Shown: piece by piece, positions 1-42,110 of the stretch
How positions within the stretch are numbered: the stretch's first letter is position 1
Layout of the letters: the number at the start of each line of letters is the position of its first letter
Assembly (NCBI RefSeq): GCF_000153725.1
Contig: NZ_DS022276.1
Span: forward strand, 3,071,094 to 3,113,203
DNA length: 42,110 nucleotides
Source of the DNA: Salipiger bermudensis HTCC2601
GTDB lineage: Bacteria; Pseudomonadota; Alphaproteobacteria; Rhodobacterales; Rhodobacteraceae
Direction: 5' to 3'
Made by a program: the position numbers and the translations under genes
The notes under the pieces: model-generated
The model's database searches: none
Seen by the model: only the letters and a program-made list of their open reading frames with translations
What the model was told of the DNA's origin: nothing

Positions 1-463
1 TCATGCCCGGTCAGCAGCCGCAGGTCGGATTGCGCCCGCGCTTGGTCAGCGAGACGCCGAGGCTTGCGGCCGCGGCGGTCGAGGCGGTCAGGCCCGGCGT
101 GACATGGTAGGGGACGCCGGCGGCGTCGAGCGCTTCGGTCTCCTCGTCGAGCCGGCCGAACACGCCCGGGTCGCCCGCCTTGAGGCGGACGGTGCGGGCA
201 CCGCTCGAGGCGTGGGCGATGATCAGCGCGTTGATGTCGTCCTGCTTCATCGACGGACCGAAGCCCTTTTTGCCTACGGGCAGGAGCGTGGCGCCCTCGG
301 AGGCCAGCGACAGGATTGCTTCGGGCACCAGCTGGTCGTGCAGGATGACCTCGGCGGACTGGATCTCGCGCATGGCACGGACCGTCAGAAGCTCCGGGTC
401 GCCGGGGCCGGCGCCGACGAAGGCCACGTGCCCGCGCGGCGGGGTCTGGGAAGGATGTGCCAT
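1..463 (-). CDS. cobA: Uroporphyrinogen-III C-methyltransferase (SUMT), 3' part outside window, apparent 1-nt frameshift
   Basis: SUMT adds two SAM-derived methyl groups to uroporphyrinogen III to give precorrin-2, the branch point to siroheme and cobalamin. The start at 463 gives MAHPSQ; an upstream in-frame ATG at 499 only adds residues unlike the family. Visible family motifs are VGAGPGDPELLT near the N-terminus, the LHDQLV segment, RLKAGDPGVFGR and VTPGLTAS. As given, the frame stops at 11-13 after LTKRGRN. The expected continuation LRLLTGH is present in another frame at about 1-26, and one extra T near 27-30 (AATCC to AATTCC) would restore it. The rest of the gene lies outside the window. 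It is divergent from an Lrp/AsnC regulator. A siroheme role for sulfite or nitrite reductase is likely from family context, but those genes are not visible here. Confidence 0.85.
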
Positions 464-545
464 CTGGATCAGTCCGCTGTGAGTGTTTTGCTTGTGCAAA
501 TATAGAACATCGTCCCCCTGTATCGCTAGGAGGGGGCAGTTTTAA

Positions 546-558
546 AGAACTTTGTTCT
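546..558. promoter_or_regulatory. Short perfect dyad, candidate operator between cobA and the Lrp/AsnC gene
   Basis: AGAAC-TTT-GTTCT is a perfect inverted repeat with a 3-bp centre, 58 bp upstream of the regulator start. A half-site-like AGAAC also occurs at 504-508, about four helical turns away. Lrp/AsnC proteins bind short dyads in repeated array, so autoregulation and control of cobA are plausible. This is inference from position and symmetry only. Confidence 0.4.
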
Positions 559-615
559 CATGAGCGGCGGTGCTATGAAACATCGTCTACGGATGGACAG
601 GAAAGAGGAAAACCC

Positions 616-1071
616 ATGCAGCTCGATGGCACCGACCGGAAAATCCTTCGCGAACTGCAGCTCGATGCGGGGCGTTCGCTCGACGAGATCGCCCGCGCGG
701 TGGGCTCGTCCAAGACCCCTGTGTGGAACCGGATTCGCAAGATGCGCGAGGGCGGCGTGATCGGTCCTCAGGTGGTGATCGCCGACGCCGACAAGCTGGG
801 TTTCGAGGCCTGTTTCTTCGTGCTGGTGCGGACCTCGGAGCACGATGCCGACTGGCAGGGGCGGTTCCTGCACGCGGTGCGCTCGCGCCCCGAGGTGATG
901 GAGGCGCACCGGCTGGCGGGCGATATCGACTACATCCTCAAGGTGCGGGTGCAGAACCCCCGGGCCTATGACGTGTTCTACCAGGCGCTGATCTCGGAGG
1001 TGAAGGTGCACAACGTCACCGCGCTGCTGTCGATGGAGGAGATCAAGAACACCACGGCACTGCCGGTGTGA
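616..1071 (+). CDS. Lrp/AsnC family transcriptional regulator
   Basis: A 151-residue protein of standard Lrp/AsnC length. Residues about 1-60 form the N-terminal winged helix-turn-helix: LDGTDRKILRELQLDAGRS, then LDEIARAVGSSKTPVWNRIRKM, a typical recognition helix. Residues about 65-145 form the RAM effector-binding domain, with the FFVLVRTSEH strand, HRLAGDIDYILKVRV and the LSMEEIKNTTALPV tail. The start is set by an AGGAAAGAGGAA ribosome site at 599-610; longer in-frame starts run through the intergenic dyad. It is divergent from the uroporphyrinogen methyltransferase gene, which suggests local control of siroheme-dependent assimilation. The effector cannot be told from sequence. Confidence 0.92.
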   Translation: MQLDGTDRKILRELQLDAGRSLDEIARAVGSSKTPVWNRIRKMREGGVIGPQVVIADADKLGFEACFFVLVRTSEHDADWQGRFLHAVRSRPEVMEAHRLAGDIDYILKVRVQNPRAYDVFYQALISEVKVHNVTALLSMEEIKNTTALPV

Positions 1072-1240
1072 GGGGGAGCGCAGGGCGCCCGTTTCGATTG
1101 CATTAGGAGAGGAAGCGGCGCAGCGTCGGGCCGCGGATTGGCGATCTTCGCATCGAATCCCTCGATTTCTCCCGGCCACATGCGAAGGACCGCGAAGCTG
1201 ATCAGCTGGCGTCACTAGATCGCCGGTCCGGGGGGCGGCC

Positions 1241-1256
1241 CGGCGATGCGCGGCGG
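1241..1256. repeat. Copy of dispersed CGGCGATGCGyGGCGG repeat
   Basis: A 16-bp word also found at 36835-36850 (identical) and 36970-36985 (one difference), always between genes. Here it lies between the convergent Lrp/AsnC and P450 genes. It overlaps the right arm of a small hairpin (TCGCCGG at 1220-1226 with CCGGCGA at 1240-1246). Confidence 0.45.
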
Positions 1257-1329
1257 TCTGCGGCCTTGATTCCGCGCGGGCACGCGGCTCAGGCGATACG
1301 GAAACACACGAACAGCGCGAGGCGCCGCC

Positions 1330-2502
1330 TCACCGCGCCACCACCAACCGCTCCAGCCCGTGGAACGGGTAGAGGTCTGCGTAGCGCGGCGTCTCCGCCA
1401 GCCGCAGCCCCGGGAAGCGCGCAAACAGGATCGGCAGCGCCACCTGCAGCTCCAGCCGCGCCAACGGTGCCCCGACGCAGAAATGCGGACCGCCGCCGAA
1501 GGCGTGATGCGCAGGCGCCTCGCGCCTAGGGTCGAAGCGCCGTGGATCGGCATAGACCTCCGGATCACGCCCGGCGGCCCCCAGCAGAAGACCGACCTGC
1601 TCACCGCGCCGGAAGCGGTGCCCGAACAGCTCGACCTCCTCATAGGCGTAACGCATGAACAGATGCAGCGGCGGGTCGTGGCGCATGATCTCCTCGCAGA
1701 CCGGCGCTGCATCGGCCTGAGAGATCGACCTGCCGGTCTCGAGCAGCGTCTTGATGCCGTTGCCCATGGTGTGCACCGTTGCTTCGTGACCGGCATTGAG
1801 CAGCAGGATGCAGGTGGTGATCAGCTCTTCGGTCGAGAGTTTCTCACCCGCCTCCTCGGCGGCAATCAGCTGCGACAGAAGGTCGTCGCGCGGATCGCTG
1901 CGTCGGGCATCGATATACTCGGTCAGGAAGGCCGAGAACTCGGAGGCCGCACGCGAGGCCGCCTCTTCGGTCTCGCGCGTGCGCCTTGCCTGATACATCG
2001 CCACCATCGCGTTCGACCAATCGAGCAGTTGCGGCGCCATTCTGTCGGGCACCCTCAGCAGCCGCGCGATCACGATCACCGGAATGGGCTGGCAGAAGGC
2101 GGGCAGCAGATCGAACTCGCCCGCGGGGAAGGCATCGATCAGCTCGTGCGCCAGTGCCTCGATCTCCGGGCCCAGAGAGGCGATGCGACGCGAGGTGAAG
2201 GCGCGCAGCACCAGCCCGCGCAACCGGGTGTGGCGTGGCGCCTCAAGCTCGAGCATGGAATGGTTCTCGACCGCGTAGAATGGCGCAAGATGCTCGGGTA
2301 CGGGCTGGGCCATCTCGGAAGGGATCTCGCGCCCGAAGCGGCGGTCGCGCAAAAGCGCATGCACCGCGCGATGCGAGGCGGCACAGACCATGCCGTAGTC
2401 GTCCCACCACGCCAGATCGCCCGCTGCGCGCAGGCGGTCGTAGAACGGGTAGGGGTCTTGCACGAAGGCGGGATCGGTCGGGGCGTGGGAGAAGCGCTGC
2501 AT
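1330..2502 (-). CDS. Cytochrome P450
   Basis: A 390-residue soluble bacterial (class I-type) cytochrome P450. Signatures in order: I-helix oxygen-binding motif LLLNAGHEATVH near residue 235, with Ala-Thr in place of the common Thr-Thr; K-helix ExxR within EEIMRHDPP; PERF-like segment near DPRRFDPRRE; and the heme-ligand loop FGGGPHFCVG with cysteine 342. The start is the ATG at 2502, because the frame extended upstream runs antisense through dctB and is not coding. A GGAGG lies about 14 nt before the start. No ferredoxin or reductase gene is adjacent, so redox partners must be encoded elsewhere. The gene is divergent from dctB with a 60-bp gap. The substrate is unknown; this CYP type covers hydroxylases of fatty acids, terpenes and alkanes. 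Confidence 0.93.
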   Translation of the reverse strand: MQRFSHAPTDPAFVQDPYPFYDRLRAAGDLAWWDDYGMVCAASHRAVHALLRDRRFGREIPSEMAQPVPEHLAPFYAVENHSMLELEAPRHTRLRGLVLRAFTSRRIASLGPEIEALAHELIDAFPAGEFDLLPAFCQPIPVIVIARLLRVPDRMAPQLLDWSNAMVAMYQARRTRETEEAASRAASEFSAFLTEYIDARRSDPRDDLLSQLIAAEEAGEKLSTEELITTCILLLNAGHEATVHTMGNGIKTLLETGRSISQADAAPVCEEIMRHDPPLHLFMRYAYEEVELFGHRFRRGEQVGLLLGAAGRDPEVYADPRRFDPRREAPAHHAFGGGPHFCVGAPLARLELQVALPILFARFPGLRLAETPRYADLYPFHGLERLVVAR

Positions 2503-2562
2503 GGGCGCGACCCTGCCTCCGCGCCGCTTCCCTGACAAGACGGCGCTTGCTATGTCACGACG

Positions 2563-4314
2563 ATGACGCGGACCCTGTATCACAGTCGCGGCGCGCTGCT
2601 GGCGCTTGCCCTCATCACCACCGCCGCGCTCTCGGGGGCGGTCTGGCACTATGGGTACGTGCAGGCGCTGGGCCCGCTTGCCGCGCGCGGGCAAAGCGAT
2701 CTCGAGCTTGCCTCCGAGCGCCTTGTCACCCAGCTGCAGCGCTTCCGCGAGTTCGCCGTGCTGAGCGCCGATCATCCGGCGCTGAGCGGGCTGCACCATT
2801 TCGGCTCGCGCCGTGCCGCCGAGGCGACCCTGCTGCGGGGGGCCGATCGCTCCGGTGCGGCGCTGGCGGCCTATGTCGATGCCACGGGCCGAATTCTTGC
2901 GGCCTCCGAGCCGGGTCTGCCCGAGTGGGTGCTGCAGGGAGAGCCCTTCAACCGCGCGCTCGACGGGGCGCTGGGCATCGCGCATGGCGCGGGACCGGAA
3001 GGCATCGACCGGGCCTTCTATTTCGCCGCACCGAGCTTTGGCATCGACGGGCGGGTGCGCGGGGCGCTGATCGTGGTGGTCGACATCGCGCGGCTGGAGC
3101 AGGATTGGCGCGGCTCGCTGCCGGCGGTGTTCTTCACCGATAGCGGCGGCGAGATCTTTGCCACCAACCGCTCCGAGCTTCTGGGCTGGCGCCGCACCGG
3201 CCCGACCGAGGTGGTCACCGCCGACGGCACACGGCGCGAGGTCACGTTGCGTGATCCCGGTGGGCATATCGTCTGGCAGCAGCGCTTCTCGCCCTATGTG
3301 CCGGCCCATGCGCTTCGGCTCGAGAGTGAGTTGCCGGTGATTGACATGACCGGCGTGCTGCTGATGGACACCGCCCCGGCCACGCGTCTTGCCGGGCTGC
3401 AGGCGGCGGTCGTGGCTTCGGTGGTGCTGTTCTTCGGCGCGCTGCTCTGGCTGGCGCTCGAACGACGGCGCGCGCTGGCCGAGGCCAACGTGGTGCTCGA
3501 GGAGCGGGTCTCGGCCCGCACCCGGGCGCTGCAGCAATCCAACATCGCCCTGCGTCGCGAGATCGCCGAGCGACAGGAGGCAGAGGCCGCGCTCAAGCGC
3601 GCGCAGGCCGAGCTGGTGCAGGCCTCGAAGCTGAGCGCGCTGGGCAAGATGAGCGCCGGGATCAGCCACGAGCTGAACCAGCCGCTGATGGCAATCCGGT
3701 CCTTTGCCGAGAACGGGACGGCCTTCCTGGATCGCGGCAAGCAGGAGCGCGCGGCGGAAAACCTCGGGCGCATCTCGGACATGGCGAACCGCATGGGGCG
3801 GATCATCAAGAACCTGCGCGCCTTCGCCAAGGCCGAGCCCGAGCCCGCCCGCCGGGTCGGGCTGGCGGCGGTGGTGGAAAGCGCGCTCGAGGTGCTGGCG
3901 CCGCGCATCGCCGAGACCGGAACGGTGATCGACTGGCAACGCCCCGAGACCACAACGGTGGTGATGGCGGGGGAGGTGCGGCTGGGGCAGGTTGTCATCA
4001 ACCTGCTCTCGAACGCGATGGATGCCATGGCCGACAGCGAGACCCGCGCCATCACCATCCGCGTCACGCGCGACGATGACGGCGGGCGCGTGATGCTCAG
4101 TGTGAGAGACACTGGTCCGGGGATTGTCGATCCGTCGCGCATCTTCGATCCGTTCTACTCCACCAAGGAAGTCGGTGCCGAAGAGGGGATGGGCCTCGGG
4201 CTGTCGATCTCCTATGGCATCGTGGAGGGGTTCGGCGGACGCCTGCGCGGCGAGAACGTCTCGGGCGGGGCCTGTTTCACCGTCGAACTGCTGCAGGCGA
4301 AGGAGATGGCATGA
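2563..4314 (+). CDS. dctB: C4-dicarboxylate transport sensor histidine kinase DctB
   Basis: A 583-residue membrane sensor kinase for C4-dicarboxylates such as succinate, malate and fumarate. TM1 is at about residues 8-28. A periplasmic double-PAS-like sensor domain follows (about 30-275), then TM2 at about 277-300. A coiled-coil linker rich in Arg/Glu (ERVSARTRALQQ) leads to the HisKA domain with GKMSAGISHELNQPLMAIRS; the phospho-accepting histidine is about residue 369. The HATPase domain has the N box VINLLSNAMDAM, G1 DTGPGI and G2 GMGLGLSI. The stop overlaps the dctD start by 4 bp (ATGA), so kinase and regulator are translationally coupled. Linkage to dctD and dctPQM supports the assignment. 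Confidence 0.93.
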   Translation: MTRTLYHSRGALLALALITTAALSGAVWHYGYVQALGPLAARGQSDLELASERLVTQLQRFREFAVLSADHPALSGLHHFGSRRAAEATLLRGADRSGAALAAYVDATGRILAASEPGLPEWVLQGEPFNRALDGALGIAHGAGPEGIDRAFYFAAPSFGIDGRVRGALIVVVDIARLEQDWRGSLPAVFFTDSGGEIFATNRSELLGWRRTGPTEVVTADGTRREVTLRDPGGHIVWQQRFSPYVPAHALRLESELPVIDMTGVLLMDTAPATRLAGLQAAVVASVVLFFGALLWLALERRRALAEANVVLEERVSARTRALQQSNIALRREIAERQEAEAALKRAQAELVQASKLSALGKMSAGISHELNQPLMAIRSFAENGTAFLDRGKQERAAENLGRISDMANRMGRIIKNLRAFAKAEPEPARRVGLAAVVESALEVLAPRIAETGTVIDWQRPETTTVVMAGEVRLGQVVINLLSNAMDAMADSETRAITIRVTRDDDGGRVMLSVRDTGPGIVDPSRIFDPFYSTKEVGAEEGMGLGLSISYGIVEGFGGRLRGENVSGGACFTVELLQAKEMA

Positions 4315-5536
4315 ACGTGCGCAGGGTGCTTCTGGTCGATGATGACGCGGCAGTGCGCGAGGCGCTGGGCCAGACCTTGGAGCTGGCCGAGTTCGACGCG
4401 ATCACCGCGGGCTCCTTCGTCGAGGCCAAGGACCGCATCGCGGCGCAATTCGAGGGGGTGATCGTCTCGGACATCCGGATGCCGGGGCGCGACGGGTTCC
4501 ACCTGCTCGATTACGCCCACGAGCAGGATGCCGAGCTGCCGGTGATCCTGCTCACCGGAGAGGGCGACATCCCGATGGCGGTGCGGGCCATGTCGGCGGG
4601 GGCCTTCGACTTCCTCGAGAAACCCTGCGCGCCGCAGGACCTGATCTCGGTCATCGAGCGCGCGCTGCGCACCCGCGGTCTGGTGCTCGAGAACCGGCGC
4701 CTCAAGGCCCAGCTCGAAACCGGCGACCCGGCGGCGCGGATGATCTTCGGGATCTCGCCGCAGTCCGAGACCCTGCGTGCACAGGCCCGCGCCGCCGCCC
4801 GTGCCGGCACCGATGTGCTGATCCGGGGCGCCCGTGGCTCGGGCATCTCGAAGGTGGCCGAGGTGGTGCACCTGTGCTCGACCCGGGCCAAGGGGCCGTT
4901 CGAGAAGCGCTCGGCGGCTGGTCTCGGGCGCGAGGGGCTCGAGGCGGTCTGGCAGGGCTGCGCCGGCGGCACGCTGTTTCTCGACGAGATCGCGCAGCTG
5001 CCGCTCGACACCCAGCTGGCGCTGCAGGACCGGCTCGAGGCGGGCGGCGCGCGGCTGATCGCCGGAAGCGTCGAGGATCTGGGGCAGGCGGCGGACGAGG
5101 GGCGGTTCTCGGCCGAGCTCTATTACCGGCTCGAGGTGATGCAGCTGCGCATTCCGGCGCTGGCGGAGCGGCCGGAGGACATCCCCGTGCTGTTTCGCCA
5201 TTACGTCGCGCAGGCGGCGGAGCAGTCTGGCCTGACACCGCCCGAGATCGGTGAGGAGGTCATCGCCGGGCTGATCGCGCGCGACTGGCCGGGCAATGCG
5301 CGGGCGCTGATGTCGGCGGCGATGCGCTTCGTGCTGGGACTGGGCGACGAGGACGCCGCTGGCGAGGGGCTGGGGCTCACCGAGCGGCTGGCGCAGGTCG
5401 AGCGCTCGCTGCTGGCCGATGCGCTCAAGCGCACCGGCGGTCAGGCCAGCGCGGCGGCCGAGATGCTCAAGCTGCCGCGCAAGACCTTCTACGACAAGCT
5501 GGCGAAATACGGGCTGAAGCCGGAAGAGTCCGCTGA
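4311..5536 (+). CDS. dctD: C4-dicarboxylate response regulator DctD, AAA+ domain degenerate; stop codon out of frame as given
   Basis: Response regulator partner of DctB. The receiver domain (residues 1-120) has acidic residues D10-D12, phospho-acceptor D54 in SDIRMPG and K104. The central AAA+ domain (about 140-370) is degenerate: the Walker A region near 171-180 reads GARGSGIS without the lysine, and the GAFTGA loop that contacts sigma-54 is absent. Walker B (TLFLDEI) and the FSAELYYRLEV segment remain. The C-terminus is a Fis-type helix-turn-helix (QASAAAEMLKLPRKTFYDKL). As given the frame does not stop: it runs through the dctP operators and continues in frame into DctP, 841 residues in all. 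A single missing T near 5528-5530 (GAGTCC for GAGTTCC) would restore an ending LKPEEFR and a TGA at 5534-5536, giving about 408 residues. I annotate that end and treat the fusion as an artefact or lesion. Confidence 0.85.
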
Positions 5537-5596
5537 GCCTCTCGGGCGCGTCGAACTTTCCTTGGCGATCACGGGCGACACGGCTGCGAATCGGAT

Positions 5597-5615
5597 TTGT
5601 GCGGATTCCGCACAA
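5597..5615. promoter_or_regulatory. Perfect 19-bp palindrome, probable DctD operator 1
   Basis: TTGTGCGGA-T-TCCGCACAA has two perfect 9-bp arms. It lies 211 bp upstream of the dctP start, in the position of the DctD upstream activator sites known from rhizobial dct systems. A related palindrome sits 31 bp downstream, centre to centre. Confidence 0.72.
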
Positions 5616-5629
5616 GCCGTGTCGAAGAC

Positions 5630-5644
5630 GTGCGGATTTCGCAC
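5630..5644. promoter_or_regulatory. Imperfect palindrome, probable DctD operator 2
   Basis: GTGCGGA-T-TTCGCAC repeats the core of the perfect palindrome at 5597-5615 with one mismatch between arms. The centres (5606 and 5637) are 31 bp apart, close to three helical turns, so two regulator dimers could bind the same DNA face. I found no good sigma-54 -24/-12 element between here and dctP, which fits a regulator lacking GAFTGA. Confidence 0.6.
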
Positions 5645-5825
5645 ATGTAGCGCGCGCAGTCGCAAGGTTGGGTATCACCGGTTAAGTATCCGTTTAAATG
5701 AAAAATATCGGAATCGACTCGCGTTTGAGCAATCCCTGATGCGTCTGGCGCATGGCTGTCTTGTGCCTAGCGAAGGGCCGGCAGGGGAGCGGGCCCTCGC
5801 TCATCATCATCTCGGGAGGATACCG

Positions 5826-6836
5826 ATGAAGAAGTTTCTGATGACCGCCGTGGCCGCTGCGGCCCTCACCACCGGCGCCACCGGCGCGATGGCGGCTTGC
5901 GACGATGGCGAAATCGTCATCAAGTTCAGCCACGTCACCAACACCGACAAGCACCCCAAAGGCATCGCCGCCTCGCTGCTGCAAGAGCGCGTGAACGAGG
6001 AAATGAACGGCAAGGCCTGCATGGAGGTCTACCCGAACTCCACGCTTTACAACGATGACCAGGTGCTCGAGGCGATGCTGAACGGCGACGTCCAGATGGC
6101 CGCCCCCTCGCTGTCCAAGTTCGAACAGTTCACCAAGGTGTTCCGCATCTTCGACCTGCCGTTCATGTTCTTGAACATGGAGGCCGTCGACGCGTTCCAG
6201 AACTCGGAAACCGGCCAGGAGATGAAGGAATCGATGGTCCGTCGCGGACTGCTCGGCCTTGGTTTCTGGCACAACGGCATGAAGCAGATGTCGGCCAACA
6301 AGCCGCTGATGATGCCCGAGGACGCTGCCGGGCTGAAGTTCCGCGTGCAGCCCTCCGAAGTGCTCAAGGCGCAGTTCGAGGCGCTTGACGCCAGCCCGCA
6401 GCCGATGGCCTTCTCGGAAGTCTACGGCGCGCTGCAGACCGGCGTGGTCGACGGCCAGGAGAACACCTGGTCCAACGTCTATGGCCAGAAGTTCTTCGAA
6501 GTGCAGGACGGCACCACCGAGACCAACCACGGTGTGCTCGACTACATGGTCGTGACCTCCGCCGACTGGTGGGACAGCCTCGACGAGGACGTGCGCAGCC
6601 AGCTCGAGACCATCGTCAACGAAGTGACCGAGACCCGCAACGCGGCGATCGCCGAGGTCGACGCCGAGAACCGCCAGGCGGTTCTGGATGCCGGCGGTGA
6701 GATCCGCGAACTGACCCCGGAGCAGCGTGAAGCCTGGGTCAACGCAATGAAGCCGGTCTGGGAGCAGTTTACCGACGATGTCGGCCAGGAGAACATCGAC
6801 GCCGCGCAGGCGTTCAACTCCGAAGTCCAGGGCTGA
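5826..6836 (+). CDS. dctP: TRAP transporter C4-dicarboxylate-binding protein DctP
   Basis: A 336-residue periplasmic solute receptor of the DctP family. The signal peptide covers about residues 1-24 (MKKF, hydrophobic core, cleavage after AMA). The mature part starts FSHVTNTDKHPKG, typical of family members. It carries the ligand-binding region GLKFRVQPSEVLKAQFEALDASPQPMAFSE with the conserved arginine, then YGALQTGVVDGQENTWSN. A strong GGGAGGA site at 5814-5820 sets the start, and in-frame translation upstream passes through non-coding operator DNA. It is first in the dctPQM operon and followed by two hairpins before dctQ, as expected for a receptor needed in excess over the membrane subunits. 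Confidence 0.96.
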   Translation: MKKFLMTAVAAAALTTGATGAMAACDDGEIVIKFSHVTNTDKHPKGIAASLLQERVNEEMNGKACMEVYPNSTLYNDDQVLEAMLNGDVQMAAPSLSKFEQFTKVFRIFDLPFMFLNMEAVDAFQNSETGQEMKESMVRRGLLGLGFWHNGMKQMSANKPLMMPEDAAGLKFRVQPSEVLKAQFEALDASPQPMAFSEVYGALQTGVVDGQENTWSNVYGQKFFEVQDGTTETNHGVLDYMVVTSADWWDSLDEDVRSQLETIVNEVTETRNAAIAEVDAENRQAVLDAGGEIRELTPEQREAWVNAMKPVWEQFTDDVGQENIDAAQAFNSEVQG

Positions 6837-6856
6837 TCACCAGCCACGGCACCCGA

Positions 6857-6880
6857 CCGGCCCTTGGAGACAGGGGCCGG
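6857..6880 (+). promoter_or_regulatory. Intercistronic hairpin dctP-dctQ
   Basis: CCGGCCC (6857-6863) pairs with GGGCCGG (6874-6880) around a 10-nt loop, with no T-run. It sits just after the dctP stop and would protect the 3' end of dctP mRNA. Confidence 0.6.
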
Positions 6881-6889
6881 GAGGGGATC

Positions 6890-6915
6890 AGGGGACGCGA
6901 GGCCGTCCCCTTTTT
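6890..6915 (+). terminator. Intrinsic terminator/attenuator after dctP
   Basis: AGGGGACG (6890-6897) pairs with CGTCCCCT (6904-6911) around a 6-nt loop and runs into TTTTT. It lies before dctQ, so it probably ends most transcripts after dctP and lets some read on into dctQM. Confidence 0.8.
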
Positions 6916-6981
6916 CATACCATCCTGAACAACGGACAGATGGCGCCGGGGCCGGGGCCCGGACGCGGAATGGGGGACGGC

Positions 6982-7671
6982 ATGTCCAGTCATTATCAAG
7001 GCCAGAGCGCGTTTGGCCGCTTCGTCAACGAGATCGAGGAGACCGCCATCGCGGTGATCCTCGGGCTCATGACACTCATCACCTTCGTCAACGTCGTGCT
7101 GCGCTACGGCTTCAACACCGGCCTGATCTGGGGCCTCGAAGCGGTGACCATCCTCTTCGCCTGGCTGGTGCTGTTCGGCATCAGCTACGCGGTGAAGGTC
7201 ACCGCGCATCTTGGCGTCGACGCGGTCATCAACCTGGTCCCGCCGGCGGTGCGCCGGGTGCTGGCGCTGATCGCGGCGGTGATCTGCATCGTCTACGCGG
7301 CGCTGCTGCTCAAGGGTGCCTGGGACTACTGGGCCAACTTCGCCAACCTGCCACAGACCACAGGGCGCTTTTTCCCCACCGGCTTCGAGGAGATGAAACG
7401 GACCTCCTACCGCTCGTGGTACGAGGTGGTCGACATCCCGATGCCCGATTGGCTGCGCTTCATCGAGCCGTGGATCAACTACGGCGATGCTTACGAGAAG
7501 CTGCCCCGCTTCATCCCCTACGCGATCCTGCCCTTCGGCGCCGCGCTGCTGCTGTTCCGCTTCATCCAGGCCGGAGCGCGGATCTGGCGCGGGGACCAGC
7601 AGAGCCTGATCGTCAGCCACGAGGCCGAAGACGCGGTCGACGACGTGGCCCACATGAACCGCGAGGACTGA
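6982..7671 (+). CDS. dctQ: TRAP transporter small permease subunit DctQ
   Basis: A 229-residue inner-membrane subunit of the tripartite DctPQM transporter. It has four predicted membrane segments (about residues 20-42, 50-70, 95-118 and 180-200), with the family features FVNVVLRYGF and ITWGLE-like IWGLEAVTILFAWLVLFG. A hydrophilic insertion at about residues 120-175 (PQTTGRFF to YGDAYEKLPRF) makes it longer than the shortest DctQ proteins; such insertions are known. The start at 6982 is preceded by GGGGGA with 5-nt spacing; an in-frame ATG at 6970 is less well spaced. It sits after an attenuator hairpin and 4 nt before dctM. Confidence 0.93.
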   Translation: MSSHYQGQSAFGRFVNEIEETAIAVILGLMTLITFVNVVLRYGFNTGLIWGLEAVTILFAWLVLFGISYAVKVTAHLGVDAVINLVPPAVRRVLALIAAVICIVYAALLLKGAWDYWANFANLPQTTGRFFPTGFEEMKRTSYRSWYEVVDIPMPDWLRFIEPWINYGDAYEKLPRFIPYAILPFGAALLLFRFIQAGARIWRGDQQSLIVSHEAEDAVDDVAHMNRED

Positions 7672-7675
7672 TCTG

Positions 7676-9052
7676 ATGGACGTTCTTCTTCTCTTCGTTT
7701 CCGTCATCGGCCTGATGCTGATCGGCGTGCCGATCGCCGTGTCGCTCGGCCTGTCGTCGATCGTCTTCCTGCTGGTGCTGTCGGACACGTCCCTGGCCTC
7801 GGTGGCGCAGAGCTTCTTCCAGGCCATGGCCGGGCACTACACCCTGCTGGCGATCCCGTTCTTCATCCTGGCCTCGAGCTTCATGTCCACGGGCGGCGTG
7901 GCACGGCGGATCATCCGCTTCTCGATCGCGCTGGTGGGCCACATGCATGGCGGCCTCGCCATTGCCGGCGTCTTCGCCTGCATGCTCTTCGCCGCGCTCT
8001 CGGGCAGCTCGCCCGCGACCGTGGTGGCCATCGGCTCCATCGTCATCGCCGGCATGCGCCAGGTGGGTTACACCAAGGACTTCGCAGCCGGCGTCATCGC
8101 CAACGCGGGCACGCTGGGCATCCTGATCCCGCCGTCGATCGTTATGGTGGTCTACGCCTCCGCGACCGACGTCTCGGTGGGCCGGATGTTCCTCGCCGGG
8201 GTGATCCCGGGCCTGATGGCCGGCACCATGCTGATGATCACCATCTACGCCATCGCGCGGGTCAAGAACCTGCCCAAGGGCGAGTGGCTGGGCTGGGGCG
8301 AGGTGCTGTCCTCGGGCCGGGACGCGCTCTGGGGCCTGTTCCTGATCGTGATCATCCTGGGCGGCATCTATGGCGGCATCTTCACGCCGACCGAGGCGGC
8401 TGCGGTGGCGGCGGTCTACGCCTTCTTCATCGCCAACTTCGTCTACCGCGACATGGGCCCGCTGGCGGGCCGGGACGGCGAGCGCAACCTCACGCTGCTG
8501 CGCAAGCCGATCGCGCTGGTGACCGCGTTCTTCCACCGCGACACCCGCGACACGCTGTTCGACGCCGGAAAGCTGACGATCACGCTGATGTTCATCATCG
8601 CCAACGCGCTGATCCTCAAGCACGTGCTGACCGACGAGCAGATCCCGCAGCAGATCGCGGCGGCGATGCTCGACGCTGGCCTCGGCCCGGTGATGTTCCT
8701 GGTGATCGTCAACGTGATCCTGCTGATCGGTGGCCAGTTCATGGAGCCCTCGGGCCTCTTGGTGATCGTCGCGCCGCTGGTGTTCCCGATCGCCATCGAG
8801 CTCGGCATCGACCCGATCCATCTCGGCATCATCATGGTGGTCAACATGGAGATCGGCATGATCACCCCGCCGGTCGGCCTGAACCTCTTCGTGACCTCGG
8901 GCGTTGCCGGCATGCCGATGATGAGCGTGGTGCGCGCCGCACTTCCCTTCCTCGCGGTGCTCTTCGTGTTCCTGATCATGGTGACCTACATCCCGATCCT
9001 GTCGACCTGGTTGCCGACCACCTTCATGGGGCCGGAGATCATCACCCGCTGA
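7676..9052 (+). CDS. dctM: TRAP transporter large permease subunit DctM
   Basis: A 458-residue inner-membrane transport subunit using the ion gradient to import C4-dicarboxylates delivered by DctP. It has about twelve hydrophobic segments and the characteristic DctM signatures: LLAIPFFILASSFM, GSSPATVVAIGSI, GTLGILIPPSI, a central PTEAAAVAAVYAF and the C-terminal MITPPVGLNLFVTSG, the second half of the inverted repeat. It begins 4 nt after the dctQ stop and ends the operon before a strong hairpin terminator. Confidence 0.96.
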   Translation: MDVLLLFVSVIGLMLIGVPIAVSLGLSSIVFLLVLSDTSLASVAQSFFQAMAGHYTLLAIPFFILASSFMSTGGVARRIIRFSIALVGHMHGGLAIAGVFACMLFAALSGSSPATVVAIGSIVIAGMRQVGYTKDFAAGVIANAGTLGILIPPSIVMVVYASATDVSVGRMFLAGVIPGLMAGTMLMITIYAIARVKNLPKGEWLGWGEVLSSGRDALWGLFLIVIILGGIYGGIFTPTEAAAVAAVYAFFIANFVYRDMGPLAGRDGERNLTLLRKPIALVTAFFHRDTRDTLFDAGKLTITLMFIIANALILKHVLTDEQIPQQIAAAMLDAGLGPVMFLVIVNVILLIGGQFMEPSGLLVIVAPLVFPIAIELGIDPIHLGIIMVVNMEIGMITPPVGLNLFVTSGVAGMPMMSVVRAALPFLAVLFVFLIMVTYIPILSTWLPTTFMGPEIITR

Positions 9053-9079
9053 TCCGGGGACGAGATCGCTGAAACGAGA

Positions 9080-9108
9080 AACGGCGCCCTGCTTCGGGGC
9101 GCCGTTTT
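9080..9108 (+). terminator. Terminator after dctPQM
   Basis: ACGGCGCCC (9081-9089) pairs with GGGCGCCGT (9097-9105) around a 7-nt loop and ends in TTTT. The mirror side carries AAA, so it may also act on convergent tpiA transcripts. Confidence 0.85.
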
Positions 9109-9127
9109 GCGTGGAGAGGGCGGGATC

Positions 9128-9146
9128 GCCTCCGGCGGGAGTATTT
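9128..9146. repeat. Dispersed intergenic repeat, GCCTCCGGCGGGAGTATTT type
   Basis: The 19-bp word is identical to 22306-22324, and its complement AAATACTCC resembles the starts of the elements at 15033 and 17404. It lies between dctM and tpiA and is followed by an A/G-rich stretch (AACATGAAGAAG), as is the 22306 copy (GACGAAGAGAAG). Confidence 0.65.
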
Positions 9147-9223
9147 GCCAACATGAAGAAGCAGGGGGCAGCGCACCACACCCCTGCTTCTCTACGTTTC
9201 TAAATACTCAAAATCCGAAGCTG

Positions 9224-9973
9224 TCAGCTTGCTGCGGCGTTCAGGGCCTCGATGATCGGCACGAAATCCGCGGCCTTCAACGAGGCGCCGCCCACCAGCG
9301 CGCCGTCGACATTGGAGACCGCGAAGATCTCCTCGGCGTTCGACGCCTTGACCGAGCCGCCGTAGAGAAGCCGCACCGAGCGGCCCACGCCCTCGCCGAA
9401 GCGTTTCTCGAGCCGGGCGCGCATGAAGTCATGCACCTCGCCGATCTGGTCGGTGGTGGGCACCTTGCCGGTGCCGATGGCCCAGATCGGCTCGTAGGCG
9501 ATGACGAGATTGTGGCCGGTGGCGCCGTCGGGCACCGACTTGGCGAGCTGGCCGCCGATGATGTCGAGCGTGTTCGACGCTTCGCGCTCCTCGAGGCTCT
9601 CGCCCACGCAGAGCACAACCATCAGCCCGGCCTCCCAAGCCGCCTCGCACTTCGCGCGCACGTCCTCGTCGTGTTCGTCATGGTCGGTGCGGCGCTCGGA
9701 ATGGCCGAGGATCACGTAGGTCGCGCCGGCATCCTTCAGCATTCCGGCTGACACGTCGCCGGTATGGGCGCCGGAGGCGCTCGCGTGGCAATCCTGACCG
9801 CCGATGGCGATGTCCCCGGAGGCGGCTCCGGAAGCGGCGGCGACCAGCGTGGCCGGCGGGCAGATCAGCACCTCGGAGGCGCCCTTGGCGGCCTCCGCCA
9901 TGCCCTCGAGTTCCGAAAGCGAGGCTTTCAGACCGTTCATCTTCCAGTTGCCGGCGGCGAGTTTCGTGCGCAT
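9224..9973 (-). CDS. tpiA: Triosephosphate isomerase
   Basis: Interconverts dihydroxyacetone phosphate and glyceraldehyde 3-phosphate. The 249-residue length and all catalytic parts match the family: N9-W-K11 near the N-terminus, electrophile H91 in VILGHSERR, catalytic base E161 in [11 protein letters not shown] (the flexible loop follows) and the phosphate-binding LLYGGSV and GALVGGAS loops. A GGGAGA ribosome site precedes the ATG. It is transcribed alone on the minus strand, convergent with dctM. The GHSERR signature makes the assignment secure. Confidence 0.98.
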
Positions 9974-10094
9974 GGTCTCTCCCTTATTCGGTGTGCGCCC
10001 ATCATCGGGGGCGGGGCGGCGGCGTCAAGGGCGCCGCCCGGGGAGAAATGACGCAGGGGCCTGATTTTGCAAGGGTCCGGCCAGCCCCGGAGCA

Positions 10095-10475
10095 TCAGTT
10101 GGCCTGACGGTCGGCCTCGAGCTCGTCGAGATCCTTGAACTTGATCGATTCGCCGCAGCCGCAGGCGTCGGCGACGTTGGGGTTGTTGAACTGAAAGCCC
10201 GACTCGAGCAGCGAGACCTGGTAGTCGATCTCGGTGCCGAAGAGGAACATCTGCGCCATCGGCGCGATCATCACGCGGGCGCCGTCCTGTTCAACGACCT
10301 CGTCATTGCCGTCGGCGGTGTCGACGAACTCCATGGTGTATTCCATGCCGGCGCAGCCGCCCTTCTTGACACCGATGCGCAGCCCGGCGCGCCCGTCGCG
10401 CTCCATCAGCTTGCGCACCTGCGTCACTGCGGCAGTGGTCATGGTGACAGCCTGTTTGCCTGGAATGCCGAACAT
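10095..10475 (-). CDS. A-type iron-sulfur cluster carrier (HesB/IscA/ErpA family)
   Basis: A 126-residue Fe-S cluster carrier that binds clusters through three conserved cysteines, seen here as C41 (KKGGCAGMEY) and C105/C107 (ACGCGES). The core Fe-S biogenesis fold is complete; a C-terminal tail of about 15 residues rich in Asp/Glu follows. An AGGAGA site lies just upstream of the ATG. No isc or suf cluster is adjacent, but a SufT-like gene lies about 2.5 kb away on the same strand. The sequence does not separate ErpA-like from IscA/SufA-like roles. Confidence 0.93.
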   Translation of the reverse strand: MFGIPGKQAVTMTTAAVTQVRKLMERDGRAGLRIGVKKGGCAGMEYTMEFVDTADGNDEVVEQDGARVMIAPMAQMFLFGTEIDYQVSLLESGFQFNNPNVADACGCGESIKFKDLDELEADRQAN

Positions 10476-10562
10476 TTCGCGTCTCCTTATTCACCAGCCA
10501 AGGTAATATGCCAGCCCTGCCGTCACAAGGGGGCGGCGGGGGGCGTCCTTGTGCGCCAGCGC

Positions 10563-11126
10563 TCAGGTCTCTTTCGCAGCAGCGCGCAGCGGTCTTGCCG
10601 GGTTTCCGGCCACGGTGGCGCCCGGGGCCACGTCGCGCGTCACCACAGCGCCGGCGCCGATCACCGCGTCATCGCCGATGCGGACGCCGGGCAGGAGGAT
10701 CGCGCCGCCGCCGATCCAGACGTTTGCGCCGATGGTGATGGCCCGCCCGCATTCGAGCCCCGCGTCGCGGGTGGCGCCGTCGCGCGGGTGATCGGCGGTG
10801 AGGATCTGGACGTAGGGGCCGATCTGGGTCTTGGCGCCGATGCGGATCGGGCAGACGTCGAGGCAGACACAGCCGTAATTGAAGAACACGCCCTCTGCGA
10901 GGTGAATGTTGTAGCCGTAATCGACGTGGAACGGTGCCCTGAGCGCCACCGCCTCGGGGCAGGTTCCGAGGAGCTGCCGCAACAATCCCGGCCGGGCATC
11001 ATCGCCGTAGATGGTGGCGTTGTACTCCGACATAAGCCTCTGTGCGCGCTTGCGGTCGGCGGCAAGCTCGGGATCACCGGGATCATAGAGATCGCCGGCC
11101 ATCATCTTCTGCTTCTCGGTTGTCAT
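10563..11126 (-). CDS. Sugar O-acetyltransferase (maltose acetyltransferase/NodL type)
   Basis: A 187-residue left-handed beta-helix acetyltransferase using acetyl-CoA. The N-terminal Mac segment has MMAGDLYDPGDPEL and RAQRLMSEYN. Hexapeptide repeats run from about residue 75 (NIHLAEGVFFNYGCVCLD) to 175 (VWIGGGAILLPGVRIGDDAVIGAGAVVTRDV). The likely catalytic histidine is in LTADHPRD. The tail VAGNPARPLR is typical. The acceptor sugar cannot be assigned from sequence. It stands alone between the Fe-S carrier and a mechanosensitive channel gene, all minus strand. Confidence 0.9.
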   Translation of the reverse strand: MTTEKQKMMAGDLYDPGDPELAADRKRAQRLMSEYNATIYGDDARPGLLRQLLGTCPEAVALRAPFHVDYGYNIHLAEGVFFNYGCVCLDVCPIRIGAKTQIGPYVQILTADHPRDGATRDAGLECGRAITIGANVWIGGGAILLPGVRIGDDAVIGAGAVVTRDVAPGATVAGNPARPLRAAAKET

Positions 11127-11191
11127 GCCGCCCTCCGCCGCTGCGAGACCCCGAGCCTGTCAAAGCCCGGGGCAGGGCGCAATGGCGACGC

Positions 11192-12862
11192 TCAGGCGGC
11201 CTCGGCGGGCGTGGCCTCGGGGAAGATCGCCTGCGCCTCGTCGTCAAGCTTGCGCGCCTCCTTGAGCAGCGCCTCGCGCACCTCGCAGGCCATGGTCCAG
11301 GCGAGGTTGGGATCGGGGGTCGGCACGAGGAAGACCACCTCCTGCCCGAACACGTCGTGGCCCTTGACGTAGACGCCGCGGTCCTCGGCGCGGTCCTCGG
11401 GAACGTCCATGTCGTCGAGGATCTGTTCGTATTTCCTGCGCAGCGCTTCGATATCGGCCTTGTGCGACAACCGCAGCACCACCTGTTCGATCAGGAAATG
11501 CTCCTTCATGGTCCAGTTCTCGAACGGCTCGGAAACGAAGTCCACCACCGGCACCACCAGCCGCGAACCGGTCCAGACGCGCAGCTGCACGAAGGTGAAG
11601 TGGATGCGCTCCACGGTGCAGAAGCGACCCTGGTAGATCACCTTGTCGCCGATTCGGGCCGACTGGTTCAGGGCGATCTGGAGCGACGCCATGATATTGG
11701 TGAGCACGTTTCGCCCGGCATAGGCGAGAATGATGGTCGCCGTACCGGCACCGGCCAGCAGCGACACCCCGAGCGAGCGCATCACGCTGGCCTCGTTGAT
11801 GGTGATGCCGGCCCCGACTAGCACCACGATGACGATCACCGCGCGACGCGCTGCCGAGATCCGCGTGGCGACGTTGCGGCGCTGCTCCATGCCGTCGCCC
11901 ATGGCGGCGAGTTCCTCGTCGTCGAAGTTCACCAGCCGCGACAGGATCACGTCGGCGACGTTGACGATGAGCCAGAGCGTGGCGACCACGAAGCCGAGGA
12001 TGATCAGCGGCGACAGGACGGTATCGATGCGGCCGGAGAACACGAAGACCTTGCTGGTCAGCACCGACATGGTCAGCGTCACCACGGCCAGCGTCAGCGG
12101 ACCGCGGGTGGCCACCAGCATCGAGGTCGGCGAGTCGCGATGGGTGCGGCCGAGCCCCTTGGACATCGCCTTGTTGAACAGGAAGCCCACCAGCGTGGTG
12201 ATCAGAACCACCAGCGGGAAGGCGCCCACCTCGTACCAGCGCAGGCCCCAAAAGGCCTTCTGGCGCAAGGGCTCGGGCAGCATGAGCTCGAACTCGGTCG
12301 GTCCGTAGGCCTCGGCCAGCGCCGGAAGCGACATCACGGTCTGCCGCGACACCAGCCAGACCGGCTCGCCGACCGCAGGCTTGATTCGATTGATGCGGAT
12401 TGGCACCGGACGGTCGCCAAGCTTGACGTACCAAAGCAGCAGCGAGCGCCGCGGCTCGCCCGCCATCGGCGCGTCGGTGGTACGTGCATCGACGGCGTCG
12501 GGCCTGTCGCGCAGGTCGTACCAGTCGATGATGATGCGGCGATCGAGCAGAGTGGCGAACTGCTCGGCGCGTTCTGGGCCGACCTTGGCCTGCTCGTCGG
12601 GCGGGATCGCCGAGAGGTCGAGCATGTGCGCCGCCTGGCCCCACTCCTCGGCGTCGGCCCGGAACAGGAAACTCTCGAGGCTCGAGCGCGGCGTGGTGCG
12701 GTCGATATTGCCGGGCGGCGCGCCGAGGCCGGGATTCACCTCGGTGACACGATACCAAGAGTCGAGGCCGCTTTGCTCCTGCGCGTGCGCGCCGGGCGCC
12801 TGCAGGAGCAGCACGGTCAGCGCGCAGAGGGCGGGGAGGAGGGTACGGACAAGCTGCAGCAT
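11192..12862 (-). CDS. Mechanosensitive ion channel, MscS family, with N-terminal periplasmic domain
   Basis: A 556-residue MscS-superfamily channel, larger than E. coli MscS. The signal peptide is at about residues 1-28 (cleavage near AHA-Q). A periplasmic domain of about 180 residues follows, then hydrophobic segments near 210-230, 250-275, 285-310 and 340-365. The pore helix and MscS beta domain lie at about 370-455 (LAGAGTATIILAYAGRNVLTN, then ARIGDKVIYQGRFCTVERI and RLVVPVVDFVSEPFENWT). A C-terminal alpha-beta domain ends in an acidic tail. The ATG at 12862 gives a clean signal peptide; a TTG three codons earlier (12871) is an alternative. Likely role: release of turgor at hypo-osmotic shock. 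Confidence 0.9.
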   Translation of the reverse strand: MLQLVRTLLPALCALTVLLLQAPGAHAQEQSGLDSWYRVTEVNPGLGAPPGNIDRTTPRSSLESFLFRADAEEWGQAAHMLDLSAIPPDEQAKVGPERAEQFATLLDRRIIIDWYDLRDRPDAVDARTTDAPMAGEPRRSLLLWYVKLGDRPVPIRINRIKPAVGEPVWLVSRQTVMSLPALAEAYGPTEFELMLPEPLRQKAFWGLRWYEVGAFPLVVLITTLVGFLFNKAMSKGLGRTHRDSPTSMLVATRGPLTLAVVTLTMSVLTSKVFVFSGRIDTVLSPLIILGFVVATLWLIVNVADVILSRLVNFDDEELAAMGDGMEQRRNVATRISAARRAVIVIVVLVGAGITINEASVMRSLGVSLLAGAGTATIILAYAGRNVLTNIMASLQIALNQSARIGDKVIYQGRFCTVERIHFTFVQLRVWTGSRLVVPVVDFVSEPFENWTMKEHFLIEQVVLRLSHKADIEALRRKYEQILDDMDVPEDRAEDRGVYVKGHDVFGQEVVFLVPTPDPNLAWTMACEVREALLKEARKLDDEAQAIFPEATPAEAA

Positions 12863-12904
12863 CGCGATCAAACGGCGAATGCGGCCGGTTCGTTCCCGTT
12901 TGTG

Positions 12905-12941
12905 GTAAAATAAAACCGCCGGCCTCTGGCGGGGCCGGCGG
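12905..12941 (-). terminator. Terminator of the SufT-like gene (minus strand)
   Basis: CCGCCGGCC (12916-12924) and GGCCGGCGG (12933-12941) form the stem. On the minus strand it is followed by TTTTATTTT. It begins just after the stop codon at 12947-12949. Confidence 0.8.
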
Positions 12942-12946
12942 GCGGT

Positions 12947-13303
12947 TTACATGAAGCCGAGCTCGAGGCGGGCCTCGTCGCTCATCATGTCCATGCCCCA
13001 GGGCGGGTCGAACACCATCTCGACATCGACCTCCTTCACGCCGGGGACGGCGCCGACCGCATCCTGCACCCAGCCCGGCATCTCGCCGGCGACGGGGCAA
13101 CCCGGCGCGGTCAGGGTCATGATGACCTTCACGGCGTTCTCGGCGTCGATCTCGATCGTGTAGATCAGGCCGAGATCGAAGATGTTGACCGGAATCTCCG
13201 GGTCATAGACCGAACGGCACGCTTCGACGCATGCCTCGTGCAGCGGGTGCTCGGTCGAGGAGGGCGCGATCAGCGGGGCGCCTTCGAGCGGTGCGTCATC
13301 CAT
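12947..13303 (-). CDS. SufT/MIP18-like (DUF59) iron-sulfur assembly protein
   Basis: A 118-residue MIP18-family protein. It shows the three family motifs in order: YDPEIPVNIFDLGLIY (about 33-48), MTLTAPGCPVAGEMP with the conserved cysteine at about 69, and VFDPPWGMDMMS near the C-terminus. Members such as SufT assist Fe-S cluster maturation. A variable N-terminus of about 20 residues precedes the domain. It lies alone on the minus strand with its own terminator. Gene linkage to suf is not visible here, so PaaD-type roles cannot be excluded, but no phenylacetate genes are present. Confidence 0.9.
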   Translation of the reverse strand: MDDAPLEGAPLIAPSSTEHPLHEACVEACRSVYDPEIPVNIFDLGLIYTIEIDAENAVKVIMTLTAPGCPVAGEMPGWVQDAVGAVPGVKEVDVEMVFDPPWGMDMMSDEARLELGFM

Positions 13304-13398
13304 GGCCTGTCCTTTGTCTGCTTTCCTGAGGGATTATATAGGAAATCAGACCGGGAGGGTAAAGGCCGCAACCGCATGTGCCGCCTGTGCGGAGCCGC

Positions 13399-14298
13399 TC
13401 ACAGCACGTGCGTGGCGATCCAGTGCCGCACCGTCTCGAGCCGGCCGCGTGCCACCGGGATAACGCTCTCGTCGGTGAGGCGCAGCACCGGTTTGCCGGC
13501 GTCCCGCCCGAGCTCGCGCACCGAGTGCCGAGGCACCCACCAGGAGCGGTGCGGCTGGATGCCGTCCTCGTCCCGGGTCTGGGCGACGATATCCGAAAGT
13601 CGCGCGCGTTGGCTCAGGGTGCCGTGATGCATGCGCACGTGGACGTGATGCTCGCGCGCCTCGATGACCGAGACCTCGCCGAGGGAAATCGGCTGCGATC
13701 CGATGTGTATCTTGCGGTCTTCCGAGTCGGGGGCAGGCTCGGCGAAACCGGGCTCGGCGCTTGCCGCGTTCTGGGGCGCCGGGGCCGGCGCGGCCGCGCG
13801 GTCCGGCGTGGTCGCGGAAGAGGCCACCCTCGGCAGCACGAAACGCGTGAAGATGGTCTCGAACATGATCACCGTCACCGCGACATACCAGATGCGTTTC
13901 AGAAGCAGCGGGCGCAGCGCGTCGCCTGCGGCCCAGCTCAGGCTCGTCTCCATCGCCACGAGGGTCGGGGCAAACGCCAGAAGGCTGACCACAGGCCAAT
14001 AGATCGCGGGCTCGGTGCGCCCGCTGAGGTAGCGCAGCGCCGCCAGCCCGAGCATGATCGCGGCGTGAACGCAGATGTAGAGGATGAAGGCCGCCACCCA
14101 GGCAATCGCATAGAGTCCCAGCGGCACCGACGCGAACAAGTGACTCGGATCGGAGACCAGCAGAATCACCAGCACGAATCCAAGATAGATCCACGTCAGG
14201 CGATGTTCGAACAGCGCCAGGAATTGCCGGATGCTCAGGTCGATTGGCTCCAGCGTGGTGGCCCGCAGGTTCAGATTGGTTCGAAGAAAATCATGCAC
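13399..14298 (-). CDS. Membrane-anchored LytTR-type DNA-binding protein
   Basis: A 299-residue predicted membrane regulator. Four hydrophobic segments occupy about residues 35-52, 58-82, 100-118 and 135-155. A linker rich in Ala/Pro spans about 160-190. The C-terminal LytTR DNA-binding domain (about 195-297) has the strand pattern ISLGEVSVIEAREHHVHVRM, the RSWWVPRHSVREL segment and PVARGRLETVRHW. It starts with GTG at 14298. No histidine kinase is adjacent; the membrane part may itself sense the signal. The target genes are unknown. Confidence 0.85.
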   Translation of the reverse strand: MHDFLRTNLNLRATTLEPIDLSIRQFLALFEHRLTWIYLGFVLVILLVSDPSHLFASVPLGLYAIAWVAAFILYICVHAAIMLGLAALRYLSGRTEPAIYWPVVSLLAFAPTLVAMETSLSWAAGDALRPLLLKRIWYVAVTVIMFETIFTRFVLPRVASSATTPDRAAAPAPAPQNAASAEPGFAEPAPDSEDRKIHIGSQPISLGEVSVIEAREHHVHVRMHHGTLSQRARLSDIVAQTRDEDGIQPHRSWWVPRHSVRELGRDAGKPVLRLTDESVIPVARGRLETVRHWIATHVL

Positions 14299-14634
14299 GT
14301 CAAAATATCCGGCTCAACTGCGCCTGGCTCAGAAATGCATGCGATTGTCAGGGAAATCAAGGCGCTCCACGGGCGGTGACGCAAGCCATAGGGGGAGGCG
14401 TGGTACGCTTGGTCAGGGCATGTGCCGGCCGGGGGCGCGCACCCACGTGGCTCTCTGACGGCACAGGATCATTTCGCGAGGGGCGGCCCGGTCCCTGCCG
14501 TGCATCAAGTCGCGCTCATGACCATGGGGCAGCGCCGAGGGCGGGGCGTCCCCGGCGCCCGCGCGGGTCCGGCGCCTCGTGGCAAATATCTGTTAACCCA
14601 AGAAAATATGGCGATCCAAGCTCGTGGGGCAGGG

Positions 14635-14660
14635 GCCGGGAAGCGGGGCTCCCGGCTTTT
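14635..14660 (+). terminator. Orphan intrinsic terminator upstream of the tRNAs
   Basis: GCCGGGA (14635-14641) pairs with TCCCGGC (14650-14656) and is followed by TTTT. No plus-strand gene precedes it, so it may end a short unannotated transcript or insulate the tRNA promoter. Confidence 0.55.
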
Positions 14661-14694
14661 CTGAGAAAATGCACATTTCCCTCGCCGAAACCGC

Positions 14695-14723
14695 TTGACG
14701 GCATCCGGACCTCCGCCTAGAAG
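14695..14723 (+). promoter_or_regulatory. Sigma-70-type promoter of the tRNA-Asp pair
   Basis: TTGACG (14695-14700), a 17-bp spacer and TAGAAG (14718-14723). It is well placed about 40 bp before the first tRNA. Confidence 0.75.
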
Positions 14724-14763
14724 GGCCTCCACGTTCGGGGAGGCACTCCTCGGAGGGCAGTGA

Positions 14764-14840
14764 GCGGTTGTAGCTCAGATGGTTAGAGTACCGGCCTGTC
14801 ACGCCGGGGGTCGCGGGTTCGAGCCCCGTCAACCGCGCCA
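14764..14840 (+). tRNA. tRNA-Asp (GTC)
   Basis: 77 nt including encoded CCA. The acceptor stem GCGGTTG pairs with CAACCGC. The anticodon stem CCGGC/GCCGG holds the loop CTGTCAC with anticodon GTC. The T arm has GGTTCGAGCC. It differs from the next copy by a single base in the D loop (A at 14779). Confidence 0.97.
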
Positions 14841-14874
14841 CCACTGCCCCCTAAGATGCCGCCCCGCGGAAAGC

Positions 14875-14951
14875 GCGGTTGTAGCTCAGTTGGTTAGAGT
14901 ACCGGCCTGTCACGCCGGGGGTCGCGGGTTCGAGCCCCGTCAACCGCGCCA
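14875..14951 (+). tRNA. tRNA-Asp (GTC), second copy
   Basis: Same structure and anticodon as the copy at 14764, with T at 14890 in the D loop. The copies start 111 nt apart and the 34-nt spacer has no promoter, so both are probably cut from one transcript. Confidence 0.97.
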
Positions 14952-15032
14952 CTTTCCCCACCCACGATGGACGAGAAAAATCACCCCCACCGGGGGCACC
15001 GGGCGTTCGCTCACGATCTTCTCTACGTCGTC

Positions 15033-15084
15033 AAATACTCCGGGGTGAATTGGCGCGCCTGCGCGCCAAGAGGGGCAGCGCCCC
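15033..15084. repeat. Dispersed intergenic element: AAATACTCCGGGG plus two hairpins
   Basis: AAATACTCCGGGG (15033-15045) is followed by the hairpin TTGGCGCG/CGCGCCAA (15050-15069) and then GGGGC/GCCCC (15072-15084). The element at 17404-17452 has the same order (ATAC core, hairpin, GGGGCAGCGCCCC). It lies between tRNA-Asp and obgE. Confidence 0.6.
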
Positions 15085-15139
15085 TTCGGCACGCACCCCC
15101 ACGCGCGCACCGCTTGAGAAACGCCGTCACGCAGGTTAA

Positions 15140-17307
<2,168 letters not shown>

Positions 17308-17403
17308 CCCACGGCCCGCCTGGCCCTGCCACGCGGATCGCCCTCCGAAACCCCGATGCGAGACGCGTGCCGCCCGCGCGCCCGCCCGTTCTTCTCTGGT
17401 TCG

Positions 17404-17452
17404 AAAATACCTCGGGGGAGTCGCAGCCCTGCTGCGACGGGGGCAGCGCCCC
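17404..17452. repeat. Dispersed intergenic element: AAAATACCTCGGGG plus two hairpins
   Basis: AAAATACCTCGGGG (17404-17417) is followed by the hairpin GTCGCAG/CTGCGAC and then GGGGGCAGCGCCCCC. It has the same architecture as 15033-15084. It lies between proB and proA and may act on shared mRNA. Confidence 0.55.
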
Positions 17453-17593
17453 CTCCTTGCGCCCGGGCTCAGACCGCGCGCCGCCGGGATCATCGCGGCG
17501 ATCTCTCCGGGGCTCCCAACTTCCCCTAGGCCCCGCCCGCGCGAGGCGCTATAGGGGAGCCCTCTGAAACCGGAACCCGAAGGGTGAACAGCG

Positions 17594-18859
17594 ATGAACG
17601 ACATGAGCGACATTCCCGCCGTCATGACCGAAATCGGCCGTCGTGCGAAAGCGGCCGCAGCCGAGCTCGCCTTCACCCCGCCAGCCCGCAAGACCGCGGC
17701 GCTCGAGGCCGCCGCCGACGCGGTCTGGGCCAACCGCGCGCAGATTATCGATGCCAATGCGCAGGATCTGCAATTCGGCCGCGACAAGGGGCTGACCGAC
17801 GCGATGATGGACCGCCTGCTGCTCGACGAGGGCCGCATCAGGGGCATCGTCGACGGCCTGCGCGCCATTGCCGGGCAGGACGATCCCGTGGGCAAGGTCA
17901 TCGCACAGTGGGAGCAGCCCAGCGGGCTGCAGATCGAGCGTGTGCGCACGCCGCTGGGCGTTGTGGGGGTGATCTACGAATCGCGCCCCAATGTGACCGC
18001 CGATGCGGGTGCGCTGTGCCTGAAATCGGGCAACGCGGTGATCCTGCGCGGTGGCTCCGAGAGCTTCCATTCCTCGCGCGCCATCCATGCCTGCCTCGTC
18101 GAGGGTCTGGTCAAGGCCGGCCTGCCGGAGGATGCGATCCAGCTCGTGCCGACCCGTGACCGCGGTGCGGTGACCGAGCTTTTGCAGATGACCGACTACG
18201 TCGACGTCATCGTGCCGCGCGGTGGCAAGGGGCTTGTCGGCCTCGTGCAGCGCGAGGCGCGGGTGCCGGTCTTTGCCCATCTCGAGGGCATCGTGCACAT
18301 CTACATCGATGCCTCGGCGGACCCGGTGAAGGCGTTGGCGGTGGTGCTCAACGCCAAGACCCGGCGCACCGGCATCTGCGGCGCTGCCGAGTGCCTGCTG
18401 ATCCACCGCGACGCGGTCGACACCATCGGGCAGGGGGTGATCCGCGCCCTGATCGAGGCCGGGGTCGAGGTGCGTGCCGATGCGGCGCTTCAGGCCATCG
18501 AGGGTACTTCGGCGGCCAGCGAAGAGGACTGGGGCCGCGAGTATCTCGACAGCATCATCGCCGCGAAGGTGGTCGAGGACGAGGATGCCGCCATCGCCCA
18601 TATCCGCGATTTCGGCTCGCATCACACCGACTGCATCCTCGCCGAGGACCCGGCGGCGGCCCAGCGCTTCATCGAGCGCGTCGACAGCGCGATCGTGATG
18701 GTCAACGCCTCGACCCAGTTCGCCGATGGAGGCGAGTTCGGCATGGGGGCCGAGATCGGCATTGCCACCGGGAAGATGCATGCCCGTGGCCCGGTGGGCG
18801 CCGAGCAGCTGACCTCGTTCAAATACGTGGTCCGTGCCGACGGCGCGCTGCGCTCCTGA
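17594..18859 (+). CDS. proA: Glutamate-5-semialdehyde dehydrogenase (gamma-glutamyl phosphate reductase)
   Basis: Second step of proline synthesis: NADPH-dependent reduction of gamma-glutamyl phosphate. 421 residues of the aldehyde dehydrogenase fold. Visible motifs are [33 protein letters not shown] (cut here for length in the family sense), [23 protein letters not shown] and [12 protein letters not shown] with catalytic cysteine 262. The C-terminus has [19 protein letters not shown]. The start at 17594 follows AAGGGTGA. It forms the proBA set with the upstream kinase. Confidence 0.97.
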
Positions 18860-18900
18860 CCGTCAGGGCAGGGTGTCGGGTCAGGTCGTCGGGATGGTGG

Positions 18901-19503
18901 TCAGGAGATGGCCACCGACACCGCCGCCTCCCCGGTACTGACATCAAGCTTGCGCCCGCGCTCGGGCGCAAGCGCCCCGAGCAGCGCGAAATGCACCCGC
19001 GCCGGCGGCAAGTCGTCGGGCAGGGCGCCGCCCGAGAGCATGGCCCAGGCAGCGGCCTCTATGTTGAGCCGCGGCCCGGTTCCTGTGACACGCCAGCCGC
19101 CGCCGTCTTCGGCGACGGCGACCTTTCCGCCAAGCGGCAGGGCACTCTCGCAGCACAGCGCTGCGAGCATGGCAAGCTGCATGTCCTGGCGCTCGGCATC
19201 GCCGGAGGGCAGCCAGTCGATGCTGAGCCGGCCTCCGGCGCAGTAGCCCGCAAGCAGCTTGCGCGCCTCGGCCCCGCCGATCTGCTGATCCGCCGAGGCT
19301 GCGCCGAACGCCATGCGAAAGAGGTTGATGCGGGCGGTGGCGGAGCTGCAGCTCTGCGATATCAGCGCCATTTCTTCGGGGCCGGGCTGGCCCGCCAGCG
19401 CGATCAGCTCGAGCCCGTTCGAGATCGCGCCGACCGGGCTCACCAGATCGTGACAGATGCGCGACCCTACCAGACCGGCGATCCGCGCGCTATCGTTGCT
19501 CAT
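18901..19503 (-). CDS. chpT: Histidine phosphotransferase ChpT
   Basis: A 200-residue alphaproteobacterial phosphotransfer protein that passes phosphoryl groups from CckA to CtrA and CpdR. Residues about 1-75 form the two-helix dimerisation bundle with GSRICHDLVSPVGAISNGLEL; the phosphorylated histidine is residue 18. The C-terminal half is a degenerate ATPase-like lobe (about 80-200) without N or G boxes, as in known ChpT. The ATG at 19503 follows AGGAACCTCTT; the upstream extension overlaps the divergent DUF3553 gene and is rejected. A perfect CtrA-type box lies about 250 bp away. Confidence 0.9.
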   Translation of the reverse strand: MSNDSARIAGLVGSRICHDLVSPVGAISNGLELIALAGQPGPEEMALISQSCSSATARINLFRMAFGAASADQQIGGAEARKLLAGYCAGGRLSIDWLPSGDAERQDMQLAMLAALCCESALPLGGKVAVAEDGGGWRVTGTGPRLNIEAAAWAMLSGGALPDDLPPARVHFALLGALAPERGRKLDVSTGEAAVSVAIS

Positions 19504-19543
19504 AAGAGGTTCCTCACAGCATGACAGGGTGGACATAGGCATC

Positions 19544-19726
19544 ATGGACGAACTCAACGCATTACTCGAGCCCGGGATGCTGGTCTCTCACCCGGAGCAG
19601 CCCGACTGGGGTGTCGGACAGGTGCAGTCCAATATCGGTGGCCGCATCACGGTGAATTTCCGCGAAGAGGGCAAGGTGGTGATCGATGGCAGCCGCGTCA
19701 CCCTGCTGCCGGTCTTCGGAGACTGA
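19544..19726 (+). CDS. DUF3553 small protein
   Basis: A 60-residue protein. It shows the DUF3553 pattern: PGMLVSHPEQPDWGVGQVQS, then ITVNFREEGKVVID and a final hydrophobic LLPVF. The fold is probably a small beta-barrel; the function is unknown. It is divergent from chpT with 40 bp between start codons, an arrangement I believe recurs in Rhodobacterales but cannot check here. Confidence 0.85.
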   Translation: MDELNALLEPGMLVSHPEQPDWGVGQVQSNIGGRITVNFREEGKVVIDGSRVTLLPVFGD

Positions 19727-19755
19727 ATAGGCCATTCTCTTTAGGACAGGTCGTC

Positions 19756-19770
19756 TTAACGAGAAGTTAA
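19756..19770. promoter_or_regulatory. Perfect CtrA-type box TTAA-N7-TTAA
   Basis: TTAA (19756-19759), seven bases, TTAA (19767-19770). This matches the full CtrA consensus from Caulobacter and is rare by chance in GC-rich DNA. It lies 35 bp before the -35 of the candidate olsB promoter and near chpT, whose product phosphorylates CtrA. Confidence 0.6.
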
Positions 19771-19804
19771 AGCCACCGCGCCGCACTTGGCGAGGCGAAA
19801 CCGG

Positions 19805-19832
19805 TTTTCCTTTGTTGTGGCCCGGATTATGA
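19805..19832 (+). promoter_or_regulatory. Candidate olsBA promoter
   Basis: TTTTCC (19805-19810), 16 bp, TTATGA (19827-19832). The segment TTTTCCTTTGTTGTGG resembles TTGCCCTTGTTTTGCG at 22494-22509 before trmJ. If right, the ATG at 19829 lies inside the -10, and translation starts at 19862. Confidence 0.4.
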
Positions 19833-19861
19833 ACGGGCGGAGAATGGGTAGAGGGGCGCGG

Positions 19862-20620
19862 ATGGCTCTGGACGACGCTGATTTCACCGTGCGGCTGGCC
19901 AGCGACGAGGCCGATCTTCGGGCCGCGCAACGCCTGCGCTACGAGGTCTTCGTGGCCGAGCTCGGCGGTGGCGGGGCGATGGTCGATCACGACGCCCGGC
20001 TCGAGCGCGACCGTTTCGATCCGTTCTTCGATCATCTGATCCTGACCGATGCGTGTCGGGACGACGCGGTCGTGGGCGTCTACCGGCTGCTGCGCGACGA
20101 TCAGGCCGAGGCGGCGGGGCAGTTCTATTCCGAGGACGAGTACGATCTGGCGCCGCTGCGCGCCTCGGGCCGGCGGCTGCTCGAGCTCGGACGCTCCTGC
20201 CTGCATCCCGACTACCGCGGCGGCACCGCGATGATGCACCTGTGGAACGCGCTCGCCGGTTACGTGCGCGCGCACGGGATCGAGATCCTGTTCGGCACCG
20301 CCTCGTTCCACGGCACCGACGTGGCGGAGCTGGCGCAGCCCCTGTCACTGCTGCATCATCGGCATCTCGCGCCCGAAGCGCTGCGGGTGCGCTCGAAGCA
20401 CTTCCAGAGCATGGACCTACTGCCCGAAGATGCCATCGACCGCCGCCTCGCCATGCGCGACGTGCCGGCGCTGATCAAGGGCTACCTGAGGCTGGGCGGC
20501 GTGGTCGGCGAAGGGGCCTTCGTGGATCATGCGTTCAACACCACCGATATCTGCCTGGTGATGGACACCGCGCGGCTCAACGAGAAGGCGGCGGGGATTT
20601 ACACGCGGGGCCGCGGATGA
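19862..20620 (+). CDS. olsB: Ornithine N-acyltransferase OlsB (GNAT type)
   Basis: First step of ornithine lipid synthesis: transfer of a 3-hydroxyacyl group from ACP to ornithine, giving lyso-ornithine lipid. 252 residues. Family features are LRAAQRLRYEVFVAELGG, the DHLILTD strand, VVGVYRLL, LELGRSCLHPDYRGG and LFGTASFHGTD, then a C-terminal ALIKGYLRLGG segment shared with hemolysin-like OlsB proteins. The ATG at 19862 follows a GAGGGG; earlier in-frame ATGs are probably within the promoter. It overlaps olsA by 4 bp. Confidence 0.92.
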   Translation: MALDDADFTVRLASDEADLRAAQRLRYEVFVAELGGGGAMVDHDARLERDRFDPFFDHLILTDACRDDAVVGVYRLLRDDQAEAAGQFYSEDEYDLAPLRASGRRLLELGRSCLHPDYRGGTAMMHLWNALAGYVRAHGIEILFGTASFHGTDVAELAQPLSLLHHRHLAPEALRVRSKHFQSMDLLPEDAIDRRLAMRDVPALIKGYLRLGGVVGEGAFVDHAFNTTDICLVMDTARLNEKAAGIYTRGRG

Positions 20621-21441
20621 GCGGCCCGACCTGGCGCGGAGACGCACCGGAAGAGGTGCGGCTCTCCGCCGGAGACTGGGCGCGGGTGACGCTGCGCGGG
20701 CCCGCGCTGGTCCTGCTGATCGTGCTGGGCGTTCTGGTGAAGCTGCCACTGCGGCTGATCGAGCGCCCGCTTTGCGGCCAGCGCCGCCCGGTGACGCCGT
20801 GGATCACGCAAGGCGTCTCACGGCTGGCGCTCGTGATCCTCGGGATCGGGCTGGACACGCGAGGGCCGCGGCTGCAGGGCGCCGGGGCGCTGGTGGCCAA
20901 CCATGCGAGCTGGCTCGACATTTTCGCGCTGAACGCAAGGCGCAACCTTTATTTCGTCTCCAAGGCCGAGGTCTCGGGCTGGCCCGGGATCGGCTTCCTG
21001 GCGCGGCTGGCGGGGACGGTGTTCATCACCCGCGACCCGCGCGCCGCAGTTGAACAGAAGCGGGTCTTCGAAGAGCGACTGCTGCACGGTCACCGGCTGC
21101 TGTTCTTCCCCGAGGGCACCTCGACCGACGGACAGCGCGTGCTGCCGTTCAAGCCAACGCTGTTCGCCGCCTTTTTCGGAGACCCCCTGCGCCACCAGAT
21201 GGCGCTGCAGGCGGTGACGGTGATCTGGCACGCGCCAGCCGGGGAGGATCCGCGGTTCTATGGCTGGTGGGGCGATATGGGCTTCGGGCCGCATCTGCTC
21301 AAGGTGCTGGGCGCGCGGCGGCAGGGCCGGGTGGCGCTGGTCTATCACCCGCCGGTGCGGGTCGACGATCATCCCAATCGCAAGACACTGGCGGCCCATC
21401 TCGAGGCGCAGGTGCGCAGCGCCCATCCGATGGGGCACTGA
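20617..21441 (+). CDS. olsA: Lyso-ornithine lipid O-acyltransferase OlsA (PlsC family)
   Basis: Second step of ornithine lipid synthesis: acylation of lyso-ornithine lipid at the hydroxyl group. 274 residues with an N-terminal membrane segment (about 28-48). The PlsC acyltransferase motifs are NHASWLD (the NHx4D catalytic motif), GTVFITRD, FPEGTSTDG and later PVRV. The ATGA overlap with olsB shows translational coupling and supports OlsA over a general 1-acylglycerol-3-phosphate acyltransferase. Confidence 0.92.
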   Translation: MSGPTWRGDAPEEVRLSAGDWARVTLRGPALVLLIVLGVLVKLPLRLIERPLCGQRRPVTPWITQGVSRLALVILGIGLDTRGPRLQGAGALVANHASWLDIFALNARRNLYFVSKAEVSGWPGIGFLARLAGTVFITRDPRAAVEQKRVFEERLLHGHRLLFFPEGTSTDGQRVLPFKPTLFAAFFGDPLRHQMALQAVTVIWHAPAGEDPRFYGWWGDMGFGPHLLKVLGARRQGRVALVYHPPVRVDDHPNRKTLAAHLEAQVRSAHPMGH

Positions 21442-21577
21442 CCCGGGTCTTCGCTGTCATGCCAGAGGGATTGCGCCGCGGACTGCGTCCGCGTCGCCGG
21501 GGGGGGGCGCCGCTGGCGCGGCGCGCGGCCTGTGGCTCGGGTGCGTTTCCCGACGAACGCGTGTGCGCGTGGCGCCC

Positions 21578-22204
21578 TCAGCCCATCGCGGCGATGAGGT
21601 CTTTCAGCGCGGCGGCGGGATCGTCTTGCGACCAGATCTCCTCGCCGATGCCGAAGAAATCGGTCAGCGGGGTCAGCGTGGCGACCAGCTCGGGGGTAAG
21701 CCCGCCCTCGGCCACCACCGGCAGCTCGATCATCTGCGACCACCATTCGAAGAGCTCGGGCTCGGCCAGCGTGCCGTCGCCGAGGGAGGCGCCGCCCACC
21801 GGGCCGAACGAGACGTAATCGGCGCCGGTCTCCCCGGCGGTCATGCCGTCATGGCGCGAGGCCGAACAGAAGGCGCCGACGATGGCGTCGGGGCCGAGCT
21901 CCTTGCGGGCATGGCGCACCGAGCGCGCGCCGTCGGTCAGGTGCACCCCGTCGAGGCCCAGCCGTTGCGCCAGCACCACGTGGGTGTCGATCACCAGCGC
22001 CACGTCATGGGCATGCGCCACCTCGCGCACGGCATCGGCGGCGCGCATGATGCGGTCCTCGTCGCGGGTCGTCAGCGCCAGGCGGATGCAGGCGATCGGC
22101 GCCGCCTGCAGCACCGCGTCGAGCTGCGCCGGGAAGGCGGAGAGATCGAACTCCGGCGGGGTGATCAGGTAGAGCTGGGGCAGATCGGTGTCGGTCTCGG
22201 CCAT
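21578..22204 (-). CDS. ThiE-like (thiamine phosphate synthase superfamily) protein, active-site residues not conserved
   Basis: A 208-residue TIM-barrel protein that would be annotated as thiamine phosphate synthase. The fold pattern is clear: LYLITPPEFDL, GLDGVHLTDGA, IVGAFCSAS, ADYVSFGPVG and VVAEGGLTPE. Key ThiE positions differ. The Q-x-R-x-K strand that binds the pyrimidine diphosphate reads IRLALT, the Asn-Asp pair is IDTH, and the pyrophosphate loop after the GP dipeptide lacks its usual Thr/Lys. No thiamine genes or TPP riboswitch are near. It may be a paralogue with another phosphate ligand. A GGAGAAT site precedes the ATG. Confidence 0.75.
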   Translation of the reverse strand: MAETDTDLPQLYLITPPEFDLSAFPAQLDAVLQAAPIACIRLALTTRDEDRIMRAADAVREVAHAHDVALVIDTHVVLAQRLGLDGVHLTDGARSVRHARKELGPDAIVGAFCSASRHDGMTAGETGADYVSFGPVGGASLGDGTLAEPELFEWWSQMIELPVVAEGGLTPELVATLTPLTDFFGIGEEIWSQDDPAAALKDLIAAMG

Positions 22205-22546
22205 GGGGGTATTCTCCGGAAAGCTCCGGCGTCCATACACCGAGTGACGGAGCGGTGCCAAGGGGCTGCCTTGTGGTGGCCGTTCGGTGGGGGGCAGCGT
22301 GGGATGCCTCCGGCGGGAGTATTTTTGACGAAGAGAAGATGGGTGCGACGTGGCGGTGGCGGTTCGGTGGGTGCCCGGCATGGTGCCGGTGGCGATGTCG
22401 GGGGAGCGCGTCCGGCGGGCGCGTCGGGACGGTGGGGTGGGACGTTTCTTGAGGTTGCGGACAGGGACGGGGGGCGCCGTGGCCGATGCCGGCTTGCCCT
22501 TGTTTTGCGGGGCGCTTAGGGATGCGCGCGAGACAAAGGAGAGGCC
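22205..22546. other. 342-bp gap between divergent thiE-like gene and trmJ
   Basis: Holds one intergenic repeat (22306-22324) and a possible trmJ promoter (TTGCCC at 22494-22499, 16 bp, TTAGGG). No coding frame is convincing. Confidence 0.55.
22306..22324. repeat. Dispersed intergenic repeat, GCCTCCGGCGGGAGTATTT type
   Basis: Identical over 19 bp to 9128-9146 and followed, like it, by a purine-rich tail (GACGAAGAGAAG). Confidence 0.65.
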
Positions 22547-23290
22547 ATGCCGAGCGATGTGAAACAGCCCGCCTTCGTGCTGGTGCGCCCGCAGATGGGC
22601 GAGAATATCGGTGCCGCCGCGCGCGCCATGTGGAATTTCGGGCTCGATCGCATGCGGCTGGTAAGCCCGCGCGACGGCTGGCCCAACCCGTCGTCGGTGG
22701 CCATGGCCTCGGGGGCGGGACGGCTGCTCGACGACGCGGTGCTCAGCGAGGACGTGGCCGGCGCGGTGGGCGATTGCGACCTGGTCTTCGCGACCACCGC
22801 CCGCCAGCGCGGCATGACCAAGCCGGTCTACTCGCCGGAAGAGGCAATGCGGGCCGCGGCCGAGCGCATCGCCCAGGGTGGCCGCGTCGCGGTGATGTTC
22901 GGCCCCGAGCGCGCCGGCCTCGAGAACGCCGACGTGGCGCAGGCCAATGCCATCATCTCGGTGCCAGTGAACCCCGAGTTCCCGTCGCTCAACCTCGCGC
23001 AATGCGTGCTGCTCTGCGGCTACGAGTGGCGCCGGGCCAGCGCCGAGATCGAGGCGCGGCGCGACGAGATGGCCGGCGCGGCCTGGGCCAGCGGCATCGA
23101 GGTCGAGAAGCTCGCCGAGCATTACGAGCAGCGGCTCGAGGAGGCGGGCTTCTTCTTCCCCGATCACAAGGCGCCGGCGATGAAGCTCACGCTGCGCAAT
23201 CTCTGGTCGCGCATGCCGCTGACCAGCGAGGACGTGCGCACCCTGCACGGCATCCTGCGCCAGATGGTGCGCTGGAAGGAACGCGGCTGA
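22547..23290 (+). CDS. trmJ: tRNA (cytidine/uridine-2'-O-)-methyltransferase TrmJ (SpoU family)
   Basis: A 247-residue SPOUT methyltransferase that 2'-O-methylates position 32 of tRNAs using SAM. Motif 1 is LVRPQMGENIGAAARAMWNFG near the N-terminus, motif 2 VMFGPERAGLEN and motif 3 IISVPVNPEFPSLNLAQ, which form the trefoil knot. The C-terminal extension (about 170-247) is that of TrmJ, with RNLWSRMPLTSEDVRTLHGILRQ. A good AAAGGAGAGG ribosome site fixes the start. Confidence 0.93.
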   Translation: MPSDVKQPAFVLVRPQMGENIGAAARAMWNFGLDRMRLVSPRDGWPNPSSVAMASGAGRLLDDAVLSEDVAGAVGDCDLVFATTARQRGMTKPVYSPEEAMRAAAERIAQGGRVAVMFGPERAGLENADVAQANAIISVPVNPEFPSLNLAQCVLLCGYEWRRASAEIEARRDEMAGAAWASGIEVEKLAEHYEQRLEEAGFFFPDHKAPAMKLTLRNLWSRMPLTSEDVRTLHGILRQMVRWKERG

Positions 23291-23387
23291 CGCCGCCTGC
23301 CGGAGCGTTGCGTCACAATGGCGCGCGCAGGTTGAAGCAAGACCGGGGCGGCCCTATCGTCCGCTCCACATCAAGGAGAGGTGAGGC

Positions 23388-24533
23388 ATGGCCGGACAGC
23401 GAAAGCTCTTCGAGGAGGTCGGCGCGGAGACGCCGAAGGCGCAGCCCGCGGGCGGCATGATCGACAGGGGGCGCGGCGGCGCGCGCGGCGCCATCCGCGT
23501 CTGGCTGATGCTGCTCTTTGCGCTGGTCATGGCGATGATCGTGGTTGGCGGCATGACCCGGCTCACCGACAGCGGGTTGTCGATCACCGAGTGGAAGCCG
23601 GTCACCGGCGCCATGCCGCCGCTCGACGCCGCCCACTGGCAGGAAGAGTTCGAGCTCTACCAGCAGAGCCCGCAATACCGCATCATGAACAACCAGATGA
23701 CGCTCGAGGAGTTCAAGAGCATCTACTGGTGGGAGTGGGGCCACCGCCAGTTGGGCCGGGTGATCGGGCTGGTCTGGGCGCTGGGATTCCTCGGCTTCCT
23801 CGTGACGAAGAAAATCCCCACCGGCTGGACCGGGCGGCTGCTTCTGCTGGGCGCGCTCGGCGGGCTGCAGGGCGCGATCGGCTGGTGGATGGTGGCCTCG
23901 GGGCTCGTGGGCGAGATGGTCTCGGTCGCCTCCTACCGGCTGGCGACCCACCTGGGCCTCGCCTTCGTCATCCTCGGCTTCATTGCCTGGTACACCTTCG
24001 CGCTGAAGCGGCCCGAGCGTGAGCTGATGCAGGCGCGGCGCGGGCGCGAGGCCAAGCTCTTTTCCATGGGCACGGGCCTGATGCACTTCGCCTTCCTGCA
24101 GATTCTGCTGGGCGCGCTGGTGGCTGGGATCGACGCCGGGCGCAGCTACACCGACTGGCCGCTGATGGCGGGCGGGTTCTTCCCGCCGCAGCCCTTCGAC
24201 ATCGAGCCCGTCTGGCGCAACTTCTTCGAGGACCCCGGACTGGTTCAGTTCATGCACCGCATGGCGGGATACCTGCTCTTCGTCTTCGGAATCGTGACTT
24301 GGCTCAGGGCGCGCAAATCCGCCAACCCCGACACCCGCTTCCGCTTCAACGCGGTGATGGCGATGATGCTGGTGCAGGTGGTGCTGGGCATCGTCACGGT
24401 GCTCTACGTGGCGCAGATGCACATCGCGATCACCCACCAGATCGGCGCCGTGGTGCTCTGGGTGCTGATCATCCGTGCCCGCTTCGGAGCACAATATCCC
24501 AAGGCTCAATCCATCCGGGGGACCGCCGCATGA
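23388..24533 (+). CDS. ctaA: Heme A synthase (COX15/CtaA, type 2)
   Basis: A 381-residue inner-membrane enzyme that oxidises the C8 methyl of heme O to make heme A for aa3-type cytochrome oxidase. Eight hydrophobic segments are visible. Heme-ligand histidines lie in GHRQLGR, ATHLGLAF, MHRMAGYL and THQIGA, one per helix pair. The first loop has the type-2 sequence GGMTRLTDSGLSITEWKPVTGAMPP with the conserved Glu. The stop overlaps the next start as ATGA, so it is coupled to the M32 carboxypeptidase gene. Confidence 0.96.
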   Translation: MAGQRKLFEEVGAETPKAQPAGGMIDRGRGGARGAIRVWLMLLFALVMAMIVVGGMTRLTDSGLSITEWKPVTGAMPPLDAAHWQEEFELYQQSPQYRIMNNQMTLEEFKSIYWWEWGHRQLGRVIGLVWALGFLGFLVTKKIPTGWTGRLLLLGALGGLQGAIGWWMVASGLVGEMVSVASYRLATHLGLAFVILGFIAWYTFALKRPERELMQARRGREAKLFSMGTGLMHFAFLQILLGALVAGIDAGRSYTDWPLMAGGFFPPQPFDIEPVWRNFFEDPGLVQFMHRMAGYLLFVFGIVTWLRARKSANPDTRFRFNAVMAMMLVQVVLGIVTVLYVAQMHIAITHQIGAVVLWVLIIRARFGAQYPKAQSIRGTAA

Positions 24534-26032
24534 CCGCCTTCGAGACCCTGATGAACTTCCAGCGCGAGACCGGCGCGCTGGCGCAGGTCGCCGGCCGACT
24601 GGGCTGGGATCAGGAGACCATCATGCCGCGCGGCGCCGGAGAGCAGCGCTCGGACGAGATCGCCGCGATGGAGTCGGTTCTGCATGCCCGCCGCACCGAT
24701 CCCCGTGTCGGGGAGTGGCTCGACGCCATCGACGCCGGGGCGCTGGACGACGAGGGCAGGGCGCAGCTGCGCCACATCCGCCGCTCCTACGAGCGCACCT
24801 TGCGGGTGCCGGCCAAGCTGGCCTCCGATCTCGCACGTCTGACCAGCCGGGCGCACCGGGTCTGGGCGGAGGCCCGGGCCGACGACAATTTCGCCGCCTT
24901 CGCGCCGGTGCTGCGCGAGGTGGTGAGCCTCAAGCGAGAGGAAGGCGCGGCGCTGGCGGCGGGGGGCGATGTCTATGACGCGATGCTCGAGGATTACGAG
25001 CCCGGTGCCACCGCTGCGCAGCTGGCCGGGATGTTCGGCGCCCTGCGCCCGCGCCTCGTGGCGCTGCGGCAGGCGGTGCTCGAGAAGCCGCAGCCCCGGG
25101 CTCTGCGCGGCCCGTTCGATGAGCAGGCGCAGATGACGCTGGCGCAGACCGTGGCCAAGACCTTTGGCTACGAGATGTCGCGCGGGCGGCTCGACAAGTC
25201 GGTGCACCCTTTCAGCTCGGGCTCTGGCGACGATGTGCGCATCACCACGCGCACCAACGCGCTCGACCCGTTCAACTGCCTCTACTCGACGATCCACGAG
25301 GTCGGTCACGCCTGCTACGAGCAGAACGTACGGCAGGCCTACCGCTTCACGCCGCTCGGGGCGGGCGTGTCGATGGGTGTGCACGAAAGCCAGAGCCGGA
25401 TCTACGAGAACCAGCTCGGCCGCTCGCGGGCTTTCACCGGCTGGCTCTTCGAGCGCATGACCGAGGCCTACGGCGATCTCGGGCTCGACGGACCGGAGGC
25501 GTTCTACGCGGCGGTGAACCGGGTGCAGAACGGCTATATCCGCACCGAGGCGGACGAGGTGCAGTACAACCTCCACGTCCTGCTGCGCTTCGATCTGGAG
25601 CGCGCGCTGATCGCCGGCGATCTCGAGGTCGACGATCTCGAGGCGGCGTGGAACGAGCGCTTCCTCGCGGACTTCGGCTACGAGGTCGACAAGCCTTCGG
25701 ATGGCGTGCTGCAGGATGTGCACTGGTCTGCGGGGCTATTCGGTTACTTCCCGACCTATTCGCTCGGCAATGTCTATGCTGGCTGTCTGCACGCGTCGCT
25801 GCGGCAGGCTGTGCCGGATCTGGACACACAGCTCTCACAGGGCGATCTGCGCGCGGCGACCGGCTGGCTGGCCGAGAACGTGCAGCAATATGGCGGGCTC
25901 TACGAGCCGCGCGAGGTCATCACCCGCGCCTGCGGCGGGGCACCGTCGGAGACCGCGCTGCTGGATTACCTCGAAGCGAAGTTCGGGGCGATCTACGGGC
26001 TTGACAGAGGCCTCTGCGCGGCGCGCGAATGA
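24530..26032 (+). CDS. Carboxypeptidase M32 (Taq family)
   Basis: A 500-residue zinc metallocarboxypeptidase. The active site HEVGHACYE (HExxH, about residues 257-261) follows DPFNCLYSTI. The second zinc-site segment GVHESQSRIYENQLGRS follows about 25 residues later. The substrate-loop IRTEADEVQYNLHVLLRFDLE and the GYFPTYSLGN motif near 405 are conserved in M32. It is translationally coupled to ctaA by a 4-bp overlap, an arrangement with no obvious functional link to heme A. Likely role: cytoplasmic peptide turnover. Confidence 0.94.
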   Translation: MTAFETLMNFQRETGALAQVAGRLGWDQETIMPRGAGEQRSDEIAAMESVLHARRTDPRVGEWLDAIDAGALDDEGRAQLRHIRRSYERTLRVPAKLASDLARLTSRAHRVWAEARADDNFAAFAPVLREVVSLKREEGAALAAGGDVYDAMLEDYEPGATAAQLAGMFGALRPRLVALRQAVLEKPQPRALRGPFDEQAQMTLAQTVAKTFGYEMSRGRLDKSVHPFSSGSGDDVRITTRTNALDPFNCLYSTIHEVGHACYEQNVRQAYRFTPLGAGVSMGVHESQSRIYENQLGRSRAFTGWLFERMTEAYGDLGLDGPEAFYAAVNRVQNGYIRTEADEVQYNLHVLLRFDLERALIAGDLEVDDLEAAWNERFLADFGYEVDKPSDGVLQDVHWSAGLFGYFPTYSLGNVYAGCLHASLRQAVPDLDTQLSQGDLRAATGWLAENVQQYGGLYEPREVITRACGGAPSETALLDYLEAKFGAIYGLDRGLCAARE

Positions 26033-26061
26033 GACGCGCCGCGGGTGGCACATCATGTGCC
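26018..26061. terminator. Two hairpins between convergent genes
   Basis: GCGGCGCG (26018-26025) pairs with CGCGCCGC (26035-26042), overlapping the M32 stop. Then GGCACAT-C-ATGTGCC (26047-26061) is a perfect palindrome. There is no T-run, so they are probably bidirectional barriers. Confidence 0.5.
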
Positions 26062-26072
26062 GTGGCGGATGG

Positions 26073-26930
26073 TCAGGACGCGCTTGCGTCCGCTTCGGTG
26101 CCGTCGATGTCTTCGAAGCAGCGAATGATCCAGTCGACCGCGCGGCGCATCCCGGGATCGTTGCGGCGGCTCTCGTGGTAGAACAGCCAGCAATTCTCGG
26201 TACGCACCGGCGAGTCGGGAAACAGCGGCACAAGATCGGGGTCGCGCTGCGCGATCAGGTCGGGAAGCGGTCCGGGCAACTCGGTCACCTTCATCAGACG
26301 GTGCAGCGCCATCAGGCTGTCGACCCGCAGCTTCGGCTCACGGCCGAACTGGTTCTGCCCGTATTGCATCAGCGGATTGTCGTCATGGGCCTCTCCGAGC
26401 CCGGCCCAATCCTCGCCCGCGGGCGCCTCCGCGAAGCGATAGAAACGGAAATTCATTTCGCCGACCTTGCGGGCGATGATCCGGCCCTGGTCGGGACGGT
26501 TGTATTGCAGCACGAGGTCGTGGTCGCCGAGCCCCTCGCGGAAGATCCGGTCGGAGAAGTTCAGCCGCACGCCATCAAGCATTTCGGCGTGCTTCGTCAG
26601 GCCGGGGAACAGCACCAACGAGGACAGCGCGGGCAGGCTGCCGACATTGATCGTCACCGGCTCGGAGTCTGTGTTGGCGGCCTGCGTGTTCAGTGCTGCC
26701 TGCAACTCGCCGTCGAAGCTCTGTGCCAAGGTGATCAGCGAGGCCACGGCCTCGGACGGGCGCCAACCGTCAGAGGTCTTGACGAAGGCTGGCATCCCGA
26801 GGGTTTCGGAGAGTCGTTCGATCCGGCGCGACACCGTCGCGGTGTTGGTGCCGAGGCTCTTGGCTGCCGCGGTCATAGTGCCGGTCTTCGATAGCGCTAC
26901 CAGAAAGCGCAGATCGTCCCAGTTGTTCAT
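26073..26930 (-). CDS. LysR-family transcriptional regulator
   Basis: A 285-residue LysR protein. The N-terminal winged helix-turn-helix (1-60) reads WDDLRFLVALSKTGTMTAAAKSLGTNTATVSRRIERL. The effector domain (about 90-280) is divergent but complete. No divergent target gene exists: upstream is the 3' end of purL on the same strand, 314 bp away. A promoter-like pair, -35 TTGCAA (27078-27083) and -10 TAAAGA (27055-27060) with a 17-bp spacer on the minus strand, lies about 125 bp before the ATG, leaving a long leader. The regulon is unknown. Confidence 0.9.
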   Translation of the reverse strand: MNNWDDLRFLVALSKTGTMTAAAKSLGTNTATVSRRIERLSETLGMPAFVKTSDGWRPSEAVASLITLAQSFDGELQAALNTQAANTDSEPVTINVGSLPALSSLVLFPGLTKHAEMLDGVRLNFSDRIFREGLGDHDLVLQYNRPDQGRIIARKVGEMNFRFYRFAEAPAGEDWAGLGEAHDDNPLMQYGQNQFGREPKLRVDSLMALHRLMKVTELPGPLPDLIAQRDPDLVPLFPDSPVRTENCWLFYHESRRNDPGMRRAVDWIIRCFEDIDGTEADASAS

Positions 26931-27244
26931 TGTCGTCTGCTCGGAACCCTACAGAAACAGGTGGATCATTAACCGCAAGGATATGCGGGCGGAGACAGAC
27001 AGGGGCATCGGCTCGGCGCTGTCGGAATCGATACCAGACTATCTACTAAACACGTCTTTAAGATGCGTAATTTGTTTTTGCAATAGTGCCATTACATATC
27101 TGCAAGGGCGCTAAGGTCTTGATTGCGGGCAAGAGTTTATCAAAGTGAAACGCCCGCCGCTCCTGATGGAGCGACGGGCGTGGCTTTATCGCAATCATAA
27201 TTCCCGTTAGCCGGGAGGTCTTTCTGATCGCTCCTCTTGAGCGG
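26931..27244. other. 314-bp gap between purL and the LysR gene
   Basis: Holds the purL terminator (27141-27180), an AT-rich segment with a candidate minus-strand promoter (27055-27083) and a leader of about 120 nt before the LysR start. No gene is visible. Confidence 0.6.
27141..27180 (-). terminator. Terminator of purL (minus strand)
   Basis: CGCCCGCCGCTCC (27151-27163) pairs with GGAGCGACGGGCG (27168-27180) with one mismatch and a 4-nt loop. On the minus strand it is followed by TTTCACTTT. Confidence 0.7.
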
Positions 27245-29410
<2,166 letters not shown>

Positions 29411-29478
29411 ACCCCTCTGGCAATCCTGCGCGCTCTTTAAGGCAAGGGTGACGCAGTGGGAAGGGGGCTGAGGGCCGC

Positions 29479-30342
29479 TCAGGGCCGGGTTGCTGAGAAA
29501 AGGTTGATGCGGGCGGGGATATGGCAGCCGTCAGCGTCGTCATAGGCGGCGAAGGCGGTGCGCATGTGTTCGAGAAGCGCTGCGCGGTCGGCCTCACTGC
29601 CGTTCTTGGAGCGAAGCTGGGCCGAGATCGGGCCAATATACTGTGTCAGCTCCGCCGCCTCGGCGCTGCCGCCGGGCATCTCGAGCGTTGTGTCGACCAC
29701 TCGCGCCTGCGGGGTGTCGAAGCCGGCCTGCGAGAGCAGCGCCCGGACCCGCGCGGCGTCGGCAAAGGCGGTGGGGCCGGGGGCGTGGGGATCACCGGGC
29801 TCGGAGGGGCCGAGTCGCTCTGCCGCGGCGCGCTTGGCGAGGTCGAACCACGGGTTGTGCTCGGCCGCCGCCCAGGCGGCGAATACCAGCCGCCCGCCGG
29901 GGCGCAGGTGGCGCTGGATGTTGGCGAAACCGGCCACCGGGTCGGCGAAGAACATCAGCCCCATCCGCGACACGCAGAGATCGAAGGGCGCGCCCTCATG
30001 TGCCCAGGTCTGGGCGTCGGCCACGAGGAAGTCCGGCGCGCAGGTCAGCCCTTCGGCGCGGTCACGCCCGACCTCGATCAACGGGGCCGAGATATCCAGC
30101 CCCAGCACGTGGCCCTCGGTCCCGACTTGCTGTCCGGCGGCGATGGCCACGGCCCCCGCGCCGCAGCCGATGTCGATCACCCGCTCGCCGGGGCGCGGAG
30201 CGGCGGCGTCGAGCAGGATGTCGCTGAGCCGCGCGTGCAGGGTATCGAGCTCGAGGTGCAGCCGCACCCAGTGCTGGCCGGGGCCGGTGGTCCAGAAGGC
30301 CTGCTGCCCCGCGTTCGGCCCGTCTGTCATGCTGTCGGTCAT
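29479..30342 (-). CDS. Class I SAM-dependent methyltransferase (UbiE-like)
   Basis: A 287-residue Rossmann methyltransferase. Motif I is [16 protein letters not shown] (about residues 55-70). The acidic end of strand 2 is GLDIS, followed by [10 protein letters not shown] and [15 protein letters not shown], then [13 protein letters not shown]. The C-terminal part, with [12 protein letters not shown] and a [11 protein letters not shown] segment, is like small-molecule methyltransferases. The ATG at 30342 has a GGGAG site; a longer frame would enter the upstream terminator. The substrate is unknown. It follows the sRNA-like region and lies 68 bp before purL. Confidence 0.88.
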
Positions 30343-30393
30343 GTTTGCGCTCCCTTGCTGCGAGCCTACCCAGGAATCCGGATGGGCGCGGCC

Positions 30394-30422
30394 AAAAAAA
30401 AGGCCGAGCACAAAGCTCGGCC
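30394..30422 (-). terminator. Strong intrinsic terminator (minus strand)
   Basis: A perfect 8-bp GC-rich stem with a 5-nt loop and a run of eight T on the minus strand. It lies 160 nt beyond the LysR stop at 30582 and before the methyltransferase gene. Confidence 0.88.
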
Positions 30423-30476
30423 GAAGTCCAACAGGGAGGTATGAAGATGATGCGCGCTAGGGCGCTTCAAGCTTCA
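30394..30476 (-). ncRNA. Candidate small RNA with anti-Shine-Dalgarno motif
   Basis: On the minus strand a promoter-like pair, TTGATC (30506-30511) and ATATTC (30483-30488) with a 17-bp spacer, would start a transcript near 30476. It ends at a strong hairpin, GGCCGAGC/GCTCGGCC (30402-30422), followed by eight T. The RNA of about 83 nt contains TGAAG...CTTCA and GCGC...GCGC pairings and an unpaired ACCTCCCTG, which is complementary to ribosome sites. It could instead be the 3' end of the upstream LysR transcript. Confidence 0.4.
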
Positions 30477-30581
30477 TCTGCCGAATATGTTATCAGTTCT
30501 GAGTCGATCAAGGGAGAAGACGCCGCAGGCGCAGCATTGCCGCCATGAATGTGGCGCATAGCTCACACTTTTAGGGCGAGT

Positions 30582-31499
30582 TTAGTCCGCTCCCATAGCC
30601 CGAAGCTGACGGCGGTGGGCAAAGATTTCTTCCTGCACGAAGTCGCGGAAGGCCGCTACACGCTTGGAATGGCGCAACTCTTCCGGGTATGCGAGGAACA
30701 CCGGCACCTCGTTGCTCTCGATTTCCGGGAGCACGCGGACCACCGAGGGGAAATCTTCGATGATGTAGTCGGGCAGAACCCCGATGCCGAGATTTGCGAC
30801 CACGGCCTGCAACACGCCGAAATAGTTGTTGACCGTAAGCGCTGTCTGGATGTCGTAGGTCAGCAGCTCCTGCACCAGCAGCTTGCCCGCGGCGACCTGC
30901 GAGGAGGCGGGATTCTGGCAGATCAGGCGGTGCTGCGACAGCTCGTCGAGCGAGCCGGGCACGCCACGATCGGCGAGATACTCGGGCGAGGCATACATGC
31001 GCATCCGGATCGACATCAGCCGCTTGCGGATCAGATCGGCCTGGCTCGGCTCTTTCATGCGGATGGCGACATCAGCTTCGCGCATCGGCAGGTCGAGCAC
31101 GCGTTCCTCGAGCATGAGGTCGATCTTCAGATCGGGGAACTTCTCATAGAGCTTGGTCAGGCGGGGAGCGAGCCAGAGAACGCCGAAGCCATGGGTGGTG
31201 GTGACCTTCAGTTCACCGAACACCTCTTCCTCGCTGTCGCGGATGCGCGCGGTGGCGGCATCGATGCGCTTCACCATCGAGGCCGTGGCATCGAAGAGCA
31301 ATTCGCCCTGTTCGGTGAGAATCAGCCCGCGGGCATGTCGGTGGAACAGGGTCGTATTCAGCGACTCCTCCAGAGAGCGGATCTGCCGCGACACCGCGGA
31401 TTGAGACAGATGCAGCGCATCGCCCGCATGTGTCAGGCTGCCCGCATCCGCAACCGCGTGAAAGATTCTTAGCTTGTCCCAGTCCATTTCGGTACCCAT
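30582..31499 (-). CDS. LysR-family regulator divergent from indolepyruvate oxidoreductase
   Basis: A 305-residue LysR protein of typical length. The helix-turn-helix (about 1-65) reads DKLRIFHAVADAGSLTHAGDALHLSQSAVSRQIRSLE. The effector domain has TTHGFGVLWLAPRL, an ADVAIRM strand and GIGVLPDY. It is divergent from the oxidoreductase gene, and the 152-bp interval carries three dyads, so it probably regulates that gene and itself. The start may be the ATG at 31499 or that at 31487 (MDWDKL). The co-inducer may be an aryl pyruvate; that is inference. Confidence 0.92.
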   Translation of the reverse strand: MGTEMDWDKLRIFHAVADAGSLTHAGDALHLSQSAVSRQIRSLEESLNTTLFHRHARGLILTEQGELLFDATASMVKRIDAATARIRDSEEEVFGELKVTTTHGFGVLWLAPRLTKLYEKFPDLKIDLMLEERVLDLPMREADVAIRMKEPSQADLIRKRLMSIRMRMYASPEYLADRGVPGSLDELSQHRLICQNPASSQVAAGKLLVQELLTYDIQTALTVNNYFGVLQAVVANLGIGVLPDYIIEDFPSVVRVLPEIESNEVPVFLAYPEELRHSKRVAAFRDFVQEEIFAHRRQLRAMGAD

Positions 31500-31526
31500 G
31501 CCTGCTCGCGGCGCCTGTATACGACA

Positions 31527-31587
31527 GATATCATAAATAGGAACCTATCCTTTCAGGACAGCCTGAAAACACGAAAAAAATGATATC
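31527..31587. promoter_or_regulatory. Three dyads between lysR and the oxidoreductase gene
   Basis: GATATCAT (31527-31534) mirrors ATGATATC (31580-31587). Nested inside are ATAGG-AA-CCTAT (31537-31548) and TTTCAGG-ACAG-CCTGAAA (31551-31568). The outer pair and the last dyad are almost concentric (centres near 31557 and 31560). They are likely LysR operators. Confidence 0.55.
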
Positions 31588-31651
31588 AAGGTCAGCGATT
31601 TTGACCTATTATGTGGGGGATATGCCACGGGATGAGCGTTGGGAGGCGCGC

Positions 31652-34600
31652 ATGACGAAGCAAGAGATCTCACTCCAAGACCGATTTGACCTCGAGAAGA
31701 GCCCGGTGCTGCTCAACGGCACCCAGGCGCTCGTGCGTCTCATGCTGATCCAGAAGGCGCGCGACGTCGCCGCGGGCCTCGACACGGCCGGCTACGTTAC
31801 CGGCTATCGCGGCTCGCCGCTCGGCGCGGTGGACCTGCAGATGCAGCGGGCCGGGAAATATCTCGCCGCCGCCGACGTCACCTTTCAGGAGGGGCTGAAC
31901 GAGGATCTCGCCGCGACGGCGCTCTGGGGCAGCCAGCAGGCCGAGCTGCGCGGCGAGGGCAAATATGACGGCGTGTTCGGGCTCTGGTACGGCAAGGGGC
32001 CTGGGGTCGACCGCTCCGGTGACGTGATGCGCCATGCCAACATGGCCGGGACCTCGCCGCATGGCGGTGTCATCATGGCAATGGGCGACGACCACACGGG
32101 CGAGAGCTCGACCGTGCTGCACCAGTCGGAATGGGCGATGGTCGACGCCTACATGCCGGTGGTCTCGCCGGCAGGCGTGCAGGAGATCCTTGATTACGGC
32201 GTCTATGCCTATGCGCTGTCGCGCTTCGCCGGCGTCTGGGTGGGGCTCAAGACCATGAAGGACACGGTCGAGGCCACCGCGGTGGTCGATGGCCGCCCAG
32301 ACCGCATGTCGCTGGTCACGCCCGAATTCGAGATGCCGCCGGGCGGGCTCAACATCCGGCTCGGCGACACGCCGCACGAGCAGGAAAAGCGCATCATCGA
32401 TTACAAGCGCTTTGCGGCGGAGGCCTTCTCGCACGCCAACAAGATGGACAAGCGCATGTGGGGCAAGCCCGGCGCCAAGATCGGTTTCGTCGCGGCGGGC
32501 AAGAACTGGCTCGATCTGGTGCACGCGCTGTCGCTGCTGGGCGTCGACGAGGCCGAGGCGGAGCGGTTGGGGATCACCACCTACAAGGTCGGCCAGACTT
32601 TCCCGCTCGACATGCTGGGCTTTCACGACTGGGCCGAGGGGCTCGACCTGATCGTCGTGGTCGAGGAGAAGCGCAAGCTGATCGAGGTGCAGGTCAAGGA
32701 GGCGATCTTTGACGACCGCCGCGGCCGCCGGGTCTATGGCTGGCACAAGGGCGGCGGCGCCGGCTCGATGCACGGGCCCGAGCTGTTCCCGACGCAGGGC
32801 GCGCTTGATCCGGTCATGATCGCCGAACGCCTCGGCACCATCCTGATCGACGAGGGCCGCGACACCGAGCGCCTCAAGGCTGCGCTGCAAACCCTTGCGG
32901 ATGCGCGGAAATCCGACAATGCCGAGGATATCGCGGCGCGGCTTCCCTATTACTGCGCCGGCTGCCCGCACAACACCTCGACCAAGGTGCCCGAGGGCAG
33001 CCGCGCCTATGCCGGTATCGGCTGCCACTACATGGTGCAGTGGATGGACCGCGAGACCACCGGCTTCACCCACATGGGCGGCGAAGGCGCCAACTGGATC
33101 GGCGAGGCGCCGTTCTCCAAGCGCCCGCACGTGTTCCAGAACCTCGGAGACGGCACCTACAACCACTCGGGCGTGCAGGCGATCCGCGCGGCCCTCGCGG
33201 CAAACACCAACATCACCTACAAGATCCTCTACAACGACGCCGTTGCGATGACCGGCGGGCAGGCCAACGAGGGCGGGCTCACCGCCGACCGCATCGCCCG
33301 CGAGCTCGTCGCGATGGGGGTGCAGCACATCGCCGTGGTCTATGACGAGAAGGAGGACGTGAATTTCGACCTCTTCCCGCAGGGCATCGAGAAGCACGTG
33401 CGCGCCGAGATGGAGGCGGTGCAGAAACAGATGCGCGAGGTCGAGGGCGTCTCGGTCATCCTCTACATCCAGACCTGCGCCGCCGAGAAGCGCCGCCGGC
33501 GCAAGCGCGGCCTGTTCCCGGATCCGGACAAGCGCGTGTTCATCAACACCGATGTCTGCGAGGGCTGCGGCGATTGCGGCGTGCAGTCGAACTGCGTCGC
33601 CATCGTGCCGGAAGAGACCGAGCTTGGCCGCAAGCGCGTCATCGACCAGTCGAGCTGCAACAAGGATTTCTCCTGCCTCAAGGGCTTCTGCCCGTCTTTC
33701 GTGACGCTCGAGGGCGCCAAGGTCCGCAAGGGCGCGACCACCGAGCTTGCGCTGCCCGACATGCCCGAGCCGGCGCTGCCGCGGATCGACGGCACCCACA
33801 ACGTGGTGATCACAGGCGTTGGCGGCACCGGCGTGGTGACCATCGGCGCGGTGCTGGCGCAGGCGGCGCAGATCGCAGGCCTTGGCGCGGGGATGATGGA
33901 GATGGCGGGGCTGGCCCAGAAGGGCGGCGCGGTGCATATCCACCTGCGGCTTGCCAACCGCCCCGAGGATATCTCGGCGGTGCGCGTGGCGATCGGCGAG
34001 GCCCATGCGCTGATCGGCGGTGACCTCGTGGTCAGCGCCGGGGCCAAGACACTGGGGCTGACCGCCTCGGGTCGCACCGGCGCGGTGGTGAACAGCCACG
34101 AGATCGTCACCGGCGAGTTCACCCGCGACACGGAGTTTGCCTTACCGAATGACCGGCTGAAGCTGGCCATCGAGGCGCGGATGCAGGAGCGCGCCAAGCT
34201 CTTCGATGCCACCGAGCTGGCCAAGGCGACGCTCGGGGACTCGATCTTCTCCAACATGATGATCCTCGGGGCCGCGTGGCAGCAGGGGCTCGTGCCGCTG
34301 CCGCATGACGCCATCGCCGAGGCGCTGCGCCTCAACGGTGCGGCGGTCGAGAAGAACCTGCGCGCCTTCGAGATCGGACGCTGGGCGATGCTGCATCCAG
34401 AGGCGGCCGCAAAGCTCCTGAGCCCCACGGTGATCGAGAAGCCCAAGACGCTCGAGGAGAAGATCGCCTTCCGCGAGGCGCATCTGACGGCCTACCAGAA
34501 CACGCGCCTGGCCAAGCGCTATCGCCGCATGGTCGACCGGGCGGACGATGAGCGCCTGCGCGAGGCCATCGCCAAGGGCTATCACAAGCTGCTGGCCTAC

Positions 34601-35074
34601 AAGGATGAGTACGAGGTCGCGCGGCTGCATCTCGACACCGAGGCCAAGGCGCGGGCGCAGTTCGACGGCGATTTCAAGATGAGCTTCCACCTCGCGCCGC
34701 CGCTGCTGTCGAAGACCGGCTCCGATGGCCGCCCGGTGAAGAAGGCGTTCGGCGAGGGGATGCTGCGCAACTTCCGCCTGCTGGCCAAGCTCAAGGGGCT
34801 GCGCGGCACGCCGTTCGATCCCTTCGGGCGGACTGCCGAGCGTAAGATGGAGCGGGCCTTGATCGCGCAGTACGAGCGCGACATGGACGAGGTCCTGCCC
34901 AAGCTCACCCCCGAGACCCATGACGCAATCGTGGCGCTGGCGGAGCTGCCGCTGAAGATCCGCGGCTTCGGCCCGGTCAAGGAGGCCAACGAGCGCGAGG
35001 CGGCCAAGCGCCGCGAGGAGTTGCTGGCGGTGATCCGCGACGGCGGAGGGGCGATGGCACGGGCGGCGGAGTGA
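31652..35074 (+). CDS. Indolepyruvate ferredoxin oxidoreductase, fused alpha-beta form
   Basis: A 1140-residue fused 2-oxoacid oxidoreductase that oxidatively decarboxylates aryl pyruvates to aryl-acyl-CoA with TPP, CoA and an electron acceptor. Order of parts: the pyrimidine-binding domain (residues 1-400; TGYRGSPLGAVD, TFQEGLNEDLAATALWGSQQ); CAGCPHNTS near 434; the TPP domain with GDGTYNHSG near 499 and the following Asn; a ferredoxin-like cysteine cluster CEGCGDCGVQSNC near 635 with CNKDFSC and FCPSF; the gamma domain from about 722 (GVGGTGVVTIG, AGLAQKGGAVHIHLRLA); and a C-terminal helical domain. The ATG at 31652 follows GGGAGG. It is divergent from a LysR gene. Role: aromatic amino acid catabolism. 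Confidence 0.94.
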   Translation: MTKQEISLQDRFDLEKSPVLLNGTQALVRLMLIQKARDVAAGLDTAGYVTGYRGSPLGAVDLQMQRAGKYLAAADVTFQEGLNEDLAATALWGSQQAELRGEGKYDGVFGLWYGKGPGVDRSGDVMRHANMAGTSPHGGVIMAMGDDHTGESSTVLHQSEWAMVDAYMPVVSPAGVQEILDYGVYAYALSRFAGVWVGLKTMKDTVEATAVVDGRPDRMSLVTPEFEMPPGGLNIRLGDTPHEQEKRIIDYKRFAAEAFSHANKMDKRMWGKPGAKIGFVAAGKNWLDLVHALSLLGVDEAEAERLGITTYKVGQTFPLDMLGFHDWAEGLDLIVVVEEKRKLIEVQVKEAIFDDRRGRRVYGWHKGGGAGSMHGPELFPTQGALDPVMIAERLGTILIDEGRDTERLKAALQTLADARKSDNAEDIAARLPYYCAGCPHNTSTKVPEGSRAYAGIGCHYMVQWMDRETTGFTHMGGEGANWIGEAPFSKRPHVFQNLGDGTYNHSGVQAIRAALAANTNITYKILYNDAVAMTGGQANEGGLTADRIARELVAMGVQHIAVVYDEKEDVNFDLFPQGIEKHVRAEMEAVQKQMREVEGVSVILYIQTCAAEKRRRRKRGLFPDPDKRVFINTDVCEGCGDCGVQSNCVAIVPEETELGRKRVIDQSSCNKDFSCLKGFCPSFVTLEGAKVRKGATTELALPDMPEPALPRIDGTHNVVITGVGGTGVVTIGAVLAQAAQIAGLGAGMMEMAGLAQKGGAVHIHLRLANRPEDISAVRVAIGEAHALIGGDLVVSAGAKTLGLTASGRTGAVVNSHEIVTGEFTRDTEFALPNDRLKLAIEARMQERAKLFDATELAKATLGDSIFSNMMILGAAWQQGLVPLPHDAIAEALRLNGAAVEKNLRAFEIGRWAMLHPEAAAKLLSPTVIEKPKTLEEKIAFREAHLTAYQNTRLAKRYRRMVDRADDERLREAIAKGYHKLLAYKDEYEVARLHLDTEAKARAQFDGDFKMSFHLAPPLLSKTGSDGRPVKKAFGEGMLRNFRLLAKLKGLRGTPFDPFGRTAERKMERALIAQYERDMDEVLPKLTPETHDAIVALAELPLKIRGFGPVKEANEREAAKRREELLAVIRDGGGAMARAAE

Positions 35075-35200
35075 TCCGCCGCCGGCACCGTTCGGCCTAG
35101 GTCTACGGTCGCAATGGATTTTCGCGCCGAACCGCCGTAAGAGCAGACAATACCGCGCAACGAGTCGCGGGCTTGGGCAGTGGCGGCAGGAGACAGGCCG

Positions 35201-36013
35201 ATGGCGGTTGGCGTATTCGATTCCGGGCTTGGCGGGCTCACGGTGCTGGACGCGGTGAGCAAGCGCTTGCCCGAGGTGCCCTTCGTTTACTTCGCCGACA
35301 GCGCCCACGCGCCCTACGGCGTGCGCGATGCCGACGATATCTACAACCTGACCACCGCTGCGGTCGAACGTCTCTGGGAGGCGGGCTGCGATCTCGTCAT
35401 CCTCGCCTGCAATACGGCCTCGGCCGCCGCGTTGCGCCGGATGCAGGAAAGCTGGATCCCGCGCGACAAGCGGGTACTGGGCGTCTTCGTTCCCTTGATC
35501 GAGGCAATGACCGAGCGCCAGTGGGGCGACAACTCGCCTCCGCGCGAGGTCGCGGTGCAGCACGTGGCGCTGTTCGCCACGCCGGCCACCGTGCGCAGCC
35601 GCGCCTTTCAGCGCGAGCTGGCCTTCCGCGCCATCGGCGTCGATGTCGAGGCGCAGGCCTGCGGCGGGCTCGTCGATGCCATCGAGGAGGGCGACATGAT
35701 CCTGGCCGAGGCGCTGGTGCGAAGCCATGTCGATGCGCTCAAGCGCAAGATGCCCTCGCCGCAGGCGGCGATCCTCGGCTGCACCCATTACCCGCTGATG
35801 CAGGAGACCTTCCAGGAGGCGCTGGGAGAGGATGTCGCGGTCTATTCGCAGGCCAACCTCGTGGCCGAGTCGCTGGCCGATTACCTGCAGCGCCATCCGG
35901 GGATGATCGGCACCGGTACCACGAGCCGGTTCCTGACCACCGGCGATCCGCGCAAGGTCTCGGGCCACGCGACGCGCTTCCTGCGCCGCGAGATCACCTT
36001 CGAGGCGGCGTGA
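35201..36013 (+). CDS. murI: Glutamate racemase
   Basis: Supplies D-glutamate for peptidoglycan. 270 residues with the two catalytic cysteines, C70 in [11 protein letters not shown] and C194 in LGCTHYPLM, and D7 in [12 protein letters not shown]; the substrate loop [11 protein letters not shown] is also present. The ATG at 35201 follows CAGGAGACAGG; a GTG seven codons earlier is possible but adds an atypical N-terminus. It stands alone between the oxidoreductase and ccmE. Confidence 0.96.
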
Positions 36014-36154
36014 CCCGCACCGCAAAACCGCGTCCGCTCGCCGCAATTTGATCTGCAACACTTACATGCGCGCCCTTGAATGCCATATAGTCTAGGCTGA
36101 CAGCGCGGAACGCATCGGGCAGGCTGGCGCCGTCCGGTCGGAAGAGGAGAAACC

Positions 36155-36604
36155 ATGTCGCTCAAATCGCTCAAGAAGCAGCGCCGTATCCAGGTGGTCG
36201 CGCTGGCTGCGGTCGCGCTGGTGGTCTCGACGGTGCTGATTGGCTACGCAATGCGCGACGGCATCAACTTCTTCCGCTCCCCCAGCCAGGTGATGGAGGA
36301 GCCGCCCGCGCCGAACGAGACCTTCCGCATCGGCGGCCTTGTCGAGGGTGGGACGCTGATCCGTGGCGAGGGCCACGAGATCCGCTTCAGCGTCACCGAT
36401 GGGGGCGCCTCGGTACCGGTGGTGTTCGCCGGCGTGCTGCCCGATCTCTTTGCCGAGAACCAGGGCATGGTGGGCACCGGGCGCTATGTCGAGGGGGTCT
36501 TCGTGGCCTCCGAGATCCTCGCCAAGCACGACGAGACATACATGCCGAAAGAGGTCATGGACGCGCTGAAGGAGCAGGGCGTCTACCAGGATCCCAACAG
36601 CTGA
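36155..36604 (+). CDS. ccmE: Cytochrome c maturation heme chaperone CcmE
   Basis: A 149-residue membrane-anchored heme chaperone that carries heme in the periplasm for cytochrome c assembly. A basic N-terminus (KSLKKQRR) is followed by one membrane segment (about 13-32). The OB-fold domain has FRIGGLVEGGTL and VVFAGVLPDLFAENQGMVGTGR. The covalent heme site is H125 in AKHDETY, with Y129 as axial ligand. Other ccm genes are not adjacent, so this is an isolated ccmE. Confidence 0.96.
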   Translation: MSLKSLKKQRRIQVVALAAVALVVSTVLIGYAMRDGINFFRSPSQVMEEPPAPNETFRIGGLVEGGTLIRGEGHEIRFSVTDGGASVPVVFAGVLPDLFAENQGMVGTGRYVEGVFVASEILAKHDETYMPKEVMDALKEQGVYQDPNS

Positions 36605-36834
36605 GGCTAGGGGCGCGCTGTCGAGATGGGTGCGTTTTGTGCAGACGCGCGAACGTTCGCGGCGCGGAATCAAGGCCGAAGGCCGCCGCGCATCGGTCAT
36701 GCTGGAAGCATGCCTTCGGCATGACCCGCCCCCGGGCCGGCGATTTGGTTGTGCCGGGTGCACAGCTTCGAGGTTCTTCGGACTTGGCTGATATAAATCG
36801 CGGGATTCCACGGAAGGATCGCCACCCCGCGGAC

Positions 36835-36850
36835 CGGCGATGCGCGGCGG
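36835..36850. repeat. CGGCGATGCGCGGCGG repeat copy
   Basis: Identical to 1241-1256 and one base different from 36970-36985. With the latter it shares a longer context GCGG-N2-CGGCGATGCG-N-GGCGGCGT. Confidence 0.45.
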
Positions 36851-36969
36851 CGTCCGAGTTCGGAGCTTCCTGCGATTTAAAAGCGCTCGGTGCGGAGCGT
36901 AGAGCGCCTTCGGACCTTCCGTTCCATGCCCCGTCACAGGCTACACAGGCAGCGCGGTGTCCCGCGGCT

Positions 36970-36985
36970 CGGCGATGCGTGGCGG
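36970..36985. repeat. CGGCGATGCGTGGCGG repeat copy
   Basis: Direct repeat of the element at 36835, 135 bp downstream in the same orientation, in the gap between ccmE and grxD. Confidence 0.45.
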
Positions 36986-37023
36986 CGTTGATGCGCGAAA
37001 CGCCGCAAGAGACCGCCCGCCAA

Positions 37024-37052
37024 AAGAAAAAGGCGGGCCCGAGGGCCCGCCT
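37024..37052 (-). terminator. Terminator of grxD (minus strand)
   Basis: AGGCGGGCCC (37031-37040) and GGGCCCGCCT (37043-37052) form a long GC stem. On the minus strand it is followed by TTTTCTTTT. Confidence 0.87.
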
Positions 37053-37078
37053 TTCCAAGTCTTACCAAGAAGACCGGA

Positions 37079-37441
37079 TCACGCGTTGGCTTCGCGGATC
37101 TTGTCGGCGGCATCCTTGTTGTACTCGACCCCGCTCTGTTCGAAGAGCTGGTCGAGCTCGCCCGAGAGGGTCATCTCGGTGATGATGTCGCAGCCGCCCA
37201 CGAACTCGCCCTTGACGTAGAGCTGCGGGATGGTCGGCCAGTCGGAATAGTCCTTGATGCCCTGGCGGATCGCGTCATCGGCCAGCACGTTCACGTCGTG
37301 GAAATCCACGCCCATGTAGTTCAACACCCCGGCCACGCGGCTCGAGAAGCCGCATTGCGGCATGGTCTTGGTGCCCTTCATGTAGAGCACCACGGTGTTG
37401 GACTTCACCGTCTCGTCGATCATCGTCTTCGCGTCGGTCAT
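37079..37441 (-). CDS. grxD: Monothiol glutaredoxin, CGFS type (Grx4/GrxD)
   Basis: A 120-residue monothiol glutaredoxin that binds a [2Fe-2S] cluster with glutathione and cooperates with BolA. The active motif CGFS lies in MKGTKTMPQCGFSSRVAG. WPTIPQLYVKGEFVGGCDI and SGELDQLF are characteristic of Grx4-type proteins. bolA lies directly upstream on the same strand, as in many proteobacteria. Likely role: delivery of Fe-S clusters and iron sensing. Confidence 0.97.
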   Translation of the reverse strand: MTDAKTMIDETVKSNTVVLYMKGTKTMPQCGFSSRVAGVLNYMGVDFHDVNVLADDAIRQGIKDYSDWPTIPQLYVKGEFVGGCDIITEMTLSGELDQLFEQSGVEYNKDAADKIREANA

Positions 37442-37572
37442 ATCTCTCTCCTATCTGCGCGGTGCCTTGGCACCGGCTGGCCCCGCGCGGAGCGGGGCCG
37501 GTATTTTCCAGAACCCGGACCGGATCATCGCGGCGTGCCGCCGACGATCCGGGCGCGGGCGTCAGTCCGTGG

Positions 37573-37815
37573 TCAGTCCGGCGCCTTGGTGGTCAGCGCC
37601 AGCGCGTGCAGTTCGCCATGCGCCCCGTCCATCTTGCCCTTGAGGGCGGCATAGACGGCGCGCTGCTGCTGGACGCGGTTCTTGCCACGGAAGCTCTCGT
37701 CGATCACCTCGGCGGCGTAGTGGTTTCCGTCACCGGCAAGATCGGTGATGGTGATCTGGGCATCGGGAAACTCGGCTCGGATGAGCTGTTCGATTTCCGT
37801 CGCTTCAATGGCCAT
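37573..37815 (-). CDS. bolA: BolA-family protein
   Basis: An 80-residue BolA protein. Motifs are IEQLIRAEFPDAQITITDLAGDGNHYAAEVIDESFRG (seen as shorter blocks LIRAEFPDAQ, DGNHYAAEVI, ESFRGKNRVQQQRAVY) and the C-terminal HALALTTKAP. The conserved histidine in GNHY can bind a shared [2Fe-2S] cluster with Grx4. It starts at 37815, after GGAGACACGCCCCA. grxD follows 131 bp later; a GC hairpin (37481-37500) lies between. Confidence 0.95.
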   Translation of the reverse strand: MAIEATEIEQLIRAEFPDAQITITDLAGDGNHYAAEVIDESFRGKNRVQQQRAVYAALKGKMDGAHGELHALALTTKAPD

Positions 37816-37906
37816 TGGGGCGTGTCTCCGCTGTCGTCCGTTCCCCCAAGATGTAAGCTCCGTGCGAAGCGGGTGCAAGCAGGCGCTTGGCCGGGCACGG
37901 GCCGGA

Positions 37907-38689
37907 TCAGGCGGCGAGGTCGATCCAGACCGGCACGTGATCGGACGGCTTGTCGCGGCCGCGGATGTCGCGGTCGATCTGCACGTCGGTCATCAGGTCT
38001 GCCGCCTGCGGGGTCAGCAGCAGGTGGTCGATGCGGATGCCATTGTTCCGCTGCCAAGCGCCGGCCTGATAATCCCAGAAGGAATAGTGGCCGGGGCCCT
38101 GAGTGCGGGCGCGGAAGGCCTCGGTGAAGCCGAGGTTCAGGATGCGGCGGAAGGCGGCGCGGGTCTCGGGGAGGTAGAGTGCGTCCTCGATCCAGGCCTG
38201 GGGCTTGGCGGCGTCCTCGGCTTGAGGGATGACATTGTAGTCGCCCGCCATCACCGCTGGCATCTCGCTGGCCAGAAGTTCGCGGGCGCGGGCCTCGAGC
38301 CGTTTCATCCACGCAAGCTTGTAGTCGTATTTCGGCCCAGGCACCGGGTTGCCGTTGGGCAGGTAGAGCCCGCAGAGCCGCACCGCGTGGCTCTCGCCTA
38401 TCACCGTGGCCTCGATCCAGCGCGCCTGTTCGTCCTCGTCATCGCCGGGCAGGCCGCGGGTGACATCCTCGAGCGGCAGCTTCGACAGGATGGCGACGCC
38501 GTTGAAGCTCTTCTGGCCGTGGGTTTCGACTTGCCAGCCGCGCTCCTCGAAATGCTCGCGGGGGAAGGCCTCATCGACAGACTTGATCTCCTGCAGCAGC
38601 GCGACGTCGGGCTGCGCCTCGTCGAGCCAGTCGGTGAGGGCGCCGATGCGCGCCTTGATGCCGTTGATGTTGAAGGTGGCGATCTTCAT
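37907..38689 (-). CDS. xthA: Exodeoxyribonuclease III
   Basis: A 260-residue EEP-fold AP endonuclease and 3' exonuclease of base-excision repair. Motifs are MKIATFNINGIKAR, LLQEIKS (metal-binding Glu), LYLPNGNPV, MAGDYNVIP (Asp/Asn) and the end SDHVPVWIDL with the catalytic Asp-His. The N-terminal NGIKAR block and WQRNNGIRIDHLL are exoIII-like. It is upstream of bolA on the same strand, and its start lies just before the DnaA-box region. Confidence 0.96.
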   Translation of the reverse strand: MKIATFNINGIKARIGALTDWLDEAQPDVALLQEIKSVDEAFPREHFEERGWQVETHGQKSFNGVAILSKLPLEDVTRGLPGDDEDEQARWIEATVIGESHAVRLCGLYLPNGNPVPGPKYDYKLAWMKRLEARARELLASEMPAVMAGDYNVIPQAEDAAKPQAWIEDALYLPETRAAFRRILNLGFTEAFRARTQGPGHYSFWDYQAGAWQRNNGIRIDHLLLTPQAADLMTDVQIDRDIRGRDKPSDHVPVWIDLAA

Positions 38690-38816
38690 TTGGCCCTCCG
38701 AAATTTGAGCAAGCTATCGCCGAAGCGGAGCTCAGGGGCAAGCCCAGCGCGGTTTTCAGCCGACGATTCGGGGCCGTTTCCGGGGTGAAAAGCAGGTTTC
38801 AACAAGTCGCAAAAAC

Positions 38817-38900
38817 TTATCCACAGAAAAGATTCCCCTGTGGACAACTTTGAATTGTGTTTTTTCTGTGTCTTTTAGGTCTTAATGTGCATGTGGATAA
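38817..38900. promoter_or_regulatory. Cluster of three DnaA-box-like sequences
   Basis: TTATCCACA (38817-38825) is a perfect consensus DnaA box. TGTGGACAA (38839-38847) is a one-mismatch box on the other strand, and TGTGGATAA (38892-38900) is a perfect one on the other strand. They flank an AT-rich T-tract. The last box lies in the spacer of the candidate promoter at 38884-38912. Confidence 0.65.
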
Positions 38901-38912
38901 CTCGTGTATAAT
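38884..38912 (+). promoter_or_regulatory. Promoter of the TSCA-repeat operon
   Basis: A perfect -10 TATAAT (38907-38912) preceded directly by TG. The -35 is weak (AATGTG at 38884-38889). The DnaA-type box at 38892-38900 lies within the spacer, so a bound protein could block or modulate it. The leader would be about 90 nt. Confidence 0.55.
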
Positions 38913-39007
38913 TCAACCCTAACAAGAAACTATATTGCCAGAAACATGCATTGGAGGAAACCCTGAGCGTGCCAAAACGCAAACGCTACACCAGGAAGGG
39001 TTACCCC

Positions 39008-39775
39008 ATGTCTGCACAACTCAAGCATGAAATCATTGAAGAATTCGCCAACGACTTCGGCGGCGACATGTTCGGTGGGGAAGGTGCCTCGATGTTCACC
39101 TCCTGCGCCGCACCCGAAAGCTTCGGCAGCGCACTGACCGGCGAGGCTGTGGATATGTTTACCTCTTGCGCCGCACCGGTGACCGGCTCCGCTGCCACAG
39201 GTGAGGCAACCGGCCTCTACACGTCCTGCGCCACGCCGCTGACCGGCTCGACCGCGACCGGCGAAGCCACCGGCCTGTTCACGTCCTGCGCCGAGCCCAA
39301 GGCTTCCGAGGCCCTGACCGGCGACGCGGTGGAAATGTTCACCTCCTGCGCCGCGCCGACCACCAGCTCGACCGCGACCGGCGATGTCGTGGGCCTGTTC
39401 ACTTCGTGTGCCACCCCGACCACCGGCTCGACCGCGACCGGCGAAGCCACCGGCCTGTTCACCTCCTGCGCCGAGCCGAAAGCGTCCGAGACCCTGACCG
39501 GCGATGCCGTCGAGATGGTCACCTCCTGCGCCGCTCCGACCACCAGCTCGGCCGATGCCGGCGACGCGGTCGAGATGTTCACCTCCTGCGCGACCCCGAC
39601 CACCAGTTCGGCTGACGCAGGCGACGTGACCGGCCTGTTCACCTCCTGCGCCGAGCCGAAGGCCTCCGAGGCCCTGACCGGCGACGCTGTCGAGATGGTC
39701 ACTTCCTGCGCGGCTCCCCGCGACAGCCGTGCCGTCAACGGTGAAGTCACCGGCTCCTTCACCTCCTGCGCATAA
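39008..39775 (+). CDS. TSCA-repeat protein, possible multi-core precursor peptide
   Basis: A 255-residue protein I cannot assign to a characterised family. A helical acidic leader (MSAQLKHEIIEEFANDF, then GGDMFGGEGASM) of 29 residues precedes twelve copies of [FYV]TSCA. Spacing is 20 residues, except 21 once. The consensus unit is xP-x(2)-S-x(3)-[TA]-G-[ED]-[AV]-x(2)-[ML]-[FYV]-TSCA. All twelve cysteines are in these motifs and the chain ends on the last Ala. Residues 76-255 are three copies of a 60-residue module whose units begin T, E and A in order. There is no signal peptide or membrane segment. The ATG at 39008 follows AGGAAGGG; a GTG at 38969 with GGAGGAAA would add a basic MPKRKR start. 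It is first in an operon with an unknown helical protein and an EamA exporter. A metal-binding scaffold is an alternative. Confidence 0.85.
   Translation: MSAQLKHEIIEEFANDFGGDMFGGEGASMFTSCAAPESFGSALTGEAVDMFTSCAAPVTGSAATGEATGLYTSCATPLTGSTATGEATGLFTSCAEPKASEALTGDAVEMFTSCAAPTTSSTATGDVVGLFTSCATPTTGSTATGEATGLFTSCAEPKASETLTGDAVEMVTSCAAPTTSSADAGDAVEMFTSCATPTTSSADAGDVTGLFTSCAEPKASEALTGDAVEMVTSCAAPRDSRAVNGEVTGSFTSCA
39095..39772 (+). repeat. In-frame tandem repeats: 60-bp units, 180-bp super-repeat x3
   Basis: Units of 60 bp each encode one TSCA motif. The 180-bp modules are 39233-39412, 39413-39592 and 39593-39772. Silent sites are largely conserved between modules, which points to recent duplication or homogenisation. 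The copy number is likely to vary between strains. Confidence 0.85.
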
Positions 39776-39792
39776 GCCAGGATGCCATCGCT

Positions 39793-39822
39793 GCGGGCGT
39801 CTTATGGGGATGAGACGCCCGC
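39793..39822 (+). promoter_or_regulatory. Strong intercistronic hairpin after the repeat gene
   Basis: GCGGGCGTCT (39793-39802) pairs perfectly with AGACGCCCGC (39813-39822) around a 10-nt loop, without a T-run. It lies 17 nt after the stop and 37 nt before the next start. It probably stabilises or cuts the mRNA so that the repeat protein is made in excess. Confidence 0.75.
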
Positions 39823-39859
39823 GTGCGGCCGGAAACAGAAAGACACAGGGAAATCAGTC

Positions 39860-40918
39860 ATGACCAACGTTATCGCACTTCGCCCGAAGGCCCCCGTCGC
39901 GTCGCAGGATGCCGGAGTTGCAGCGCTCGTGAAGAGCTTTGCCACCAGCCGGCGGCGAGAGGATGACGTGTTCTGGCTGAAGGAAAACGCAGAGCTTCTC
40001 AACATCCTGGAATGCACCGGGACCTACGTGCCCCGGGCCGCGCTGGCGCCGCTGCGCGGGTTCTACAAATCGGTGGAAGACCGCATGGCCTTCTTCCCGC
40101 AATACTACCGCTTCCTGCTCTCGCTCACCCTCGATCTCGAGGATCTGGGCATGGAGGGCGACACCGGCGCCAAGCTCACCGAGCGCGCCGCGCGCCACGG
40201 CTTTGCCGATGCCGAGCTTTCGGACCTGCAGCGCATGGAAGCCCGCCGCCTTCTGGCCCGCCGCGGCCATGTGAGCGAGGATGACGAGGGGCTGGCCGAC
40301 CGCCTGCGCGCCTTCTGCGCCCGTTCGCAGACCTTCGCTCTGCCGAACAAGAAGGCCGCCTACGAGCTGACCCACATCGTGTTCTACCTCAGCGAATACG
40401 GCCGTCAGGATCCCGGCCTTGACGAGGAGGCGATCAACAGCCTCTACTTCGCCGGCAACCTGGCCTATCTGGACCAGAACTCCGACCTGCTGGCCGAGAT
40501 CTGCATCGCCCTGCGCTATGCCCGCGAGGTGCCGCCGCCGCTTTGGACGATCTGGCTCGACCGCGAGACCCATCTGTTTACCGTGGAGAGTGGCGAGACC
40601 GTCTCGGTCGCCGATGATTACCACGACTTCCTCGTCTGCAACTGGCACGCCTCGGTGATCGGCGGCAAGCCGTTCCACAAGCCGCTGGAGGGCGGGCGGA
40701 TGCGCTTCCAGCGGGCACAGCGCGTCGCGCCGCTGCGCGAACTGTCGGAAGCGCTCTTCGCCGAAGGCTCTGCCCGCAGCGCCGACTGGGCCGGGATGCG
40801 CGAGCGCATGGGGGCGCGGCTGTCGCCGCAGACCCTCGATGTGGTCGACCAGCTTGCCGATCATTCCCCGCGCTTCGACGCATTCTTTGAGGGCTTTGCC
40901 CGGGCAGGTAACGCATGA
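39860..40918 (+). CDS. Conserved-looking helical protein of unknown function in the TSCA operon
   Basis: A 352-residue soluble protein, predicted mostly helical, with no transmembrane segment or signal. I do not recognise a characterised family. Notable blocks are ENAELLNILECTGTYVP, FYKSVEDRMAFFPQYYRFLLSLTLDLEDLG, AAYELTHIVFYLSEYG and DDYHDFLVCNWHASVIGGKPFHK. The LTHxxFYL and YHD...CNWH blocks hold His, Asp and Cys residues that could form a metal or catalytic site, and they recall the ELTH-type blocks of some natural-product-cluster proteins of unknown function (memory, unverified). The start at 39860 gives MTNVIALRPKAP; the frame upstream crosses the hairpin. It ends in an ATGA overlap with the exporter gene. 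Likely a partner or modifying protein for the repeat protein (inference). Confidence 0.8.
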   Translation: MTNVIALRPKAPVASQDAGVAALVKSFATSRRREDDVFWLKENAELLNILECTGTYVPRAALAPLRGFYKSVEDRMAFFPQYYRFLLSLTLDLEDLGMEGDTGAKLTERAARHGFADAELSDLQRMEARRLLARRGHVSEDDEGLADRLRAFCARSQTFALPNKKAAYELTHIVFYLSEYGRQDPGLDEEAINSLYFAGNLAYLDQNSDLLAEICIALRYAREVPPPLWTIWLDRETHLFTVESGETVSVADDYHDFLVCNWHASVIGGKPFHKPLEGGRMRFQRAQRVAPLRELSEALFAEGSARSADWAGMRERMGARLSPQTLDVVDQLADHSPRFDAFFEGFARAGNA

Positions 40919-41799
40919 ACGGGACACGCACAGCCATCGTGGGCGCTGCCCTTGTCGCGCTCTACACCGGTGCCATCGCTGCGGCGGACGGCATCACCAA
41001 GCTCATCGCCGGTGGCTACGCCGCGCCGCAGCTCTTCGCGCTGTCGGCGGGGCTCGTGCTGCTGATGTCCCTCGGCGCGTCGCGCAAGAACGGCGAGACG
41101 CTGCGCACCACCTGCCGCGGCGCCATGGCGTTGCGCGCGTTGCTCACCGTGGTTTCGGCGCTGAGCTTCTTTCAGGCCTTCCGCCTGCTGCCCTTCGCCG
41201 ATGTCTTCCTGTTCATCGCGCTGGTGCCGCTGATCGCCGCCGCGATGTCGGGCCCCGCGCTCGGCGAGCCGGTGCGCCCGGCGGTCTGGATGGCGCTGCT
41301 GCTCGGCGCGGGCGGGCTGCTCTTCGTGATGCCGGCAGGCGAGCTTTCGCTCGATCCGGGCCACCTCTGGGCGTTGTTCGCCGCCTTCACCGGCACCGGC
41401 TCGATGATCGCCGCGCGCTACATCGCCCGCATCGAGCGCGTGCCGCTGGCGCAGGTGTTCTGGCCGAACCTCGCGCTGATGCTGAGCATGGCCGTGGCGC
41501 TGCCGTTCGTCTGGCAACCGATGCCGCTGGCGGATCTGGGCTGGGTCGTGACCTACGCGGTGTTCCTCTTCGCGGCCCGCTGGCTCTCGGTCGAGGCGCT
41601 GCGGCTGCTGCCGGCTTACGTGGCAACGCCGCTGATGAACCTGCAATTCGTCTGGATGGTTGTGATCGGCTGGTTCGGCTTCGGCGAGATTCCCGCCGTG
41701 GGCACCATGCTGGGCGTCACGCTGGTGGTCGGCTCGGGCCTGTGGCTGATCTTCGACGAGGCGGTGACACAGGAGCGCCGCAGCTCGGCCAACGCCTGA
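40915..41799 (+). CDS. DMT-superfamily (EamA) transporter
   Basis: A 294-residue inner-membrane transporter with about ten hydrophobic segments in two EamA halves (about 5-135 and 150-285). Features are AADGITKLIAGGYAAPQLFALSAG, a short basic loop ASRKNGE, FFQAFRLLPFADVFLFIALVPLIAA and the second-half LQFVWMVVIGWFGFGEIP. EamA proteins usually export small metabolites such as amino acids or their derivatives. Its 4-bp overlap with the preceding gene ties it to the TSCA-repeat operon, where it may export a product released from the repeats. It is followed by a strong terminator. Confidence 0.93.
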   Translation: MNGTRTAIVGAALVALYTGAIAAADGITKLIAGGYAAPQLFALSAGLVLLMSLGASRKNGETLRTTCRGAMALRALLTVVSALSFFQAFRLLPFADVFLFIALVPLIAAAMSGPALGEPVRPAVWMALLLGAGGLLFVMPAGELSLDPGHLWALFAAFTGTGSMIAARYIARIERVPLAQVFWPNLALMLSMAVALPFVWQPMPLADLGWVVTYAVFLFAARWLSVEALRLLPAYVATPLMNLQFVWMVVIGWFGFGEIPAVGTMLGVTLVVGSGLWLIFDEAVTQERRSSANA

Positions 41800-41819
41800 T
41801 CATCTGAGAAAGATCTATC

Positions 41820-41860
41820 CCGCCCCGCAGCGCCAAGCCGCTGCGGGGCGGTTGCGTTTT
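41820..41860 (+). terminator. Terminator of the TSCA-repeat operon
   Basis: CCGCCCCGCAGCG (41820-41832) pairs perfectly with CGCTGCGGGGCGG (41839-41851) around a 6-nt loop and runs into TTGCGTTTT. It closes the operon. Confidence 0.9.
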
Positions 41861-41885
41861 GAGCGAAAGGGATTGGGTCGGGTGC

Positions 41886-42110
41886 TCAGGCGGCGTGGCC
41901 TTGCAGCACCTCGAGCGGCACGATCTCGAGCGCGCGCATATGGGTCGCCTCGAGCGAGACCTTGGGGGCGCAGCCCTCGTCATGCGCCTGCAAGAAGCGC
42001 GCAGCGCAGAGGCACCACGGGTCGCCGGGCTTGAGGCCGGGGAAGTGAAACTCGGGGCGGGGCGTCGACAGGTCATTGCCGACATAGGCGGAATAGGCAA
42101 GAAACTCGCC
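41886..42110 (-). CDS. DUF2237 family protein, 5' part outside window
   Basis: The last 74 codons of a minus-strand gene whose start lies beyond the window. The frame reads through with GEFLAYSAYVGNDLSTPRP, GLKPGDPWCLCAARFLQAH, CAPKVSLEATHMRALEIVP and then stops at 41886-41888. GDxWCLCAxR and the LEATHxRALE block are the DUF2237 signatures. The function is unknown. It is convergent with the TSCA operon, 26 bp beyond its terminator. Confidence 0.85.
   Translation of the reverse strand, partial: GEFLAYSAYVGNDLSTPRPEFHFPGLKPGDPWCLCAARFLQAHDEGCAPKVSLEATHMRALEIVPLEVLQGHAA

Follow-up and report, generated by a model that had tools for sequence, protein, structure and literature searches.

Microviridin-type modifying enzymes are ATP-grasp enzymes, and MslH, which epimerizes a lasso peptide, is an enzyme of the metallophosphatase type. 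Microviridin precursors contain several cores that are all served by one partner enzyme, according to the accessible part of the report (PMC5934393). MslH offers the proposed parallel of a ribosomal peptide that undergoes epimerization (PMC10406935, available in part). In fungi, repeat precursors hold repeated cores in one chain and are cut there by Kex2 (PMC7329392, available in part). In addition, one protein of the DUF6895 family carries the title of lasso-peptide epimerase in a source that is accessible in part (Shi et al., ACS Catal 2026).

The window analyzed here is a stretch of 42,110 nucleotides from Salipiger bermudensis HTCC2601, a marine member of the Rhodobacteraceae, which carries a group of three genes on its forward strand. 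The first gene (39008..39775, +) encodes a putative multi-core precursor of 255 aa, in which a short acidic leader precedes twelve units, each with [FYV]-TSCA at its end. The second (39860..40918, +) encodes a DUF6902 protein of 352 aa, which is a putative core-modifying enzyme on the basis of Pfam, conservation, and AlphaFold2. The third (40915..41799, +) encodes an EamA-family transporter of 294 aa (Pfam EamA, 51.1 bits against a cut-off of 28.2, in two stretches). Its start codon at 40915 lies within the DUF6902 stop codon, and the two genes overlap via ATGA. A preliminary description made from the sequence alone had proposed a TSCA-repeat gene, a helical protein, and an ATGA-coupled EamA exporter closed by a terminator, and open reading frames, Pfam, and AlphaFold2 agreed with it. 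The intrinsic terminator-like hairpin, with 13 pairs and a T-rich tail (41820..41851, +), lies just past position 41799, where that description had ended.

Like the microviridin systems, the locus combines many cores with one partner, but its cores are tetrapeptide-like and the partner is a DUF6902 protein, as far as the partial source allows the comparison. It differs from lasso-peptide loci in its multi-core precursor, and the 25 window ORFs scanned with Pfam contain no cyclase or leader-peptidase match. A Pfam scan of the same 25 ORFs found no lasso-type, LanM, YcaO, radical SAM, MNIO, or ATP-grasp match, and the preliminary description had likewise seen no LanM, YcaO, radical SAM, MNIO, or protease gene in the window. 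Fungal repeat precursors are cut by Kex2, whereas the window system has no known linked protease. No paper came up when the full-text literature was searched once for DUF6902 and the family's accession. No description of the system was recognized in the accessible parts of the literature on TSCA repeats, Rhodobacteraceae RiPPs, DUF6902/DUF6895, and peptide epimerases.

DUF6902 was found in 108 of 394 genomes of the family and the repeat gene in 99 of 394, all within the 108, which places the pair in about one quarter of the sampled genomes. Wide occurrence of the repeat gene without its partner, which the preliminary description had named as counter-evidence, was not seen (0 of 99 genomes without DUF6902). 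The repeat gene lay upstream of DUF6902 in all 31 loci first examined and preceded it in 80 of 80 named loci, three of which (L050, L064, and L083) are partly masked, with L064 checked. Nine DUF6902 genomes gave no precursor profile match. Six of these have a divergent precursor of 2 to 8 copies directly upstream, two have none, and the ninth, a contig-end fragment, was left out. EamA follows DUF6902 in 62 of the 80 named loci, and in 59 of these 62 its start-to-stop offset is −3, within the DUF6902 stop codon. At its core the system has two genes, often joined by an EamA gene; the repeat gene and DUF6902 stand as proposed earlier, but EamA is not a fixed member. An xth-like gene adjoins the system in 76 of the 80 named loci, and a search of PLSDB plasmids with DUF6902 gave no match at E 1e-5. 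It is very probable that the repeat protein is a precursor and DUF6902 its modifying partner.

In the window precursor, the threonine of the first motif is residue 31 and the last motif forms the C-terminal end of the chain. Ten of the spacings between the twelve motifs are 20 residues, as previously described for all of them, and one is 21. The residue before TSCA is F in nine copies, V in two, and Y in one, and all 12 cysteines lie inside the motifs. The leader reads as acidic in sequence; the helix once assigned to it is absent from the AlphaFold2 model, in which residues 1–21 have a pLDDT below 50. By this architecture, taken from the sequence and from core and linker statistics, the gene encodes a leader and cores as a RiPP precursor does, the role of the leader being putative. 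No Pfam or NCBIfam family matched the window precursor above cut-off. When 27 precursors were compared with families, the matches were scattered, no family occurred in more than 2 of the 27, and these matches were taken as low-complexity chance. All 66 pairs of TSCA copies are identical in protein, yet their codons differ in 55 of 66, and the linkers between copies are 43% alike over 12 compared positions. For these reasons, the window repeats look selected rather than recently duplicated.

The repeat protein could instead work intact, as a beta-solenoid or flexible scaffold with DUF6902 as its chaperone or binding partner and no excision. The AlphaFold2 model is indeed a beta-solenoid, with ten-residue blocks up to pLDDT 83 towards the C-terminus, and repeat spacing among relatives is mostly 20 or 21. 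However, the mean pLDDT is 69, a model of low to middling confidence, and an AlphaFold2 bias that bears on beta-solenoid models of repeat proteins has been reported. A fold search with this model found no PDB match at E <0.001. Moreover, copy number varies from 2 to 20, spacings of 8, 13, and 17 residues also occur, and two-core precursors of 57 aa and 65 aa exist. An intact protein would also leave unexplained how the copies switch jointly to a new core while the linkers drift, and this explanation is unlikely.

Core statistics covered 78 proteins, including that of the window, after three with masked bases (L050, L064, and L083) were dropped. The first core statistic located units by their core and was therefore circular in the core columns, and only its codon and linker figures were used. 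Core-blind units were then defined by 3 of 11 linker matches in 77 of the 78 proteins. Within a protein, 350 of 375 pairs had the same core, against 1258 of 11748 pairs between proteins. The core is thus alike inside one protein and different between species, with 22 types in 78 proteins. The commonest (n = 77) are FTSGS (21), FTSWS (12), FSSGS (9), FTSGA (7), and FTSGL (5). At least 30 changes are needed to place the 22 types on a 78-row DUF6902 tree. The Trp-core proteins (n = 19) form a single clade, and both FTSGA and FTSCA occur within Salipiger. In the reading as a new RiPP class considered below, such concerted switching between close species would fit peptides that act as species-specific signals or as self-recognition tags. 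With the fixed pairing and the 2 to 20 copies, this pattern strongly supports the multi-core precursor reading of the preliminary description.

That description had also considered a cysteine scaffold, and the confinement of all twelve cysteines of the window's species to the motif would suit a cysteine-rich scaffold or metal-binding protein. Thirteen core types have no Cys, however, and the main core is without it in 64 of the 78 proteins. Cysteine is therefore not the point of the core, and a scaffold is very improbable: the sequence comparison rules it out as a general function, and it could survive only as a local specialization. Repeat arrays change copy number easily, and neutral tandem-repeat expansion with gene conversion would need no selected product. 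Against this, codons differ in 2482 of 2901 same-core pairs within proteins, which indicates that cores are kept identical as protein sequence, and the repeat gene is found only in genomes with DUF6902. Neutral expansion is likewise very improbable.

The DUF6902 protein matches DUF6902 (PF21843) with 529.9 bits against a cut-off of 27, its residues 1–349 lying on 1–351 of 351. Its only other Pfam match is DUF6895 (PF21836), a partial one over residues 30–227 with 70.2 bits against a cut-off of 23.8. The two profiles match each other over 185 columns (E 3.6e-7, probability 92.9). Residues W39, E45, E119, H172, D209, E213, and H255 are common to the window protein and the DUF6895 family, although the protein is 15–18% identical to eight DUF6895 sequences. 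Most DUF6895 genes examined follow small precursor-like genes, but the precursor in the window is multi-core and its leader differs. Among the DUF6895-like loci examined outside DUF6902 proper, 7 of 9 come after a small gene whose leader pattern is similar; five matches below the cut-off (G469, G480, G801, G817, and G910) were left out. The earlier suggestion that the enzyme lies elsewhere is probably wrong, because the middle protein is itself a member of the DUF6902/DUF6895 group, one protein of which is titled an epimerase in the partly available source.

The AlphaFold2 model of DUF6902 is nearly all-helical (pLDDT 93.5), which, with Pfam matches to DUF6902 and DUF6895 only, sets it apart from MslH. 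By sequence, DUF6902 has no relative in the PDB. Fold searches, in which an alpha/alpha-toroid was considered, gave no clear match, and the absence of LanC and other RiPP enzymes there excludes nothing. Conservation marks E45, E119, H172, D209, E213, and H255 as candidate active residues. Of 119 DUF6902 proteins, 117 retain H172 and D209, and the two copies without them are the only two in this set that lack a visible precursor.

The same pair could carry out another chemistry: DUF6902 might, for example, modify side chains or itself cut the linkers. The conserved E, H, D, E, and H set would suit a metal site or general acid–base chemistry, no linked protease is known, and core position 2 is usually Ser (between-protein identity 0.79). 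On the other hand, one core (YIAGL, G041) contains no Ser, Thr, or Cys, and the sole relative with a named function is titled an epimerase, as far as the available part of that source goes. This chemistry is a real possibility that would not be called likely. Since core side chains differ and YIAGL lacks these residues, chemistry on the backbone alpha carbon is probable. By analogy, epimerization by DUF6902 is the leading guess, held tentatively.

The locus probably encodes a multi-core RiPP-type pathway that has not been described before and that modifies its cores in some way, a reading that overlaps with the other chemistries named above. In this pathway, the precursor would consist of a leader and twelve identical T-S-C-A tetrapeptide cores, each placed after an aromatic or aliphatic residue, and every core would follow a likely recognition sequence of its own, G[DE]xxxx[FYV]. 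DUF6902 would bind the precursor and modify each core at the alpha carbon, most likely by epimerization to D-residues. The linkers would then be cut by unlinked proteases, and EamA, translationally coupled to DUF6902, may export the small product. The chances that a small peptide is released and exported are about even. If DUF6902 modifies the cores, this peptide class would offer a small, easily cloned two-gene system with naturally swapped cores. Two natural knock-outs and six conserved residues allow a direct test of the mechanism.

Unexpectedly, 62 of 74 loci have DnaA-box sequences, mostly paired, ahead of the precursor (74 of 78 were used, as L063, L071, L080, and L098 have too little upstream sequence). 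The window has three predicted boxes. Box 1 (38817..38825, +) is the exact sequence TTATCCACA, box 2 (38839..38847, −) has one mismatch and lies 22 bp from box 1, and box 3 (38892..38900, −) is exact and lies 53 bp from box 2. The sequence TTATCCACA agrees with the published DnaA-box consensus (PMC11317965). Exact boxes occur 1.22 times per ~350 nt in the 74 promoter regions, compared with 0.004 in shuffles. By box presence, the precursor promoter is a putative target of DnaA control, which poses the question of why a peptide pathway would follow the replication initiator. It is doubtful, taken as a whole, that the system forms a new roseobacter RiPP class with a replication-linked DnaA-box promoter, D-residue oligopeptides made by DUF6902, and export by EamA. 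If it does, DUF6895/DUF6902 would represent a superfamily of peptide-modifying proteins that is widespread and has leader–core precursors of its own in Actinomycetota, Bacillota, and Pseudomonadota.

Two other meanings of the boxes were considered. The xth comparison included 29 loci, of which L183, L185, and L210 were dropped for want of an xth start, so that 11 loci with DUF6902 and 15 lacking it remained. The boxes before xth are unpaired in 15 of 15 genomes without the system, so a role as part of the xth promoter was rejected. A mark of oriC is not supported: dnaA is 1.7 Mb away, and genomes without the system have no paired boxes at xth. Where boxes exist, the distance from the start of the last one to the precursor ATG has a median of 110 nt; in the window it is 116 nt. 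E. coli prefers a gap of 2–3 bp between DnaA boxes (PMC11317965), whereas the main spacings here are 22 and 53 bp start to start. The inverted 22-bp spacing occurs 27 times in the 74 promoters, and five same-direction pairs lie at 11–12 bp start to start.

The repeat protein (255 amino acids) is encoded on the forward strand at 39008–39775 and is followed on the same strand by a 352 amino acid DUF6902 protein (39860–40918; Pfam PF21843) and a 294 amino acid EamA transporter (40915–41799), whose ATG lies within the preceding stop codon. Downstream of the EamA gene, at 41820–41851, lies a terminator-like hairpin whose tail is T-rich. These features confirm the operon of the preliminary description, as well as its account of the repeat protein: TSCA occurs twelve times at a 20-residue spacing with a single gap of 21, all 12 cysteines lie inside the motifs, and the last motif forms the C-terminal end. 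TSCA identity seems to be maintained by selection on the protein, because codons differ in 55 of the 66 pairs of copies and the linkers are 43% alike. The closest named relatives belong to Salipiger bermudensis strains, with DUF6902 proteins 96–98% identical.

Of 394 genomes sampled from the family, 108 carried DUF6902. A profile of the precursor, the repeat protein, matched 99 of the same 394 genomes, and comparison of the two sets placed all 99 within the 108. The nine DUF6902 genomes without a profile match comprised one contig-end fragment (G139), six with a divergent precursor directly upstream of DUF6902, and two (G039 and G288) with no precursor visible near DUF6902. The divergent cores, or repeated short motifs, were YIAGL (two copies), MMCCS (two), MMSCS (two), SPSC (seven, plus one SPSV), LMPTSN (four), and AQSFSAP (two). 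Among the best 80 named of 337 relatives, the repeat gene was upstream of DUF6902 in all 80 loci, three of which were partly N-masked (the worst, L064, was inspected by eye). An xth-like gene was divergent and upstream in 76 of them, and in the remaining four the upstream sequence was no longer than about 1 kb. DUF6902 is scarce outside the family: of 230 genomes of the class, three were above the cut-off, all in the family itself, and one more genome was just below.

The DUF6902 proteins compared were those of the window, the 80 named loci, 30 from the first search, and eight without a profile match; some genomes appear twice under different identifiers, so these 119 proteins do not equal 119 independent species. 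H172 and D209 were retained in 117 of the 119, and the two proteins lacking both (loci L160 and L165) were exactly the two without a precursor. That the same two genomes have lost both the substrate and the candidate active residues argues for the precursor as the target of DUF6902. E213 and H255 were kept by L165 and both lost in L160. The two loci look like DUF6902 relics that have lost conserved residues and have no visible precursor.

To describe the cores, 652 units were placed in 77 of 78 proteins through a conserved Gly and a hydrophobic residue, blind to the core. Identity at the four core positions was 0.89–0.91 within a protein versus 0.37–0.79 between proteins, and at the six outer linker positions it was 0.30–0.42 within a protein. 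Unit pairs with 3 of 11 linker matches had a common core in 350 of 375 cases when both units came from one protein, and in 1258 of 11748 when they came from different proteins. The core was wholly uniform in 48 of the 77 proteins; the other 29 mostly reflect misplaced anchors by our reading, with two cores truly mixed in L094, L108, and L120 and one variant copy in L071. The 78 proteins carried 22 core types, for which the DUF6902 tree needs no fewer than 30 changes; the 19 Trp-type cores formed a single clade on it. From these statistics and change counts, the copies of an array tend to change core in concert while the linkers drift, and the cores thus appear to behave as products would.

A cysteine scaffold had been offered as the alternative to a multi-core peptide system, and it was dropped as a general function because Cys occurs in only 9 of the 22 core types and 14 of the 78 proteins. 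An intact solenoid, which AlphaFold2 proposes for the precursor at a mean pLDDT of 69, is weakened yet still standing, since irregular spacings and two-core versions occur among precursors and PMC11795689 reports a bias of AlphaFold2 towards solenoids in perfect repeats. The multi-core interpretation found partial support and was sharpened to a RiPP-type system paired with DUF6902, which is likely the core-modifying enzyme; modification, product, and export are proposed from sequence. DUF6902 chemistry on the core backbone is favoured by the YIAGL core, which contains none of Ser, Thr, and Cys; DUF6902 may instead carry out another chemistry, cleavage included. The literature searches made returned no description of a DUF6902 multi-core system.

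EamA was downstream of DUF6902 in 62 of the 80 loci, and in 59 of these its start had the −3 overlap. The 18 loci without EamA included 13 named Marivita and two further in the Marivita clade; in these loci, genes that we take to be erpA-like and dgt-like follow DUF6902 instead. Thus, EamA is a close yet dispensable partner of DUF6902.

Unexpectedly, DnaA-box sequences lie in the precursor promoter of the window at 38817–38900. The E. coli DnaA-box consensus is TTATCCACA, as given in PMC11317965. Over 74 loci, the stretch of about 350 nt preceding the precursor contained exact TTATCCACA 1.22 times per region; shuffled sequence gave 0.004, and segments drawn at random from the same loci gave 0.011. 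Exact boxes stood in 56 of the 74 loci; when one mismatch was tolerated, 62 loci had a box and 59 had two or more. Spacing was fixed: facing boxes recurred 27 times at 22 bp, and boxes of the same direction 24 times at 53 bp. From the start of the last box to the precursor ATG, the median distance was 110 nt. Upstream of xth, at least two boxes were found in 7 of 11 regions with DUF6902 versus 0 of 15 without (a single near-match in one of the 15). With one mismatch tolerated, five of the six divergent loci had one or more boxes (L161 had none), and the two precursor-less loci had no boxes. Boxes were absent from 12 of the 74 loci, chiefly those of the Alloyangia and Shimia groups, and are therefore not essential to the system. 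This genome holds 15 exact boxes in 5.48 Mb, about equal to the 14 of the reversed pattern, and exact boxes lie within 100 bp of each other at just one further site, before a DUF6456 gene (1856–2968 of extracted locus L211; boxes at 2993 and 3079). Because E. coli DnaA favours box pairs 2–3 bp apart, according to PMC11317965, another protein possibly reads this sequence.

Nine loci with genes like the related family DUF6895, from plasmids and distant genomes, were also examined, their named hosts being Kitasatospora, Pseudalkalibacillus, and Streptomyces. Seven carried a small leader-core-like gene upstream: L125 (7104–7703), L126 (7437–7868), L127 (7200–7685), L169 (reverse complement, 1001–1234), L173 (5708–5905), L174 (5398–5658), and L175 (5329–5685). 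By eye, these share a leader pattern of about L..SGIID...T.DQLV.A, after which comes an aromatic stretch at the C-terminus (for example YVL), and some have two units; an alignment of eight small-gene sequences from six of the seven loci gave a mean column identity of only 24%. Actinomycetota, Bacillota, and the phylum of the window itself have such leader-core-like genes directly 5' of a DUF6895-like gene. Pfam gave no match over the cut-off in the four scanned (two of L125, L126, and L127), and NCBIfam gave none in seven (all but L169). A precursor was not evident beside the gene in L128. L176, on Streptomyces fungicidicus plasmid p1, has a different small gene, and its two tandem DUF6895 genes (4718–6603) come after a 62 amino acid frame and a 231 amino acid protein without a Pfam match, adjoined by a P450 gene and a serine hydrolase. 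In L125, a C39/C70-like peptidase and an O-methyltransferase gene (4490–6406) lie upstream of the DUF6895 cluster.

Elsewhere in the window, a single open frame at 4311–6836 joins a sigma-54 response regulator (residues 6–400) to a DctP TRAP solute-binding domain (539–820), an odd arrangement for a periplasmic protein, and is followed by DctQ and DctM.
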